From Desulforamulus ruminis DSM 2154 (GTDB taxonomy: Bacteria; Bacillota; Desulfotomaculia; Desulfotomaculales; Desulfotomaculaceae), in the NCBI RefSeq assembly GCF_000215085.1, contig NC_015589.1:558001-622000 (forward strand): a stretch of DNA of 64,000 nt. The letters are read 5' to 3'. Under the pieces are notes generated by a model. It ran no database searches, was not told the origin of the DNA, and saw only the letters and a program-made list of their open reading frames with translations. Positions within the stretch are counted from its first letter, which is position 1, and each line of letters opens with the position of its first letter. Shown here piece after piece: positions 1 through 64,000 of the stretch. The translations under genes and the position numbers were made by a program.

Positions 1-784
1 AAAACTTACCTAAAAATTGTGCCGCCAGAATTCCTACGCCCAGAATCCATACATAGATAGAGAAAATTTTTAAAGAACCCCGCTGGAGAATCACCAGCAT
101 CCACTTAACAGCGATATAACCGAAAAGGGCGGCGGCAATAGTTCCGGCAAGCAAAGGGAGAAATCCGATGGATTCGGCCTGCCCGCCCACCAATTTAGCG
201 CTTTGCAGCACCACGGCCCCCAGAATGGCCGGCAAAGATAAAAGGAAGGAAAAACGGGCGGCAGCTTGTTTGTTAATACCCCGGAACAAGGCGCCGGCAA
301 TGGTCAACCCGGACCGGGAAATGGCCGGAAGGATGGCCGCACCCTGCAAGGTCCCCACGATAAACGCATCAAAGAAGGAAATTTGTTCAATACTCTTGGT
401 CCCTTGTTTTTTCACGTTGTCCGCCACCCAGAGGATGATGCCGGTAGCTAAAAATTCCCATCCCACCGTGACTCCTGTTTTGGAAATTTCCTCAAAAAAA
501 TCCTCAAAGGTTAGACCAATGATGGCGGTTGGAATGGTGCCCACCAGAATCAAAAGGGTCAGCTTGCTGAAGGGATTTTTAATCATATAGATAATATCCT
601 GCCAGAAAATAACCACCACGGCCAAGAGGGTTCCCAGATGCAGCATAGTATCCAGAAATAAACCTGCTTCGGAGAGGCCCATCAATTTTCTGCCTAACAA
701 CAAATGGCCGGTACTGCTCACCGGCAGAAACTCGGTTAACCCCTGAACAGCTCCCAGTATGACAGCTTTAAAAAATTCTTCCAT
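1..784 (-). CDS. uppP: Undecaprenyl-diphosphatase, 3'-truncated by window edge
   Basis: Undecaprenyl-pyrophosphate phosphatase of the UppP/BacA family. It recycles the lipid carrier for peptidoglycan synthesis and gives bacitracin resistance. Translating the minus strand from the ATG at 784-782 gives about 261 codons, open at the left edge. Family full length is about 265-275 residues, so only the last few are missing. The two family signatures are visible: QGLTEFLPVSSTGH near residues 14-27, and an LPAISRSG stretch near residue 155. Several hydrophobic membrane segments lie between and after them. A GGAGGG-like ribosome site sits just before the ATG (ccctcc on the plus strand at about 790-795). 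The identification is firm; the C-terminus is not visible. Confidence 0.95.
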   Translation of the reverse strand, partial: MEEFFKAVILGAVQGLTEFLPVSSTGHLLLGRKLMGLSEAGLFLDTMLHLGTLLAVVVIFWQDIIYMIKNPFSKLTLLILVGTIPTAIIGLTFEDFFEEISKTGVTVGWEFLATGIILWVADNVKKQGTKSIEQISFFDAFIVGTLQGAAILPAISRSGLTIAGALFRGINKQAAARFSFLLSLPAILGAVVLQSAKLVGGQAESIGFLPLLAGTIAAALFGYIAVKWMLVILQRGSLKIFSIYVWILGVGILAAQFLGKF

Positions 785-1006
785 AATTACCCTCCGGTAT
801 CAATAGTCTGTTTCAAAAAACAACCCTATTATAACAAAAAAAGTATACCCATAGCTTAAAATATTTAATTTTTCTAAGATCATGGGCATCTAAGCCCCAT
901 ATACTGGAGGTTATTAAAGAAAAGGACGTTTTATGCTTGTTCCCGGCAGCCGGTTAACATCCTGGCTTTTACCCATGGGAGGCCATATTTATAAGGGGTA
1001 CGCCTC

Positions 1007-1699
1007 TTATAAATGGAAAAAGAGGTAAAGGAGCAGTAAAAGAACCGGTTGGTGTATGAGGTAGATGATCAGTGAATGTTGCCCGGCTGAAACCAGTAAA
1101 GAATTATTCAGGGTAAAGGGGAAAAGACTTTGTTTAGCCGCATACTTCCATCTGCTGAAGGCCACGCCGTAAAGAAAGAGACCGAACCACGGAAAAAGGG
1201 GATAAAAGTCCACCGAATAAAAATCTTCTGTTACAAGTCCCAGGGGGAACAGAAAATTAACCGGGACGTTTATGCCGGATAGATACCGTCCGGACAAGAT
1301 AATCAAAGTTGCCATAAAAAATAAAATCAGCGGTTTTATATGCTTAAACAGGGGATATAAAAGGATACTAACGCCTAGAAAGTGAAGGATACCGAATACA
1401 ATGTTCGAGCCCGGTACGGCCACAGCGGTGGTCAGAGTAATAACAAATCCCAGGAACAGGAGGATAACCCCCCGTTTCAAATTATTTTTACTTAGGGAAC
1501 TGCTGATACCGGCAATAAAAATAAACAAACAGGCTGCGGCTTTGCCGGTATAATAAATGATGCCTTGTTCATAGTGAATCTGTACGTCATAAAATGCTGC
1601 CAGATCGTACATGAAGTGAAAAAAGACCATCAGCAGGATGGCGATACCCCGAAAAAAATCCAGTTCCCAGATACGAGAAGGATTCTTTCCATTTAGCAT
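1007..1699 (-). CDS. DUF1624 / HGSNAT-catalytic-like multipass membrane protein
   Basis: About 230 residues, polytopic. The N-terminus (SRIWELDFFRGIAILLMV) is the typical entry of the DUF1624 / heparan-alpha-glucosaminide N-acetyltransferase-like family, followed by about seven hydrophobic segments and a final QHSLIIYLIHQP motif. These proteins are thought to be membrane acyltransferases; the substrate here is unknown. I chose the ATG at 1699 because AAGG lies 8 bases upstream. A longer frame reaching 1798 adds a hydrophobic stretch without a ribosome site and is less likely. It stands alone between uppP and another small membrane gene on the same strand. Confidence 0.8.
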   Translation of the reverse strand: MLNGKNPSRIWELDFFRGIAILLMVFFHFMYDLAAFYDVQIHYEQGIIYYTGKAAACLFIFIAGISSSLSKNNLKRGVILLFLGFVITLTTAVAVPGSNIVFGILHFLGVSILLYPLFKHIKPLILFFMATLIILSGRYLSGINVPVNFLFPLGLVTEDFYSVDFYPLFPWFGLFLYGVAFSRWKYAAKQSLFPFTLNNSLLVSAGQHSLIIYLIHQPVLLLLLYLFFHL

Positions 1700-1824
1700 A
1701 GATTTACCTTCTTTACAAAAACAGGTTATTATGCTAACTATAATTGTTAGAATGCGGAAAATCAATGTCCGGGTGGAGGAAATTGCTTTAAACAGCATAA
1801 AGAAACGGCGGGAGGGGCAGCAAC

Positions 1825-2235
1825 CTAGTTAATTTGCAGGGTTTCTACCAGATAATCATGGAGCCGCTCAAAGAGGAATCCCACGCCAAACCACAGGGGC
1901 GCCATATCCAGCCGGATAAGCCCGCCCACCTGCCAGGGGGAAGACCCGGAATAGTCCCAGGGAATGGCTCCTGTTAGGACCTTAATGAGGGCTCCGGTGC
2001 TAAGTTCAATGGTCCAGATGGCGGCAACCCAAATGAATCCCCGCAGCCACCAGGGGCCATGGCGAATACTGTCATGGAGGGGTTCTAGAAAAACAGCCAG
2101 ACCGTAAATGGGAAACATCCACAGATAAGTGGTGGAAGTTAAACGCACATCCCCGGCAAAGGCGGACAGCAAGCCGGTCCATACGATTTCCATTCCCCAG
2201 CCTAAGGTTCCATAAATCAGAAATCGCTGTGTCAT
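1825..2235 (-). CDS. Putative CmpB-type ABC-transporter permease-like membrane protein
   Basis: A 136-residue integral membrane protein with about four hydrophobic segments. The GWGMEIVWTGL start, the LWMFPIYGLAVF segment and the WELSTG-like WTIELSTGALI segment match the small CmpB-like (putative ABC-transporter type IV) family, which is common in Firmicutes and has no proven function. No ATPase gene is next to it, so a transport role is doubtful. It lies upstream of the DUF1624 gene on the same strand, about 125 bases away from that gene's start, and may be co-transcribed with it. Confidence 0.7.
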   Translation of the reverse strand: MTQRFLIYGTLGWGMEIVWTGLLSAFAGDVRLTSTTYLWMFPIYGLAVFLEPLHDSIRHGPWWLRGFIWVAAIWTIELSTGALIKVLTGAIPWDYSGSSPWQVGGLIRLDMAPLWFGVGFLFERLHDYLVETLQIN

Positions 2236-2437
2236 AGGGCTATTATGCTGCAGTCCAGGGGCAAATATGCTCCGCCTTTCTTTGTATTTGGATCAAAGAA
2301 ATATTTTGGTGTTAGCTTGCAAAATATTCTAGAACAGGATAACGAAATGACAGGAAGGATCAAATGGGTCCTGGGGAGAATTCTATTAAAATTAGAACCA
2401 ATAGACGATTAATTCTTGTAGTTGGGAGGAAAACGTC

Positions 2438-3319
2438 ATGTTATTGACCAGGGAAAACACCGTGATTGGTTTTATTGGAACCGGTGTGATGGGCAGGAGT
2501 ATGGCCGGCCACTTGCTCAAAGGGGGCTTCAGGGTTGCCGTATATAACCGTACCAAGGCCAGAGCGGAAGAACTCATTCAGGCCGGAGCTCTTTGGAAGG
2601 ACACTGTGGCTGAAGTGGCTGCCGGGTGTAATGTTATCATTACCATGGTGGGTTACCCCAGCGATGTGGAAGAGGTGTATTTTGGCGATGAGGGAGTCAT
2701 TCGTCACGCCAAACCCGGCAGCTATTTAATTGACATGACCACATCTTCTCCATCTTTGGCCCGAAAGATTTATGAAAAGGCTGAGAAAAGGGAGCTTATG
2801 GCCCTGGATGCCCCGGTTTCCGGCGGGGATGTCGGTGCCCGGGAAGCCCGGCTGGCTATTATGGTGGGCGGGGATGCTGCCGCCTTTGAGGCCATAAAGC
2901 CCATTCTGGAAATAATGGGTAAAAACATTGTGCTGCAGGGAGATGCCGGTGCCGGTCAATATACCAAAATGTGCAACCAAATTGCCATTGCTTCCAACAT
3001 GATGGGGGTATGTGAAGCGGTGGCTTACGCCCAAAGGGCGGGACTGGATCCTGCAAGAGTTTTGCAGAGTATTGAGACCGGAGCTGCCGGCAGTTGGTCC
3101 CTCAGCAATCTGGCACCTAGAATTATTGACGGCAATTTTGCTCCGGGTTTTTACGTTAAACATTTTATCAAAGACATGAACATTGCCTTGGATTCTGCTA
3201 AAGAGATGGGGTTATGGACCCCGGGACTGGAATTGGCCAAATCCTTATACGAAAAACTAGCAGCCCAGGGAGACCAGGACAGCGGAACACAGGCGCTATA
3301 TAAATTGCTCAACCGGTAA
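2438..3319 (+). CDS. NAD(P)-dependent beta-hydroxyacid dehydrogenase (3-hydroxyisobutyrate / tartronate semialdehyde type)
   Basis: A 293-residue enzyme of the 3-hydroxyisobutyrate dehydrogenase superfamily. It shows the Rossmann motif IGFIGTGVMG at residues 9-18, the family signature DAPVSGGDVGA near residues 124-134, and a catalytic lysine in GQYTKMCNQ near residue 177. It would oxidise or reduce a small beta-hydroxyacid with NAD(P). Substrate choice among 3-hydroxyisobutyrate, 2-hydroxy-3-oxopropionate and succinic semialdehyde cannot be decided from sequence. The start has a GGGAGG ribosome site (TTGGGAGGAAAACGTC then ATG). It is a single-gene unit closed by the terminator at 3351-3384. 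Confidence 0.88.
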   Translation: MLLTRENTVIGFIGTGVMGRSMAGHLLKGGFRVAVYNRTKARAEELIQAGALWKDTVAEVAAGCNVIITMVGYPSDVEEVYFGDEGVIRHAKPGSYLIDMTTSSPSLARKIYEKAEKRELMALDAPVSGGDVGAREARLAIMVGGDAAAFEAIKPILEIMGKNIVLQGDAGAGQYTKMCNQIAIASNMMGVCEAVAYAQRAGLDPARVLQSIETGAAGSWSLSNLAPRIIDGNFAPGFYVKHFIKDMNIALDSAKEMGLWTPGLELAKSLYEKLAAQGDQDSGTQALYKLLNR

Positions 3320-3350
3320 GAATTACGGTAGTAAAAAATTTAAGCAAAGG

Positions 3351-3384
3351 GACGGTTCAAAGTTAAGAACCGTCTTTTATTTTT
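3351..3384 (+). terminator. Intrinsic terminator after the hydroxyacid dehydrogenase gene
   Basis: Eight-base-pair stem GACGGTTC/GAACCGTC with an 8-base loop, followed by TTTTATTTTT. Confidence 0.9.
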
Positions 3385-3695
3385 GCCGCATATCACGCAC
3401 GACCGATTCCTTTTAAAATAAATCCATGATTTTAATGTTTTTATGGGTCATATTTTATCGACGGGTTTAATATGATACATTAACTGACTATGAAAAATTT
3501 CTTCAAATCCATTGGTGGTCAGTAACAATCCATAATTTGGTTTCATACGATATAATACGGCTGGTTACTGTATTGGTTCGGGTGTCACAGGGTTAAAGCA
3601 AATAGGGGGATTGAAAGGGATTTTTAAAAAGCCCTGTTAAAACACTAAAGAGTTGTAGTAACCGGGATGAAATTTTTAGAAAAGGAGAGTTTTGT
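3385..3695 (+). promoter_or_regulatory. Leader/promoter region of the exosporium-like gene
   Basis: About 310 bases without a gene. CATACGATATAATA at 3544-3557 contains both a TATAAT (3551-3556) and a CATACGAT that resembles the -10 of mother-cell sporulation sigma factors (sigma E type). No convincing -35 was found for either. AAGGAGAG near 3680 is the ribosome site of the next gene. A sporulation promoter would suit the surface-protein reading of the downstream gene, but this is weak evidence. Confidence 0.3.
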
Positions 3696-4244
3696 ATGCC
3701 GATTCGTTTTGGACCCATTGAGAGAGTTTTTGTCAGTGAGCAAGCGGCTTTAACTCCAGGTAGTATTCTTCTGCCTAACGGAGGTTCGGTGGACCTGGCC
3801 AGCATTACCGTGCAGGGGGATTGCCCCGCTGTTCTTTTGCAGGCGGTAATTAATTTCAGCGTTACCTTTACTCCTCTGATCACACCGGTTATTGCCACGG
3901 TTCCTGGATTTGCCCAGATTACCTTTGAATTTTTGCTAAATGGAACTCCCATTTACCGTGTAACTGAGACCGCAGAACAGGCTGGCTTACCCCTTGGTTT
4001 GCTGTTTACAACAGCTTCCACCACATTTGAAACAGTAAATATGCTGCATTTCGACCTGTCCAACTTAACCGGGTTGTCCAGCACCAGCATTGATACCTAC
4101 ACTTTAAGAGCCAGCAACATCATTCTTACACCGCCGCTGGTCACACCTGCGGGTGTTGCCGCAGGAACTGTTAGTGCGGCTGCCGGACCCGTAACCTTCA
4201 TTGCTGAAGCTGTAAGAATCCGCAGGGATGAAGATGAGATTTAA
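3696..4244 (+). CDS. Putative surface/exosporium-like beta-rich protein
   Basis: 182 residues, no recognised catalytic motif, no signal peptide and no membrane anchor. The composition is rich in Thr, Val, Leu, Pro and small residues, with repeated beta-strand-like stretches such as ASITVQGDCPAVLLQAVINF and PVTFIAEAVRIRR, and a charged tail RRDEDEI. This resembles the jelly-roll C-terminal domains of spore-surface (BclA-like) or phage-type structural proteins, but I cannot name a family. It is convergent with two glycosyltransferase genes, and spore-surface proteins of this kind are often glycosylated, so a spore-surface role is an inference from context. The AAGGAGAG ribosome site supports the start. 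A perfect terminator follows. Confidence 0.55.
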   Translation: MPIRFGPIERVFVSEQAALTPGSILLPNGGSVDLASITVQGDCPAVLLQAVINFSVTFTPLITPVIATVPGFAQITFEFLLNGTPIYRVTETAEQAGLPLGLLFTTASTTFETVNMLHFDLSNLTGLSSTSIDTYTLRASNIILTPPLVTPAGVAAGTVSAAAGPVTFIAEAVRIRRDEDEI

Positions 4245-4274
4245 TTTAGACTCAAAAGTATTGCCGTTTATTGG

Positions 4275-4316
4275 TAAGGTCTTTACTCCGAAAAAGGAGT
4301 AAAGACCTTATTTTTT
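4275..4316 (+). terminator. Strong intrinsic terminator between convergent genes
   Basis: Perfect 15-bp stem (4275-4289 with 4296-4310), 6-base loop and a run of T to 4316. The T run is on the plus strand, so it mainly stops the exosporium-like gene. It overlaps the stop codon of the minus-strand glycosyltransferase. Confidence 0.92.
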
Positions 4317-5004
4317 AAGCAAAGTCCCGGTTCATGCGATGATCGCATTGCAAATCCAAAAGGACCCGCAAAGTGTAACCTTTTTTCCTGGCCTGCAGAC
4401 AAAAGGGTGCGTCTTCTCCCAAGGGGTGAGGACCATAACGTACACCATCTTCCAGAGCCTGCCGGGGGATGAGATAGACGGCGCCGGTTATGTCTACATC
4501 CATATATCCCTGTAAAGGATAGGTAGGAGGATGAATATATAAGCCGTTCCGGTAAATTAAAAAATTGCCTGGTGATCTTCCGTCGAGCCTTTGACCGGGG
4601 ACATTGGAGATAGCTGCACCTACGATAAGCTTTGGGCCCCCGGAGAGCAGCCTTTCCAGGAGAGTCGGCGGCACAATGATATCGGAATCTACCGAAAGTA
4701 GGTAATGGGCGTCGGTTTCCAAAAAACGTTCGATAAACTGATTGCGCAGGAAAGCCAGATTGGCAAATTGATGAGCCGAATGCTGTTCCCGTATGCCATG
4801 GGGACTTCTCGTGTTGATGGAATAAATAATTTTTTCAGCGTCCAGAGTGGTCTCCTCAAGAATTTTTTTGGTATTGTCCCTGCTGTCGTTTTCCAGGAAC
4901 AAGTATAACTTATGCGGGTAGGAAATTTCTTGCAGGGCCTGGAGGTACTCCGGTAATACCCAGGCCCGGTCGCGCACCACACAACCAATGGCCACTTTAT
5001 CCAT
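4315..5004 (-). CDS. Glycosyltransferase, GT-A fold
   Basis: A 229-residue glycosyltransferase-like protein. It begins with a strand-loop VAIGCVVRDRAWVLPEYL, has LENDSRDNT near residues 37-45 and a DSD metal/nucleotide-sugar motif at residues 106-108, followed by GAAISN and an acidic EDAPFCLQARKKG region typical of GT-A enzymes. No membrane segment, so probably cytosolic and using a nucleotide sugar. Donor and acceptor are unknown. It overlaps the upstream glycosyltransferase gene by 8 bases, so the two are translationally coupled and probably act on one glycan. They may serve the convergent surface protein. Confidence 0.8.
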   Translation of the reverse strand: MDKVAIGCVVRDRAWVLPEYLQALQEISYPHKLYLFLENDSRDNTKKILEETTLDAEKIIYSINTRSPHGIREQHSAHQFANLAFLRNQFIERFLETDAHYLLSVDSDIIVPPTLLERLLSGGPKLIVGAAISNVPGQRLDGRSPGNFLIYRNGLYIHPPTYPLQGYMDVDITGAVYLIPRQALEDGVRYGPHPLGEDAPFCLQARKKGYTLRVLLDLQCDHRMNRDFA

Positions 5005-6037
5005 GTTTTTTTAACTCTCCTTGTATTAATGTAAGCAGTTTTTTTGCCCGTTCATGCCAGGAGTTTAACCTGGCCAAGGCAATACGGTCCTCTTTGCCTT
5101 TTTTGCTTTTAATTCTTTTTATATCCGGCAGGCTTTCTGAACGAATGGTGACCACATAGTCCGGATCTACTTCCGGCAGTTCTGTGCTGAGGATGGGAAT
5201 CCCACTGGCCAGATATTCCCAAAACTTAATTGGATTGACACCGGCAGTCATCTGGTTGAGCCGAAGAGGGATCAGGCAAAAGGAAAAATTGCTTAAATAA
5301 AAGGGCAGGTCTCGGTATTCTCTGTGTCCCAGGTAATGAACATTGGGTGCCTGGACCGGAGGTTTCCCAAAATGCAGGGGACCGATAAATACAAATTCAT
5401 AATTGTGCAACCGGTGGGCCAGGGTGTCAATCAGTGGCCAATCCAGCCAGGTAGCCATGGCCCCAATGTATCCGATCAAGGGCTTCCCTGTGGTGAAAGG
5501 AAATTCGTTAACCGTATGCCTGGTTTGAGCCTGGCTGAAATGCTCGTAGTCACAGCCGTTTGGTATCAGAAAAGCGCCATCCCCGCGATAGAAACCGGCC
5601 CTGCTGACCAAAGAGCGGGCCGAAGCAATGACCAGATCCGCTTTTTTTACAGCCTGATCATAATTGGGAAACCAGTGGGCAAACTCACAAACCGGTTCAT
5701 CAATGGAATCAAAAACAACCAGATCCCCTTGCGCCGGGTGGATATTCTGCACCTGTAAAGGAGAGGTATAATAAATGACCACCGGATAACCGGGATAGAC
5801 CTGTTTTGCATATTGAACCGCTTCCGGCAGATCAACCTGGTTGGCCAGTATCAGATTCTCGTCCACAGATTGAAATCCGGCAGTATGCCTGTGTTCAAGA
5901 TTCAGGTTGCAAAATACAGAAGGGCAGCCGCACCGGGACAGGGCCTTTAGCAACTGCTGGGGCCTTTGATGCAAATAATCCCAATCCACCGTTGGCGGGT
6001 ATACAATTACCGGAACCAAAGAATCATCACCCTTCAA
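4997..6037 (-). CDS. Glycosyltransferase, GT-B fold (family 1/4-like)
   Basis: 346 residues. The N-terminal DWDYLHQRPQQLLKALSR motif is common in GT-B enzymes that modify surface polysaccharides. The C-terminal half has GYIGAMATWLDW, YEFVFIGP, HYLGHREYRDLPFYL and KFWEYLASGIPILST, the usual nucleotide-sugar-binding Rossmann domain of family-1/4 glycosyltransferases. No membrane anchor is seen. It is the first gene of a two-gene minus-strand unit with the DSD glycosyltransferase (8-base overlap). The specific sugar cannot be inferred. Confidence 0.83.
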   Translation of the reverse strand: MKGDDSLVPVIVYPPTVDWDYLHQRPQQLLKALSRCGCPSVFCNLNLEHRHTAGFQSVDENLILANQVDLPEAVQYAKQVYPGYPVVIYYTSPLQVQNIHPAQGDLVVFDSIDEPVCEFAHWFPNYDQAVKKADLVIASARSLVSRAGFYRGDGAFLIPNGCDYEHFSQAQTRHTVNEFPFTTGKPLIGYIGAMATWLDWPLIDTLAHRLHNYEFVFIGPLHFGKPPVQAPNVHYLGHREYRDLPFYLSNFSFCLIPLRLNQMTAGVNPIKFWEYLASGIPILSTELPEVDPDYVVTIRSESLPDIKRIKSKKGKEDRIALARLNSWHERAKKLLTLIQGELKKHG

Positions 6038-6174
6038 ATGAATTCAGGTTATAATATGAGACAGCAGACAGTAAAATGACAGGGCTTACACCTTATATTG
6101 CATAAGCGCTGGGACAAGGCCATATAATAGGATACCGCTAGATCGATAGGAGGGGATGAAAACTGCAAGCTCGT

Positions 6175-7389
6175 ATGAATGCCATCTGGCCGTTATTAAT
6201 CCTGATTACCGCTGTCTTCAGCCTGCTTTACCTCTGGTACAGCCTCTTTCCCGGGCGGATTCAGCCGGAGGTCTTTCGCTACTTCAGTGCGGAACAGGTG
6301 GCGGCGGGGCGGGAGTATAACCTGACCCAAAGATTGCTTTTTATTACCGGATTCATGGTGCAAATCCTCTTTTTGCTTTGGTTGGTATTCAGCGGACGGG
6401 GAATGGCCTTTGCCCGTTGGGCCCAGCAGTTGGCCGGAGGCAGCTATTGGGGAGGAATTCTGGTATTCTTTGTATCTCTGTGGTTGATGTTGAGTCTGGT
6501 GAAGCTGCCCTTTACCCTTTACAGCAGCTACTTTTTGCAGAAAAGCTGGGGTTTTTCCACCCAAACCCTAGGTTCCTGGTGGCTGGATTACTTCAAGTAC
6601 GCCGGTTTGGACCTGATTTTATCCGCCCTAGGCGTTCTTTTATTGTTCTGGATTCTGGGACGCTGGCCCGGCATCTGGTGGCTCCTGGGGGCCGGTTTTG
6701 TTTCACTCTGGTTGGTCCTGCAAAGTTACCTTTGGCCGGTACTGGTTTCACCGCTGTTTAATCAATTTGTTCCTGCCAAGGACCCCGCCATTATTTCCAT
6801 GGTACAGGAATTATCCCAAAAGGCCGGCGTACCTGTGGATGAGGTCCTGGTGATGGACGCCAGCCAGCGCACCACCAAAGCCAATGCCTATTTTACCGGT
6901 CTGGGCGCCACCAAGCGGATTGTTTTATACGATACCTTGCTGAAGGATTACCCGGCGGATCAGATCAAGGCGGTGGTGGCCCATGAAATGGCTCACTGGC
7001 GCCAGGGGCATATTGTTAAGGGACTGACCCTGGGGATTTTAGGAAATTTTTTGGTTTGGGGTCTGTTATTCCTGGTTCTGCGGGGTACCTTTCCCCCGAC
7101 GCCCCTCCGGTACCCGCCCCAGGCCTGGGCGGTTATCCTGTTATTCTTTGTATTGATCTCTTTTATCAGCAGCCCGCTGCAGAATTATATTTCCCGGGAT
7201 ATGGAGAAGGAGGCGGACAGGGTATCGGTTTGGCTAACCGGCGATGCTCCGGCTGCAGTCCGACTGCAGATCAATCTGGCGTCTAAAAATTTATCGGATT
7301 TATCCCCTCCGGCCTTTATCCAATGGTTTAGTTATAGCCACCCTCCGGCCTTAACCCGCATCCGTATACTGCAGGAAGGGGCCCAATAA
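6175..7389 (+). CDS. M48-family (Ste24/CAAX prenyl protease 1-like) membrane metallopeptidase
   Basis: 404 residues with hydrophobic segments near residues 5-25, 60-80, 100-120, 150-200, 285-305 and 320-340. The zinc site is VVAHEMAHWRQGH (HExxH near residue 270), with the downstream glutamate in DMEKEADRVS near residue 344. It is a Ste24-like intramembrane protease; bacterial members act in membrane-protein quality control. The start is uncertain. The ribosome site AGGAGGGG (6149-6155) is 19 bases from the ATG at 6175 but only 7 from an in-frame CTG at 6163, so a non-ATG start adding four residues is possible. Confidence 0.88.
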   Translation: MNAIWPLLILITAVFSLLYLWYSLFPGRIQPEVFRYFSAEQVAAGREYNLTQRLLFITGFMVQILFLLWLVFSGRGMAFARWAQQLAGGSYWGGILVFFVSLWLMLSLVKLPFTLYSSYFLQKSWGFSTQTLGSWWLDYFKYAGLDLILSALGVLLLFWILGRWPGIWWLLGAGFVSLWLVLQSYLWPVLVSPLFNQFVPAKDPAIISMVQELSQKAGVPVDEVLVMDASQRTTKANAYFTGLGATKRIVLYDTLLKDYPADQIKAVVAHEMAHWRQGHIVKGLTLGILGNFLVWGLLFLVLRGTFPPTPLRYPPQAWAVILLFFVLISFISSPLQNYISRDMEKEADRVSVWLTGDAPAAVRLQINLASKNLSDLSPPAFIQWFSYSHPPALTRIRILQEGAQ

Positions 7390-7402
7390 AATGGTCTCCC
7401 CG

Positions 7403-7445
7403 GCCAATTGGATGTTAGAAATAACACCAATTGGCTATTGTTTTC
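7403..7445 (+). terminator. Terminator after the M48 protease gene
   Basis: Stem GCCAATTGG plus TGTTA (7403-7417) pairs with TAACA plus CCAATTGGC (7422-7435), with a one-base bulge and a GAAA loop. It is followed by TATTGTTTT. Confidence 0.8.
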
Positions 7446-7497
7446 CCCGGTTACCGGTCCTATACTGGTTTGAAATACTTAATAAAGGGGGTTAATT

Positions 7498-8676
7498 ATG
7501 ATTTATTCTTTTGCCGAGAGGGTAGGCCAAATAAAGAGTTCCGTAATTCGGGAGATTTTAAAGGTGACCGAGCAGCCGGGTGTGATATCCTTTGCCGGAG
7601 GTTTACCCGCCCCCGAAATGTTTCCCCTTGAGGAAATGAAGGAGGCCCTGGGACGGGTGCTGGATGGCGGCAATGCCTCTGCCCTGCAGTATGGCACCAC
7701 AGAGGGATATCTCCCGCTGCGGGAATATCTTACGGCAGCCATGGAGAAAAAGGGGATCGCTACCCGGCCTGCTGAAATACTAATTACCAACGGTTCCCAG
7801 CAGGCCCTGGATCTGCTGGCCAAACTGTTTATTGATCCCGGAGACCGGGTGGTGGTGGAAAGTCCCAGTTATTTAGGGGCCATACAGGTCTTTCGCAGTT
7901 ACCAGGCTCAGTTTGTGTCGGTACCAACGGATGACGGCGGCATCGAGCTGGCTGCCTTGGAGAAAGCTTTAGAAGAAAATCGTCCCAAACTGATTTATAT
8001 TACGCCTACCTTCAAAAATCCTACGGGAGAAACCATGTCTTTAGAAAGGCGGCGGCAGGTGGCGGAACTTCTGGAGAAATATCAGGTGCCGTTAATTGAA
8101 GACGACCCTTACGGTGAATTGCGCTACCAGGGAGAGTCCATCCCTCCTCTTAAAGCTTTTGATAAGGGAAACCGGATTATTTACCTCAGTACCTTTTCCA
8201 AAACCGTGGCCCCCGGTTTACGTCTGGGGTGGATTGTGACCGGGCCTGAATTAATGGCCAAACTGGTACTGGCCAAGCAGGGCACCGATTTGCATACCGG
8301 AACATTGGTGCAGCAGGCGGTGCATTATTACCTTACCCACTACGATGTAACAGGCCATATACAGGCTATCCGGGATGAATATGGCCGACGCAGGAATACC
8401 ATGTTAGAGGCCATGGACAGGCGGTTTCCCCGAGGCGCTTCCTGGACGGAACCCGAGGGTGGCATGTTTTTATGGGTGACGCTTCCCCAGCAATTGAAGA
8501 CGGATTTGCTTCTAAAAGAAGCGGTTGCGGAGAAGGTTGCCTATGTTCCCGGGGAGGCCTTTTTTGCCCAGGGGGGTGGGCACAATTGCCTGAGATTGAA
8601 TTTTTCCAATTCCCTGCCTTCCCAAATAGAAGAAGGAATCGAGCGTTTAGCAGGTCTTTTAACCCGGTATCTTTAA
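7498..8676 (+). CDS. PLP-dependent class I/II aminotransferase (2-aminoadipate/aromatic type)
   Basis: 392 residues of the fold-type I aminotransferase family, close to the LysN / multifunctional 2-aminoadipate aminotransferases. The PLP lysine is K235 in STFSKTVAPGLRLGW. Other family marks are NGSQQALDLL, ITPTFKNPTGE, DDPYGELRY and the C-terminal LRLNFSN arginine motif. It converts an amino acid and a 2-oxo acid. Specificity is not decidable, with branched-chain, aromatic and aminoadipate all possible. AAGGGGGTTAATT then ATG supports the start. A DsrE-family gene starts 37 bases downstream on the same strand. Confidence 0.88.
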   Translation: MIYSFAERVGQIKSSVIREILKVTEQPGVISFAGGLPAPEMFPLEEMKEALGRVLDGGNASALQYGTTEGYLPLREYLTAAMEKKGIATRPAEILITNGSQQALDLLAKLFIDPGDRVVVESPSYLGAIQVFRSYQAQFVSVPTDDGGIELAALEKALEENRPKLIYITPTFKNPTGETMSLERRRQVAELLEKYQVPLIEDDPYGELRYQGESIPPLKAFDKGNRIIYLSTFSKTVAPGLRLGWIVTGPELMAKLVLAKQGTDLHTGTLVQQAVHYYLTHYDVTGHIQAIRDEYGRRRNTMLEAMDRRFPRGASWTEPEGGMFLWVTLPQQLKTDLLLKEAVAEKVAYVPGEAFFAQGGGHNCLRLNFSNSLPSQIEEGIERLAGLLTRYL

Positions 8677-8713
8677 AACCGTATTGAAAGATAGGTCAAG
8701 GGGGAATTTGATA

Positions 8714-9070
8714 ATGAGCGATTCTTTAGCCCAACGGGATAAGCTGGTGATTTTGTGGACCAATGGGGACAAAGAGGTCGCGGATAAAATGGTTTTTATG
8801 TACGCGCTGAATGCCAAGAAAAAGGGTTGGTGGCAGGACATTTGCTTAATGGTGTGGGGGCCTTCGGCCAGACTGCTTTCCACAGATGCGGAGTTACAGG
8901 CTTCCCTGGCCGGCATCCTGGAAACGGGTGTGGAGGTCGTAGCCTGTAAAGAATGCGCGGACCGCTACGGTATTTCCAACAAACTGGAACAAGTGGGCAT
9001 CGAGGTTAAGTATACCGGACTTCTATTGACACAGTTTTTAAAAGAAGGATATAAAGTAATAACCATTTAG
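8714..9070 (+). CDS. DsrE-family protein
   Basis: 118 residues with the DsrE/DsrF-like fold: KLVILWTNGDKEVADKMVFMYA at the N-terminus, then LMVWGPSARLL and VVACKECADRYG, which carries two cysteines (CKEC). Members include sulfur-relay and peroxide-reducing proteins. The CxxC could take part in sulfur or thiol chemistry, but a specific role is not shown. The ATG at 8714 is preceded by AAGGGGGAATTTGATA. It probably shares a transcript with the upstream aminotransferase. Confidence 0.8.
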   Translation: MSDSLAQRDKLVILWTNGDKEVADKMVFMYALNAKKKGWWQDICLMVWGPSARLLSTDAELQASLAGILETGVEVVACKECADRYGISNKLEQVGIEVKYTGLLLTQFLKEGYKVITI

Positions 9071-9080
9071 CGCCGTCAGG

Positions 9081-9115
9081 CAAAGAATCCCCTGTCCGGG
9101 GATTCTTTGTTTATT
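9081..9115. terminator. Terminator hairpin between convergent genes
   Basis: Perfect 12-bp stem (9081-9092 with 9098-9109), 5-base loop, then TTTATTTTGT on the plus strand. The stop codon of the minus-strand FeS protein abuts it at 9111, so it may end both units, but the T run favours the plus strand. Confidence 0.88.
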
Positions 9116-10397
9116 TTGTATATTTTTTGGCTCCCGACAGAATGGTGTTCAGAAAGACGGAACGCACCGGTTTTATGGCCAGCAGAGCCTTAAAGGGAGG
9201 AGAATTTTCCAGCAGGCTGGCCACCCGCCCCAGGGCCCGGTAACTCAGCCTGCCGGGGTCGCCAAAAATCAGATCCGCCAGCTTACCTCGCTCAATGGCC
9301 ATAGCAACGATTTTATCGAAGGTGGTTTCAGGAGTAAAAACCCGGCTGGGGCGGGGCTGCAAAGCAATGCTGCCGAACCGGCAGGCTGCATAACACACTC
9401 CGCAGCCTAAGCAAAGTTTTTCTTCGCAGACGGCTTTCCTCCGAATTCTCTCACCCTCTTTTACTTCTACCATATGAACGGCTCCTACCGGACAGGCTTT
9501 CACACAAGCTCCGCAGCCTTTGCAGGCGGATTCTTGGATTTTCATAATCCAGTTGGAGGTAACAACCGCATTGCGAATATTAAATGTCTTCAAGGCCTGG
9601 AACATACCACAGCAGCAGCCGCAGCAGTTGCAAATGTAACCCACATTTTTTTGCACATTGTCGCCGGTTTGGGCCAAACCGGCTTTTTTGCATTCTTCCA
9701 AAATTCGCATGCCTTCTGAATGAGTAACCCGCCGGGCAATGCCATTTTTAATCAGCAGTTCGGCACCGCCGTTTAAGGTAAGGCAAGTTTCCTGGGGACT
9801 GGCGCAGGCTTTTCCCAGGTGGCTTGCTTTATGGCGGCAGGCGCAGAGAGATACCCCCACGGCGGTGGCGGACTGAATTAGGTGGCTGGCCCGTTCCCAA
9901 TCCAGTACCTCGGTATAATCTCCCTGGGGCAATGCTTCCTCCTGGACCAGGGATCGTCCAATTTGTGTATTGCCCTGAAAAACCGAGCGGGCAAAACGGT
10001 CATCCTTCATCATATACTCTTCAAAAAGTTTGGCCAGTTCCGCCATGGGCAGATCGTCCCGGGTGCGCATAAAAGTAAACTCAAAAAAACCAATGACCAC
10101 CGGGGCCAGTACTACGTAGCGCTCTCCGCCGTATTCCATATCAAATACCAGTCCCCGTCGGGCCATTTCCATGACCCGGCCGTTTAGTTCGTCTTCAGGA
10201 AGGCCCAATTTGCGGGACAATTGCGCCAAGGGAACCGGGCGGGTGGGAATTTGTCTGGCAAAGTTGGCCTCCTCGGGAGAGAAGAGAAGTTTTAATATTT
10301 TCATAAAAACCGGAGAGGCAGGAGCGCCTTCGGCATACAGATCCAGCCTTTGTTGGAGCAATCGGTATTCCCGGTCCTGGTTAACAATGTGTCCCAA
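9111..10397 (-). CDS. Winged-helix plus multi-cluster 4Fe-4S protein
   Basis: 428 residues. Residues about 30-100 look like a winged-helix region (PLAQLSRKLGLPEDELNGRV then FDMEYGGERYVVLAP). Next is a Cys-rich block CACRHKASHLGKAC plus a later Cys, then a remarkable CNCCGCCCG run, then two classical ferredoxin motifs (CKGCGACVKACP and CLGCGVCYAACR). The C-terminus is helical and basic. It is probably a cytosolic electron-transfer or redox-sensing protein. Similar architectures occur in strict anaerobes without a settled function. Its length and motif order look intact. The start is preceded by AAGGAGGCTTTCACTT, a strong ribosome site, and it is transcribed alone. Confidence 0.8.
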   Translation of the reverse strand: MGHIVNQDREYRLLQQRLDLYAEGAPASPVFMKILKLLFSPEEANFARQIPTRPVPLAQLSRKLGLPEDELNGRVMEMARRGLVFDMEYGGERYVVLAPVVIGFFEFTFMRTRDDLPMAELAKLFEEYMMKDDRFARSVFQGNTQIGRSLVQEEALPQGDYTEVLDWERASHLIQSATAVGVSLCACRHKASHLGKACASPQETCLTLNGGAELLIKNGIARRVTHSEGMRILEECKKAGLAQTGDNVQKNVGYICNCCGCCCGMFQALKTFNIRNAVVTSNWIMKIQESACKGCGACVKACPVGAVHMVEVKEGERIRRKAVCEEKLCLGCGVCYAACRFGSIALQPRPSRVFTPETTFDKIVAMAIERGKLADLIFGDPGRLSYRALGRVASLLENSPPFKALLAIKPVRSVFLNTILSGAKKYTK

Positions 10398-10587
10398 GTG
10401 AAAGCCTCCTTACAATGGATAGATAAAATCAAATGATCCTATTTTTACCAGTGATGCGAGGATTTGTCAAGTAAAATTTAAAAGGCTCGGTTTATTTATA
10501 AGAGAGGTTCATAAATGTGAATTAGATATAGAATTCCATCTTTAACCAGAGATGGAAAGCATGGTATGATAAAGAGAGGTGATTGCT

Positions 10588-11286
10588 TTGCCCACTGTTT
10601 CCCTTTATCTGGCCTTTAGCGCCGGTGTGGCCTCCTTTTTATCCCCCTGTGTTTTACCTCTGGTACCCGGCTATCTTTCCTATCTGGCCGGAGTTTCTGT
10701 TACATCACCGGATACGGCGGGTATTAACAGGGGATTGATGATCCGGCGGGCCTTATTATTTAATCTGGGCTTCATCCTGGTTTTTACTTTGCTGGGTGCC
10801 ACCGGCAGCTATATCGGAAAATTCTTGTTAGGCCATAAAGCCCTACTGACGAAAATAGGAGGAGTCTTTATTTTTATCATGGGCTTGCAAATGACCGGAA
10901 TACTAAAATGGCAATTTTTATACAGAACCTACCAGCTTAAGCACCGGCTGCATATGAAAGGCCCTGTGGGGGCAGTCCTGCTGGGAGTTACCTTTGCCCT
11001 AGGCTGGACACCTTGTATCGGGCCCGTACTGGGATCTATACTGGTCTACGCCGGAATGTCCGGCACTGTAACCAAGGGGATCCTCTTGCTGGCAGTGTAT
11101 TCCCTGGGTCTAGCGGTTCCTTTTTTACTGGCAGCCCTCTTTGTTAGCCGGATCGTTCCATCTTTATCCCGTTTAAATCAATATCTGCCGGTTATCTCGG
11201 TTGTCAGCGGAGTGATTTTGATGCTGGTGGGAGCGTTCATCTTCCTGGATATATTTTCGCGCCTTAGCGCATACTTAATCTTTTGA
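10588..11286 (+). CDS. ccdA: CcdA-like thiol:disulfide interchange membrane protein
   Basis: About 232 residues with six membrane segments. The two conserved redox cysteine motifs are SFLSPCVLPLVPGYLSYLAG near the N-terminus and GWTPCIGPVLGSIL in the middle. CcdA passes electrons from cytosolic thioredoxin to extracytoplasmic thioredoxin-like proteins, for example for cytochrome c maturation or spore-coat/cortex proteins. I chose the TTG at 10588, because AGAGAGG at 10573-10579 is 8 bases upstream and overlaps the alternative GTG at 10579. No cytochrome c gene lies nearby. Confidence 0.9.
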   Translation: MPTVSLYLAFSAGVASFLSPCVLPLVPGYLSYLAGVSVTSPDTAGINRGLMIRRALLFNLGFILVFTLLGATGSYIGKFLLGHKALLTKIGGVFIFIMGLQMTGILKWQFLYRTYQLKHRLHMKGPVGAVLLGVTFALGWTPCIGPVLGSILVYAGMSGTVTKGILLLAVYSLGLAVPFLLAALFVSRIVPSLSRLNQYLPVISVVSGVILMLVGAFIFLDIFSRLSAYLIF

Positions 11287-11448
11287 GAGGATTAAGATTT
11301 TACCTGCGGAAGAAATACAGAATGATTTAGACTGTTGGACTGGAGGGAAATACTGATACAGGATAGAATTGCCCGGTGTTTTAATCCCGATGCAATCTTT
11401 TTATCCTGGCTCAGGGATAAACAGGGCTTAAAAGAAAGGAGTATGCCA

Positions 11449-12729
11449 ATGCATAAGCAGGATGCGCAGGAATCTGCCTGCCGCACAGCCCTCTCTTTAT
11501 TCGATATGACTGTGCAAATGTTCCACAGTGCGGCAGATTATCTCAGCTTGGAACCGGGTATCCGTAAAATTCTAACCCACTGTCACCGGGAATTTGTGGT
11601 GAATTTTCCAGTGGTGATGGATGATGGAAGCATAGAAGTATTTACAGGCTACCGGGTACACCACAATACTTCCCGGGGTCCGGCCAAAGGGGGACTGCGC
11701 TATCACCCTCATGTATCCCTGGATGATGTGCGGGCGCTGGCCATGCTGATGACTTTAAAATGCGCGGTGGTTAAAATCCCCTACGGTGGGGCCAAAGGGG
11801 GGGTCACCTGTGAACCTGGAAAGTTAAGCAAAAGGGAGCTACAGGCTTTAACCAGGCGTTACGCCAGTGAAATCAGCCTGCTGATCGGTCCTGACGAGGA
11901 TATTCCGGCTCCGGATGTGGGCACCAACGCCCAGGTGATGGCCTGGATTATGGATACCTACAGCATGCACCAGGGATTTTCAGTTCCCGGGGTCATCACG
12001 GGTAAACCGGTGGAAATTGGCGGCTCCATTGGCCGGGAGGAGGCCACAGGGCGCGGCGTATTTATTACCATTGAAGAGGCCGCCAAGGTGCGGGGAATCG
12101 AGCTGGAAAAGGCCAGAGTGGTGATCCAGGGCATGGGAAACGTTGGCGCCACCGTGGCTAAACTGATGATCCAAAGGGGAGCTACGGTGGTTGCCATTTC
12201 CAAGTCCCAGGGTGGCGTATATAATGCCGAGGGTTTAAATTTGGATCAGGTCTTGGAATATGTTGCGGAGAATAAAAGTCTGGCCGGGTATCCCGGGGGA
12301 GAAGCGGTAACCAACCAGGAACTGCTGGAGCTGGAGTGCGATATTTTAGTTCCCGCTGCCCTGGAAAATCAAATTACCCGGGAAAATGCCGATAAAATTA
12401 AAGCCCAAATTGTTGCTGAAGGGGCCAACGGACCCACCACACCTAAAGGGGATCAAATTTTAAATCAAAAGGGTATCCTGGTCATTCCCGATATTTTGTG
12501 TAACGCCGGAGGGGTGACGGTTTCCTACTTTGAATGGGTGCAAAGCAGGGACGCCTATTTCTGGTCCATCGGGGAGGTTAATGCCAGACTGAAAGAAATT
12601 ATGACGGCCAGCTTTAAAGAAGTTTACCAGATTGCCGGCCGGTATGGTGTAGACATGCGCAAGGCGGCCTATATTTTAGCCATTGACAGGGTTAAATCTG
12701 CTTATGAACTGAGGGGGATTTACCCATAG
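11449..12729 (+). CDS. gdhA: Glutamate dehydrogenase (Glu/Leu/Phe/Val dehydrogenase family)
   Basis: 426 residues from the chosen ATG. It interconverts glutamate with 2-oxoglutarate and ammonia using NAD(P). The catalytic region reads KGGLRYHP, MTLKCAVVKIPYGGAKGG with the active-site lysine, and DVGTNAQVMAW. The Rossmann domain has VVIQGMGNVGATVA. VAEGANGPTTP and LCNAGGVTVSYFEWVQ are also family signatures. Length fits the 410-430 residue hexameric class. ATG 11449 is 8 bases after AAAGGA; ATG 11443 is too close, and the open frame upstream to 11335 lacks a ribosome site and homologous sequence. Confidence 0.93.
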   Translation: MHKQDAQESACRTALSLFDMTVQMFHSAADYLSLEPGIRKILTHCHREFVVNFPVVMDDGSIEVFTGYRVHHNTSRGPAKGGLRYHPHVSLDDVRALAMLMTLKCAVVKIPYGGAKGGVTCEPGKLSKRELQALTRRYASEISLLIGPDEDIPAPDVGTNAQVMAWIMDTYSMHQGFSVPGVITGKPVEIGGSIGREEATGRGVFITIEEAAKVRGIELEKARVVIQGMGNVGATVAKLMIQRGATVVAISKSQGGVYNAEGLNLDQVLEYVAENKSLAGYPGGEAVTNQELLELECDILVPAALENQITRENADKIKAQIVAEGANGPTTPKGDQILNQKGILVIPDILCNAGGVTVSYFEWVQSRDAYFWSIGEVNARLKEIMTASFKEVYQIAGRYGVDMRKAAYILAIDRVKSAYELRGIYP

Positions 12730-12759
12730 GATATAAATAGCGAAGCTGGGCAAAATGAT

Positions 12760-12793
12760 AAAAAACACTCTGCAACATTTGGGAGTGTTTTTT
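12760..12793 (+). terminator. Terminator after glutamate dehydrogenase
   Basis: Stem AAAAAACACTC with GAGTGTTTTTT, loop of about 12 bases, ending in a T run. Confidence 0.85.
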
Positions 12794-12960
12794 AGTTCCC
12801 CATCGCGGTGGTTTCTAAATAAAGTTGGCGAAAAAATGGGTAAAAATAAGAACATTTGATCCATTTTTAGTACACCGGATGGTAAACTTTGCGTTCGTGG
12901 TGTTCTTTATCAGATATTAATGATAGAATATTATAAACTAAGAAAAGGGGTTGCTCGTTC

Positions 12961-13455
12961 ATGTCCTTGATTAAAGAAATAGATCTTCCCGGCATTGGAA
13001 GGAAATTTCAAATTAATGCCCGCAGCGGGGATAAACTGGTAATTGTTGTGCACGATGACGGCAGGCGTGAGATTCATCACTTTGATAATGATGACCCGGA
13101 TGAAAGCATTTCCATGGTAACGCTGGACGATACAGAATCCCGTCGGGTAGGGGCGATTCTCGGAGGCATGGCTTATTTGCCCAAGGCTTTGGAATCGGTG
13201 GATGTGGCCTTTGACAATATGGTTTTTGAGTGGTATAAGGTCGAGGCAGGAGCCAATGCCATTGGCAAGACCATTGGAGAGCTACACATCCGCAAGAAAA
13301 CCGGAGCGATGATTGTGGCCGTTATCAAGAAGGATCAAAAAACGGTTAATCCAGGCCCGGAACAGGTTATTACGGAAGGATCCACCCTGGTTGTTTTAGG
13401 AGAAAGAAAACAAGTGAAAGCCTGTAAACAATTGATTTTGCAGGGGAGCCTGTAA
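12961..13455 (+). CDS. khtT: KhtT-like regulatory subunit with TrkA-C (RCK-C) domain
   Basis: 164 residues, the size of B. subtilis KhtT. An N-terminal beta-rich part (IDLPGIGRKFQI) is followed by a C-terminal TrkA-C domain of about 80 residues (WYKVEAGANAIGKTIGELHIRKKTGAMIV). Such subunits gate the cognate K+/H+ antiporter and in Bacillus bind c-di-AMP. The gene precedes the antiporter by one base, so the pair is an operon. The c-di-AMP-controlled K+ importer elsewhere in this window makes the c-di-AMP link attractive, but ligand binding here is inference. Confidence 0.85.
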   Translation: MSLIKEIDLPGIGRKFQINARSGDKLVIVVHDDGRREIHHFDNDDPDESISMVTLDDTESRRVGAILGGMAYLPKALESVDVAFDNMVFEWYKVEAGANAIGKTIGELHIRKKTGAMIVAVIKKDQKTVNPGPEQVITEGSTLVVLGERKQVKACKQLILQGSL

Positions 13456-13456
13456 G

Positions 13457-14686
13457 ATGCAGGATCATTTACTGTTTGAAGTAGGTTTAGCCCTGTGTAT
13501 TGTGGCCGCTTCCGGGCTTCTGGCCGCACGCATAAAATTTTCCATTGTACCCTTACTGATCCTGGCCGGTATGCTGGTGGGTCCCCAGGCCCCGGTTTTT
13601 GGGGTGCTGGACTTCCGTTTTATCGAAAGCGCGCCGTTAATCGACTTTATGGGCCGGTTGGGCGTACTTTTTCTACTTTTCTACCTGGGATTGGAGTTCT
13701 CCGTTGGACGTTTGCTAAAGGCAGGCCGTTCCATTGTTGTGGGTGGGACAATCTATATGGCCATAAACTTTACACTGGGCCTGGCCCTGCCTTTAATCTG
13801 GGGCTGGCCCCTGAAGGAAACCTTGGTGGTGGCAGGGATCATTACCATTTCATCCAGTGCCATTGTGGCAAAGGTGTTGGTTGACCTAAAAAGAACGGTA
13901 AGAGCGGAAACAGAAATGATTTTGGGACTGATGTTATACCAGGACGTATTCGTGGCCGTTTACCTTTCCGTTGTATCCGGGCTGGTCCTTACAGGATCCA
14001 CGTCCCCGGTGAGTGTTTTAAAATCTGCAGCAGTGGCCCTCGGTTTTATGTTAGGATTTATTCTTCTGGGCAGGAGACTAGCTCCTAGGATAAACAGGCT
14101 GCTCGATATCTCTTCGGATGAAATTTTTATGCTGGTGGTTTTTGCCTTTCTTACCCTGATTGCCGGTTTTTCCGAAACCATTCATGTGGCGGAAGCCATT
14201 GGCGCTTTGCTGGTAGGATTGGTTCTGGCTGAGACGGACCATCTGGATCGGATAGAACACATGGTGGTTCCTTTTCGAGATTTCTTTGGCGCACTGTTTT
14301 TCTTTAGTTTTGGTTTGAGCATTGATCCTCTAGCCTTGGGCGGCGCGGTATGGCCAGCTCTGATTGCGGTGGCGGCAACCTTGATCGGTAATTTTGTGGC
14401 CGGGCTGATAGCCGGTCGAACCTTTGGTTACTCCTACTATGGGTCCACCAATATCGGTTTAACCATTACCTCCCGGGGTGAGTTCTCCATCATTCTGGCC
14501 AACCTGGCTAAGGCCGGAGGCTTACTGGCCATCTTACAGCCCTTTGCCGCCCTTTATGTGCTTTTGCTGGCCATATTGGGGCCACTAGTAACCAAGGAAT
14601 CGAAAAGAATATATGGTTTATTGGCCGGTATCTTTGGTTGGCCTGCGATAAAAAAAGAGAAAAGCAAACAGAAAAGCAATGCGTAA
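13457..14686 (+). CDS. khtU: KhtU-like CPA2 cation:proton antiporter
   Basis: 409 residues, about 12 membrane segments, Na+/H+ (K+/H+) exchanger domain of the CPA2 family. Typical motifs are LGLEFSVGRLL, AGIITISSSAIVAKVL, LMLYQDVFVAVYLSV and EAIGALLVGLVLAETDH. The protein ends with a short basic tail after the membrane domain and carries no fused RCK domain, consistent with using the separate KhtT-like subunit encoded one base upstream. Expected role: K+ efflux in exchange for protons at the cytoplasmic membrane. Confidence 0.88.
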   Translation: MQDHLLFEVGLALCIVAASGLLAARIKFSIVPLLILAGMLVGPQAPVFGVLDFRFIESAPLIDFMGRLGVLFLLFYLGLEFSVGRLLKAGRSIVVGGTIYMAINFTLGLALPLIWGWPLKETLVVAGIITISSSAIVAKVLVDLKRTVRAETEMILGLMLYQDVFVAVYLSVVSGLVLTGSTSPVSVLKSAAVALGFMLGFILLGRRLAPRINRLLDISSDEIFMLVVFAFLTLIAGFSETIHVAEAIGALLVGLVLAETDHLDRIEHMVVPFRDFFGALFFFSFGLSIDPLALGGAVWPALIAVAATLIGNFVAGLIAGRTFGYSYYGSTNIGLTITSRGEFSIILANLAKAGGLLAILQPFAALYVLLLAILGPLVTKESKRIYGLLAGIFGWPAIKKEKSKQKSNA

Positions 14687-14738
14687 GCTGAGGGTTGTTT
14701 TACATCTTATTTGACTGCATATTTACAAAAACAAATGG

Positions 14739-14775
14739 GCAGGGAACCTTTTAAACAGAGTGATCCCTGCTTTTT
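14739..14775 (+). terminator. Terminator after the antiporter operon
   Basis: Stem GCAGGGA (14739-14745) with TCCCTGC (14764-14770), then TTTTT. The loop is long, at 18 bases. Confidence 0.75.
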
Positions 14776-14879
14776 AAATTATGATAAAGCTCGCCAATTT
14801 CTTAAAAGGATTTCTCTTTTTTATGCTGAACTAATTAGTATAATATAATTTGGCTCCACCAACCTCTGGGGGGAAAGAA

Positions 14880-16040
14880 ATGAGCAAAATGGTACCAAAG
14901 GGTCGTATAACATACTTTGCACCTGCGGAACGGATACCCCGGGAAAGAGTTATGGAGCAATCCCGATTTTTAAAAAAGCTTCGGGATCTGCAGCAAATTT
15001 TTGATACTTTATCTCATATTACGCTTGTTTTAAACAAACAACGCCAAGTTGTTTTTGCCAACCAGGCTTTTCTTGATTTGCTAGGGCTGGAAGGTTTTGA
15101 TTCTGTTTTAGGGGCCCGGCTGGGGGAAATTTTACATTGTATCCATGCCGATGAAACGGCTGGGGGCTGCGGAACGGCGGAAACCTGCGGAACCTGCGGT
15201 GCGGTTAAGGCTATTATTGAGAGTCTCAAAGGCCGCAAATTTTCTGAGGAGTGCCGTATCGCCATAAAACAGGGTAACAACATTGAATGCCTGGACTTTA
15301 AAGTATCAGGGACTCCTCTCAGAATGGAAGGGGATGACTTTACCATCATTTCCTTGGCCGATATCAGTCACGAAAAAAGAAGAAGGGCTTTGGAAAGAAT
15401 TTTTTTTCATGACATTATCAATACGGCCGACAGCCTCTGTTCCATTGTTGAATTAATGGGTTATATGGAAGAACCGGAAAAAATAAAAGAGCTGGTGCGG
15501 GACATGGGAAGGGTCACCCGCATATTAATGGAACAGATATTAGAACAACGGGATTTGGCCAGTGCGGAAAATAATGAACTGGCTGTTAAAAAGATGCCCG
15601 TACAGTCAGGAGAGGTGCTAAAAGAACTGGTTGCTCAATTTAACAACCATCAGCTTTCTTGGGGAAGGAGACAAAGAATCCATGAAGACTCTGAAAACAT
15701 TGTGTTTGTCACGGATTCTTTACTGCTCAAAAGAGTTTTGGGAAACATGATCAAAAATGCTTTGGAAGCCACCCAACCCGGGGATACGGTGACCCTGGGA
15801 GTCAATAAAAAAGAAGATCAAGTTCATTTTTGGGTTCACAACCCAACGGTAATATCCCGGGAAATTCAACTGCAAATTTTTAAGCGATCCTTTTCCACCA
15901 AAGGCCAGGGGCGGGGGCTAGGGACCTATAGCATGAAGCTGCTTACGGAACGTTACTTGAAAGGAACGGTTTCCTTTACGGTAACGAAAGAGCAGGGCAC
16001 AACATTTTATGCCAGTTATCCACTATATCTCATGGATTGA
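14880..16040 (+). CDS. PAS-domain sensor histidine kinase
   Basis: 386 residues, soluble. A PAS domain spans roughly residues 30-140 (FDTLSHITLVLNKQRQVVFANQAFLDLLGL) and carries a Cys-rich insert (GGCGTAETCGTCGAVKA) that could hold a metal or sense redox state. The phosphoacceptor region is FFHDIINTADSL. The ATPase domain shows KNALEATQPGD (N box) and GRGLGTYSMKLL (G2 box). No response regulator is adjacent, so it is an orphan kinase. ATG 14880 follows GGGGGGAAAG by two bases; a TTG ten codons earlier is less likely. Confidence 0.85.
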   Translation: MSKMVPKGRITYFAPAERIPRERVMEQSRFLKKLRDLQQIFDTLSHITLVLNKQRQVVFANQAFLDLLGLEGFDSVLGARLGEILHCIHADETAGGCGTAETCGTCGAVKAIIESLKGRKFSEECRIAIKQGNNIECLDFKVSGTPLRMEGDDFTIISLADISHEKRRRALERIFFHDIINTADSLCSIVELMGYMEEPEKIKELVRDMGRVTRILMEQILEQRDLASAENNELAVKKMPVQSGEVLKELVAQFNNHQLSWGRRQRIHEDSENIVFVTDSLLLKRVLGNMIKNALEATQPGDTVTLGVNKKEDQVHFWVHNPTVISREIQLQIFKRSFSTKGQGRGLGTYSMKLLTERYLKGTVSFTVTKEQGTTFYASYPLYLMD

Positions 16041-16075
16041 GCAGCGAAGGGTCGGAATGGCCTTCCGCTGTTTTT
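16041..16075 (+). terminator. Terminator after the histidine kinase gene
   Basis: CAGCG-AAGG pairs with CCTT-C-CGCTG (one bulge), followed by TTTTT at 16071-16075. Confidence 0.75.
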
Positions 16076-16109
16076 AGTTCTGCTACAAAGAGCGTAATGA
16101 CCCGATAGG

Positions 16110-16136
16110 TCAACGGAACGGCAACCTTTCCGTTGA
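16110..16136 (+). other. Nine-base-pair hairpin in the 295-base gap before the acyl-CoA ligase
   Basis: TCAACGGAA (16110-16118) pairs perfectly with TTCCGTTGA (16128-16136) over a 9-base loop and has no T run. The gap from 16076 to 16335 otherwise shows A/T-rich sequence and the AGGAGG ribosome site of the next gene. I could not match it to a riboswitch. Confidence 0.4.
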
Positions 16137-16335
16137 TCTTACCGGTGTTCAGGATTATGCTAAAAACCAGTTAAATTTTCGCTTTATCCGATTCAAGGCA
16201 TTGAAAATAAAATACTTGCTATTAAAAGCAGGAAATGAGGCATGAAATTTAGAAATTTTAAATACTTTTAAAAGGTAATTATTTATAATTAAGCAAAATA
16301 TTTACATCTTATGAAAGCTTAGGAGGTCATTTAAG

Positions 16336-17997
16336 ATGGAGGAAAGCCGCTTTTGGCATAAAAATTACCCTGAGGGGATGCCCACTCAGGTGCATATACC
16401 GAATCAATCTTTATATCATTTCCTTGATCAAGCCACCCAAAAATACCCGGACCATCAGGCCGTTATTTTTATGAACCAGCAGCTAACTTATTGCGAATTA
16501 AAAGAAAGGGTTGATCGATTTGCCACAGCCCTGCACGTACTGGGAGTAAAAAAAGGGGATCGGGTGGCAATCATGCTGCCTAATTGCCCACAAACAGTGA
16601 TTGCCTATTATGCAGTGATTCGATTAGGCGCCATTGTAGTCATGAATAACCCTCTTTATGTGGAACGGGAGTTGCTTTACCAGTTAAATAATTCAGGGGC
16701 AGAGACCATTATTTTTTTGGACCAGTTTCAGCCCAAAATATCGAATATAAAATCACAGACCTCTCTTAAAGTGTTCATTTCCACCGGCATATCCGATTAT
16801 CTGGCCATGCCGGCAATGCTTCCCGCCCCGGAAACACAACCGGTTCTAAATCCCCCTCCGGGAACGGACATTCTCTGTTTTGAGGACTTGCTGCAGAAGA
16901 ATTCTCCTAAGCCGCCGGAGGTTGAGTTGGATTTTGAGAAGGAGTTGGCCGTGCTGCAATATACCGGAGGAACCACCGGTGTATCCAAAGGGGCCATGCT
17001 GACCCATAAAAATTTGGTGGCCAACGTACTGCAGACCGGTGCCTGGCTGACCATTTGCAAAGAAGCCCGGGAAAGATTTTTTTGTGTATTGCCTTTTTAT
17101 CATGTCTTTGCCATGACCACGTGCATGAACTTATCCATTTATCTGAGCTCCGCCATGATACTCATTCCCCGTTTGGAATTGAATAATTTATTAAAACTAA
17201 TTAACGATTACCGCCCCACTATTTTTCAGGCGGTTCCGTCCCTTTATGTGGCCATCATTTCACATCCGGAAGTTCAACAATATGATCTTTCATCCATTAG
17301 TTGCTGTCTGAGCGGCGGGGCTCCCCTGCCCATCGAGGTGCAAGAAAAATTTGAAGCCATAACCGGGGGGAAATTGGTGGAGGGCTACGGTTTGACGGAA
17401 GCTGCGCCGGTGACCCACTGTAATCCCATTGAAGGAAAGAAGGTCAATGGGTCCATTGGGCTGGCTTTCCCCAATACCGATGTGAAGATTGTAGAAGTGG
17501 AAAAGGGTCTGGAGGAAGTACCGCTGGGAGAGACCGGTGAATTATGTATTAAGGGACCTCAGGTGATGAAGGGTTATTGGCATATGCCCGAAGAGACGGC
17601 GGCGGCCTTGCGGGACGGCTGGCTTTATACCGGGGATATTGCCCGTATGGATGAGCAGGGTTTTACTTATATTGTAGACCGTAAAAAGGACATGGTCATT
17701 ACCTGGGGTTATAATGTATATCCCCGAGAGGTGGAAGAGGTTTTATATCAGCACCCCAAGGTTAAAGAAGCGGCGGTCATTGGTATTCCGGACGCCACCC
17801 GGGGTGAAGTGATTAAGGCTTTTATCGTTTTAAAAGAGGGGCAGCAGGCCACCAAAGAGGAAATTGCCGGCTTTTGCCGAAAAAATCTGGCCAATTACAA
17901 GGTGCCCAGAAAGATTGAATTTCGCAGTGAACTGCCCAAATCTCCTGTGGGTAAAATATTGCGCCGCATGCTGTCGGAAGAGACAAAGCAACCATAA
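16336..17997 (+). CDS. Long-chain acyl-CoA ligase (AMP-forming)
   Basis: 553 residues of the ANL adenylating superfamily. Motifs in order: YTGGTTGVSKGAMLTHKN (P-loop-like, near residue 209), EGYGLTEAAPVTHCNP, DGWLYTGDIARMDEQGF, DRKKDMVITWGYNVYPREVE, and the C-terminal catalytic lysine in LPKSPVGKILRRML. It activates a fatty (or other carboxylic) acid to its CoA thioester with ATP. The length and the LPFYHVFAMT motif favour a FadD-type long-chain ligase. TAGGAGG upstream supports the ATG. It is a single-gene unit with a terminator. Confidence 0.9.
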   Translation: MEESRFWHKNYPEGMPTQVHIPNQSLYHFLDQATQKYPDHQAVIFMNQQLTYCELKERVDRFATALHVLGVKKGDRVAIMLPNCPQTVIAYYAVIRLGAIVVMNNPLYVERELLYQLNNSGAETIIFLDQFQPKISNIKSQTSLKVFISTGISDYLAMPAMLPAPETQPVLNPPPGTDILCFEDLLQKNSPKPPEVELDFEKELAVLQYTGGTTGVSKGAMLTHKNLVANVLQTGAWLTICKEARERFFCVLPFYHVFAMTTCMNLSIYLSSAMILIPRLELNNLLKLINDYRPTIFQAVPSLYVAIISHPEVQQYDLSSISCCLSGGAPLPIEVQEKFEAITGGKLVEGYGLTEAAPVTHCNPIEGKKVNGSIGLAFPNTDVKIVEVEKGLEEVPLGETGELCIKGPQVMKGYWHMPEETAAALRDGWLYTGDIARMDEQGFTYIVDRKKDMVITWGYNVYPREVEEVLYQHPKVKEAAVIGIPDATRGEVIKAFIVLKEGQQATKEEIAGFCRKNLANYKVPRKIEFRSELPKSPVGKILRRMLSEETKQP

Positions 17998-18009
17998 CCA
18001 AGTATTTTT

Positions 18010-18033
18010 AAGCAGGCTTAAGGCCTGCTTTTT
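18010..18033 (+). terminator. Terminator after the acyl-CoA ligase gene
   Basis: AAGCAGGC (18010-18017) with GCCTGCTT (18023-18030), 5-base loop, then TTT. Confidence 0.85.
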
Positions 18034-18117
18034 GCTTATGAGATGAAGGGGTGTAACGGGCATATTTTAGAACTTTTTCTAATAATCATTAGGAGATTGT
18101 CCCTGGGAGGGATGCCC

Positions 18118-18447
18118 GTGGAAACCTTTGAACAAAAAGTGCTTTTAATTTTTTTTACTGCCCTGGGAATTATGCTGGGGGCGGTGCTGATCGGTTCCCT
18201 GGCTGCGGTACTGGTACGGGAGCCTTCTCTGACGGTGATGTTAAAATTAGCCCGGGATATTAAAATTTGGGCCATTGCAGCAGCCATCGGGGGAACCTTT
18301 TCGACCTTTGAAATTCTGGAAAGCGGTCTTTTTAACGGAGAGGTCCGGGCGGTGGTCAAACAAATTTTTTATATCCTTAGTGCTCTGGCGGGAACCCAGG
18401 CCGGTTATTATCTGATACTGGCCATCTGCGGGGGAAGTTCCGAATGA
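18118..18447 (+). CDS. ytrH: YtrH-family sporulation membrane protein
   Basis: About 109 residues with three hydrophobic segments (LLIFFTALGIMLGAVLIGSL, IKIWAIAAAIGGTFSTFEIL, IFYILSALAGTQAGYYLIL). This is the YtrH family, needed for efficient sporulation in Bacillus and expressed in the mother cell. GTG 18118 lies 6 bases after GGGAGGG (18105-18111); the ATG at 18112 touches the ribosome site and is rejected. It overlaps ytrI by 4 bases (ATGA), so the two are coupled. Confidence 0.85.
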   Translation: METFEQKVLLIFFTALGIMLGAVLIGSLAAVLVREPSLTVMLKLARDIKIWAIAAAIGGTFSTFEILESGLFNGEVRAVVKQIFYILSALAGTQAGYYLILAICGGSSE

Positions 18448-18935
18448 AGTGGAGATGGCTAAAGAGTCTGGCTTTCTTCCTGCTGGGAGCACTGCTGGGA
18501 GCTGCGGCAATTAATGTTCTGATTGGCCATCAAGTGGACCGCTTGGCCATGACCAACCGGATTTTACAAACCCGGCTGGAGGATACCACCGTTGAACTGC
18601 AAAGAATCAAAGAAAGCTCCAGCCAAAAGGAAAAGTATACTGTGAATGCGGTTGAAACCTACTTATTGCTGGATTCCCGAGAGGGTTTGACCGAATATGA
18701 CGACATAAGGCTCAAACTGGAAGTGAACGAAAAAATAAAGATCTGGCTGAAACCATTAATGGGTCAAGAGGTAAAAACCCTGGATATCCTTTGGATACCC
18801 AGCGTAGTGGATAACCGGGAAATTGAAGTGAATGGAAACCACTACCAATTAAAAACCTATTTAGCTATTATCAGCGAAAAGATCACCCTTTACCTAAAAG
18901 TAACGCTTCAAAAAAAGGAAAAAAATCAAGTTTAG
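18444..18935 (+). CDS. ytrI: YtrI-like sporulation membrane protein
   Basis: 163 residues: an N-terminal membrane anchor (LAFFLLGALLGAAAINVLI), a short coiled-coil-like stretch (residues about 35-60) and an extracytoplasmic alpha/beta domain ending in LYLKVTLQKKEKNQV. Position directly after ytrH with an ATGA overlap is the conserved YtrH-YtrI arrangement of spore formers. It is probably a partner of YtrH at the forespore/mother-cell membrane. Sequence similarity of YtrI proteins is low, so the name rests on context as well as architecture. Confidence 0.75.
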   Translation: MKWRWLKSLAFFLLGALLGAAAINVLIGHQVDRLAMTNRILQTRLEDTTVELQRIKESSSQKEKYTVNAVETYLLLDSREGLTEYDDIRLKLEVNEKIKIWLKPLMGQEVKTLDILWIPSVVDNREIEVNGNHYQLKTYLAIISEKITLYLKVTLQKKEKNQV

Positions 18936-19098
18936 AAAAATAAAAAGAGATGAAAAAACAGTCCCTGAAACGATTGATTGAGATTGAGGAAAACCATTTC
19001 GTACAAAGAACTAAAACGGATTTTTTTAAAGGAAAATGAGGCTGTACTTTGTAATTTAACAGGCGTAGTATTGGTTCAGTGACAACCATACAATCTTA

Positions 19099-19285
19099 TA
19101 AGCGCTGAATTCAGTTGAAACGGGGGAACCAATTTTCAGGGGTGAATCCATCACGTTATGGTAGGGTTAATCTTCGACCCGAATCCGTCAGCTAACCTCG
19201 TAAGCGTGGAAGAAATAATCCGGGTTTTGACCTGGATTACTTGTCATGCCATGCCAACGGACGGTGCTTTTAAGCGCCGTTATTT
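19099..19285 (+). promoter_or_regulatory. c-di-AMP (ydaO/yuaA) riboswitch with terminator
   Basis: The leader of the KimA-like gene contains the ydaO-class conserved blocks in the right order: GGGGGAACC (near 19132-19140), GGGGTGAATCC (19139-19150 region), TAGGGTTAATC, CGACCCGAATCCGTCAGCTA and ACCTCGTAAGCG. An expression-platform terminator follows: ACGGTGCTT/AAGCGCCGT hairpin at 19261-19280 plus TATTTTTA. In known members, c-di-AMP binding promotes termination and lowers K+ importer synthesis. The 5' boundary is approximate. Confidence 0.93.
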
Positions 19286-19308
19286 TTATGTTCTGGGAGG
19301 CAATAATA

Positions 19309-21195
19309 ATGTTTAGGTACAGCCGGAATTTTCAGTTTGGGGGACAGGTCAATTTGTTTCAAATGTTGAAACGTTTCATTATAGGAAAACCCTTGCATAA
19401 CCAGGACATTGTCCGGGAAAAGCTTCCCAAATGGAAAGCCCTGGCCATTTTTTCTTCCGATGCTTTATCTTCCGTGGCCTACGGTCCGGAGATGGTGATT
19501 GCTATGCTCACCGTTCCGGGATTTGTGGCCTATGGGTATGTGGCGCCGGTATCACTGGCCATCCTGCTTCTTCTAGGGCTGGTGACCATTTCTTATGTCC
19601 AGGTGGCCAAGGCCAACCCTGGCGGCGGAGGCTCCTATTCCGTGGGCAAAAAAAATCTGGGGGAGATACCCTCCCTGATCGCCGCCGCCGCTTTGTTAAT
19701 TGATTATAGCCTTACGGTGGCGGTGAGTATTTCTTCCGGCACCGATGCCATTATCTCAGCCCTGCCTGTTCTAATACCCCATCGCGTGGGTATTGATTTA
19801 TTTGTATTGTTTGGTATATTAATGCTTATTAACCTGAGGGGCATTCGGGAATCATCCACAGCCTTTGTTTTTCCAACCTATGGTTTTATCCTAGGTATCT
19901 TTTTTCTGCTGGGTACCGGCCTGTATCACGCTTTAACCGGAGCCGCTCCGGTGATCCCGTCTTCCTCCCTGGAAGCGCATTTTAACTGGGCTGTTCTTTT
20001 TTTAGCCCTGAAGGCTTTTTCTAACGGCTGCAGTTCCATGACCGGGATTGAAGCTATCTCCAACGGAGTTCCCATGTTTAAGGAACCCGGATACCGCAAT
20101 GCCCAGGTAACCACCTACTGCATGTCCGTCCTGCTGGGAACCATGTTTTTGGGCATTACCTTTTTAAATATGCATTTTCATTTGCTGCAGCAGGAAAATG
20201 TAACCATGTTGTCACAGTTGGCGGAAGGTGTATTTGGGCGGGGGTGGCTTTATTATTACATCCAGGTGTTGACCATGTTAATCCTTTACCTGGCGGCCAA
20301 CACCGCTTATAATGGTTTGCCTCCGCTCCTGTCCCTGCTGGCCAGGGACGGTTACATGCCGAGGTATCTTGCGGCCCGGGGAGACCGATTGGTTTTTTCT
20401 AACGGCATTGTTTTTTTAAGTGTTATTTCTGCATTATTAATTATTGGCTATAATGGTAATACGGAACACCTTATCTCTCTATATGCGGTAGGCGTATTCC
20501 TTTCCTTCACCATTGCTCAGTCCGGTATGGTGGTGCACTGGCGCCGGGAAGGGACCGCAGGATGGAAAGGAAGAGCCCTGCTAAACGGGGTGGGGGCATC
20601 CATCACCGGAATTGTTGTACTGGTGATTATGGTTACTAAATTCACTGCCGGAGCCTGGTTGATCCTGCTGGCCATTCCCCTGCAAATCTATATTTTTAAA
20701 AGAATTCATTGCCACTATCAGGACATGAGAGAACAACTGGTTTTACCACAGGAAATATTAGAAAGCCACCAGGTACCGGTTCGTCAGGGCAAACATTGGG
20801 TGATTGTTCCGGTGGCGGGGGTTAACCGGGTGGTAGCCAATACCCTGGGTTATGCCAAAAGGCTGTCACCCCATGTGGTGGCATTGTATGTGGCTACCGA
20901 TGATGTTGCCTATGAAAAAGTTCAGGGGCGTTGGGAGCGATGGAATCCCGGCGTGGAATTAAAAGCCATCAAATCCAACTATCGTACAATTCTAAAACCA
21001 TTGCTTCAATATATCGATGAGATTGAGCAGATAAGCCAGCCGGAAGACTTTATCACCGTTTTAATACCGGAGTTTGAGACCAAGAAATGGTGGCACAGGC
21101 TGCTGCACAATCAAACCGGGTTTATTCTGCGCACGCTGCTAATTATGAATAAGCGTGTAGCTGTTACCGTAGTACCCTATCACCTTGAAAAATGA
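19309..21195 (+). CDS. kimA: KimA-like high-affinity potassium importer (APC superfamily)
   Basis: 628 residues: about 12 membrane segments (residues 40-470) and a C-terminal cytosolic domain of about 130 residues (HWVIVPVAGVNRVVANTLGYA...), the KimA layout (B. subtilis protein about 607). The N-terminal DALSSVAYGPEMV and NPGGGGSYSVGKKNLG motifs fit the family. It would import K+ with protons. The ydaO riboswitch directly upstream is the usual control of this family and supports K+ over amino acids as substrate. ATG 19309 follows GGGAGG by 8 bases; upstream in-frame codons run through the terminator hairpin and are rejected. Confidence 0.92.
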   Translation: MFRYSRNFQFGGQVNLFQMLKRFIIGKPLHNQDIVREKLPKWKALAIFSSDALSSVAYGPEMVIAMLTVPGFVAYGYVAPVSLAILLLLGLVTISYVQVAKANPGGGGSYSVGKKNLGEIPSLIAAAALLIDYSLTVAVSISSGTDAIISALPVLIPHRVGIDLFVLFGILMLINLRGIRESSTAFVFPTYGFILGIFFLLGTGLYHALTGAAPVIPSSSLEAHFNWAVLFLALKAFSNGCSSMTGIEAISNGVPMFKEPGYRNAQVTTYCMSVLLGTMFLGITFLNMHFHLLQQENVTMLSQLAEGVFGRGWLYYYIQVLTMLILYLAANTAYNGLPPLLSLLARDGYMPRYLAARGDRLVFSNGIVFLSVISALLIIGYNGNTEHLISLYAVGVFLSFTIAQSGMVVHWRREGTAGWKGRALLNGVGASITGIVVLVIMVTKFTAGAWLILLAIPLQIYIFKRIHCHYQDMREQLVLPQEILESHQVPVRQGKHWVIVPVAGVNRVVANTLGYAKRLSPHVVALYVATDDVAYEKVQGRWERWNPGVELKAIKSNYRTILKPLLQYIDEIEQISQPEDFITVLIPEFETKKWWHRLLHNQTGFILRTLLIMNKRVAVTVVPYHLEK

Positions 21196-21228
21196 CCCAG
21201 AGGGTAAAGAGAATGTGGAGGGAGTTAT

Positions 21229-23424
21229 TTGCAGTTTTTGTTGCGGCAAAAGATTTTTATTCATTTTTTGATATTACTGGTGCTGGTGGGCGCATTCCCC
21301 CCTCCCTGCCTGGCCGGGGAAGCCAAAGCGAAGGTTCGGCGTGTTGTAATGGTGATTATGGACCGCATTGATATGGACGATTACAACGGACCCTATCTTC
21401 AGAATGTAAAAAGCCTGACCTCCCATGGTTCGGTGGGCTTAATGAATAATAATACCGGTGCAGGGCTTTACCCCATGCATACCTATCCGACCCTTGGCGG
21501 GGGAGCCCATCTGGTAGGTGGTCCGGAGGCTCAAAAGGCTTTTAATGAAAACGGTTTTACGTTGCCGCGCAGCGAATATATCAGCCGCACCGGGATACAA
21601 CCGGAGGCCGGCAATGTGTTTCAGTTGGCGATTGGAGAATTAATCAGAAGAAACAACGAGCTGCCCTACCCGGCTAAGCCCGGCGCCCTGGGAGAGGCCC
21701 TGCATCAGGCCGGGTTAAAAACCGCAGTTATAGGCAATTCCGACACGGCGGATCTGCCCAGAAGGCTTGCCTCCACCATCAGTATGGATGGCAGAGGCCT
21801 TACCGATATGGGAGATGTGGAAGAGTCGGTCCTCACCCCGGCGGCTCTGGTACCGGGCAGCCTGCAAACCGATTATGCGGCCTTATTGAACCGGTTTGAA
21901 CAGTTCAGGGAAAAGGGTGCGTCCTTGATGGTCATTGAAACGGGAGACACCACCCGGATTTATGAAGAAAAGGACAAAGCCACGGACAAAGTATATCAGG
22001 AACAAAGGGCTGCCGCTTTAATCAGAACCGACCGGTTTATCGGCCAATTGGTTGATAAAATGGATTTTTCCAGGGAAATACTGCTGGTGGTAACTCCCAC
22101 TCCCACCGAAAAGGCCCTGGGGCAACGAAAAAATTTAACTTTTGTTTTTGCTTTGGGGCCGGGATTTCCTGCCGACACGCTCCTTACCTCAGGGACCACC
22201 AAGCGGGACGGGATTATTATGAATACCGATCTTGCTCCGGGTATCTTAACGGCGCTGGGGTTGCCCAAACCGGTAAACATGTCGGGCCGCTCCATTAGTG
22301 CTTCTCCATTTCAACCGGAGGAAGGGAGTTTAAGCTATCTCCAAAAGCTAAACCAGGATATTGTAACCGTGGCCCAGGCCAGACTGCCCTTTCATACAAC
22401 CTACGTAACTCTTCTGATCGGCATATTAGGCCTGGGTATATACAGTTTATGCTTTAACCACCCTATAAAAGGAATCAAACCGCTGGTGCTGGGAATTATG
22501 TCCTTTCCTCTAGCCGAACTGCTGCTTCCTCTTTTACCAGGGGCTTCCGTGCCGGTCCTGGCCCTTGAGCTGATTTTGGCCACCGCCGTCATCACCGGCA
22601 TGGTTGTTTGGATCGACAGGATAAAAGGAAACCAGGCTTTGATTTTTATTTCCCTCCTTACCGCTTTTTTAATTTTAATGGATATTATGAACGGCTCTTT
22701 TCTGATGAAGAGATCCTTGTTGGGTTATGATCCCATTGTGGGTGCAAGATTCTACGGCATTGGCAATGAATATGCGGGTGTTCTGATGGGGGCTTTACTC
22801 TTAGGCACTACGGCTGCGCTTGAATTTTGGCGGCCATGGCGTAAGTACCTTCTGGTTGCCAGCGGACTGATGTATCTTTTTACCGTTTATGCCGTGGGCG
22901 CGCCTCATTTAGGCACCAAGGTGGGCGGAGCTATTACGGTGATCCCTACCTTTCTTTTAACTTTTTTGCTTTTGCTGGGGGTGCACATCCGGCTGCGTAC
23001 GGTTGCTGTCATTGGACTGGCCGCCCTGCTGGGGGTTGGCGCTTTCATTGCCTTTGACCTTTTCCGGCCTCCCGAATTGCGTTCCCATATGGGGTCCGTT
23101 GCGTCCCTGCTGCTCTCTTCCGGATTTGCTGAAGTGTTGAATATCATCCAGCGGAAGTGGGATATGAACCTGAAGCTGTTAAAATATTCGGCCTGGAGCA
23201 GAGCTTTAATGGCCAGTCTGGCCGTATTTGTGATCATGTATTTCCGGCCTTGGGGGATTAGAAGCATTGGCGCCAAGTATCCGTACCTTCATAAGGGTTT
23301 CATCGGCATGATCATGGCCGCCCTGATTTCTCTAGCGGTGAATGATGCCGGTGTACTGGCGGCAGCAACCACATTATTATTTGGGGCGCCGGCCTTGCTT
23401 TATCTAGCGTTAAAGGAAAGTTGA
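21229..23424 (+). CDS. Secreted alkaline-phosphatase-superfamily-like domain fused to a membrane domain
   Basis: 731 residues. A signal peptide (residues 1-30) precedes an extracytoplasmic part of about 360 residues with alkaline-phosphatase/phosphoglyceromutase-superfamily features: VVMVIMDRIDMDD, HTYPTLGGGAHLVGG, KTAVIGNSD, VIETGDTTRIYEE, TDLAPGILTALGLP. From about residue 390 there are some ten membrane segments. The enzyme activity is not proven. It may act on an envelope lipid, polymer or nucleotide. TTG 21229 follows GGAGGGA by 6 bases. It lies 33 bases after kimA with no terminator, so it is probably under the same c-di-AMP riboswitch. Confidence 0.7.
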   Translation: MQFLLRQKIFIHFLILLVLVGAFPPPCLAGEAKAKVRRVVMVIMDRIDMDDYNGPYLQNVKSLTSHGSVGLMNNNTGAGLYPMHTYPTLGGGAHLVGGPEAQKAFNENGFTLPRSEYISRTGIQPEAGNVFQLAIGELIRRNNELPYPAKPGALGEALHQAGLKTAVIGNSDTADLPRRLASTISMDGRGLTDMGDVEESVLTPAALVPGSLQTDYAALLNRFEQFREKGASLMVIETGDTTRIYEEKDKATDKVYQEQRAAALIRTDRFIGQLVDKMDFSREILLVVTPTPTEKALGQRKNLTFVFALGPGFPADTLLTSGTTKRDGIIMNTDLAPGILTALGLPKPVNMSGRSISASPFQPEEGSLSYLQKLNQDIVTVAQARLPFHTTYVTLLIGILGLGIYSLCFNHPIKGIKPLVLGIMSFPLAELLLPLLPGASVPVLALELILATAVITGMVVWIDRIKGNQALIFISLLTAFLILMDIMNGSFLMKRSLLGYDPIVGARFYGIGNEYAGVLMGALLLGTTAALEFWRPWRKYLLVASGLMYLFTVYAVGAPHLGTKVGGAITVIPTFLLTFLLLLGVHIRLRTVAVIGLAALLGVGAFIAFDLFRPPELRSHMGSVASLLLSSGFAEVLNIIQRKWDMNLKLLKYSAWSRALMASLAVFVIMYFRPWGIRSIGAKYPYLHKGFIGMIMAALISLAVNDAGVLAAATTLLFGAPALLYLALKES

Positions 23425-23536
23425 CGGCAGCAATCAACAGGGGGTGGGAGGAGTTCCTTTTTGGCAAGATTCTTGTTAAATAATTGATTAACCGGAAAGC
23501 ATGGGGATTTTAAAATTGATTTTTGGAGGTTTTATT

Positions 23537-23845
23537 TTGGTTACGTGCTGTACCAAATACGTATTTGATCCCAGTAAACTTCACAGTTTTGAAACCTTTA
23601 TAAAAATGTTAATACCTATTTATAAACGTCTTGGAGCCTCCGGCGTAAATTACCTCCTGCCTTACGAAGGGCCAAATAATATTGCCCTGGAGCTGTTTAG
23701 TTTTTCCAGCCTGGCAGCCTATGATGAATTTAGAACCATCCGCAAGTCCGATCCTGAATATCAAAGCGCCTGTAAATATGCTGAAAAATGCGGGTTTATC
23801 CTGAGCTATGACCGGAGCTTCATGCGTCCTGTTCCGGAGTTTTAA
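23537..23845 (+). CDS. NIPSNAP-family small protein
   Basis: 102 residues with the ferredoxin-like dimeric alpha/beta barrel pattern of NIPSNAP proteins: TKYVFDPSKLHSFETFIKML, then NYLLPYEGPNNIALELFSF, then FRTIRKSDPEYQSACKYAEKCG. Function in bacteria is unknown. TTG 23537 lies 6 bases after GGAGGT and is preferred over the ATG at 23501, which would add a hydrophobic stretch without a ribosome site. It lies about 110 bases after the phosphatase-like gene on the same strand. Confidence 0.75.
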   Translation: MVTCCTKYVFDPSKLHSFETFIKMLIPIYKRLGASGVNYLLPYEGPNNIALELFSFSSLAAYDEFRTIRKSDPEYQSACKYAEKCGFILSYDRSFMRPVPEF

Positions 23846-23965
23846 GGTTATACAGTCAGGCATAAAGCTGCCTTAAGAAGGTTGATACAAAAAGGGACTG
23901 CCGCAAAACGACTTGGCATAGCGCCTAAGAGCAGATAATCCGGCGAACAACCTAGGCTAATAAGA

Positions 23966-24068
23966 AATAGAACACGGATTGGACGGATGATACGGATTTA
24001 CGCGGATTTTAGTTAAAATTACAAGATCCGCGAGAATCTGTGGAAATCCGTAAAATCCGCGTTCTATT
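23966..24068. repeat. Palindromic intergenic repeat (ends AATAGAAC / GTTCTATT)
   Basis: A 103-base element whose 15-base ends are inverted copies with one mismatch (AATAGAACACGGATT and AATCCGCGTTCTATT). Between them are several GGAT/ATCCG-type words (CGGATGATACGGATTTACGCGGATTTT; ATCCGCGAGAATCTG; AAATCCGTAAAATCCG) that can fold back on each other. It resembles the dispersed ACGGATT-rich palindromes of many anaerobes; copy number cannot be judged from one window. Confidence 0.7.
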
Positions 24069-24187
24069 CTCTTTTTATTTTTGGGAAATAAAAGGCTGTG
24101 CAATCCAACCATTTCGGTTTTTGATATGCTCCCCATATGGTAGACAGGTTAAATAAAAAAACCGGCTATCATGAGGGGAGCATTTTA

Positions 24188-24871
24188 ATGTCAAAAATAA
24201 ATCAATACAAAGCAGCAGAGAAACTAGCAATACTACAGGAACTTGAAACAGGTCAGGCTACCTGTGTAGAGATAGCTAAAAAATATGATATTAGTGTGAC
24301 TACCTTGGTTAAATGGCGACATCGATATGAATTGTACGGATATGAAGGGCTAGAAATAAAAACCCATTTTAATAAATATTCACCAGAACTTAAACTTCAA
24401 GCCGTTCAGGATTACCTTTCGGGCGAATACTCACAGTATCAAATTATAGATAAGTATAAAATAGCGAGTCGGACACAACTGGCAAGGTGGATTAACAAGT
24501 ATAATAATCATAGCAGTTTTAAATCCTACCCATCGGAAGGAGCCAAGGCTATGACTAAAGGGCGCACTACCAGTTGGCAAGAACGGATTGAGATGGTCCT
24601 ATACTGTCTTTCTCATAACCATGATTACCAAAACACCTCAGAGAAATATCAAGTTTCATACCAGCAGGTTTATCAATGGGTTAAGAAATATGAAGCAGGT
24701 GGAGAAGAGGCCTTAAAGGATAGACGGGGACGGAAAAAAGCACCGGAAGAATTAAGTGAGAGCGATCGGCAAAGGCTTGCTATGAAAAAACTAGAATACG
24801 AAAACGAGCGACTTAGAGCAGAAAATGCCCTGTTAAAAAAGTTACAGGAACTCGAAAGGAGGAGGTTTTAA
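24188..24871 (+). CDS. IS3-family transposase OrfA
   Basis: 227 residues with two helix-turn-helix modules (QATCVEIAKKYDISVTTLVKWRHRY and a second around NTSEKYQVSYQQVYQWVKKY) and a C-terminal leucine-zipper-like coil (KLEYENERLRAENALLKKLQ). It binds the IS ends and partners OrfB. Near its end the slippery heptamer A-AAA-AAG at 24835-24841 would shift ribosomes -1 into the orfB frame, as in IS150-like elements. Start: GGGGAGCATTTTA then ATG. This part appears intact. Confidence 0.88.
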   Translation: MSKINQYKAAEKLAILQELETGQATCVEIAKKYDISVTTLVKWRHRYELYGYEGLEIKTHFNKYSPELKLQAVQDYLSGEYSQYQIIDKYKIASRTQLARWINKYNNHSSFKSYPSEGAKAMTKGRTTSWQERIEMVLYCLSHNHDYQNTSEKYQVSYQQVYQWVKKYEAGGEEALKDRRGRKKAPEELSESDRQRLAMKKLEYENERLRAENALLKKLQELERRRF

Positions 24872-25748
24872 GCCAAATCCGGCATCAGAAGATTTATGAC
24901 GCGATTCAAGCGGTACAAGGAGAAGAGCATTTTAGTCTAGTCTTATTGTGTGAAATGGCGCAGATTTCACGTTCAGGCTATTACAAATGGTTAAAGCGAA
25001 AAGTAAGTCCTCGCGAACAAGAAAATCAGCAACTCATGCAAGCGATGCTCCTGCTCTACGAGAAGGTTGAAGGCATTTATGGGTACCGTCAATTAACCAT
25101 CAATTTAAGACGGGAAACCCATCAGTCGATTAACCCGAAGAGGGTCTATCGCCTCATGAAGCTTGCTGGAATTCAATCCGTCATCCGTAGAAAGAAAAAG
25201 AAATACATTCGATCAACTCCTGGGCAGATCGCAGAAAATCTTTTAAACCGCCAGTTCACAGCAGAGGAATCGAATGAAAAGTGGTTGACGGATGTAACTG
25301 AATTCAAATACGGAAAGGGTCAAAAAGCATATCTCAGTGCGATTCTCGATTACATGATAAATCCATCGTATCCTATGTTTTAGGCCATTCGAATAACAAC
25401 CGTCTTGTTTTCGAGACCCTGGACTTGGCTCTTCAAGCGGCACCCGGCAGCACACCCATAATTCACAGTGATCGGGGTTTTCAGTATACCTCCTGGGGCT
25501 TCAAGAAACGACTAGAAGCTTATGGCTTAACTCAGAGTATGTCTCGGGTTGGCAAGTGTATTGATAACGGACCGATGGAAGGCTTCTGGGGAACGCTTAA
25601 GTGTGAGAAGTATTATCTACATAAATATCAAACCTTTGAAGCTCTTAAGAAGGACATTGATGATTACATCTATTTTTATAATTATGAGAGGTTACAGGCC
25701 AAGTTAAACAGCCTTAGTCCGATGGAAGTTCGAACCAAGGCTGCCTAG
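24838..25748 (+). pseudogene. IS3-family transposase OrfB, frameshifted
   Basis: DDE integrase-type transposase in the -1 frame relative to orfA. The proximal part keeps the HTH_21-like region (SGYYKWLKRK, GIYGYRQLTINLRRET) and the first catalytic Asp (KWLTDVTEF). The frame then breaks at 25350/25351: inserting one base would read ILDLHDKSIVSYVLGHSNNN, the normal family sequence. The distal part resumes one frame away with the second Asp (IHSDRGFQYTS) and the Glu (PMEGFWGTLKCE). The catalytic triad is therefore split and the gene is dead unless a second frameshift rescues it. Confidence 0.9.
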
Positions 25749-25815
25749 TTTATTTTTATTTTTTGTCCTGTCTACTTGTCGGGGGGCAGTTCACTATTGC
25801 ACAGCCCTTTTCAAT

Positions 25816-27858
25816 TTATAATGGAATATCCTTAATTTCCTGCAGGTTATCCAAGCGGTTTATTTTAACCCGTTGTTCCGAAAGGGTATAAAGGTACTCC
25901 CCAATGTACAGGGAACGTTGGACCGGGCTATACAATTGCCCGGGGGACGAATGTTCCACTGTGCCCTTCAACTGGATGCCTTTTTGTGGTGTCAGGTTGA
26001 ATACAAAAACTCCCTGCCAATCCCGGTTGACCGCCTTTTTTTCTAAAGGGTTTATGATCCGCAAGGGCCGATAATGAATGGGTATGGCCAACAGGTTCTT
26101 TTCTTTACTGAACAATACCGCCCGATGGTCCCGGAGGGCGGGTGAATCCGCATCCCCCCGGCTGACCACATATTTAGAGATTTCCTTGGGTGCCGAGGGG
26201 GTGGTAACATCAAAAAGAGCAACTTTCACGCCACCGACCTGAGGAAGTACAATTCTTTCCTGAGGAGGAAGCGGTTCTGTTCCCGCAAAGGCTTCCCGTC
26301 CGATGCCAATTAAGTGATTCTCGTCATAGGGATGAAGATAATCGGAATAGCCGGGTATTTTTAATTCTCCCATAACCTGAGGATGCTGCGGGTCTTTCAA
26401 GTCGATCACAAACAGCGGGTCAATTTGTCTAAAGGTGACCAAATAGGCCTTGGAGCCCATAAATCTGGCGGAATAAATTTTTTCCGTGGGTGCCAGACCG
26501 GTAATTTTTCCTGTTAATTGAAGATCAGCGTTTAAAACATAAAGGTTATTCCGCGTTTCCCGCTGGCCGGAAAAACGAAGATCCTGAGAAGTGGTGGCGA
26601 TGCGAAAATAACCGTTGTACTCATCCATGGAAAATTGGTTTAGGGGCTGCCCCTTCACTTCCCCTTTGGTTTTAAAGACCACCTGTCCCTGACCCAGAGC
26701 CAGTTTATAGATCACTGTTCCGTCACGGTCCTGGGAGACTTGCCTCTGCCATTTATCCATGTATTGAGCCAGTTGTTCCTCTATCTTTTGGTTGTTTGGA
26801 TGGGTATTGAAATAATCCTCTAAAGCATTCATCACTTGTTCATATTTTTCAACTTCGCTTAAGTTAGAATTTCGCAGCTCATTGACTTTTTGTGCCAGTT
26901 CTACAGGCAGAAGGGAGGTAATTTCCTGCAGAAATTGGTGAATGCGTTGGGTGTAATCAGGCGTTTTGGGCCCCGTTAAGTAAAGGTTCTCCGGGGAAGC
27001 ATAAATGTTTTGAGATGTTCCGGTGAGAAACACTTTTCTGGCAACTTTTCCGGAAGGGTCCTGAAGATTCAGGGAGAGCAGAAAGGTGTAGCGGTAGGAA
27101 TGGTCCCAGTGGTTGAAGTGATGAATCTCACCCGGGGGCACAACCTGAGTCTGGTTGTTCACACGAATTTCCGGAAAGTTGATAGAATCCTTGCTTTCGT
27201 AGTCATATTGCCGAACCGGTGCCTGGACCACGGCGTAAACATCCTGTCCGATCCTTCTCGAGGTTATATAATAACCGGGGCAGGAGATATTTTGCTCCAA
27301 GACGGGATTCTGACGGTCGGCGATATTGTAGCGATGGATAAATGCCTCCCGATATTGTTTGGTTTGTCCAAATACAACCAGCTTATCCCCGTTTAAAAAA
27401 ATTTCCAGGGGTCTCCCGTCCAATAAAATCTCAGAAATTTTTCCAGCCTCTTCCACCGGATAACCTTTGAGAATGGAAAGTTTGTTGGAACCTAAAACAT
27501 ACAGGTAGTTTCCGTCTGTTTTTACCATATCCCCTTCATCCACACCCTGAACCTGGGTGTTGGTTTCCGAGTAGTCCGCTACTTCCTTTTGCGGTTCCAA
27601 TGGGCTGGACTCAGCCTTGAAATAATCAATCTCTATCCGGCCTCCCGATGGATTCATCGCCCGATCATTGCCGGTCCACCCGTTAAAATAGCCGGCCAGC
27701 CGGCGGCTCAGTTCAAGATATTCTGACAGTTCCTGGGAGGAGGAGAAGGTGGCCGGTTCCTCGGCCGAGGAATCCCTGGGATAAACAGAGAAGGCCACCC
27801 AGAGGAGGGGTAATAAAAAGACGGCCATGAGGCTGCTTAACCAGAATTTTTTGGTCAA
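25816..27858 (-). CDS. Secreted beta-propeller domain protein
   Basis: About 680 residues: signal peptide (KKFWLSSLMAVFLLPLLWVAF), then a large domain matching the secreted C-terminal beta-propeller family, with landmarks YSETNTQVQGVDEGDMVKTD, NYLYVLGSNKLSILKGYP, FMGSKAYLVTFRQIDPLFVI, HLIGIGREA and a terminal GQLYSPVQRSLYIGEYLYTLS. Function is unknown; it is an extracytoplasmic protein. I chose TTG 27858, 8 bases after AGAGGTGAT; an upstream ATG is possible but gives a poor signal peptide. The IS element begins only a few bases after the stop codon. Confidence 0.82.
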   Translation of the reverse strand: MTKKFWLSSLMAVFLLPLLWVAFSVYPRDSSAEEPATFSSSQELSEYLELSRRLAGYFNGWTGNDRAMNPSGGRIEIDYFKAESSPLEPQKEVADYSETNTQVQGVDEGDMVKTDGNYLYVLGSNKLSILKGYPVEEAGKISEILLDGRPLEIFLNGDKLVVFGQTKQYREAFIHRYNIADRQNPVLEQNISCPGYYITSRRIGQDVYAVVQAPVRQYDYESKDSINFPEIRVNNQTQVVPPGEIHHFNHWDHSYRYTFLLSLNLQDPSGKVARKVFLTGTSQNIYASPENLYLTGPKTPDYTQRIHQFLQEITSLLPVELAQKVNELRNSNLSEVEKYEQVMNALEDYFNTHPNNQKIEEQLAQYMDKWQRQVSQDRDGTVIYKLALGQGQVVFKTKGEVKGQPLNQFSMDEYNGYFRIATTSQDLRFSGQRETRNNLYVLNADLQLTGKITGLAPTEKIYSARFMGSKAYLVTFRQIDPLFVIDLKDPQHPQVMGELKIPGYSDYLHPYDENHLIGIGREAFAGTEPLPPQERIVLPQVGGVKVALFDVTTPSAPKEISKYVVSRGDADSPALRDHRAVLFSKEKNLLAIPIHYRPLRIINPLEKKAVNRDWQGVFVFNLTPQKGIQLKGTVEHSSPGQLYSPVQRSLYIGEYLYTLSEQRVKINRLDNLQEIKDIPL

Positions 27859-27960
27859 ATAAATCACCTCTTTTTTCCATTTATCCATTTGACGTAAAAT
27901 AGGTTCTTTTTGTATCTTCCTCCCCGGGGTTCTTAATCTCAAATTACCTTTTTAATTTAA

Positions 27961-29478
27961 TTAAATAATAGGACGGTAGGAAGCGGTGGGTGTGGTTCTG
28001 TTCCTGCCGTTTTTGCTTAATTGGTCCAGAGACTTGGACAATCTACGGACTCCTTCCGTAAGCAGAGCCTCCGGATGGGTGGCAAAACACAGACGAAACT
28101 CCCTTCCTTCCGTGGGGGTTGCATGAAAGGCTTCCCCGGGAACAAAAGAAACTCCGGCTTTTATGGATTCGTGAAGCAGTTTGCTGGAAGGAACGTCGGC
28201 ATTCAGTTTGCACCAGATATAGAAGCCTCCCTCCGGCAAATCAAATTGCAGGTGTTCTCCACAGTAGCGGCGGATGGCCCGGGCCAGGGCATCCCGCCGT
28301 TTTTTATATTCTCTGCGGACAAATTTTAAATGGTTATCCAGCAGCCCTTCTTCCAATAACAGGTGAACCAGCCACTGGGACAGGTTATTGCTGTGCAGAT
28401 CGTTGTACTGCTTTTCAATGGCCAGCCGGTTGACTAAAGAGGGGTGAGCCACCAAAAACCCCGTTCTCAGACCGGGCAAAAGGATCTTGGAAAATGTGCC
28501 CAGATAAATGACCCCTCCGTTGGGGTCCAGGGCTTTTAATGATGGAGGGGACGGCTCCCCGTAAAACAACTCGCTGTAGGGGTCGTCTTCTAAAACCACC
28601 ATGCGGTGCCGGGAAGCCAACTGCAAAAGTTCTTTGCGCTGATTTTCAGGCAGCAGGCGACCGGTGGGGTTATGAAAAGTGGGAATGGTATAGAGAAGTT
28701 TTGGACGGTAGCGTATCAAATAATCCTCTAATAAAGAAAGGGGGAAGGTTCCGGAAACAGGGAGGGTGAGCAGGCGGGCCCCCGCAGCCTGAAAAAGCTG
28801 AATGGCGCCCAGGTAAGTGGGTGATTCCACCACCACGAAATCCCCCGGTGAAAGTAAAATTTTACAAATTAGATACAGACCCTGCTGGGCTCCGGAAAGA
28901 ACAGTCAGGTTTTCTAAAGAAGCGTTGATGCCCTTTTTGGTCAGATAGGGAACCAGGGACTGCCGCAACGGGGTGTAGCCCTCGGTGGGAATATAGCCAA
29001 AATCGGCCCGGTCTGTCCGGTGCAGGAAGTCATTGAGCAAGCTTTGCAGTTGATCAACAGGATAAAAGGCAGGGTCAGGCATACCGGTTGCCAGAGAAAT
29101 GTTGTTGCTGGAAATGGGATTCGACACCAATTCCCGCAAGGTAGAAGTGAACGAAGTCTGGGCATAGGGAGTAAATAACTGGGGCCAGGGGATGCCTGGA
29201 GATTGGCCCGGTGTGCCGGGGAAGATTTCCGCCACATAGGTTCCGCTTCCCACTCTGGTTTTAACCATTCCCTGCTGCTCCAGATGGCGATAGGCGTTGA
29301 TGGCTGTGGTGCGGCTTACGCCAAAAAGGGAGGCCAGTTCCCTTTCCGGCGGCAGCTTGGTTCCCGCAGGCAAGGCATTATTTAAAATTTTGCCGGAAAT
29401 TAATTCGGATATCTGGAGATAAAGGGCACCGGTTTTTGGGTCCAACCGGGCACCTGCAAGATATTTGGACAGGTCCAT
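27961..29478 (-). CDS. MocR/PdxR-type GntR regulator with aminotransferase domain
   Basis: 505 residues. An N-terminal GntR winged helix (GTKLPPERELASLFGVSRTTAINAYRHLEQ) is joined to a class I aminotransferase domain with the PLP-lysine motif YLGTFSKILLPGLRTG, IPTFHNPTGRLLPE and DDPYSELFYG. MocR proteins use bound PLP to sense vitamin B6 or amino acids. ATG 29478 lies 9 bases after GGAG; the earlier in-frame ATG would add a leader without a ribosome site. It is divergent from the ankyrin gene. Its domain resembles the stand-alone aminotransferase at 7498-8676. Confidence 0.9.
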   Translation of the reverse strand: MDLSKYLAGARLDPKTGALYLQISELISGKILNNALPAGTKLPPERELASLFGVSRTTAINAYRHLEQQGMVKTRVGSGTYVAEIFPGTPGQSPGIPWPQLFTPYAQTSFTSTLRELVSNPISSNNISLATGMPDPAFYPVDQLQSLLNDFLHRTDRADFGYIPTEGYTPLRQSLVPYLTKKGINASLENLTVLSGAQQGLYLICKILLSPGDFVVVESPTYLGAIQLFQAAGARLLTLPVSGTFPLSLLEDYLIRYRPKLLYTIPTFHNPTGRLLPENQRKELLQLASRHRMVVLEDDPYSELFYGEPSPPSLKALDPNGGVIYLGTFSKILLPGLRTGFLVAHPSLVNRLAIEKQYNDLHSNNLSQWLVHLLLEEGLLDNHLKFVRREYKKRRDALARAIRRYCGEHLQFDLPEGGFYIWCKLNADVPSSKLLHESIKAGVSFVPGEAFHATPTEGREFRLCFATHPEALLTEGVRRLSKSLDQLSKNGRNRTTPTASYRPII

Positions 29479-29736
29479 ATTGGACAACTCCTTTTTTATA
29501 AGAAAAAATAATTTAATATTAATAAATTGGATACTAACACTGTTTTTCCTCCCGGCAAAAAATAAGGGAAGCATTCTTTAAAAATAAATGGTTACAAGTG
29601 TGATGCAAGTCACTGTCCGGTTCCTTAAATTTAGTGATAATTCTAATAAATAACAATGCAGAAGGGATACAGGGCGATAACCCTGATGAAAGGGGGCGGG
29701 TTTGGGGCTACTCTACAGTGATAAGGAGGAAACAAA

Positions 29737-31008
29737 ATGTTTAAAGTAAGGAGCCTGATTCTATGGATCACCATAGCCGTTTTTTCAACCGCCTGTACCG
29801 GGGTAACACCGGAAAGGGAAGTCGGCAAGAGTGGGCCTATGAACAAAGAAAATTTTACGGCAGCCATTGTCAAGGGGGATGCCGATGCCGTCAGCTTATT
29901 TCTTGAATCCGGCATGGCGCCGGGAGAAAAGGATGCCAACGGAGTTCCCGCTATTATTCTGGCCTCCGGGCAAGGCCATGACGCCATTGTCAATATGCTG
30001 TTGAAAAGGGGTGCGGGGGCCAATGAAAAGGATTCCGCCAACATGACTGGGTTAATGGCTGCCGCCGGAAATGGTCATGAAGCGGCGGCAAAAATATTGA
30101 TTGATCACGGTGCGGAAGTCAACGCCAGGAGTAACGGTCACATCACGGCTTTGCAATGTGCCGCGGGAGGCGGACATACCCAACTGGTAAAAATGCTGCT
30201 GGAAAAGGGTGCGGAGGTGAATGCCGGGAACGATTACGGCACTACCGCTCTCATGTCCGCCGCCGGGGCCGGACATTTGGAGATTGTTAAACTGCTGCTG
30301 GCGAAGGGCGCCGACATCAATGCTAAAAATAAGAGTGGAACAACCGCTCTCATGGCTGCTGCCGGCCAAGGAAGATCCGATGTGGTGAGGTGCTTATTGG
30401 AGCATGGAGCCGATATCAATGCCCAGGACGACAGCGGCGCCTCGGCCCTGTATTGTGCAGTTGGCAAAGGATATTCCGGGATTGTCAAAGAGTTGCTGGC
30501 CCGAGGGGCCGATGTTAATGTCAGGAACCACGGGGGTGCCACGGCGTTGATGTCTGCTGCGGAGACCAACTTCAAGGATATTGTGAAAATGCTGCTGGAA
30601 AAAGGAAGTGAAGTGAATGTTCAAGATACGGATGGCCTCACTGCCTTAATCATTGCGTCTGCCATGGGTTATACGGATATTAGCAAAATGCTCCTGGAGG
30701 CCGGTGCGGATGTCCATTTGCAAGATAAACATGGTATGACGGCCTTGCTCCCGGCAGCCGGAAACGGACACCTGGAAATTGTTAAGCTGCTGCTGGATAA
30801 GGGGGCGGACGTGAATACCAGCAATAACAACGGAGTCACTCCTCTGATGTTTGCCGCAGGAAAAGGGCACAAGCAAACGGTTGAACTCTTACTTGCAAGA
30901 GGGGCTGTGATCGGACAAAGGGATGCCCAAGGCCGTGACGCAATAAAACATGCGGCGGATATGGGCTACAAGGATTTGTCGGTAATGCTGCAGGCAAAAA
31001 AAGTATAA
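29737..31008 (+). CDS. Ankyrin-repeat lipoprotein with 12 repeats
   Basis: 423 residues. A lipoprotein signal (LILWITIAVFSTAC, lipid-modified Cys at residue 20) is followed by 12 consecutive 33-residue ankyrin repeats from about residue 38 to the end; the core pattern is G-TALM-AA--GH-EIVK-LL-KGADVN. It would be anchored outside the cytoplasmic membrane and mediate protein binding. The binding partner is unknown. The repeats are well conserved in the middle and degenerate at both ends, as expected for capping repeats. GGAGG lies just upstream of the ATG. Confidence 0.9.
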   Translation: MFKVRSLILWITIAVFSTACTGVTPEREVGKSGPMNKENFTAAIVKGDADAVSLFLESGMAPGEKDANGVPAIILASGQGHDAIVNMLLKRGAGANEKDSANMTGLMAAAGNGHEAAAKILIDHGAEVNARSNGHITALQCAAGGGHTQLVKMLLEKGAEVNAGNDYGTTALMSAAGAGHLEIVKLLLAKGADINAKNKSGTTALMAAAGQGRSDVVRCLLEHGADINAQDDSGASALYCAVGKGYSGIVKELLARGADVNVRNHGGATALMSAAETNFKDIVKMLLEKGSEVNVQDTDGLTALIIASAMGYTDISKMLLEAGADVHLQDKHGMTALLPAAGNGHLEIVKLLLDKGADVNTSNNNGVTPLMFAAGKGHKQTVELLLARGAVIGQRDAQGRDAIKHAADMGYKDLSVMLQAKKV

Positions 31009-31170
31009 ATCCGGCCCCCTGTTATGGTTAATGCTAGAGGATTGTCGTAGGAATGTGATCTTCCTGAAAGGCTTCTGTAATCCTTTGATGTTATAGTTAA
31101 GAAAACCTAGCGGGGTGAAGTTTTTGGTTTTATTCTGAGCGTTTGAGCAAGAATTAGGGCGGTGAAGTCT

Positions 31171-32154
31171 ATGAGAAAGCTACTTTTTCTGCCGTCAAGA
31201 AATTTGTCGCTGACCATTCCTATGGTCATACTGGCGGGATTTATGGCCGGTTTGACCGTTAATACCAGCGGATTAAACCAATATATTCTACCTGTAACCA
31301 TTTTAATGATTTACCCAATTATGATTGGTATAAAAACAGAAGAAATTTTCACGCCCAGTCACAACAAACTCTTATTGGTTTCCCTGGGGATTAATTTTAT
31401 CATCATCCCTCTGCTGGCCTATTTGCTGGGCACGTTTTTTTTACTGGGAGACACCTATTTATTTGCCGGTCTGGCCATTGCCTCTATTCTTCCTACTTCC
31501 AACATGTCCATTGCCTTTACCATGTTTGCCCGGGGGAATGTGGCTGCATCCATTAAATTAACTGTTATCGGTCTGATTCTGGGGGCGATTTTAGCGCCCT
31601 GGTATCTGCTGTTGATGGTTGGCAGATACTTACCCATGGATGTTTGGGCCACTACCAAATTGGTTGGATTGTTGGTATTGCTGCCGCTGACCATGGGCAT
31701 CCTCACTCACGGGCTATTATTACGCCGGTATTCCAGGGATCATTTCGAAAGCAGGATTAAACCCTATTTGCCGGCAATCAGTACCTGGGGAGCTCTCTAC
31801 ATTGTTTTTACTTCCATCAGTATGAATGCGCACCGTGTTATCGCCGAACCCCGGCTGCTGCTGATGGGCTTGCTGGTGCAGGTGATTTTTTACGGGATCA
31901 ACTACGCCATTACCATAAAAATAGGGCGTACCTTTTTTGAACGGAAGGATGCCATTGCCCTGGTATATGGTACGGCCCTGCGAAACTTGTCCATTTCGGT
32001 AGGGCTGGCAGCCACGGCCTTTGGCCCTCATGCCGCTCTGATGGTTTCCCTGGCTTTTTTACTGCAAGGGCAGGCGGCAGCCTGGTTCTGCAGGTTATTT
32101 GAAAAAAACAGGATTCTACCGGAAAAGATCAATCATGCGGGGGTTGGGTTATAG
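31171..32154 (+). CDS. Bile-acid:sodium symporter / ACR3-like transporter
   Basis: About 327 residues with ten membrane segments of the BART superfamily (bile acid/Na+ symporter, arsenite ACR3). Useful marks are LAIASILPTSNMSIAFTMFARGN and YGTALRNLSISVGLAATAFGP near the C-terminus. No arsenic-resistance genes are adjacent, so arsenite export is not supported beyond the fold, and an organic anion is equally possible. The ribosome site is weak (GGGCGGTGAAG). ATG 31171 is preferred over the GTG at 31162. Confidence 0.75.
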   Translation: MRKLLFLPSRNLSLTIPMVILAGFMAGLTVNTSGLNQYILPVTILMIYPIMIGIKTEEIFTPSHNKLLLVSLGINFIIIPLLAYLLGTFFLLGDTYLFAGLAIASILPTSNMSIAFTMFARGNVAASIKLTVIGLILGAILAPWYLLLMVGRYLPMDVWATTKLVGLLVLLPLTMGILTHGLLLRRYSRDHFESRIKPYLPAISTWGALYIVFTSISMNAHRVIAEPRLLLMGLLVQVIFYGINYAITIKIGRTFFERKDAIALVYGTALRNLSISVGLAATAFGPHAALMVSLAFLLQGQAAAWFCRLFEKNRILPEKINHAGVGL

Positions 32155-32215
32155 GAGGCAGAACCAATCCGGCAGGCCAACCGGATAAAAAATCATAAAA
32201 AAAAGTTCAAACTGC

Positions 32216-32243
32216 TTTACAAACCTAAAAAAATCACTATAAT
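32216..32243 (+). promoter_or_regulatory. Near-consensus housekeeping promoter of the candidate ncRNA
   Basis: TTTACA (32216-32221), 16-base spacer, TATAAT (32238-32243). Transcription would start near 32250, directly at the 5' strand of the closing helix of the RNA below. Confidence 0.8.
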
Positions 32244-32249
32244 TAACCT

Positions 32250-32532
32250 TAAGGGGAACGTCAACTTTTGGCTTTAGGTACGACACAATTCTGTTGTATT
32301 TGGTACTTGGTTTAGGTAAAAATGTCCCATATGGTTGGTTAAATCAAGTGGTAAGCGAAGTTCGTTGTAATTCCCTGTATGAAAGAAAGAGGCTAAGTGA
32401 AAAAATAGTGAGTAAAGTCGGAATGACCATTTGTAAGTCGGTGTTTCTGGAATCCAGTTCGACCCGCGACACCAAGGTTGGCGTTCCCCGATTATAAAAC
32501 CCAGGATTAATTCCTGGGTTTTAAGTTTTTTT
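32250..32532 (+). ncRNA. Candidate structured non-coding RNA, family not recognised
   Basis: About 280 bases from promoter to terminator with no credible protein. The first transcribed bases GGGGAACGTCAAC (32253-32265) pair with GTTGGCGTTCCCC (32477-32489), giving 13 continuous pairs with one U-G, and the helix can extend through UUGG/CCAA. Inside are smaller hairpins (CTGG-aat-CCAG at 32447-32457; ACAA/TTGT near 32287-32299) and conserved-looking single strands. A clean terminator follows. The layout resembles stand-alone RNAs such as 6S or raiA RNA, but I found no decisive signature. A 67-codon frame inside (32294-32497) lacks a ribosome site. Confidence 0.7.
32496..32532 (+). terminator. 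Terminator of the candidate ncRNA
   Basis: AAAACCCAGG (32496-32505) pairs with CCTGGGTTTT (32513-32522), followed by AAGTTTTTTT. Confidence 0.9.
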
Positions 32533-32570
32533 AGGGGTCTTGTTATGCATGCAAAGTGATAATAAAGATT

Positions 32571-32625
32571 GAACCAAAAGGTGCGTTAAAAAGCAGTTTC
32601 TATGAACCAATCGGTGCGACGGGGG
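32571..32625 (+). repeat. Short direct repeat GAACCAA--GGTGCG
   Basis: GAACCAAAAGGTGCG at 32571-32585 and GAACCAATCGGTGCG at 32604-32618, 33 bases apart, in the gap between the ncRNA and the chemotaxis receptor. Purpose unknown. The words do not form a complete c-di-GMP (GEMM) riboswitch. Confidence 0.45.
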
Positions 32626-32730
32626 TCTAAATAAAATTATGATGATGTTTATTCTTCCATTTATTGAATCATTTGAATGAGGCCATTATCCCTATATCTG
32701 ATGCCAAATCTTAATCATTTAACCGGTAAC

Positions 32731-32760
32731 AAGCATGCTGTTCCATATGGCATGCTTTTT
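32731..32760 (+). terminator. Second terminator-like hairpin before the chemotaxis receptor
   Basis: AAGCATGC (32731-32738) pairs with GCATGCTT (32750-32757) over an 11-base loop and ends in TTTTT. It stops something transcribed from 32.53-32.73 kb or acts as a backup or attenuator before the receptor gene. Confidence 0.7.
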
Positions 32761-32891
32761 GCTTTAGTATTATTTGTCATTTTTTTGACATTGTTATTTT
32801 AAGTAAATGAAAATTGTCGTTCCAGAATTATGATTGTAAAATTTTGTAATCCAAATAAAGATTACCATAAATCAACGTAAGGGGGATAAGG

Positions 32892-34679
32892 GTGGCAAAA
32901 AGAAGAAGCATGAACTGCTGGGAACATTTAAAATGCCCGGAGGATCGTAAAAGCCAGTGCCCTGCATTTACACAAAAAAGAGGGGGAGATTGTTGGAAGG
33001 TTGAGCGAACTCTGTGCCGGGGTGAGTTGCAGGGTACCATGGCTCAAAAAATTGGCTCCTGTAGAAAATGTGATTTTTATTCATCCAAGAATGCCATGAG
33101 CATGTCTTTAAAGGTTAAACTAATGCTGGCCTTTGCCTTTATATTGGCTTTGCTGGCGGGTGTTGCCGGTTTTACCGTTTATGAGATGAAAGTGATCGAC
33201 CAGTCCTATAATGTTTTAATCCAAGAAAGAGCCCAGGTAGCCATTGTCAGTACCGAAGCCGTTATTGCTTATCAGGAAAATGCCTTGAATGTAAGAACCT
33301 TTTTACTTACGGGCAGTCCTGATTATACCAAACGTTATGCTGAGAAGATTGGAGAGGTTGAACAAAAATTTAGAGAACTGGAGCAACTGGTACAGACGGA
33401 AACGGGCAAAAGAATGCTGGCTGATTTTAAAACGGGCTATCAGGAATTTGCAGCGTATGCAGACCAGGGCTTTGCCCTGAAAGAGAAGGCCTTGTCCGAT
33501 CCTACCAGGGATTACAACCAGGAGATTGATGACTATCTGAATGCCAATAAAGGCATTGTAAAAAAAGTTACGGACCAGGGAAAAGCTTTAGCCGATTATG
33601 CTTATGGGCTTTTGGATGCCGGACATAAGCAAAATACTGAACGGGGCAAGGCCTTAGTATCTACTTGTATCATCCTTAGCCTGGTTGCATTTTTGGCAGG
33701 CTTGCTGGCAGCTCTCTACATGGGCAGAGTTGTTGTCAATCCTGTCCGGATGCTGGAAAGCAGTGCCTCAAAGGTTGCCGCCGGAGATCTTACGGTGGAC
33801 GAATTAGAAATTAAAAACCGGGATGAAATCGGACTTTTAGCCATGGCCTTTAACCAGATGGTGGTAAGCTTACGGGATATTGCCCATCAGTTAAAAGAAA
33901 AATCCCAGCAGGTTGCTTCATCCGCTCAACAGCTTAACTCCAGTGCGGAAGAAATGTCGTCTGTGACCATGGAGACCAGTTCAACAGTTTCTGAGATCGC
34001 CGCAACCGTTGAAAATGTAGCTTCCGATGCACAAAATGTTGCTTCTTCGTCGGATGTGGCTTTGAACTTTGCCAAGGAAGGTACCACTGCGGTGGAGCGG
34101 GTTACTTCCCAGATGCAGACCATTAGTCATTCAACCAACATTGTGGATGAACGTATCAATAGTCTGGGGCAGAAATCCCACGAAATCTCCCAGATTGTTG
34201 AGTTAATCACGCAAATTGCCGATCAAACCAACCTGCTGGCCTTAAATGCGGCCATTGAAGCGGCCAGGGCCGGCGAAGCCGGACGCGGTTTTGCGGTGGT
34301 TGCCGAAGAGGTGCGCAAGCTGGCTGAGCAATCTGCCTCTGCAGCTCAAGAAATTAAAGAATTAATTGGTGCCATTCAAGATGAATCCGATGAAGCCGTC
34401 AAGGCCATGGTCAATGGAGCCAGGGAAGTTCAAGAGGGCAATCTTGTGGTTTCCGAAGTAGGAAACACTTTTCAAAATATTATTCAGACCATCACCGGCT
34501 TAGCAGAACAAGTTCATACCGTGGCGGCGGCCTCCCAGGAGATGGCCTCGGGCATTCAAAATGTAGCCGGAGCCACCCAGGAACAAAGTGCCTCTATGGA
34601 GGAAATTACCGCAACGGCAGAAGCCCTGGCCCAGATGTCTGTCAGTCTGGATGAGCTGGCGGATCGTTTTAAACTATAA
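32892..34679 (+). CDS. Methyl-accepting chemotaxis protein with N-terminal Cys-rich (two-CW-like) domain
   Basis: 595 residues. N-terminal cytosolic Cys-rich segment with Cys 9, 15, 23, 34, 42, 57 and 60 (CW pairs at 9-10 and 34-35, CRKC at 57-60). A membrane helix near 78-97 is followed by an extracytoplasmic four-helix-like sensor (to about 250), a second membrane helix, a HAMP domain ([20 protein letters not shown]) and the signalling domain with hairpin tip [20 protein letters not shown]. The Cys domain is an unusual addition and may bind metal. GTG start 6 bases after AAGGGGG. Confidence 0.9.
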
Positions 34680-34704
34680 GATAAAATAATAAGGATTTTT
34701 GCTT

Positions 34705-34730
34705 AGCACCCCGGAAGGGGTGCTTTCTTA
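34705..34730 (+). terminator. Terminator after the chemotaxis receptor gene
   Basis: AGCACCCC (34705-34712) with GGGGTGCT (34717-34724), GGAA loop, then TTCTTA. Confidence 0.85.
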
Positions 34731-34765
34731 TCCCACAGATTGTCATGCCGATAAACGGGAGCGGG

Positions 34766-35131
34766 TTAGGGAACGCATAAAATGTCAAAGGGAAAAATGA
34801 ACTCTGGATTAGGGATATGAGGATTGGCGGCAATCAGTTGATCTACCGGTATATTCAGTTTTTGGGCAATGGAATCAAAGGTGTCGCCAAATTGCACCTC
34901 GTAATGGTTTTGAAAGTTGGCAGGACAGGTTGTGGGCTTACGAAAGCCCGGGACACATAATACATCCCCCGGGAAAAGCAGGTTTGGATCGGAGATATGG
35001 GGATTGGCAGCCACCAGTTCTTCTTCGCTGGTACCAAGCTGCCGGGCAATGCTGGACATGGTATCCCCAGAAATAACAAAATACTGACTGATAAACCCCG
35101 CAGGACAGTCCTCCGGGTAACGAGCCGGCAT
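34766..35131 (-). CDS. Protein of two LysM domains
   Basis: 121 residues made of two LysM repeats: QYFVISGDTMSSIARQLGTS...GDVLCVPG and HYEVQFGDTFDSIAQKLNIP...FDILCVP, each about 45 residues and preceded by a Cys (DCPAGF, TCPANF). LysM domains bind N-acetylglucosamine polymers such as peptidoglycan or spore cortex. There is no signal peptide, which suggests a mother-cell spore protein of the SafA kind or export by another route. Start: AGAGGGTGTTCTC then ATG. Confidence 0.85.
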   Translation of the reverse strand: MPARYPEDCPAGFISQYFVISGDTMSSIARQLGTSEEELVAANPHISDPNLLFPGDVLCVPGFRKPTTCPANFQNHYEVQFGDTFDSIAQKLNIPVDQLIAANPHIPNPEFIFPFDILCVP

Positions 35132-35235
35132 GAGAACACCCTCTTTCTCTGGTTTCAGGAAGCAACCATGGGATTTCTTTAATATATGTCGGCGCCGCTA
35201 AAGGAGCCTTTGATGAGTAAATTTATTTTCTCCTT

Positions 35236-36237
35236 CTAACCTCTTTTGGTCTGCAAGAGTCTGAGCTTCTGCTGTACTTCCCGGACCGCTCCGGTGGAAC
35301 CTTTGGAAGGAGCGTATACAAAGGGCTTATGATGGCGGTGGCACATGGCTTCCACGTTCGGTAAGCGGTGAGACATCATTTCAGTAACCATGACCACAAT
35401 GTCTGCAGACCTGACTTTGGACTCAATGTTTCGTCCGGTGCCGCCCTGGAACCCGGACTCCCAGGAAAAAGCGGCTCCCCTTCGTTCAAACATCTGCCGA
35501 AAGGATTCTTTATACAAGTCGCCGCCCACCACCAGAATCTTACGTCCGGATAAAAGGGGATCCGCCACATCCACCGTTGCTTCCGTCTTAGCCGCCGATT
35601 GTTTGCCTCTGCGGCGGATGACTTCTTCCAGATTGGTTTCTTCAAACTTCCAGGCAATTCTGGCCCGGGAAGGGTCGCCTTCCAGGTAGGCCACTTCCAC
35701 CAGATCCCCCTCTTGCAACCCGAGGCTGCGGACCTCCCGGGGATTAACGGTAATGGTTATTTCTTCTTCCCGGCTGAACACAAACCATTCACCGGTATGG
35801 TAAATCAGCGGGCCAATGACGGCCACCCGCTTGGTTGGAGCATCCGAACTGCGGCGTTCCAGCACAGTAAATTCATAGAGCATGCTGTCTCCCAGGGTAC
35901 CCAGTGGGTCGGCGGCCAGCCAGTCTCCGTGTTCAACGCCTAATTTTCTGACCCAGATTTCGGGCATAAAAACTTCTTCATCTTCGCCAATAATGGTTCC
36001 CCCTTTGGCCAGGCGGTTAAAGGGGCCGGTAACCCGGCCCTCGGGTTCTTCCGCAGGGTCATGGGAGGGTGGAAGGCCGGCGTGCAATGACCGTTCAAAA
36101 AGAGCGATACTTTGTTTTAGGGATTGATCCAGGATGGATAGCGTGGTTAATTCATCAGGACTTAACCGGTTGTGCAGTTTCTCCCGGGTTTGTTCTATCA
36201 ATTGTTTCATTTTTGTCACTGTTTCCGTGTACGGCAT
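35236..36237 (-). CDS. DUF2325 domain protein
   Basis: 333 residues. The N-terminus is helical (residues 1-60). The middle is beta-rich (WVRKLGVEHGDWLAADP and ITITVNPREVRSLGLQEGDLVEV). The C-terminal 90 residues are a DUF2325 domain (RKILVVGGDLYKESFRQMF, ADIVVMVTEMMSHRLPNV, KPFVYAPSKGSTGAVREV). Function is unknown. The DUF2325 fold resembles a small Rossmann domain and often occurs with nucleic-acid or regulatory modules. GGGAGGCGG upstream of the ATG supports the start. Transcribed alone. Confidence 0.8.
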   Translation of the reverse strand: MPYTETVTKMKQLIEQTREKLHNRLSPDELTTLSILDQSLKQSIALFERSLHAGLPPSHDPAEEPEGRVTGPFNRLAKGGTIIGEDEEVFMPEIWVRKLGVEHGDWLAADPLGTLGDSMLYEFTVLERRSSDAPTKRVAVIGPLIYHTGEWFVFSREEEITITVNPREVRSLGLQEGDLVEVAYLEGDPSRARIAWKFEETNLEEVIRRRGKQSAAKTEATVDVADPLLSGRKILVVGGDLYKESFRQMFERRGAAFSWESGFQGGTGRNIESKVRSADIVVMVTEMMSHRLPNVEAMCHRHHKPFVYAPSKGSTGAVREVQQKLRLLQTKRG

Positions 36238-36382
36238 AGGGAACCGCCTCCCTTTAAGATTTGCCTAAATTATAGAAAGATGATGTAATAATGTAAATAA
36301 TTCATTACAATATTTATTAAAGTATGTCCTATTATAAAGAGATTTTTGCCGAAGATATAAAATAGATAAAGGAGCTTAAACC

Positions 36383-36850
36383 GTGACTTTCAAACGTTAT
36401 CTGATATACATTTTTTTACAGATTCTGCCCCTGCTCTATATGGGCTGCATTTGGTATCTGTCCGGCCGGCCCAGTGATGCGGTCATTGTTTTGGGATTTT
36501 ACGACGCGATGATTAAGGAAAGCCTGCATCTGGTGGAATTTGCCATCCTGTATGGTTTGGTGGTGCTGGCACTTTTGGCCAGAAGCGAGCTTTCCCCTGC
36601 CGGAACCCGGCTGGCGGTTATGATCTCGGTGGTTTATGCCTTTGTGGATGAATTTCACCAGTTTTTTATTCCATCCCGCTCCGCTTCCCTGGTTGACTTA
36701 CTGAAGGACACCCTGGGAATTGCCGTGGCCTGGTATCTGGTAAATCAGATCTACTTTAAAAACAAGGACTCTAAGACCGGAAAACTTCTGCGTGGTATTA
36801 CCGCCCAATTGGCGCCCCGAAGAAATATGGAAGAGGGGGATCAAATATAA
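36383..36850 (+). CDS. VanZ-family membrane protein
   Basis: 155 residues with four membrane segments. VanZ signatures are WYLSGRPSD in the first loop, KESLHLVEFAILYGLVVLAL, VYAFVDEFHQFFIPSRSASLVDLLKDTLG and a final membrane helix. VanZ-like proteins can give low-level teicoplanin resistance; the general function is unknown. GTG start, 8 bases after AAGGAG. It precedes the SanA-like gene by two bases and likely forms an operon with it and the next genes. Confidence 0.88.
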   Translation: MTFKRYLIYIFLQILPLLYMGCIWYLSGRPSDAVIVLGFYDAMIKESLHLVEFAILYGLVVLALLARSELSPAGTRLAVMISVVYAFVDEFHQFFIPSRSASLVDLLKDTLGIAVAWYLVNQIYFKNKDSKTGKLLRGITAQLAPRRNMEEGDQI

Positions 36851-36852
36851 AA

Positions 36853-37527
36853 ATGGGGAATTGGCTGTTGATTCGTTCTTTAATTAAAAAACTATTATTT
36901 TTCACTGGACTGGCTTTGTTTTTTCTTTTCACAGTAAACAGCCACATTAAAAGTACCGGTGAAGCGCATCGGTTAAAGCCGGAAGATAATTTTAAGGCTC
37001 AGACGGCCATCGTGTTGGGGGCGTATGTTTCCCCCCAGGGGCAACTCTGTGACATGCTGGTGGACCGGGTGCAAACGGCGGTTGATTTATATAAAAGCGG
37101 TAAAGTGGAGAAATTGCTTATGACCGGCGATCATGGCAGCACCACCTATGACGAGGTAAACCATATGCGTCTTTATGCGGAGAAGCTGGGGATTCCCACC
37201 GAGGATATTTTTATGGACCATGCGGGTTTTAGTACTTATGACAGTATGGTTCGGGCCGTGGAAGTATTTTGTGTTCAATCCGCTGTCATTGTGACTCAGG
37301 AGTTTCACCTGCCCAGAGCCACCTATATTGCCAGGTCCCTGGGGATGGAGGCCCGGGGCGTGGCCGCCGACCGGCACCTCTACCGGGGAGTGGAGTACAA
37401 TGAAGCCCGAGAGATTTTAGCCCGAAATAAAGACTTTGTAAACGTTCATCTTTTTCAACCGGAGCCGAAATTCCTGGGACCGGCCATATCCATCACCGGA
37501 GACGGCCGGCAGACCCACGACCAATAG
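36853..37527 (+). CDS. SanA/YdcF-like DUF218 envelope protein
   Basis: 224 residues. One N-terminal membrane anchor (LLFFTGLALFFLFTVNS) is followed by a DUF218 domain: AIVLGAYVSPQGQLCDMLVDRV, KLLMTGDHG, YAEKLGIPTEDIFMDHAGFSTYDS, VIVTQEFHLPRATYIARSLG. Family members (SanA, ElyC, YdcF) act in envelope integrity. The domain would face outside. It lies two bases after the VanZ-like gene and 21 bases before the next gene's start, so co-transcription is likely. Confidence 0.87.
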   Translation: MGNWLLIRSLIKKLLFFTGLALFFLFTVNSHIKSTGEAHRLKPEDNFKAQTAIVLGAYVSPQGQLCDMLVDRVQTAVDLYKSGKVEKLLMTGDHGSTTYDEVNHMRLYAEKLGIPTEDIFMDHAGFSTYDSMVRAVEVFCVQSAVIVTQEFHLPRATYIARSLGMEARGVAADRHLYRGVEYNEAREILARNKDFVNVHLFQPEPKFLGPAISITGDGRQTHDQ

Positions 37528-37548
37528 TTTTTGGGGAAGGAGCAGGAT

Positions 37549-38226
37549 ATGACGGGGATGGAGGGGAGGTCCCTTTTTAAGGGAAAATACTTGAGCGACG
37601 AGATTATTTGGGAACGGGCGCTCCAATTAATCAGGGAACGGGATGAAATATACCTACAGATGGCACGACCGGGAACCGCTCAGGATCCGCAAAGAATGAA
37701 AGAACTGTCCATTAAGCTGCATGAATTGAATCCCCTTTGCTTATTAATCGAAGAGCTTAAAAGCCAGTTTAAAAACTACCTTTTGGTGCAGGAACTTTTG
37801 ACCTTGGGGGATTCCCCGGGGGAGGAGGAACTGCAATGGCAGGAGGAATATCAAAGCCGTTGCCAGCAACTGGCTCTACAGGTCTACCGGGCACTTCTTG
37901 ATAAGGGCTGCCTGGAGGAGGAAGTGGAAAATCCCTTAGATTTGGAGATCCTTAAATTTATTGAATATGCAGGGCCGGAGTATGCCTGGCGGTTGAGTAT
38001 TAATGTGAATATTACCGTTGAAAAGGCCCGGGAATGCCTGGAGAAACTTTTGTGGAAGGGTCTGCTGGAAAGGGTTCCGGGCAACATGCTGGGCAATTAT
38101 CACCGGCAGAAGGACTGGACCAAACATATGAACCATACCTATTACAGGATAACCCGGGAAGGAAGATTGTATCTCAGACAACTGCGCAGAGAGCAGGAAG
38201 AGCAGATGGGTTGGGAAGAAGGATAA
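37549..38226 (+). CDS. Uncharacterised protein with C-terminal winged helix
   Basis: 225 residues. The first 130 are helical and charged with no known motif. Residues about 130-215 look like a winged helix (DLEILKFIEYAGPEYAWRLS, VEKARECLEKLLWKGLLERV, TYYRITREGRLYLRQLR), reminiscent of DUF2250. It may be a regulator. ATG 37549 follows AAGGAG by 6 bases. It probably belongs to the VanZ-SanA operon and is followed closely by the DNA glycosylase gene. I do not recognise it further. Confidence 0.65.
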   Translation: MTGMEGRSLFKGKYLSDEIIWERALQLIRERDEIYLQMARPGTAQDPQRMKELSIKLHELNPLCLLIEELKSQFKNYLLVQELLTLGDSPGEEELQWQEEYQSRCQQLALQVYRALLDKGCLEEEVENPLDLEILKFIEYAGPEYAWRLSINVNITVEKARECLEKLLWKGLLERVPGNMLGNYHRQKDWTKHMNHTYYRITREGRLYLRQLRREQEEQMGWEEG

Positions 38227-38288
38227 ATCTTGCCGCTAAAAGGAGTGGACTGAAAGAACCACCGGATAAACGGAAGGGAGCGGTCTTT

Positions 38289-38843
38289 TTGAAGGGGTTA
38301 CCGGATTACTTGGCTCACGGCCTTAAGATACTGTTTGTAGGTTATAACCCTGGAGAGCGCTCGGCTGTGTTAGGGCATCATTTTGCCGGTCGGGGGAATC
38401 AGTTTTGGCGGCTGCTTTATGAAGCGGGGTTAACTCCCCGGCTTTATGACCCCACGGAAGACGGGATGCTGAAAGAACTGGGTTACGGTCTAACCAACCT
38501 GGTCCCGAGACCCAGTAAAAGCAGTTCCGACCTCTCAACCGCCGAGATGCGGGAGGGAGCGCTGGAATTGAGGATAAAGGTGACCCGATATAAGCCGGCG
38601 ATTGTTTGTTTTCTGGGCAAAGAGGTTTACCGGCGGTTTGCCGGTATCTCAGCCAAGAGCGGCCTTTCATACGGTCCGGTAGAAGGAGCGGATGTAACTC
38701 AGGGAGTCCTAGCCTTTGTTGCGCCCAACCCCAGTGGCAGGAGTACCATTCTTTACGCCGATAAATTAGCTGTGTTTATTCAACTTCAGACCATGGTAAA
38801 AGCACAAAAATTAAGGAAAGATAAATCCAAAGCACTTGGCTAA
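38289..38843 (+). CDS. Uracil/thymine-DNA glycosylase of the MUG/TDG family
   Basis: 184 residues. The active-site loop is ILFVGYNPGERSAVLGHHFAG (GxNPG-type), followed by GYGLTNLVPRPSKSSSDLS and the intercalation motif VAPNPSGRST. It would excise uracil or mismatched thymine from DNA as the first step of base-excision repair. The start is TTG 38289, 8 bases after GGGAG. The frame is open for about 85 codons upstream, overlapping the previous gene, but that part is a shadow of it. Protein length then matches the family. Confidence 0.85.
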   Translation: MKGLPDYLAHGLKILFVGYNPGERSAVLGHHFAGRGNQFWRLLYEAGLTPRLYDPTEDGMLKELGYGLTNLVPRPSKSSSDLSTAEMREGALELRIKVTRYKPAIVCFLGKEVYRRFAGISAKSGLSYGPVEGADVTQGVLAFVAPNPSGRSTILYADKLAVFIQLQTMVKAQKLRKDKSKALG

Positions 38844-38934
38844 AGGATCGGAAGCGGTTATTCTTTATTTGTGGTTGTGCAGAAATCCCGGTCCGTGGTA
38901 CGATTTAGGCAATACAAGGCAGGAGTGAATACTG

Positions 38935-39303
38935 GTGAAGGATGAATCGAAAAACTCGGCTTTAAACTACATTGCCGCCAACCTGGACAAGATGTTGATA
39001 CCAACCTTACTTTTTTTTCTTTCCCAAAAGCCTTCCCACGGTTATGAATTAATTCAAAAAATTAATGAATCGGAACTGTGCGAGGTGGAGGCAGATCCGG
39101 CTACCATTTACAGAAATTTACGCCGCATGGAAGAGGATGGGCTGGTTATTTCCAAGTGGGAAACAAGTCAGGCCGGGCCGGCTCGCAGGGCTTATGAGCT
39201 GACCGCGGAAGGCGCTACAGCCCTCCAATATTGCGCAGGTCTGGTAACTGCCAAGGTGAAAAAATTACAGACCTTTTTAGATCAATATAATTCTGGAGGT
39301 TAG
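38935..39303 (+). CDS. PadR-family transcriptional regulator
   Basis: 122 residues: PadR winged helix (MLIPTLLFFLSQKPSHGYELIQKI, ADPATIYRNLRRMEEDGLVIS) and a short C-terminal helix for dimerisation. GTG start 9 bases after AGGAG. A weak promoter-like pair TTGTGC-N18-TACGAT lies upstream. It is followed after 11 bases by a molybdate/tungstate-binding-like protein, so the pair is an operon, and the binding protein may serve the regulator's signal. Confidence 0.85.
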   Translation: MKDESKNSALNYIAANLDKMLIPTLLFFLSQKPSHGYELIQKINESELCEVEADPATIYRNLRRMEEDGLVISKWETSQAGPARRAYELTAEGATALQYCAGLVTAKVKKLQTFLDQYNSGG

Positions 39304-39314
39304 GAGGAGAAAAG

Positions 39315-40130
39315 GTGGCTCAAGTGCTTACAATTTTACATGCCGGAGCCCTGAGAATGCCCATTGCCCAATGCACTAAATTAATTAAGAAGCTTTACGG
39401 GGATCTGGATGTCAAACTGGAATCATACGGTTCCAGGGCCTGTGCCCGGCAGGTGAGGGAAGGAAAGTCTGTGGATATTCTGGCCCTGGCGGATCCCGTA
39501 TTGTTTGATAAATTATTGGTTCCGGAATATGTAGCAAACTATTATATTTTTGGTAATGATCAAATCGTTTTAGCCTATGATGAATTTTCCAGGGGTAGTG
39601 AGGAGATAACTGCGGGCAACTGGTTTGACATTTTGCAAAGGGAAGATGTAAAATTTGGCCGGTCTGATGAAAACCTGGACCCCTGCGGCTACCGGACCCT
39701 AATGGTATGGCAACTGGCGGAAAAATACTATGGGCGGCCGGACCTGTTTGCGCGGTTAAATGACCGGTGTACCGGAGATAAAATTTATGCCAAGTCCTCT
39801 GACCTGGGGTCCGGTATTCTGGAGGGAAAACTGGATTACGCTTTTTCCTATCTTTGTGTGACCAAACAGTTTGGCTTAAAATACGTCACCTTGCCGGAAA
39901 GAATTAACCTTTCCAATCCTGCCCATGCTGCCTATTATCAGCAGGCTTCGGTAGCTCTAAAGGGGAAAACCGCCCAAGAGAATACCATACAGACCGGCGC
40001 CCCCATCGAGTTTGCCATCGCCCTTTCTAAAAATGCGGAAAACCCGGTTATGGCCAAAGCTTTTCTGGACTTGGTTCTGAGCAAGCAGGGGCAGCAGGTT
40101 TTGGAAAACTGTGGGTTAATCCCTTATTAA
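39315..40130 (+). CDS. WtpA/ModA-like binding protein without signal peptide
   Basis: 271 residues of the periplasmic-binding-protein type II fold, closest to WtpA tungstate/molybdate receptors: LTILHAGALRMPI, ESYGSRACARQVREGKSVDILALADP, FGRSDENLDPCGYRTLMVWQLAEKYY, GAPIEFAIALSKNAENPVMAKAFLDLVLS. The GTG start follows GGAGGAGAAAAG, and the preceding padR gene ends 11 bases upstream, so there is no room for a signal peptide or lipobox. It therefore appears cytosolic. No permease or ATPase gene accompanies it. Oxyanion binding is inferred, not shown. Confidence 0.75.
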   Translation: MAQVLTILHAGALRMPIAQCTKLIKKLYGDLDVKLESYGSRACARQVREGKSVDILALADPVLFDKLLVPEYVANYYIFGNDQIVLAYDEFSRGSEEITAGNWFDILQREDVKFGRSDENLDPCGYRTLMVWQLAEKYYGRPDLFARLNDRCTGDKIYAKSSDLGSGILEGKLDYAFSYLCVTKQFGLKYVTLPERINLSNPAHAAYYQQASVALKGKTAQENTIQTGAPIEFAIALSKNAENPVMAKAFLDLVLSKQGQQVLENCGLIPY

Positions 40131-40254
40131 TGGCTAAATATTTCTAATGTATACATTATTCCTTAATAAAAAGGCTTGTCAATCATCAAAGAACCTCATA
40201 TAATTAGCAATCATAACCTAGACAATGGCGTGTCATAAAATCAACTGGCCGATG

Positions 40255-40300
40255 AAAGCCCAGTGAACGGATTATTTCCGTGCATTGGGCTTTATGTTTT
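40255..40300 (+). terminator. Long hairpin / probable terminator before the Fe-alcohol dehydrogenase
   Basis: AAAGCCCA (40255-40262) pairs with TGGGCTTT (40286-40293); inside, ACGGA pairs with TCCGT. It is followed by ATGTTTT. It may end the padR operon about 125 bases after its last stop, or act in the leader of the next gene. Confidence 0.6.
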
Positions 40301-40380
40301 AGGCTATCTTTAGCTTGCGTCTATTGGGTGGGAGGGGTAGAATGGATACAATTTAAAATCTTTGGCAAAGGGGTAAATCA

Positions 40381-41493
40381 ATGCAATTTAACTTCCGATG
40401 TCCAACCAGAATCTTTTTTGGCCGGGATTGCATTGCCCAAAATGGCAGCGAATTTACGGCTCTGGGTAAGAAAGCCTTAATTGTTACCGGAGGGAGTTCC
40501 TCTAAAGGAAATGGCTCCTTAAAGGATGTTGTGGCCATACTCAACCAAGAAAACATTGAATACCAAGTTTTTGACGGTATTGAACAAAATCCCAGCCTAA
40601 CCACGGTGTTTCGGGGAGGGCGAAAAGGGAGAGAAATGGCAGCAGACTTTATTATCGGCATAGGAGGAGGCAGTCCTCTGGATGCGGCCAAAGCCGTGGC
40701 CATCCTGACTGTTAATGATATGGGCGAGCAGGATTTTATCGCCAGGAAATGGACTTGCCAGCCCTTGCCGGTGGTAGCGGTGCCCACCACTGCGGGTACC
40801 GGCAGTGAGGTTACTCCCTATGCGGTGTTTACGGTGGATTGGGCAGAAAGCAAAATGTTGATTGCCGGTGAAAATTTGTTTCCGACCCTGGCATTTCTAG
40901 ACGGTAAATACATGCTGGACCTGCCCTGGGAGGTTACGGCCAACACCGCGGTGGATGCCCTGACTCATGGCATTGAGGGCTACATTAATAAAAAGGCAAC
41001 CGTATTTACTGACCTGCTGGCCTTAGAAAGTATCTCGATCATCGGGAAACTGTTGCGGCAAATGAACCCGGATCATATTTCCCTAGAGGAAAGGGAGCAA
41101 TTGCTTTATGCCTCTATGCTGGCGGGGATGGTGGTTGCACAAACCTCAGCCAATATTGTACATGCCATGGGCTACCCCTTCACTTATTTTAAAGGCTTGC
41201 CCCACGGTTTAGCCAACGGGGTCATTTTGCCAGCGGCGTTGGAGTATTTGGCCCAAGGTTCTCCCGGCAGGGTGGAGCAGGTTATAAAAACCATGGGCTG
41301 TCAAGATATCACAGAGGTAGGGGACTTGTTAAGGAAAGTACTGCCCGTTACAGACATTCACTTGACTTCCAAAGAGGAAGAAAAATTTGTGGCCAAAACC
41401 ATGCTGGTTAAAAACTTGGACAATTGTCCTTTAAGGCCCGGGGAAAAAGAGGTTATGGCAATATTAAGCAAAATTGCTTTGCAAAAAGTCTAA
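40381..41493 (+). CDS. Iron-containing alcohol dehydrogenase
   Basis: 370 residues of the group III Fe-dependent alcohol dehydrogenases. Nucleotide binding is by DFIIGIGGGSPLDAAKAVA, the metal-site histidines by DALTHGIEGY and HAMGYPFTYFKGLPHG, and the PTTAGTGSEVTPYAV loop is conserved. It would interconvert an aldehyde and an alcohol with NAD(P)H. It lies just upstream of the taurine regulator, and taurine degraders such as Bilophila use an enzyme of this class (SarD) to reduce sulfoacetaldehyde to isethionate. That role here is only a possibility; ethanol/acetaldehyde is another. AAAGGGG precedes the ATG. Confidence 0.85.
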   Translation: MQFNFRCPTRIFFGRDCIAQNGSEFTALGKKALIVTGGSSSKGNGSLKDVVAILNQENIEYQVFDGIEQNPSLTTVFRGGRKGREMAADFIIGIGGGSPLDAAKAVAILTVNDMGEQDFIARKWTCQPLPVVAVPTTAGTGSEVTPYAVFTVDWAESKMLIAGENLFPTLAFLDGKYMLDLPWEVTANTAVDALTHGIEGYINKKATVFTDLLALESISIIGKLLRQMNPDHISLEEREQLLYASMLAGMVVAQTSANIVHAMGYPFTYFKGLPHGLANGVILPAALEYLAQGSPGRVEQVIKTMGCQDITEVGDLLRKVLPVTDIHLTSKEEEKFVAKTMLVKNLDNCPLRPGEKEVMAILSKIALQKV

Positions 41494-41590
41494 CTCCACA
41501 GCCAATTAATGCCTTGGTAAAAGATAATGGCTTATAATCCTGCGCCGAACCCTTCATGACAAAAAATTCAGTTTTTTTTTGAAATAACTA

Positions 41591-41644
41591 TTGACTTAAA
41601 AAAAACGGCTAGATATACTTACGTTAATTTAACTGGTACGTACC
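41591..41644 (+). promoter_or_regulatory. gntR promoter with overlapping palindromic operator
   Basis: TTGACT (41591-41596), 17-base spacer, TATACT (41614-41619). The perfect 10-base palindrome GGTACGTACC (41635-41644) covers the first transcribed bases and would let the regulator repress itself. Confidence 0.8.
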
Positions 41645-41657
41645 TTAAGGTAAGGGG

Positions 41658-42386
41658 ATGTACGATGTGTGTATTGACTACAACAGTCCAATACCATTGT
41701 ATGTGCAACTGAAAGAAGTTTTAAAAGATAAAATTTTAAAAGGGGATTATAAAGAGAAGATCCCCAGTGAAAGAGACTTTATGGAACAGTTTTCGGTAAG
41801 CCGTTCGACCGTCCGGAAAGCCATTAATGCTTTGGTGCTGGATGGTGTTTTGGAAAGGATACACGGCAGAGGAACTTTTGTTTCATTGCGTCCTGTGGAA
41901 GAGTGGCTGGGTAATCTGAGTACCTTTAACGACCTTGTCTGCAATATGGGCATGAAGCCCAGTATAAAGCTATTATACCAAGGGGTTGAATCAGCTACCG
42001 AAAATTCGGTTCCCTTGGGTTTAACAGAGGTCTATGTTATTAAGAGGTTACGGTTTGCCGATGATGTCCCTCTAGCAGTGGAGAGACAATATTACCCTCT
42101 GAAAATAGGGTTGAAACTGGCACAGTTTGATTTAAATAACGCAGCCATTTATGATTTGCTTGAATCTTCCCTGGGGATTAATTTATCGGAAGCCGAAGAG
42201 GTTATTACAGGCAGGATGTCCACAAAGGAAGAGGCTAAACTCTTAGGAAGCGATCAATTAATTAGTGTACTGCAAACAGAAAGGATTATCTTTGACACGG
42301 ATGGAAATCCGGTGGAATATGAAAGAAGTGTTTATCGGTCTGATATGTATTCCTTTCGCATAAAGCTGGCCAGAAAACGGGGTTAA
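41658..42386 (+). CDS. GntR/HutC-family (UTRA domain) regulator, probable taurine-regulon repressor
   Basis: 242 residues. The winged helix (residues about 8-75) includes KIPSERDFMEQFSVSRSTVRKAINALV and LERIHGRGTFVS. The rest is a UTRA ligand domain (EVYVIKRLRFADDVPLAVERQYYPL, NPVEYERSVYRSDMYSF). It is autoregulated by inference from the operator at 41635. Similar elements precede the transporter operon and ald, so it likely controls both. The inducer could be taurine or sulfoacetaldehyde. The gene ends inside a perfect 22-base palindrome. Confidence 0.87.
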   Translation: MYDVCIDYNSPIPLYVQLKEVLKDKILKGDYKEKIPSERDFMEQFSVSRSTVRKAINALVLDGVLERIHGRGTFVSLRPVEEWLGNLSTFNDLVCNMGMKPSIKLLYQGVESATENSVPLGLTEVYVIKRLRFADDVPLAVERQYYPLKIGLKLAQFDLNNAAIYDLLESSLGINLSEAEEVITGRMSTKEEAKLLGSDQLISVLQTERIIFDTDGNPVEYERSVYRSDMYSFRIKLARKRG

Positions 42387-42400
42387 AAATTTTTAACCCC
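42379..42400. terminator. Perfect 22-base palindrome at the end of gntR
   Basis: GGGGTTAAAA followed by its exact complement reversed; it contains the gntR stop codon. It could act as a terminator in either direction, although the T run lies within the stem, and it overlaps the A/T tract of the neighbouring operator. Confidence 0.6.
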
Positions 42401-42417
42401 CATGGTACGTACATCAT
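42385..42417 (+). promoter_or_regulatory. Taurine-regulon operator before the transporter operon
   Basis: AAAAATTTTTAA, four bases, then CATGGTACGTACATCAT. The same layout recurs at 47324-47356 with one difference in the CATGGTACG word and the same spacing. Confidence 0.7.
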
Positions 42418-42909
42418 GACCTTAATGGATGCTTATTACTCGTAAAAACAAAAATCACCCCTACCCTATAGCTGGAATAAATTTCTAGGGCCGCGAGTGA
42501 AAAGATTTATAGGTCGCTTATCCGAACATAAAACAGATACGCTTATTTTGTTGTGCCCAAAATTAAATAAGGAATACCCCTTCCCGAGCAGAGTAGACCG
42601 GAGCACTCAAAAACTTCCACCTGCTAACAAGACATGGACAGAAGATTTTCACACAAAGGAGGTGAGAAATCCACCGCTGATTGCCATATCCCGCAAACAA
42701 CTGGATAAACATGATTACTTTATAGATTCTATCGTAATGACAATTGTTTGTAAAGAGATTTAAACGACAATCGAACAATTATTTGTAAAAGAGAAAAATT
42801 CTATGGATAAAGAGATGGCCTTGTGCTTGCAGGAAGGGGTGTTCATGGAATCGTGAGTGGATGCCGGTAAACTTAGCAACGGGAGCTTAAACGAAGTGAG
42901 GTGTTTGTA
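42418..42909 (+). other. Leader region of the taurine transporter operon
   Basis: About 490 bases with no confident gene. A GTG-initiated frame of 88 codons at 42497-42763 has no ribosome site, no family resemblance and many rare-looking features, so I do not call it. No riboswitch was recognised. GAGGTG at 42897-42902 is the ribosome site for the ATPase start at TTG 42910. The promoter was not identified with confidence. Confidence 0.4.
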
Positions 42910-43662
42910 TTGCCTGGCAGTATAAAGAAAGCAAAGGTTGTGGTCAGTAACCTAACGAAACAGTTTGGTGAACTGCTTGTTTTAGACAACATTAACTTTA
43001 ATGTTGGAGAAGGGGAATTTCTTTGTATTGTTGGGCCAACCGGCTGTGGTAAGACAACGTTTTTAAACCTGTTATCAAAACTCATACCATTCACCAAAGG
43101 AAATATATACATTGATAATGAGATAGCAGACCCCAAACGCCATAATATTTCCTTTGTATTCCAGGAACCCTCCTGTATGCCCTGGAGAACGGTCAGGCAA
43201 AATATTGCCTACGGTATGGAAGTTAAAAAGTTTCCGCAAAAAGAGATGGAGGAACGGTTGGAAAAAACCATGAAGCTGGTTGGCCTAACGGATTGTGCCG
43301 ATTTGTATCCCAACCAAATTTCCTCCAGTATGGAGCAGCGGGTGGCCATTGCCAGAGCCTTTGCCGCTAAACCGGACCTGCTTTTGATGGATGAACCCTA
43401 TGGTCAATTGGATGTTAAATTACGCTACTATTTAGAAGACGAATTGATCAGCATTTGGCAGGAATTTAAGACCACGGTTATTTTTGTGACCCATAATATT
43501 GAGGAAGCGGTGTATCTTGCTGAGAGAGTATTAATTCTGAGCAGTAAGCCCACAACCATAAAAGCAGAAATAAACGTCGACCTGCCCAGACCCAGAAATT
43601 TCCTTGACCCTAAGTTTGTGGAAATTAGAAAAGAAGTTACAGACTTAATCCGATGGTGGTAA
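42910..43662 (+). CDS. ABC transporter ATPase 1 (taurine/sulfonate type), degenerate signature
   Basis: 250 residues of the TauB/SsuB/NrtD group. The Walker A (GPTGCGKTT, 43033-43059), Q-loop (FVFQEPSCMPWRTV), Walker B (LLLMDEPYGQLD) and H-loop (FVTHNIEEA) are normal, but the ABC signature LSGGM is replaced by ISSSM (43318-43332). The partner ATPase at 46539-47315 has the reverse set of defects. It provides one half of the importer's ATPase. TTG 42910 follows GAGGTG; GTG 42901 is an alternative. It is the first gene of the transporter operon. Confidence 0.88.
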   Translation: MPGSIKKAKVVVSNLTKQFGELLVLDNINFNVGEGEFLCIVGPTGCGKTTFLNLLSKLIPFTKGNIYIDNEIADPKRHNISFVFQEPSCMPWRTVRQNIAYGMEVKKFPQKEMEERLEKTMKLVGLTDCADLYPNQISSSMEQRVAIARAFAAKPDLLLMDEPYGQLDVKLRYYLEDELISIWQEFKTTVIFVTHNIEEAVYLAERVLILSSKPTTIKAEINVDLPRPRNFLDPKFVEIRKEVTDLIRWW

Positions 43663-43742
43663 CCCGGCAACCGACAGTAAAGAAGAATTATTTCCGCTAG
43701 TCTGTTAGACAAACTATTTACAAAAAAGGGAGGAATGGGCCT

Positions 43743-44816
43743 ATGAGCAGCAAAAAACGGATCGTTACTTTGTGTGCTGTTGCTTTTTCATTGCTGTTAA
43801 TCGCCGTAGCAGCAACCGGATGTGGTAGTTCCGACAACGGCAGCAAAGGTTCCTCGGAGGATATGCCTAAAATCAGGGTGAGTCACCAGCCCGAATTTGA
43901 GACATTCTTAACCTATAGAGCCATTCAGGAAGGACTGGATAAGAAAAATGGGGTTAGCCTGGAATTAAAGTTCTTTGATTCAGGAATGCCCCAAGTGGAG
44001 GCCCTCCCAGCCAATGAATGGGATGTTGGGGCAACCGGCGGCGTGCCGGCCATAATGGCGGCCCTGCGGTACGATGCCTATATCATCGGCATTGCCGATG
44101 ACGAATCCTTGGCCAACGTGGTAATGGCAAGGCCCGACAGCCCTCTTTTAAAAGGCGAGTCTCCCAAAGGTAAAAACATTCTGGTAACAACGGTTTCCAG
44201 TGGTCATTATGCCCTGTCCCAGTATTTAAAATCCTCCGGCCTTTCCGATAAGGATGTAACTATTCAGAACCTGGAGCAGGCCCAAGCCGTTGCCGCCTTT
44301 GATTCCGGTAAAGGTGACGCGGTGGCCCTGTGGGCTCCCTTTATGTACACCGGATTGCAAAAGGGATGGGAAGTGGTTGCCTCCGGAGATAAAGTAGGAG
44401 CGAAGATTCCCCTGGTTTTAATTGCCAACAAAAAATTTGCCGATGAACATCCCGATCAAGTGGTTAAATTCTTAGATATTTATTTCCAAAAAATTGATGA
44501 AATGAAAAAGGAAGGTTCCAATCTGGCTACGGACTATCAAGCATTCCTAAAAGACTGGGCCGGGATGGAGGTTAGTGCCGAAGACGCTAAATTGGATATT
44601 GAAAACCACCCCGTATTCACGTTGGAAGAACAACTAAAAATGTTTGATAGTTCCCAGGGGAACAGCGAGGTTTACCAATGGATGGATGGTATTGCCACCT
44701 TCTTTACGGAACAGGGTAAATTTAAACCTGAGGAAAAGGAAAAAGTGATGCAGAGCCCATTCATCAATGATAAATTCCTTAAAATGCTGGCCAAAGAAAA
44801 AGGGTTAATCCAATAA
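43743..44816 (+). CDS. Taurine/sulfonate-binding lipoprotein (TauA-like)
   Basis: 357 residues. Lipoprotein signal LLLIAVAATGC with lipid Cys at residue 27, then an NMT1/TauA-like type II binding fold (MPKIRVSHQPEFETFLTYRA, EWDVGATGGVPAIMAALRYD, VTTVSSGHYALSQYLKSSGL, VALWAPFMYTGLQKGWEV, PLVLIANKKFADEHPDQVVK). It captures the substrate outside the membrane for the adjacent permeases. Taurine is inferred from the tpa-xsc genes downstream. GGGAGG upstream of the ATG. A 12-bp hairpin lies between this gene and the permeases. Confidence 0.88.
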   Translation: MSSKKRIVTLCAVAFSLLLIAVAATGCGSSDNGSKGSSEDMPKIRVSHQPEFETFLTYRAIQEGLDKKNGVSLELKFFDSGMPQVEALPANEWDVGATGGVPAIMAALRYDAYIIGIADDESLANVVMARPDSPLLKGESPKGKNILVTTVSSGHYALSQYLKSSGLSDKDVTIQNLEQAQAVAAFDSGKGDAVALWAPFMYTGLQKGWEVVASGDKVGAKIPLVLIANKKFADEHPDQVVKFLDIYFQKIDEMKKEGSNLATDYQAFLKDWAGMEVSAEDAKLDIENHPVFTLEEQLKMFDSSQGNSEVYQWMDGIATFFTEQGKFKPEEKEKVMQSPFINDKFLKMLAKEKGLIQ

Positions 44817-44851
44817 ATCTCTAAGGATAAGTTTTGGCAAGAACAAGTTGA

Positions 44852-44888
44852 AGAAGGTGGGGCCTGCCAAGGCTGCGCCCCACCTTCT
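44852..44888 (+). other. Stable intercistronic hairpin between receptor and permease genes
   Basis: AGAAGGTGGGGC (44852-44863) pairs perfectly with GCCCCACCTTCT (44877-44888), and the 13-base loop holds a further GCC/GGC. There is no T run. Such hairpins after binding-protein genes protect the upstream mRNA or cause partial termination, so that receptor exceeds permease. Confidence 0.75.
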
Positions 44889-44940
44889 GAACCCCTCCTG
44901 AAATCTTTAAGGATAGACTAAGTAAGTCGGGAGTGAAAAT

Positions 44941-45726
44941 ATGGCTAATGAAAATGATCATGAGAGAATCCTTAAATACCTGCCATATCTAAGTATATTT
45001 CTTTTGTTAATTGTGTGGGAACTTATTGTAGATCTAGGCGTGGTTCCTAAAACTTTGCTGGCTTCTCCGGTTCAGGTTGTAAAGCTGTTTTTTTTAAAGC
45101 TTAACATGGCGGACCCGGATGGTGCGGTTTTGTCCGTGCATGTTTGGACCAGTCTTAAAGAAGCTTTGCTGGGCTATCTTTTAGCACTGGCAATCGGGAT
45201 CCCCTTAGGACTGGCCATGGGATGGTTTGTGGTCGTTGAGGGTCTGGCCCGTCCTATTTTTGAAATGATCCGCCCCATTCCCCCGGTAGCTTGGATTCCC
45301 CTGGCCATATTTTGGTTTGGCATTGGTTTGCCGGGTAAGGTATTTATCATCTGGGCCTCCGGTGTAGTTCCCTGTGTGATCAATTCTTTTGTGGGTGTCC
45401 GCATGACCAACCCGACTTTTATACGGATGGCTCGTACCTATGGTGCTTCGGACTGGGAAATTTTTAAGCAAATCTGTATTCCTTCCGCCCTTCCCATGGT
45501 TTTTGGCGGGTTGCAGGTAGCCCTGGCGGCCTCCTGGACCGCCCTGGTAGCCGCAGAGCTGATTGCCGCTGATACCGGACTGGGATTCTTAATTACCATG
45601 GGGCGCCGACTGCTGATGCCGGATATGATTGTTCTGGGCATGATTATGGTAGGACTTACCGGCGTAGTCATTGGTATTATTGTCGATCGGATAGAAAGAA
45701 AACTCGTGGCAGGCGTAAGGAGGTAA
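44941..45726 (+). CDS. ABC transporter permease 1 (taurine/sulfonate type)
   Basis: 261 residues, about six membrane segments of the TauC/SsuC family. The EAA loop region reads MARTYGASDWEIFKQICIPSALPMVFGGL, which contacts the ATPase. Other marks are PIPPVAWIPLAIFWFGIGLPGKVF and LVAAELIAADTGLGFLI. It pairs with a second, different permease four bases downstream, implying a heterodimeric channel that matches the two different ATPases. Confidence 0.9.
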   Translation: MANENDHERILKYLPYLSIFLLLIVWELIVDLGVVPKTLLASPVQVVKLFFLKLNMADPDGAVLSVHVWTSLKEALLGYLLALAIGIPLGLAMGWFVVVEGLARPIFEMIRPIPPVAWIPLAIFWFGIGLPGKVFIIWASGVVPCVINSFVGVRMTNPTFIRMARTYGASDWEIFKQICIPSALPMVFGGLQVALAASWTALVAAELIAADTGLGFLITMGRRLLMPDMIVLGMIMVGLTGVVIGIIVDRIERKLVAGVRR

Positions 45727-45729
45727 AGG

Positions 45730-46563
45730 ATGGCAGTGACGGAAATGAAGGTTACCCCAACGTCCACACCCCAACAAAACAGTTGGTCAAAAATATTGAA
45801 GAACATTTGGGTTCTATATGCAATCTCCGTAATCGGCTTTATTATACTCTGGGATTTAGCTGCGGTAACCCAAATAACCGGGAAGTTTCTCCCCCGTCCC
45901 ATGGAGGTGCTGAACCAACTGCTGGATATGCTGGTTAACCCCTTGGCGGGAAAGACCCTTTTAACGCACCTGTGGTTTAGTTTAAAGCGTGTCCTGATTG
46001 CCTTTGTCATTGCGGTTGCCATTGGCGTACCCATTGGGGTGGCTATGGGCATTAACAAATATGTAAATGCCCTGGTAAAACCGGTGTTTGATTTGTTTAA
46101 GCCCATGCCGCCCATTGCCTGGATTTCCCTGGCTATTTTGTGGTTTGGCATTAACGAAACTTCCAAAGTTTTTATTATTGTCATCGGAGCCATTGTACCC
46201 TGTATTATCAACTCCTATAATGGTATCCGGCTGGTGGATGAATCCCTCTATGACGCCATTCGCATGCTGGGCGCCAATAAGTATCAGGAGATTATCGAGG
46301 TTACTTTTCCGGCCGCTTTTCCGGCTATATTTGCGGGAATTCAGATATCCCTGAGTATGGCCTGGACCACTGTATTGGCTGCCGAACTGGTTGGTGCCCG
46401 GGAAGGAATGGGTTTTATCATCATTATGGGGATGAACCTTTCTAAACCGGCGATGATTATTGGCGGTATGATTGTAATTGCTCTGACCGCCTGGTTAATC
46501 TCTGTTTCGGTAAACTACTTAGAAAGGTGGGTTTGCCCTTGGAAAACCGATCTGAACAAGTAA
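45730..46563 (+). CDS. ABC transporter permease 2 (taurine/sulfonate type)
   Basis: 277 residues, same TauC/SsuC family as its neighbour but with a longer N-terminus. EAA loop IRMLGANKYQEIIEVTFPAAFPAIFAGI; also PMPPIAWISLAILWFGINETSKVF and LAAELVGAREGMGFIIIM. It overlaps the following ATPase gene by about 25 bases, indicating translational coupling. With permease 1 it should form the membrane channel. Confidence 0.9.
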   Translation: MAVTEMKVTPTSTPQQNSWSKILKNIWVLYAISVIGFIILWDLAAVTQITGKFLPRPMEVLNQLLDMLVNPLAGKTLLTHLWFSLKRVLIAFVIAVAIGVPIGVAMGINKYVNALVKPVFDLFKPMPPIAWISLAILWFGINETSKVFIIVIGAIVPCIINSYNGIRLVDESLYDAIRMLGANKYQEIIEVTFPAAFPAIFAGIQISLSMAWTTVLAAELVGAREGMGFIIIMGMNLSKPAMIIGGMIVIALTAWLISVSVNYLERWVCPWKTDLNK

Positions 46564-47315
46564 ACATCAAGATCAGTTGCACCGGAATCAGTAAAAGCTT
46601 CCAGGAGAAAGACAAGAGAACCGACGTCTTAGAAAAGATGGATCTTTTGGTCAAGGAGAATGAGTTTGTGGTTATTCTGGGTCCCGGGCAGTCGGGAAAA
46701 TCCACCCTTTTTAGAATTATTGCCGGGATGGAAACACCCACCACCGGCACCGTTACCATTGACGGCAGGGAGGTTACCGGGCCGGAACCGGAGATTGGTT
46801 TTGTGTTTCAAAGATATACCCTATTCCCCTGGAAAACCGTACTGGGAAATGTGGAGATGGGACCCAAGATAAGGGGAGTACCTAAAAAGGAAAGGCGTGA
46901 AATAGCCCGGCATTACATTAATCTGGTGGGTCTTAAAGGTTTTGAAAACCATTACCCTCATCAGTTAAGCGGCGGTATGAAACAGCGGGTAAGTATTGCC
47001 CGGGCCTATGCCAATAATCCCCAAATTATGCTTTTAGATGAACCTTTCGGCCAGTTGGATGCGCAAACACGGATTTTAATGGAACAAGAAACCATAAGAA
47101 TTTGGGAAGCGGAGAAGAGAACGGTCTGCTTTGTAACAAACAACATTGAAGAAGCCATTTTCCTAGGGGATCGCATCGTTACCTTGGATGGCAAACTGCC
47201 CGGCAGGCTAAGCCATGTCTATCATGTTGATCTTCCTAGACCCCGGGATTTCACCGATATTGAATTCCTAAAGCTGCGCCAGAAAATTACAGATGAAACT
47301 CAATTGGTGCTATAG
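46539..47315 (+). CDS. ABC transporter ATPase 2 (taurine/sulfonate type), degenerate Walker A and H-loop
   Basis: About 258 residues. The ABC signature LSGGM (46965-46979) and Walker B (IMLLDEPFGQLD) are intact, but Walker A reads GPGQSGKST (46680-46706), with Gln where Gly is standard, and the H-loop His is Asn (FVTNNIEEA; Asn at 47139-47141). These are the complement of the defects in ATPase 1. TTG 46539 follows AGGTGG by 8 bases; TTG 46533 and GTG 46527 are alternatives. It ends 25 bases before the ald operator region. Confidence 0.88.
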   Translation: MENRSEQVNIKISCTGISKSFQEKDKRTDVLEKMDLLVKENEFVVILGPGQSGKSTLFRIIAGMETPTTGTVTIDGREVTGPEPEIGFVFQRYTLFPWKTVLGNVEMGPKIRGVPKKERREIARHYINLVGLKGFENHYPHQLSGGMKQRVSIARAYANNPQIMLLDEPFGQLDAQTRILMEQETIRIWEAEKRTVCFVTNNIEEAIFLGDRIVTLDGKLPGRLSHVYHVDLPRPRDFTDIEFLKLRQKITDETQLVL

Positions 47316-47323
47316 AACTTACC

Positions 47324-47356
47324 AAAAAATTTTAAGTTGCATGGTACGCACATCAT
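47324..47356 (+). promoter_or_regulatory. Taurine-regulon operator before ald-tpa-xsc
   Basis: AAAAAATTTTAA, four bases, then CATGGTACGCACATCAT. Matches the element at 42385-42417 in 16 of 17 bases of the second word and in spacing. It lies just ahead of the ald ribosome site (AAGGAGGT). Confidence 0.7.
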
Positions 47357-47402
47357 AATGTGTTGCAGCGTGGAATAGATAAAGCCCAAGGAGGTAATGA
47401 AG

Positions 47403-48521
47403 GTGCTGGTAGGTGTACCAAAGGAAATTAAAAACAACGAGAACCGAGTTGCTTTAACGCCAAGTGGGGCAATGGCCTTCATCAAGAGAGGGCATGAGGT
47501 ATGCATTGAGCGTTCGGCAGGAGTCGGCAGTGGTTTTAGCGATGAGAGTTATGCAGCGGCGGGAGCCAAAATACTGGACTCTGCTAAGGAAGTATGGGAA
47601 AAGTCTGAGATGATTTTAAAGGTGAAAGAGCCTTTACCAAATGAGTATGGGTTGTTTCAGGAAAACCAAGTGTTATTTACCTATTTGCACCTGGCAGCGG
47701 AACCACAACTAACGAAAGCTTTAATGGATAAAAAAATCGTCGGCATCGCCTATGAGACCATCCAGTTAGAAGATGGCAGTCTTCCCCTTTTAACACCCAT
47801 GAGTGAGGTGGCCGGAAGAATGTCGGTGATCGTGGGAGCGCAATTACTGGCTAAGTATGCCGGCGGTAAAGGAGTATTGATATCGGGTGTTCCGGGTGTT
47901 GCGCCGGCCAAGGTCACCATTGTCGGCGGAGGAATTGTTGGTACAAACGCTGCTAAAATGGCTGTGGGAATGGGAGCGGACGTAACCATTTTAGACATCA
48001 ACCCGAAACGGTTGAAGGAAATCGACGATATGTTTAATTTCCGCATTAAAACCTTAGTCTCCAACGACTATAACCTTGCCAAGGCGGTTAAAGAAGCGGA
48101 TTTACTGATTGGCGCCGTATTGGTGCCCGGAGCAAAGGCCCCCAAAGTGGTAACCGAGGAGATGGTCGCTCAAATGTCGGCCGGTTCCGTTATTGTTGAC
48201 GTGGCCATTGATCAGGGTGGCAGCATTGAGACCATCGACCGCATAACCACCCATGATCAGCCGACCTTTGAAAGACACGGCGTGATTCATTACAGCGTTG
48301 CCAATATGCCCGGTGCAATGGCCAGAACTTCTACCCTGGCCCTGACCAGCAGCACATTGCCCTATGCCCTTACACTGGCCAATGACGGTTATGAAAAAGC
48401 CATTGCAGGGGATAAGGCTTTAGCCAAGGGCGTGAATACCATTAAGGGGAAATTAACCTACCAATCGGTAGCCAAAGCCCTGGCCCTTGAATATACCCCG
48501 CTTAGTCAAGTAATTGACTAA
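47403..48521 (+). CDS. ald: Alanine dehydrogenase
   Basis: 372 residues. N-terminus LVGVPKEIKNNENRVALTP is diagnostic. Also LKVKEPLPNEY with the catalytic lysine, LFTYLHLAAEP with the catalytic histidine, and the NAD site VTIVGGGIVGTNAAKMAVGMGA. It oxidatively deaminates alanine to pyruvate, NADH and ammonium, regenerating the amino acceptor used by Tpa in the next gene. GTG 47403 is 8 bases after GGAGG and gives the conserved N-terminus; ATG 47397 is too close to the ribosome site. First gene of the ald-tpa-xsc operon. Confidence 0.95.
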   Translation: MLVGVPKEIKNNENRVALTPSGAMAFIKRGHEVCIERSAGVGSGFSDESYAAAGAKILDSAKEVWEKSEMILKVKEPLPNEYGLFQENQVLFTYLHLAAEPQLTKALMDKKIVGIAYETIQLEDGSLPLLTPMSEVAGRMSVIVGAQLLAKYAGGKGVLISGVPGVAPAKVTIVGGGIVGTNAAKMAVGMGADVTILDINPKRLKEIDDMFNFRIKTLVSNDYNLAKAVKEADLLIGAVLVPGAKAPKVVTEEMVAQMSAGSVIVDVAIDQGGSIETIDRITTHDQPTFERHGVIHYSVANMPGAMARTSTLALTSSTLPYALTLANDGYEKAIAGDKALAKGVNTIKGKLTYQSVAKALALEYTPLSQVID

Positions 48522-48573
48522 CAGTTAAAAGGGCGGCAATGGCATACGGAAAAAGGCGCAAGGAGGGAATTTC

Positions 48574-49962
48574 ATGTTTAATAACGGCAATCACTTGACC
48601 CCGGAGGAATTGGTTAAGCTGGATCGGCAGAATGTTTGGCACCACCTTATGCAGCATAAGATTTTTGAAACCCAGGAACCAACCATTATGGTTGAAGGAA
48701 AAGGCTGCTTGGTAAAGGATATCCGGGGCAGAGAGTATTTGGATGCTGTTTCCGGGGGAGTATGGTGCGTTAACGTAGGGTATGGGCAGGACTCCATTGC
48801 GGAGGCTGTCTGTGAACAGTTAAAGAAATTACCCTACTATGCCATGTCCGCAGGAAATATTCCGGCTATCTTGTTATCTCAAAAAATCAACGCCCTGCTT
48901 CCTAATTTGCAAAGAGTATTTTTTTCCAATAGTGGGTCGGAGGCCAATGAAAAAGCTTTTAAGATGTCCAGACAATATTTTCGCCTGAAATACCCCCAAA
49001 AGGACAAATACAAAATTTTATTCCGTCAGCGGGATTACCATGGTACCACTGTGGCTGCCTTAAGCGCCACAGGTCAGCCGGAAAGAAAACTGGGTTATGA
49101 ACCTTTGGTACCGGGTTTCATAGGGGATCTTCCCCCGGCCTATTGCTACAGATGCAGCTTTGGCAAAACCTATCCCCATTGCAATATAGAGTGTGCCCGG
49201 GTTCTTGAAGACATCATTCAGTCGGAACGGGAGGATACCGTTGCCGCCCTGATCCTTGAGCCTATTACAGCCGGCGGCGGGGTCATTGTTCCTGCTGATG
49301 AATATTTAAGTATCATTCAAGAGATTTGCCGTAAATACGAAGTGTTGTTGATCTTAGACGAAGTTGTAAATGGTTTTGGACGCACCGGTAAGTGGTTTGG
49401 TCATCAGCACTGGGATGTGGACCCGGATATGGTAACCATGGCCAAAGGAATGGCCAGCTCCTATATGCCGCTGTCGGCAACAGTGGTCAAAGAATATGTA
49501 TTTGAACAATTTTTAGGCGATCCCAGCGATAAGTTGGGTTACTTCAGGGACATCAGTACCTACGGCGGATGTGCGGCAGCCTGTACGGCGGGATTAGAAA
49601 GCACCAGAATTATCGAAGAACAAAATCTATGCCAAAACAGTGCTGAAATGGGTAAGTATCTGCTGGACGGCCTTAAGGAACTGGAAAGTTTTCCGGTGGT
49701 GGGTCAGGTACGAGGGAAAGGTTTATTTGCAGGTATCGAACTGGTAGAGGATAAAAAGACAAAGGTCCCGGTAAGTGAACAGTTCTTAGGCAAAGTATTG
49801 GCGGAAGCTGCGGCCCAGGGGGTTCTTCTAGGAAAGACCAATAGGAGTAACCCCGGCTATAACAACGTGATTGCCATGGCTCCGGCACTGATCGTGACCA
49901 AGGATGAAATTGACCGTATTGTGGCAGCCATTAAAAAGGCCCTGGAAAAAGTTCAACTGTAA
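48574..49962 (+). CDS. tpa: Taurine--pyruvate aminotransferase
   Basis: 462 residues of the class III (omega) aminotransferases. The N-terminus NVWHHLMQHKIFETQEPTIM and the Cys-bearing insert PPAYCYRCSFGKTYPHCNIEC are typical of Tpa. The PLP site includes SNSGSEANEKAFKM, ILDEVVNGFGRTGKWFG and the lysine motif MAKGMASSYMPLSA. It converts taurine plus pyruvate to sulfoacetaldehyde plus alanine. The location between ald and xsc is the standard taurine-dissimilation order. GGAGGG upstream of the ATG. Confidence 0.92.
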   Translation: MFNNGNHLTPEELVKLDRQNVWHHLMQHKIFETQEPTIMVEGKGCLVKDIRGREYLDAVSGGVWCVNVGYGQDSIAEAVCEQLKKLPYYAMSAGNIPAILLSQKINALLPNLQRVFFSNSGSEANEKAFKMSRQYFRLKYPQKDKYKILFRQRDYHGTTVAALSATGQPERKLGYEPLVPGFIGDLPPAYCYRCSFGKTYPHCNIECARVLEDIIQSEREDTVAALILEPITAGGGVIVPADEYLSIIQEICRKYEVLLILDEVVNGFGRTGKWFGHQHWDVDPDMVTMAKGMASSYMPLSATVVKEYVFEQFLGDPSDKLGYFRDISTYGGCAAACTAGLESTRIIEEQNLCQNSAEMGKYLLDGLKELESFPVVGQVRGKGLFAGIELVEDKKTKVPVSEQFLGKVLAEAAAQGVLLGKTNRSNPGYNNVIAMAPALIVTKDEIDRIVAAIKKALEKVQL

Positions 49963-50026
49963 ACAAAGGTTGGTTCGATGCAAAAATGGGTTGGTTAAAA
50001 AATTAAAATAAAGGGAGGTTTTTAAC

Positions 50027-51769
50027 ATGAAAAAAGTAAAAATGACCCCCAGTGAAGCCATTGTGGAAACGCTGCTGGCCGAAGGAGTAGAACACGTTAC
50101 CGGCATCGTCGGTTCCGCCTTTATGGACATGTTGGATCTGTTCCCCACGGCAGGAATTGATTTTTTAGCGGTTCGTCACGAACAAAGTGCCGCACACATG
50201 GAGGATGCCTATACCCGTGTAACGGGTAAATGCGGTATATGCGTCGGTCAAAACGGCCCCGGCATTACCAATATGGTTACTTCGGTAGCAGCAGCCAATA
50301 TGGCCCACACGCCAATGGTGGTTATTTCGCCCTCTGCCGGTACACCCACCATCGGCTGGGACGGGTTCCAGGAATGCGATCAGGTATCGGTCTTTAAGGC
50401 CATTACCAAAGCCACGGTACGGGTGCCCCACCCCAAGAGAGCTGCCGATTGTTTAAGAACCGCCTTCCGCATTGCCTACGCCGAGCGGGGCGCTGTACTT
50501 TATGACATTCCCAGGGATTACTTTTATGGTGACCTGGAAGAACGCATACTGCAGCCCCATCAGTATCGTGTGGATGCCCGGGGTTGCGGATCCCTGGAAT
50601 CCCTGGACAGAGCGGCGGAAATTCTGGCAGCCGCTAAACGTCCGGTAATCGTTGCCGGCAGAGGAGTTGTGGACAGCGGGTCAAAAGACATTGTAGCCAA
50701 GATTGCGGATCGTTTAACCGCTCCGGTTGCCGTTACCTATCTGCATAATGATGCCTTCTATGCCGATCATCCCCTGTGGGTAGGACCCATCGGTTATATG
50801 GGATCCAAGGCCGCCATGTATTCCCTGCAGGAAGCAGACGTTATTCTGGCCATTGGTACCAGGCTATCCGTATTTGGCACCCTGCCCCAGTACGACATCA
50901 ATTATTTCCCGGAAAATGCCAAAATCATACAAATTGACATTAACCCCAAACACATTGCCCGGACCCATCCCATTGAAGTGGGTATCATCGGAGATGCCAA
51001 AGAAGCCAGTTCGGAAATTCTAAAGCGCCTGGAAGTGAAAATTCCCAATCCTATGGTGGACCAAGAAAGATTGTCCAAGATTGCGGCCCGTCAGAAAGAA
51101 TGGGACGATGAAATTGTTAACACGGCCATGGTGGATGGCAATCCCATCAACCCTCGCCGGGCCCTGTTGGAAATCTCCAAAGTTCTGCCCAAGAATGCCA
51201 TTGTAAGTACGGATATCGGGAATGTTTCTTCTACCGCCAACAGCTATCTGAGGTTCAGTGGGGAAGGAATGCACATTGCTGCTTTAACCTTTGGCAATAC
51301 GGGCTTTGCTTATCCGGCAGCCCTGGGGGCCCAACTGGGTAAACCGGAAGCCCCGGTGGTGGCCATCATTGGCGACGGCGCATGGGGTATGAGCCTTCAT
51401 GAGGTAAGCACGGCGGTTGAGCATAACCTTCCGGTGGTGGCTTGCGTATTTAGAAACGGGGCTTGGTGCGCTGAAAAGAAGAACCAGGTGGATTTTTACA
51501 ACAATCGTTTTGTGGGTGCAGACATTCCTAATCCTGAGAGCTTTGTTCCGGTGGCGAAAGCCATGGGGGCCGAAGGGATTCGGGTTGACAACCCAGCCCA
51601 GGTAGGGGAAGCCCTGGAACACGCTTTGCAAAGCCGTAAGCCGACAGTTCTTGAATTGGTGGTAGATGGAACCCAACTGGCCCCGCCCTTTAGAAAGGAT
51701 GCCTTGGCCCTGCCCACCCGCCATTTGCCCAAATATGCTGCGCTGGATGTAAGAAACTGGAATAAATAA
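50027..51769 (+). CDS. xsc: Sulfoacetaldehyde acetyltransferase
   Basis: 580 residues, thiamine-diphosphate enzyme. N-terminal Pyr domain [20 protein letters not shown], with the activating Glu in [14 protein letters not shown], and [16 protein letters not shown] specific to Xsc. The C-terminal ThDP motif is [17 protein letters not shown]. It cleaves sulfoacetaldehyde with phosphate to acetyl phosphate and sulfite, giving ATP via acetate kinase and a usable electron acceptor. Neither phosphotransacetylase/acetate kinase nor sulfite reductase is in this window. Last gene of the operon, with a strong hairpin after it. Confidence 0.95.
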
Positions 51770-51777
51770 GACTTAAG

Positions 51778-51817
51778 CTACCTGGAGCAAGAGGAGCGCT
51801 CTCCTTGCTCCAGGTAG
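51778..51817 (+). other. Long hairpin after xsc
   Basis: Arms of 14 bases (51778-51791 and 51804-51817) are exact complements, with an imperfect central part. No T run follows, so it is better described as an mRNA 3' stabiliser or a factor-dependent end than a standard terminator. Confidence 0.7.
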
Positions 51818-52029
51818 AGGTAGTATTAAAGAAAGAATCTTTGGTCTAAAAGTTGAGAGAGGGTTTCTTGCTGATTATTATCGGTATCGCTGGAACAATG
51901 ATTAGTACCATAACAAGTTAGCCGGGTGTTTCCGGTAGGTTACAAGCAATTGGAATTAGAGTTTGAGGTTTAGGGTGTGTGCTGAAAAACCATTACTTTT
52001 AAGCGAAATTTAAATTAGAGGCAGATACC

Positions 52030-53259
52030 ATGAGGATGAACCAAGAAAAATATACCATTGTAATCGTCGCGTTAATAACCTCCATCTGCTTGCTGGGCAA
52101 TTCTATGCTCTATGTTACCCTACCCATTTACTGGCAAGAGGTAGGTTTGTCCTCTTTATGGGAAGTGGGGGTTCTTTTATCCCTCAATCGGCTGGTGAGG
52201 CTTCCCTTGAACCCTTTGGTAGGGTGGCTGTATCGAAAAATAAATATTCGTACAGGACTGCTCATTGCTGTTTCCCTGGCCGGGATAACAACCATGGGCT
52301 ACGGTGTGTTTCTTGGCTTTGGGGAGTGGCTGATATTGCGGTGTTTGTGGGGGCTGGCCTGGTCCTTATTGCGGGTAGGGGGATTTTTGACGGTTATTCA
52401 TTTGGCCCAGGATCATAACCGGGGGCATTATATTGGAATCTATAATGGATTGTATCAGTCTGGAAATGTTATTGGGATGTTGATTGGCGGTTTTTGGGCA
52501 GGGATCATTGGTTTTCACAATATAGCCTTTATTTTTGGCAGTATAACCCTAATAGCAGTCATAGGGGTTTTTGTTTTTAACGTAAAGATCCCGGCACCGG
52601 CCATAGAAGCAATATCCATTTTTAAAATAAATTGGTCTTTGAACCCTGTTTTAAAAGTGATTCTTTCCGGTTTGTTGATTTATATGGTTTTTGAAGGGAT
52701 GATTACCTCCACCCTTAGCTATGTTATTGGCCATCATTATGGGCTCTTATTGAACCTTTTGGGAACATCCATCGCTGCCACCGCTTTGGCGGGAATCATC
52801 CTGGGGGCCCGCTGGGCCTGGGAGCCGCTGGTGGCCACCCGTGTGGGGCGCTGGTCCGACGGAGCGGCGGGACGTGTGCCGCCATTTATAATTTTCCTGA
52901 TTCTGGCCTCTGTCAGCATTGCTGTTATTCCTATAAAAATGCCAATTTTTCTTTGGCTGGGTCTGTGTTTATTGATTATGATAACGGCGACTTCCCTTAC
53001 AACACTGGTGGATTCACTGGCCTCGGATGTGGCCCAGAAGGAATCCTCCATTTCCATATCAACCGCCTATATCGTGGGGGCCGATCTGGGAGCGGCCCTG
53101 GGCCCGTTGATTAGTTATCTAATATTAAGATATGAGCAAGGGGTGTTCTATACTTATGTGGGGGCAGCCTTGGCACTGGTGTTGACTGCCATATGGTGGT
53201 GTCCCTCTCTAAAAGGGCAGTCAACAAAAGCAAAGAGTTCGGTAGATGATTCCCTTTAA
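52030..53259 (+). CDS. Major facilitator superfamily transporter
   Basis: 409 residues, about 12 membrane segments. The MFS loop 2-3 motif region is NRLVRLPLNPLVGWLYRKINIRTGL, and later GLYQSGNVIGMLIGGFWAG resembles motif C. Substrate is unknown. It starts 260 bases after xsc behind the hairpin, without a visible taurine-type operator, so it may or may not belong to the regulon. An exporter for sulfite or another end product would be an attractive but unsupported idea. Confidence 0.8.
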   Translation: MRMNQEKYTIVIVALITSICLLGNSMLYVTLPIYWQEVGLSSLWEVGVLLSLNRLVRLPLNPLVGWLYRKINIRTGLLIAVSLAGITTMGYGVFLGFGEWLILRCLWGLAWSLLRVGGFLTVIHLAQDHNRGHYIGIYNGLYQSGNVIGMLIGGFWAGIIGFHNIAFIFGSITLIAVIGVFVFNVKIPAPAIEAISIFKINWSLNPVLKVILSGLLIYMVFEGMITSTLSYVIGHHYGLLLNLLGTSIAATALAGIILGARWAWEPLVATRVGRWSDGAAGRVPPFIIFLILASVSIAVIPIKMPIFLWLGLCLLIMITATSLTTLVDSLASDVAQKESSISISTAYIVGADLGAALGPLISYLILRYEQGVFYTYVGAALALVLTAIWWCPSLKGQSTKAKSSVDDSL

Positions 53260-53319
53260 ATATCTATGTCGATATGAATGTTTATTTAAAGATTCCTTGG
53301 TTAGGAGAATTATTCTTTA

Positions 53320-53508
53320 TTATCTGTTCTTGACGGGAAGCTTTTGATAAATATCAAATAAATCTTTCAATGTTTCTTCGACAACTTTATATCCGCCATT
53401 TCCGTTTATTGCAGTATCAAGTCTGGCGTAAATGATCATTAATAAACTCTTGGCATCTGCTTCGTCTAAGTTAATAACTTTCTCTCTTATTTTTTCAATT
53501 TGCAACAT
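53320..53508 (-). CDS. Small uncharacterised protein
   Basis: 62 residues (LQIEKIREKVINLDEADAKS...), mostly helical and charged, with no recognised domain. Real coding is supported by TAGGAGG 9 bases before the ATG at 53508 and by normal stop placement. An earlier ATG at 53517 touches the ribosome site. It lies alone on the minus strand between the MFS gene and the ferredoxin operon. The helix content would suit a Spo0E-like or dimeric regulatory peptide, but no signature supports either. Confidence 0.6.
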   Translation of the reverse strand: MLQIEKIREKVINLDEADAKSLLMIIYARLDTAINGNGGYKVVEETLKDLFDIYQKLPVKNR

Positions 53509-53649
53509 TAAGAACATCCTCCTAGGGAATGGTTATTATTTGGCCTATTCATTAAAGGCTGTCGGTTATTATAGTTGGCAAATGTTCATATACTAAGTCT
53601 ATCATTTGTGGCTTGGTGCAGTATAGACGACAGTTTAAAAAGCCCATAA

Positions 53650-53708
53650 AAGTGACCAAAATTATTGAAAAGGTGTGACGAGGGTCACTTTTTTTTTATT
53701 GTTTCTCC
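53650..53708. terminator. Terminator-like hairpin upstream of the ferredoxin-hcp operon
   Basis: AAGTGACC (53650-53657) pairs with GGTCACTT (53693-53700) across a 35-base loop, followed by a run of eight T on the plus strand. The minus strand also has TTTTA after it. What it terminates on the plus strand is unclear. Confidence 0.55.
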
Positions 53709-53989
53709 TGTAAACTGTAAACTAGCTTCAGAAAAGAATACGAACCCGGAAATCCGCCAACTATTTGTTATTTAATTGTAAGAATTAACCGGCAGGAAAA
53801 ACGCGAGTCCGGGAAGAATGAAGGTAAAATTAACTTGGTCTTATTATAAATATAAGTTAATCAGGCTCAAAGACCTTCAAGTATCACTAAAACCAAGACC
53901 CCAATTTCAAGATTTTTTAGAATAGTAAGTTACTTTTAAAATAGGGATTAAAAAGATGTTATTTATCTCCATATAAAGGAGGTGTTAAA
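53709..53989 (+). promoter_or_regulatory. Upstream region of ferredoxin-hcp with inverted repeat
   Basis: 280 bases without a gene. ATTAACTT (53829-53836) and AAGTTAAT (53854-53861) form an 8-base inverted repeat 17 bases apart around an A/T-rich core holding TATAAA. A smaller symmetry AGTAAGTTACT lies near 53925-53935. Hcp genes are commonly controlled by NO/redox regulators (HcpR, NsrR), but neither site matches a consensus I can state firmly. Confidence 0.4.
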
Positions 53990-54172
53990 TTGCATCCTGT
54001 GGTTGACGAAGAAGGCTGTATTGCCTGTGGTACCTGTGCCGCCGTATGTCCGGCGAAGCCCACGGTTTTTGAAGTGGCCGAGGTATCCAAGGTGATGCGC
54101 CCGGAAGCTTGTATTGAATGCGGGGCCTGTGAGGAAAATTGTCCTACCGGTTCCATTAAACTAACCAATTAA
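53990..54172 (+). CDS. 2[4Fe-4S] ferredoxin
   Basis: 60 residues with two cluster motifs, CIACGTCAAVCP and CIECGACEENCP, so eight Cys for two [4Fe-4S] clusters. TTG start 6 bases after AAGGAGGT. It lies 22 bases before hcp and is the obvious electron donor to it. Confidence 0.93.
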   Translation: MHPVVDEEGCIACGTCAAVCPAKPTVFEVAEVSKVMRPEACIECGACEENCPTGSIKLTN

Positions 54173-54194
54173 TTAAGATAAAGGAGGAAAAGAT

Positions 54195-55823
54195 ATGTTC
54201 TGTAACCAATGTGAGCAAACCGCCAAAGGTACCGGCTGTACGGTCAGCGGAGTTTGCGGCAAAAAGCCGGAAGTAGCCGCCCTGCAGGACCTGGTATTAC
54301 ATGCTGTCAAGGGATTATCCCTCTATGCCAATGAGGGACGTAAGGTGGGCGTAGTGGACCAGGAGGTCAATCATTTTACCGTTGAAGCTTTATTTAATAC
54401 GCTTACCAATGTGAATTTTGATCCCGAGCGTTTTCAAATACTTCTTAACCGTTGTGCGGAATTAGCCGCTCAACTTAAAGAGAAGGTTGCCCGGGCCGGC
54501 GGTAATGTCGCCTTTAGCGATCCCGCCGCCAGCTTCCAACCTGCTGCCAGTCTGGAGGACTTGATTAAACAGGGAGAGGCTGTAGGAATGGTTAACGATC
54601 ATGATGCCGATGCAGATATCCAGTCCTTGCAGCAAATTCTAGTCTATGGCTTAAAAGGAATTTCCGCCTACGCCGACCACGCTAAAATCCTGGGCCAAGA
54701 AGATGATATGGTCTATGCCTTCATTCATGAGGCCATGGCCGCTCTAACCAACAAAGGGCTGGGGCTGAACGATTGGGTTGGTCTGGTGCTGAAATGCGGT
54801 GAAGTCAACCTGCGTGTAATGGAACTGTTGGATGCAGGAAACACCGGCAAGTTCGGTCACCCGGTACCTACGGAAGTTCCCCTGGGACATAAAAAAGGCA
54901 AGTGTATCTTAGTATCCGGCCATGATCTGCAAGACTTGGCCAACCTGCTGGAGCAAACCGAAGGCAAGGGCATTTATGTCTATACCCACGGTGAAATGCT
55001 GCCCACCCACGGTTATCCGGAACTGAAGAAATACAAGCACTTCTATGGACATTACGGGACCGCCTGGCAGAATCAGAAGAAGGAGTTTGCTGAGTTCCCC
55101 GGCAGCATCCTAATGACCACCAACTGCATTCAGAATCCTCAGGGTTATATGGAAAATATTTTCAGCACCGGTCAAGTTGGCTGGCCCGGCGTCGTCTATG
55201 TCAAAAACGGCGACTTTGGACCGGTTATTGAAAGGGCGCTGGCCCTGCCGGGATTTGCCGAAGATGAGGCTAAAGGCAGTGTAATGGTTGGTTTTGCCCG
55301 CAATACGGTGATGAGTGTGGCCGGCAAGGTCATCGAAGGAGTCAAAAACGGAGATATTAAACATTTCTTCCTGGTGGCCGGCTGCGATGGTGCCAAACCG
55401 GGACGCAACTATTACACCGAATTTGTAGAAAAAGCTCCCAAGGATACGGTCATTTTGACTCTGGCTTGCGGCAAGTTCCGTTTCTTTGATAAGAAACTGG
55501 GAGACATCGGGGGTATCCCTCGCCTGCTGGATATTGGGCAGTGCAATGATGCTTACTCCGCCATTCAAATTGCCGTAGCCCTGGCCAATGCCTTTGAATG
55601 CGGCGTGAACGACCTGCCGCTGTCCATGGTGCTTTCCTGGTACGAACAAAAGGCGGTTGCTATTTTACTGACCTTGCTGCACCTGGGGATTAAAGATATT
55701 CGTCTTGGCCCCAGTTTACCGGCCTTTATTTCCCCCAACGTCCTGGATGTTTTGGTCAAGAACTTCGACATTAAACCCATCACCACACCGGACCAAGACC
55801 TGGCTGCCATTCTTAAGCAGTAA
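54195..55823 (+). CDS. hcp: Hydroxylamine reductase / hybrid cluster protein
   Basis: 542 residues. The N-terminal Cys set C3-C6-C15-C21 (MFCNQCEQTAKGTGCTVSGVCG, spacing 2-8-5) is the class typical of anaerobes. Later conserved ligands of the hybrid cluster lie in THGEMLPTHGYPELKKY, MTTNCIQNP, LVAGCDGAKPGRNYY, LTLACGKFRF and the C-terminal LSWYEQKAVAILLTLLHLGI. It reduces hydroxylamine to ammonia and, in current models, detoxifies NO. Co-transcribed with the ferredoxin. GGAGG precedes the ATG. Confidence 0.95.
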   Translation: MFCNQCEQTAKGTGCTVSGVCGKKPEVAALQDLVLHAVKGLSLYANEGRKVGVVDQEVNHFTVEALFNTLTNVNFDPERFQILLNRCAELAAQLKEKVARAGGNVAFSDPAASFQPAASLEDLIKQGEAVGMVNDHDADADIQSLQQILVYGLKGISAYADHAKILGQEDDMVYAFIHEAMAALTNKGLGLNDWVGLVLKCGEVNLRVMELLDAGNTGKFGHPVPTEVPLGHKKGKCILVSGHDLQDLANLLEQTEGKGIYVYTHGEMLPTHGYPELKKYKHFYGHYGTAWQNQKKEFAEFPGSILMTTNCIQNPQGYMENIFSTGQVGWPGVVYVKNGDFGPVIERALALPGFAEDEAKGSVMVGFARNTVMSVAGKVIEGVKNGDIKHFFLVAGCDGAKPGRNYYTEFVEKAPKDTVILTLACGKFRFFDKKLGDIGGIPRLLDIGQCNDAYSAIQIAVALANAFECGVNDLPLSMVLSWYEQKAVAILLTLLHLGIKDIRLGPSLPAFISPNVLDVLVKNFDIKPITTPDQDLAAILKQ

Positions 55824-55888
55824 GCTTCCGGCAGGCCAAGGCTCCGTGTCGTGAATTACTTTGGTAAAAAATAAATGTCTAAAGAAAG

Positions 55889-55916
55889 CCCGGATCTCGT
55901 ATATACGAGATCCGGG
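55889..55916. repeat. Perfect 28-base palindrome between convergent hcp and malic enzyme genes
   Basis: Fourteen-base arms (CCCGGATCTCGTAT and its exact complement) with no loop bases, followed by TTAATC. It probably folds as a bidirectional terminator-like hairpin, although no proper T run is present. Confidence 0.75.
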
Positions 55917-55947
55917 TTAATCATTTGTGGCGTTTTATGGGCAGCGG

Positions 55948-57375
55948 TTAAAAGGAGTATTTCTCCTGATTTTCCCCGGATAAAATCTTCCGGGCGACTC
56001 CGGTACGTCCAGCCGTTTCTTCCACCGCCCGGGCTACCACCGGAGCCACCTCTTCATTAAAAACCGAAGGAATAATATGCTCGGGGTTCAACAATTCTTC
56101 GGTGACCATGCCGGCCAGGGCGTTTGCTGCGGCCAGACACATCTCATCGTTAATGCTTCGGGCGTGACAATTGAGGGTGCCCCGGAAGACGCCCGGAAAG
56201 GCCAGGGCATTGTTGATTTGATTGGGATAGTCGGACCGGCCGGTGGCGATGACCCCGGCGATGTCGTAAATTTCCTCCGGTTGAATCTCCGGGTCCGGGT
56301 TGGCCAGAGCGAAAACCACCGGCTGTTTATTCATCCTTTGGATATCTTCCCGTTGCAGCAGCCCGGGTGCCGATACGCCTATAAAGACATCGGCCCCGGC
56401 AATGACTTCCTTTAAACTGCCCTGCAGGTTATCCTCATTGGTGTTTTCAGCAATCCATGCTTTAAAGGGATTTTGGGGCTGGGCACCTCTACCAATGGCG
56501 CCTTTACGGTCGCAGACAATCATATGCCGGACACCGGCATTTTTCAGGATTTTGGCAATGGCCACCCCGGCAGCCCCGGCGCCGCTCAATACCAGCTTGA
56601 TTTCCGAAATGGATTTCCTCACCACTTTTAGGGCATTGAGTAAACCGGCCAGGGTTACGATGGCCGTTCCATGCTGGTCGTCATGAAAGACCGGAATGTC
56701 TAGCAGGTGCGCTAGTCTTTCTTCAATCTCAAAGCACTTGGGGGCGGCAATGTCCTCCAGATTAATACCGCCAAAGGCGGGAGCAATGGCTACCACCGCA
56801 TCAATAATCTGCTGAGGCTCGTGAACATCCAGGCAGATGGGCAGGGCATCCACCCCGGAAAATTGTTTAAATAAAAGGGCTTTGCCCTCCATCACCGGCA
56901 GGGCCGCAGTGGGACCCAGGTTTCCCAAGCCAAGGATGGCTGAACCGTCGGTTACAATGGCCACGGTGTTTCCCTTCATAGTTAATTTGTAAGCCATATC
57001 CGGTTCCCGGGCAATGGTTTCGGAAATGACCGCCACCCCCGGAGTATAAACCAGGGACAGGTCCTCCCAGTTCTGCACAGGCCTTTTGGGGGCCACTTCA
57101 ATTTTTCCTCCCATGTGCCAGGTAAATACCCTGTCGGCGATTTGGATGATCTGGACATCCGGCAGTTCTTTTAAAGCCCGGGTCAGACCTTCCAGGTCCC
57201 CTTTTTGGTGCAGGCGGATCATTAACTTCCTGACCGTATGAGACGGGGAAGCGGAGACCAATTCAATGGCTCCCAGACTTCCGCCCTCCCGGGCAATAAC
57301 ATCCAGTACGCGGGCCAGGGCTCCGGGACGGTTGGCTAATTTTAACTTAATGGTAACATTCAGGGACATAACCAT
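55948..57375 (-). CDS. NAD(P)-dependent malic enzyme with N-terminal ACT domain
   Basis: 475 residues. An ACT domain occupies residues about 1-80 ([21 protein letters not shown]), a ligand-binding regulator. The malic enzyme core follows: [73 protein letters not shown] and the NAD site [17 protein letters not shown]. It decarboxylates malate to pyruvate. With the C4-dicarboxylate symporter further right, it fits C4-acid use. ATG 57375 lies 7 bases after GAGGGG; the earlier TTG is part of the ribosome site. Confidence 0.92.
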
Positions 57376-58027
57376 ACAAAAACCCCTCAATTCCTAATAA
57401 ATTATGTTAACCCAAAATTTTTTAAAATAACATTTATTGTTTTAGGATAACCATTATTTTGATTTATTTGTTCTTCATTTATTATCTTATCAATTTTCTC
57501 AAGTTAGTTGTAACATATATCATTATTTAGTATAAATTTTACATAATTAAATGGAGTAACCTTGACGATTATATAGAGTTAGTTTGAATAGAAGTTGAAA
57601 TTTATAATCCCGAGCAAAAAATAAGCTATGCTCCGGTCCAATAGGGCCACCGCTCCGTTTAAAGAGCCAAGTAACTAAACGGAACGGTGGCTCTATTCTG
57701 TTCCGCTGTTAAGTCGTTTTATAACAATACTGGTCGAAAATATATGACTCATCTGATTGACCCTGGTGGTAGGGGTTGTTATTATCTCGCTTGGTTGGAA
57801 AGCCCATCCTTAATTGAAAAAGCAGAAAAATAAATCGCTTTTAGCTTTTTATAAAATTTTTAAAAATAATTTATAGGCAGTTTAATATCTCCCGTTATAA
57901 TGGCTTCATAATATTAACTATTTTTAACTTAATTTTAGACAATTGTAAGTATAGTGCCTCGTCATGCTGGGCGATATCTTATTTATATAAAGCTTATTTT
58001 TGATTTTAACGAAGGAAAAAATTTTAC
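57376..58027. other. 650-base A/T-rich gap with a large hairpin
   Basis: No gene seen. At 57640-57697 two 21-base arms (57640-57660 and 57677-57697) pair almost perfectly, with one G-U pair and one mismatch, over a 16-base loop. The remainder is A/T-rich with no recognised riboswitch or small RNA. Confidence 0.65.
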
Positions 58028-58056
58028 TTGACAGAACCGGGACCGGTTGATATGTT
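58028..58056 (+). promoter_or_regulatory. RND operon promoter with palindromic operator
   Basis: TTGACA (58028-58033), 17-base spacer, TATGTT (58051-58056). The palindrome AACCGG-GA-CCGGTT (58035-58048) fills the spacer, so a bound repressor would block RNA polymerase. The first gene downstream is a TetR regulator. Confidence 0.8.
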
Positions 58057-58105
58057 GTATTTGGAAACTGAAGGAACCAAAGGAGTTTCCTGAGGGAGGT
58101 TGACC

Positions 58106-58690
58106 TTGAAAGAAAAAATTATTCAATCGGCTGCATCTCAGATTATGAAATTTGGCTTTAGAAAGTTCACCGTGGACGACATAGCCAGTGATCTGGGGAT
58201 TAGTAAAAAAACCATTTATAAATTTTTTGAGAGTAAAAAAGAGATTATCAGCACGGTTGTGGATAGCTACATCGAGAAAGAAAAAGAGGATACCCTTTTG
58301 GCTTTAAAGGCCGACGGAAATTGGATTGATAAATTTAAAGAGATGATCTGCTGTGAAAGCGCCCATGAAAAAGCCCCGCCATGGCTAGTGGAGGAACTTC
58401 AGCAGTTTTTCCCGGAGGAATGGGCTAAGGCTGATGCGCTGGATCGGTTTAAAATGGAACAGCTTCAAATTCTGTTGACCCAGGGGGTTGAAAAGGGGGT
58501 TGTGAGAGGGGACATTCACCCGGCGATCATTGGAATGGCTTTAGGCTGTGCCATCAATGGTTTATTTGACTTTAAATTTTTAAGACAACATGATTTGACC
58601 TTTAATCAGGCCATGCAAGGAGTTAAAGAGATTTTTTTACAGGGTATTCTAGAAAATAAACCGGTGCAAAGGGGTAACATGGATTTATGA
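58106..58690 (+). CDS. TetR-family regulator of the RND operon
   Basis: 194 residues. N-terminal TetR helix-turn-helix (MKFGFRKFTVDDIASDLGISKKTIYKFFESK); the C-terminal ligand domain is variable. It probably represses its own operon through the palindrome at 58035-58048. I chose TTG 58106, 5-6 bases after GGGAGGT; TTG 58100 overlaps the ribosome site. Its stop overlaps the start of the membrane fusion gene by 4 bases (ATGA). Confidence 0.88.
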   Translation: MKEKIIQSAASQIMKFGFRKFTVDDIASDLGISKKTIYKFFESKKEIISTVVDSYIEKEKEDTLLALKADGNWIDKFKEMICCESAHEKAPPWLVEELQQFFPEEWAKADALDRFKMEQLQILLTQGVEKGVVRGDIHPAIIGMALGCAINGLFDFKFLRQHDLTFNQAMQGVKEIFLQGILENKPVQRGNMDL

Positions 58691-59775
58691 AAAACAAATG
58701 GAAGTTATGGCTGGTACCCGTGGCGGTCATTTTAGCCGTTGGTATCGTCAAGGGAGGAAGTCTCTGGGGTAAAGATCAAAAGCCCCAAAGTCCGGTGGTA
58801 ACAACGGTGGCGGTAAAGGAAGTGACCAAGGTAAAAAGTGAAAATGCTTTGGAACTGACCGGCAGTATTGAAGCTTTTAACGAAGCCATTATCAGTGCCA
58901 AGGTGTCCGGACGGGTAAGTCAGGTGGCGGTGGAAAACGGTGATCAAGCAGTTCCGGGTCAGCCGCTGGTGCTGCTGGAAAGTGAAGATTTTATTCATGC
59001 CTTAACTTCCAGCCAGGCTGCCTTAAAGAAAGCGGAGACCGGGTTGGCTACGGCCCGATTGAACTATCAGCGTTTTGAGGAGTTACATAAAGAAGGTGCG
59101 GTTTCCCAGAAAGAGTTTGAAGATGTGGAAGCGGCTTTAAAAATGGCCGAAGCGGATGCCAGTTCTGCCGCAGCTGCCGTGGCCACTGCCGAGGAGGCAT
59201 TGCGCAATGCCACTATCACTTCCTCCCTGGGCGGGCTGGTGGCCAACCGCGACGTTACCACAGGCCAGGTGGTGGTTCCTGGAACCGTCCTGATGGCGGT
59301 GGAGGATATCTCATCCGTTTATGCGGTGACTCATATTGAGCAGAAGGACCTGGCTCTGATGAAAAAGGGATTAAAAGCCGAGATTAAGGTGGACAGTTAT
59401 GCCGACCGGAACTTTGACGGTGTGGTAGAAGTGATAAACCCGGTGGCCAGTAAAGGAGCCAGGGTTTTTGAAACCAAGATAAAAGTGGATAACAAGGACC
59501 ATTTATTGAAACCAGGCATGTTTGCCAAAGTTAAAGTAAAGACCGGAGAGGCGGTGGATGTCCTGACGGTGCCCCAGGCAGCTCTGACAACCAAGCAGGG
59601 GATGTATTTTGTCTTTGTTCCCGATGGAGATAAGGTGAAACGCCTGCAGGTTGAAATCGGCAGGGTCATTGATCAATCAGTTGAAATCAAAAGCGGTTTA
59701 TCCGAAGGGCAAAAAGTAGTGACAACCAATGTCAACAAATTAAAGGATCAGGATCGCATTAAGATCGCCAAGTAA
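58687..59775 (+). CDS. RND efflux membrane fusion protein (HlyD/AcrA family)
   Basis: 362 residues. An N-terminal membrane anchor (LWLVPVAVILAVGIVKGGSLW) precedes the barrel-sandwich/lipoyl half (EAIISAKVSGRVSQVAVENGDQ), a coiled-coil hairpin (residues about 95-170, with FEELHKEGAVSQKEFE), the second lipoyl half (ATITSSLGGLVANRDVTTGQVV) and a beta-barrel domain. It links the RND pump to the outside. No outer-membrane channel gene follows, consistent with a single-membrane cell. A Shine-Dalgarno-like GGGG and the ATGA overlap support the start. Confidence 0.9.
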   Translation: MKNKWKLWLVPVAVILAVGIVKGGSLWGKDQKPQSPVVTTVAVKEVTKVKSENALELTGSIEAFNEAIISAKVSGRVSQVAVENGDQAVPGQPLVLLESEDFIHALTSSQAALKKAETGLATARLNYQRFEELHKEGAVSQKEFEDVEAALKMAEADASSAAAAVATAEEALRNATITSSLGGLVANRDVTTGQVVVPGTVLMAVEDISSVYAVTHIEQKDLALMKKGLKAEIKVDSYADRNFDGVVEVINPVASKGARVFETKIKVDNKDHLLKPGMFAKVKVKTGEAVDVLTVPQAALTTKQGMYFVFVPDGDKVKRLQVEIGRVIDQSVEIKSGLSEGQKVVTTNVNKLKDQDRIKIAK

Positions 59776-59789
59776 CGGGAGGATAAAAT

Positions 59790-62700
59790 ATGTTTCTTAC
59801 AAACCTCAGTTTAAAGAGGCCGGTTTTTGCAACGGTCACGATCCTGGCCCTTTTAGCCGTGGGAATTATCAGCTATATTGACTTGAATATCAATGACTAT
59901 CCGGAAGTGGAATTCCCCTATGTGGCCGTTACCGTGGTACAGCCGGGAGCTTCGCCGGAGCAGGTTGAAACAAAAATTGTTCATAAATTGGAAGAGGCTG
60001 TGGGCCAGATTTCCGGGGTAAAACACATTTATGCCAGCGCCAGTGAGGGTATAGCTATGGTTTTTGCCGAGTTTTCCCTGGAGACATCGCCGGAAGTGGC
60101 GGCCCAGGATGTCCGGGATAAAATTGGCACCATCCGGGGAGATTTGCCCCAGGATATTGAAGAACCCATTATCGCCCGGTATGACCCTTCCTCTCAGCCC
60201 ATCGTATCCCTGGCCGTTACCGGAGATCTCTCCATGCGGGAGATGACAACCTTAGTGGAAGATCTGGTGAAAAGACGAATTGAAGTGGTTAACGGCGTGG
60301 GCTCCATTAGTATTTACGGGGATGTCAAAAGAGAAATACAAATTAACCTGGATAAAGACAAACTGGCGGCCTACGGGTTGACCACTGCCGAGGTGCTGAA
60401 CAGTCTGCGCAGTGAAAACATGGAGGTGCCTGGCGGCAAAGTGGGCAGTGGCGGCCGGGAAATGACCATCCGGACGGTGGGAAATATCGAACGGGTGGAG
60501 GACTTTGCCAATCTGCCGGTAGCCCGGCGTGATGGTGTTCAACTCTACGTCAAAGATATTGCCACCGTAGTAGACGGTGTGGAGGAACAGGACAGTATTT
60601 CCCGCTACCAGGGTAAACCGGCCATCGGTCTGGATATTATCAAACAATCCGGAGCCAATACGGTGGAAGTGGGAGAGGAAATTAAGAAAGTCCTGGAGGA
60701 ATTAAAGAAGGAATTGCCTCCGGGAGTTCATCTGGAGCTGGTCAGAGATAATTCCAGATACATTCGGGATTCGGTGAATGATGTGAGAAATACGCTGATT
60801 GAAGGAAGTATACTGGCGGTATTAACGGTATTTATCTTCCTCCGGGATTGGCGCAGCACATTAATCAGCGCCCTGGCCATTCCCAGTTCCATCATTGCCA
60901 CTTTCTTTGCTATGAAGCTGCTGGGCTTTACCTTAAATTTTATGTCACTGATGTCTCTTTCCCTGGCAGTGGGGCTGTTGATTGACGATGCCATCGTAGT
61001 TATTGAGAATATTGTACGCCATTTGCGAATGGGTAAAACCCCCTTTGAGGCAGCCAAAGACGGTACAACGGAAATTGGTCTGGCGGTAACCTCCACCACC
61101 TTGACTGTTGTGGCCGTGTTTTTGCCGGTGGGGATGATGACCGGTATTGTAGGCCAATTTTTCAAGCAGTTTGGTATTACGGTTGTCTGCAGTGTTCTGG
61201 TATCCCTCTTTGTAGCCTTTACCCTGGTTCCCATGCTTTCATCAAAATACTTGAAGGATGAAGAGCGCCTGCCCTGGGGGCCATTGGGCAAATTTATGAA
61301 GTGGTTTAACCGGGGATTTGATAATATAACGGTAAAATACGCCGGGTTCTTAAAAATAGTCCTAAAAAATCGGCTTAAAGTTCTTGGGGTGGCTGCCTTG
61401 TTGTTTATTGGCAGTTTAGCGCTGATTCCCTTTTTGGGTTCCACCTTTATGCCCGGTGGAGATTATGCCGAATTATATGTGACAGCGGACCTGGATGCCG
61501 GTTTAAATATTCAATCGACCGGCAAGACCACAGAAGAAGTGGAAAAAATCTTAAGAGGATACCCGGAAGTGACGCAGGTTTATTCTACCATTCAAACGGA
61601 TAAGGCCAATATCTTTGTGAAGCTGGTGGATAAGCACCAGCGGGATATGAGCATTGATGAACTGGCCACAAATATGAGAAAGAAATTAAGCCGGGTTACG
61701 GGGGCGCAGGTTGTTGTTAACCAGCAATCCGGGATGACGGAAGGGGCGGCGGTGCAATTCAGACTACTGGGCGACGATCTGGATCAACTGCAGATCTATG
61801 CGGAACAGGCTCAGAAGATTATGGAGAGTATTCCCGGGGCAGTAGACGTATCCCGGAGCTACAAGCCGGGTAAACCCGAGGGTCAGGTACAAATTAAACC
61901 GGATATGGCCGCAGACCTTGGCATCAGCACGGCAGTGGCTGCCGATACCCTCCATACTCTGTTTAATGGGGTGGTGGTCAGCCAATTTGAGGACGGGGAG
62001 GAGCGTTTTGACGTTCGGGTGCGCTTGCAGGAAGAAAATCGCCGGAGTCTGGCGGATTTGAGCAACATTTATCTGCCCAGCAGCCACGACGACTCCATGG
62101 TTCCCTTGAGTCAGGTGACGGAAACGGTTTTTGCCACTTCTCCAAGCCAAATCAGCCGTTTTGACCGTACCAAGGAAATTGTTTTATCCTGCAACCTGGA
62201 GGGGACTTCTTTAGGCGAATTTAATAAAGTCTTTATGGAGCGAATCGATCAGGAAATGAAAATGGCCCAAGGTTACGACTTCTTTGAGGGCGGTGATGCG
62301 GAAATGATGGGTGAAACCTTTACTGTGATGATCCTGGCCCTTATTACCGCCGTGCTATTTATCTTTTTTATTCTGGCAGCCCAATTTGAAAGTTATATTG
62401 ATCCCTTTTCCATCATGCTGTCCCTGCCCATGGCCGTAGTAGGGGCCATTCTAGGGCTGCTCCTTTTTAACAGTGATCTAAGCATCATGTCTATGATCGG
62501 CATTATCATGTTAATGGGTCTGGTTACCAAGAACGCTATTCTGTTGATTGACTTTACCAAGCAGGAACGGGGCAGAGGTGTGGAACGGAACGAAGCCTTG
62601 TGTAAAGCTGCATTAACACGCTTACGTCCGATTATCATGACCTCCACCGCCATGATTCTTGGCATGACGCCTTTGGCACTGGCCCTGGGTCCCGGTGCCG

Positions 62701-62891
62701 AAGGGCGGGCGCCTATGGCTCATGCCATTATTGGCGGGCTGATTACTTCCACCCTATTGACTCTGGTAGTGGTACCCGTTATTTATAGCCTGCTGGATGA
62801 CTTCAAGCAAAAGAGTCATAAAATAAAGGAACGAGTTTTCTCGCGGTCATCGGATAGCAAGGTTACGGAAGAGACTGTTAAATCCATTTAA
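59790..62891 (+). CDS. RND-family multidrug efflux permease (HAE1/AcrB-like)
   Basis: 1033 residues with 12 membrane helices and two large extracytoplasmic loops. N-terminal LSLKRPVFATVTILALLAVG and NDYPEVEFPYVAVTVVQPGASPEQVE are typical. The proton-relay acidic pair lies in LAVGLLIDDAIVVIENIVRHL of helix 4. The last motif is ALTRLRPIIMTSTAMILGMTPLALA. It exports hydrophobic compounds using the proton gradient. GGGAGG precedes the ATG. Third gene of the TetR operon, ended by a strong terminator. Confidence 0.93.
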   Translation: MFLTNLSLKRPVFATVTILALLAVGIISYIDLNINDYPEVEFPYVAVTVVQPGASPEQVETKIVHKLEEAVGQISGVKHIYASASEGIAMVFAEFSLETSPEVAAQDVRDKIGTIRGDLPQDIEEPIIARYDPSSQPIVSLAVTGDLSMREMTTLVEDLVKRRIEVVNGVGSISIYGDVKREIQINLDKDKLAAYGLTTAEVLNSLRSENMEVPGGKVGSGGREMTIRTVGNIERVEDFANLPVARRDGVQLYVKDIATVVDGVEEQDSISRYQGKPAIGLDIIKQSGANTVEVGEEIKKVLEELKKELPPGVHLELVRDNSRYIRDSVNDVRNTLIEGSILAVLTVFIFLRDWRSTLISALAIPSSIIATFFAMKLLGFTLNFMSLMSLSLAVGLLIDDAIVVIENIVRHLRMGKTPFEAAKDGTTEIGLAVTSTTLTVVAVFLPVGMMTGIVGQFFKQFGITVVCSVLVSLFVAFTLVPMLSSKYLKDEERLPWGPLGKFMKWFNRGFDNITVKYAGFLKIVLKNRLKVLGVAALLFIGSLALIPFLGSTFMPGGDYAELYVTADLDAGLNIQSTGKTTEEVEKILRGYPEVTQVYSTIQTDKANIFVKLVDKHQRDMSIDELATNMRKKLSRVTGAQVVVNQQSGMTEGAAVQFRLLGDDLDQLQIYAEQAQKIMESIPGAVDVSRSYKPGKPEGQVQIKPDMAADLGISTAVAADTLHTLFNGVVVSQFEDGEERFDVRVRLQEENRRSLADLSNIYLPSSHDDSMVPLSQVTETVFATSPSQISRFDRTKEIVLSCNLEGTSLGEFNKVFMERIDQEMKMAQGYDFFEGGDAEMMGETFTVMILALITAVLFIFFILAAQFESYIDPFSIMLSLPMAVVGAILGLLLFNSDLSIMSMIGIIMLMGLVTKNAILLIDFTKQERGRGVERNEALCKAALTRLRPIIMTSTAMILGMTPLALALGPGAEGRAPMAHAIIGGLITSTLLTLVVVPVIYSLLDDFKQKSHKIKERVFSRSSDSKVTEETVKSI

Positions 62892-62906
62892 AAAAGGGTT
62901 AAAAAT

Positions 62907-62936
62907 AAACCGGGGTTTGAGCAAACCCCGGTTTTG
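62907..62936. terminator. Terminator between convergent RND and symporter genes
   Basis: Perfect 12-bp stem AAACCGGGGTTT/AAACCCCGGTTT (62907-62918, 62923-62934), GAGC loop, T on the plus side and A-rich on the other, so usable from both directions. Confidence 0.88.
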
Positions 62937-62947
62937 TGTGTTGTTCT

Positions 62948-64000
62948 TTATGCAGGAATACCTTCATCAATTTTTCCGGCTTCCATATCGGCAATGGCTT
63001 GATGATATTTTTCTAAATCAAACTCTCCCTGCCATTTGGAAACGGCAATGGTGGCAACGGTGTTACCAACCATGTTGGTTAAGGCCCGGGCTTCGTTCAT
63101 AAACCGGTCAATACCTAGAATGAGAGCCATGCCTTCTACGGGGATGGTACCCATGCTGGCAAGAGTGGCACCTAATACTACGAAGGCACTGCCCACCACG
63201 CCGGCTCCGCCTTTGGAGGTTACCATTAATACTGCCAGAAGCATCAGTTGATGGCTTATATCAATAGGGGTGTTGGTAGCCTGGGCGATAAATACCGCTG
63301 CCATGGTGAAATAAATGGCTGCACCGTCCAGGTTAAAGGAGTATCCGGTGGGAATAACCAGACCGGTTACGGATTTAGAGCAGCCCAGCTTCTCCAGTTT
63401 TACCAGCAAACGGGGCATTACAGCTTCTGTGGTGGCGGTCCCCAGAGTGATAAGAAGTTCTTCTTTAAAGTATTTGATTAGCTTCCATAGGCTGACACGG
63501 GACCATACAGTAACGGCACCTAGAACGAATACGACGAATAAAATACAGGTAAGATAAAAGCCGCCCATTAATTTACCAAGGGACCATAATGATTCGATTC
63601 CGTACTTACCGGTGGTAAAACCGATGGCGCCAAAGGCGCCAATGGGAGCGACCTTCATAACAAAGCCAACAATTTTGAATAAAATATCAGAGATATCGTG
63701 AAGGAAGGTGTGCATTCTTTGCCCATGTTCACCAAGGCCGGACATGGCAAAAGCAAACAAAATAGCAAACACCAGAACTTGAAGAATATTGCCTTTGGCA
63801 AAGGAGTCAACAACATTAGAAGGAATAAGATCCAGAATGAATCCCATGAGGCCGGGGGTGTGTTCCGCAGGTTTAGCGGTGGTTACAATGGAGTCTGCCG
63901 CACCTTTCAGGCTGGCCACATCTACGTTCATACCAGCACCAGGTTGGAGCACGTTCACTACAACTAAACCAATGAGCAGGGCAATGGTGGATATAACCTC
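62948..64000 (-). CDS. dctA: C4-dicarboxylate/proton (or sodium) symporter, 5'-truncated by window edge
   Basis: About 350 codons visible; the frame stays open to the right edge, so the N-terminus is missing (family about 420-450). Signature regions of the DAACS family: GYSFNLDGAAIYFTMAAVFIA, MVTSKGGAGVVGSAFVVLGA and GIDRFMNEARALTNMVGNTVATIAVSKW. The last favours DctA (C4-dicarboxylate) over glutamate carriers. It imports succinate, fumarate or malate. Function next to the malic enzyme about 6 kb away would allow malate use. The gene symbol is a best guess within the family. Confidence 0.85.
   Translation of the reverse strand, partial: EVISTIALLIGLVVVNVLQPGAGMNVDVASLKGAADSIVTTAKPAEHTPGLMGFILDLIPSNVVDSFAKGNILQVLVFAILFAFAMSGLGEHGQRMHTFLHDISDILFKIVGFVMKVAPIGAFGAIGFTTGKYGIESLWSLGKLMGGFYLTCILFVVFVLGAVTVWSRVSLWKLIKYFKEELLITLGTATTEAVMPRLLVKLEKLGCSKSVTGLVIPTGYSFNLDGAAIYFTMAAVFIAQATNTPIDISHQLMLLAVLMVTSKGGAGVVGSAFVVLGATLASMGTIPVEGMALILGIDRFMNEARALTNMVGNTVATIAVSKWQGEFDLEKYHQAIADMEAGKIDEGIPA

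Follow-up and report, generated by a model that had tools for sequence, protein, structure and literature searches.

A stand-alone, structured non-coding RNA of about 280 nt is predicted within the window, the 64,000-nucleotide stretch of the Desulforamulus ruminis DSM 2154 genome analysed here (G000:C1:558001-622000; genome of 3,969,014 bp in a single contig). Judged by comparison of sequences, an RNA gene is almost certainly present at this locus, and in all likelihood it belongs to a new family. RNAs of this kind are known; the family itself is very probably absent from Rfam 15, and its patchy distribution very probably takes in at least four families within a single phylum. The comparison brought out a promoter and a terminator belonging to the RNA itself, a conserved structure and no conserved open reading frame, as would be expected of a stand-alone structured RNA.

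A predicted RNA gene between a transporter gene and a chemotaxis receptor gene

The RNA locus is situated between a gene for an SBF-family transporter (31162–32154) and a chemotaxis receptor gene (32892–34679), both on the strand of the RNA. Upstream, at 29737–31008 (+), there is a repetitive ORF of 423 aa that looks ankyrin-repeat-like by eye. The features of the RNA locus are as follows (genomes carry G numbers, D. ruminis being G000).

32216–32221, plus strand: −35 hexamer TTTACA, from the promoter scan
32238–32243, plus strand: −10 hexamer TATAAT, from the promoter scan, with a spacer of 16 to the −35 hexamer
32250–32532, plus strand: RNA gene of about 280 nt, predicted start at about 32249–32252, with ten further members
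32253–32265, plus strand: 5′ strand of P1, the helix closing the RNA
32266–32276, plus strand: proposed 5′ strand of P2 (genus only; hand alignment, moderate support), missing from the minimum free energy fold of the window RNA itself
32350–32363, plus strand: core GGUAAGCGAAGUUC, which includes the proposed 3′ strand of P2 at 32352–32359
32369–32376, plus strand: AAUUCCCU, with UUCCCU at 32371–32376
32477–32489, plus strand: 3′ strand of P1, from the P1 comparison across 11 members
32495–32532, plus strand: intrinsic terminator hairpin and T-run

The TTTACA-N16-TATAAT promoter named in a preliminary description of this DNA was borne out by the scan: it agreed with the consensus at 11 of 12 positions and ranked first among the eight promoter-like sites between 31900 and 32900, where shuffled sequences gave 2.6 ± 1.9. 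The terminator proposed there was likewise recovered, with a stem at 32495–32523 followed by the T-run, and a hairpin lies at a like place in all 11 members; the number of terminator-like sites in the region (two, against 1.4 ± 1.1 in shuffles) is by itself no evidence. Internal structure had also been claimed, and the RNA (32248–32532) folded at −90.6 kcal/mol compared with −66.6 ± 4.5 kcal/mol for 200 shuffles (z = −5.3), none of which equalled it.

No plausible protein had been seen in the RNA, and this assessment held. A small protein gene would have in its favour the 80 codons that are open in the window RNA; however, the longest open frames were of 26–39 codons in the six counterparts from the genus and of 32–37 in the four members outside it, no reading frame was conserved across the 11 members, and a 67-aa ORF with a TTG start in the window RNA gave no Pfam match. 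A coding gene was thus rejected, and the probability left to a small protein is next to nil. As the RNA is flanked by two genes on its own strand, it might alternatively be taken for a cis-acting element belonging to the chemotaxis gene that follows or to the transporter mRNA that precedes it, but the RNA has its own promoter and terminator and the next start is 360 bp away. Moreover, the nearest long downstream ORF is opposed to the RNA in G002, G003, G005, G006 and G188, although not in G001 (G007 and G382 being ambiguous), and a cis role is very improbable.

A gene pair for a PHO4 phosphate transporter and a DUF47 protein lies within about 3–4 kb of the RNA in G001 (L125), G007 (L126) and G006 (L127), as labelled by Pfam in G001 and by BLAST matches in G006 and G007. 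Since this pair is nearby in all three, their RNAs share an ancestral place. No common neighbourhood was found among the window, G002, G003 and G005 within the 13–20 kb compared; single protein matches connected the neighbourhood of the window with that of G001, and that of G002 with those of G001 and G006. The promoter, end helix and terminator are common to ten other members, mostly in different neighbourhoods where these were compared, which agrees with the stand-alone structured RNA originally proposed.

Distribution of the RNA in the genus and the phylum

The 11 members identified belong to four families within a single phylum. Seven came from the nine Desulforamulus genomes searched, D. 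ruminis included (G000, G001, G002, G003, G005, G006 and G007), and four from outside the class but, according to the kinship labels, from the same phylum: G474 and G414 (family f110), G188 (f78) and G382 (f121). A distribution restricted to the genus was overturned by these four, and the search for conservation in relatives that the preliminary description had put forward thus yielded ten other members. All 11 have a −10 box matching at five or six of six positions, a P1 that opens with GGGGA[A/G]CG and comprises 10 or more pairs, and a hairpin terminator. The −10 box is TATAAT in ten of them and TATATT in G001. By eye, a −35 box TTGACA or TTTACA at a spacing of 16–17 was seen in G001, G002, G003, G005 and G007, TTTACT at a spacing of 17 in G006, and comparable boxes in G188, G382, G414 and G474. 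In the folds of all members the terminator hairpin lies directly 3′ of P1, with differing stem sequences, and the length from P1 strand to P1 strand ranges from about 190 to 380 nt.

BLAST with the window RNA against 60 genomes matched the 3′ ends only, in G002, G005 and G003 (E = 1.4e-4 to 4.1e-4), other matches being at chance level; full-length RNAs were recognized at these three loci by inspection, and pattern searches with P1 led to G001 and G007. A sequence-only model built from six members without G006 (R1) recovered G006 unprompted with E = 1.2e-6. A second sequence-only model (R2) was built from all seven genus members, which it therefore matches by construction, and whose mean column identity is 55%. 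A scan of genome contigs showed that D. putei DSM 12395 carries the same RNA on contig NZ_FQUY01000002.1, the two other matches being due to chance. In the remaining Desulforamulus genomes, G004 and G008, the sequence models gave no convincing match, which is to be read as ‘not found’ and not as ‘absent’. The RNA was likewise not found with R2 in 113 genomes of the order and class, nor in G009, which is no proof of absence. No match to the window RNA was obtained by blastn in plasmids or phages.

Applied to 398 genomes of the phylum, R2 matched three genus members and, weakly, G474, G184 and G341; the limit of its sensitivity is evident from G188, G382 and G414, all of which are in this sample and were missed. 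G474 showed TTTACA-N17-TATAAT, a P1 of GGGGAACGUCAAG with CUUGACGUUCCCC, 285 nt from P1 to P1, and a terminator. Its congener G414 was found by BLAST with the G474 RNA among 29 genomes of its class (E = 3e-35). The G414 RNA contains a run of short internal tandem repeats (L136, approximately 1330–1455, minus strand) with TTAGTTC and TTAGTAG units, which are absent in G474. The pattern TATAAT-N4..11-AGGGGAACG occurred at 18 sites in 17 of 397 phylum genomes, compared with about 23 genomes for the reversed control, and so is not above background. When a partner strand was sought 120–520 bases further on, five sites (G005, G188, G382, G414 and G474) had one with 10–13 contiguous pairs, and also a hairpin directly after it; at the other 13 the partner strand was of 5–8 pairs only. 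A two-strand P1 pattern with 165–225 bases between the strands matched three genomes (G188, G382 and G031), as against five for its reversed control. Among 158 loci scanned, a −10 box (at least five of six) combined with a partner strand forming 10 or more pairs was present only at the 11 members and on the opposite strand of P1 in G002. As the P1 pattern alone is not above background, the case rests on its conjunction with promoter and terminator.

P1 and the layout are the grounds on which the four outside members are taken to be homologous to the window RNA; no alignable interior in common was seen for G188 and G382. Folding was better than in shuffles for the window RNA (as above), for its six genus counterparts (z = −4.9, −4.0, −4.3, −5.0, −3.9 and −3.9) and for G474 (−3.6), G382 (−3.2) and G188 (−2.7), and not better for G414 (−1.6, equalled by nine of 100 shuffles).

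Several candidates were rejected. G184 and G341 are without P1 strands; G031 has both P1 strands and neither −10 box nor terminator; G500, matched in the BLAST search with the G474 RNA, has a short segment in common only, with no P1 nearby by eye; and L109, a weak second match in G000, is without the anatomy of a member. The weak R1 and R2 matches kept as loci revealed no P1 partner plus −10 box on scanning. At L108 (approximately 1502–1528 of G002:C16; R1 E = 0.0017), AGGGGAACGCCAAGG followed by TTTTAGAGG resembles the 5′ strand of the RNA and the rest is missing; without P1 partner and −10 box, this segment is either a remnant or due to chance.

The end helix P1

A 13-bp helix joining the first bases of the RNA to bases some 225 further on had been described, and it corresponds to P1, in which GGGGAACGUCAAC (32253–32265) pairs with GUUGGCGUUCCCC (32477–32489), 224–236 bases further on. 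RNAalifold returned P1 on each of four MAFFT alignments of five sequences, other helices being inconsistent. Across the 11 members, positions 1–10 of P1 are paired in 110 of 110 cells, and the letters at positions 1–8 and 10 are constant except for G-U at position 2 in G414 and at position 6 in G006. Position 9 is C-G in eight members, U-A in two and U-G in one, and position 11 is A-U in six, G-C in one, U-A in one and unpaired in three; position 13 is paired in six. The compensatory changes for which relatives were to be inspected thus exist in part: two-sided changes appear at positions 9 and 11 when the outside members are included, whereas within the genus both changes seen at positions 1–10 are one-sided.

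If pairing were all that mattered, one pair could be exchanged for another anywhere in P1, as has happened at positions 9 and 11. As positions 1–8 and 10 are static, P1 would either be read by another molecule or pair with a second partner through its 5′ strand; pairing with two partners could be the cause of the invariance. With a sigma-A-like promoter directly before it, P1 joining its ends and the terminator directly behind P1, the RNA would be a stable transcript acting in trans. In the mechanism that we rank first, and hold only tentatively, P1 (GGGGAACG with CGUUCCCC) would be the recognized part, perhaps bound by a conserved protein or another partner, because its sequence is constant across families whose interiors can no longer be aligned, and the RNA may work as a small RNP.

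The proposed helix P2 and the UUCC segment

In Desulforamulus, the sequences suggest an inner helix P2, with moderate support, in addition to the invariant UUCCCU. On free folding, the conserved core was the partner of the segment following P1 in G003, G001 and G006. A hand alignment of five of the seven genus sequences had 40 of 41 cells canonical and two-sided changes at seven of nine pairs, and the true assignment of strands was unique among 120 in pairing that well, with the reservation that positions were picked to pair and that G002 and G005 were dropped as non-fitting. In a duplex test with all seven sequences, own strands gave −9.2 and swapped strands −6.7, which was equalled in 15 of 5040 permutations, or in three of 120 when G002 and G005 were left out. 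In a scan of 15 windows, the values for the two that cover P2 were 58 and 52 of 5040 permutations, as compared with 110, 79, 44 and 66 for windows off P2 at offsets −8, 0, +8 and +32. Forcing P1 and P2 together cost 13.7 (duplex register) or 13.1 kcal/mol (hand register) in the window RNA, 7.6 in G007, 6.0 in G002, 4.8 in G005 and at most 1.5 in G003, G001 and G006.

The UUCCCU downstream of the core is identical in all seven Desulforamulus members. Outside the genus, G188 and G414 have UUCCC, and G382 and G474 just UUCC. A UUCC falls within positions 107–134 in ten of the 11 members, three of the four outside ones among them; G414 has its UUCCC at 260, behind the short repeats. Dinucleotide shuffles placed UUCC in this interval, which was chosen after the fact, in 199 (G188), 326 (G382), 311 (G474) and 302 (G414) of 2000 cases, and its position in the three outside members is suggestive only.

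This pyrimidine-rich segment is central to the explanation ranked second, in which the RNA would be a base-pairing regulator whose UUCC(CU) binds mRNAs at their purine-rich Shine-Dalgarno regions and reduces translation. Among 120 genes from seven loci, AGGGA was present in 16 Shine-Dalgarno zones and in two control zones, and the pairing of the segment with these zones was better than that of 28 of 30 shuffles; yet GGAGG was more frequent there (42 of 120), and the rule by which starts were chosen favours GGGA and AGGG. Only UUCC persists at a similar position outside the genus. With P1 and P2 forced, moreover, UUCCCU was open only in G003, partly open in the window RNA, G005, G006 and G007, and mostly paired in G002 and G001; a hairpin around it was clear in G003 alone. 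UCCC-motif small RNAs include the Rsa RNAs of Staphylococcus, and LhrC RNA is shorter than the RNA described here. Desulforamulus members resemble the LhrC family in having a pyrimidine-rich UCCC segment in a terminator-ended RNA, and differ from it in the closing helix and in a motif that is not clearly open and is reduced to UUCC in some outside members. UCCC-motif RNAs act in this way, and LhrC is a precedent (PMC8079631). Taken together, a base-pairing role is possible but doubtful.

The same segment could explain the invariance of P1 through a folding switch, ranked third, in which the 5′ strand GGGGAAC would pair first with the internal UUCC(C) and later, when the 3′ strand has been transcribed, with that strand. 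Pairing of 6–7 bp with AGGGGAAC at UUCC was the best internal partnership in seven of 11 members (G001, G002, G003, G005, G006, G007 and G382), and the placing of UUCC within 107–134 in ten members, reached by 10–16% of the shuffles of G188, G382 and G474, would fit. However, other stretches pair equally well or better in the window RNA, G188, G474 and G414, 6–8 such pairs easily arise by chance, and the invariance of P1 positions 8 and 10 is left unaccounted for, so that a switch is unlikely.

Comparison with known RNA families

Rfam gave no match at gathering for the locus, nor in L139, L143 and L136; the only match at gathering in the window was a c-di-AMP riboswitch (RF00379) at 19093–19221 (+), with 108 bits. 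Below gathering, matches were at chance level, up to E = 10 for the locus and up to E = 10, 1 or 5 for the loci of other members, and those overlapping the RNA in the six genus counterparts cover the terminator end and score no more than roughly half the gathering value. The size and layout are similar to those of raiA, 6S, SRP, tmRNA and RNase P RNAs, and a divergent member of such a family would account for them. D. ruminis, however, has two 6S RNA genes elsewhere above cut-off (G000:C1:3236317-3236505 and 2799201-2799378), as does every one of the six congeners in that search, and the RNA locus was not one of the two G000 matches to RF00013 (cut-off 46.4 bits). The RNA is like 6S RNA in standing alone with paired ends. 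For raiA (RF03072, gathering 101.3 bits) none of ten genomes had a match above cut-off, a result of unproved sensitivity as none of 14 controls passed either; G000 gave none for this family at E ≤ 10, and the window none at gathering. ARAGORN detected no tmRNA gene in the window, and Rfam gave no tmRNA match. On these results a divergent 6S, raiA or tmRNA was rejected, and a divergent member of any known family is improbable. The lack of a known-family signature noted at the outset persisted in the Rfam comparison, which favours a new family over a divergent known one.

OLE, ROOL and GOLLD are far larger RNAs. Like them, the RNA is an orphan structured RNA; it has no Rfam match. PMC11706538 and PMC11751092 describe raiA (ModT) RNA as stand-alone, with a SigA-type promoter, 200–260 nt in length and with a multi-branched fold closed by P1. 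The window RNA shares the stand-alone layout, the sigma-A-type promoter and the closure by P1, but raiA is reported from more than 2,500 species and has a strongly conserved interior, whereas the interior here is not conserved between families. The literature searched contained no report of this RNA and no small-RNA study of these organisms.

Significance of the RNA

The best explanation as a whole is a stand-alone structured non-coding RNA of a new, patchily distributed family that would act in trans and be recognized through P1, an account we put forward with reserve, at somewhat less than even probability. More speculatively, it might represent an RNP or housekeeping-type class of RNA, thinly spread over the phylum, with a near-invariant end helix and a free interior, in which the 5′ strand may also switch between the internal UUCC and the 3′ strand during synthesis. 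The finding would add a structured RNA family missing from Rfam 15, and one with unusual conservation: across families the sequence of P1 is constant, in contrast to the interior, and this pattern suggests that the helix is the contact site.
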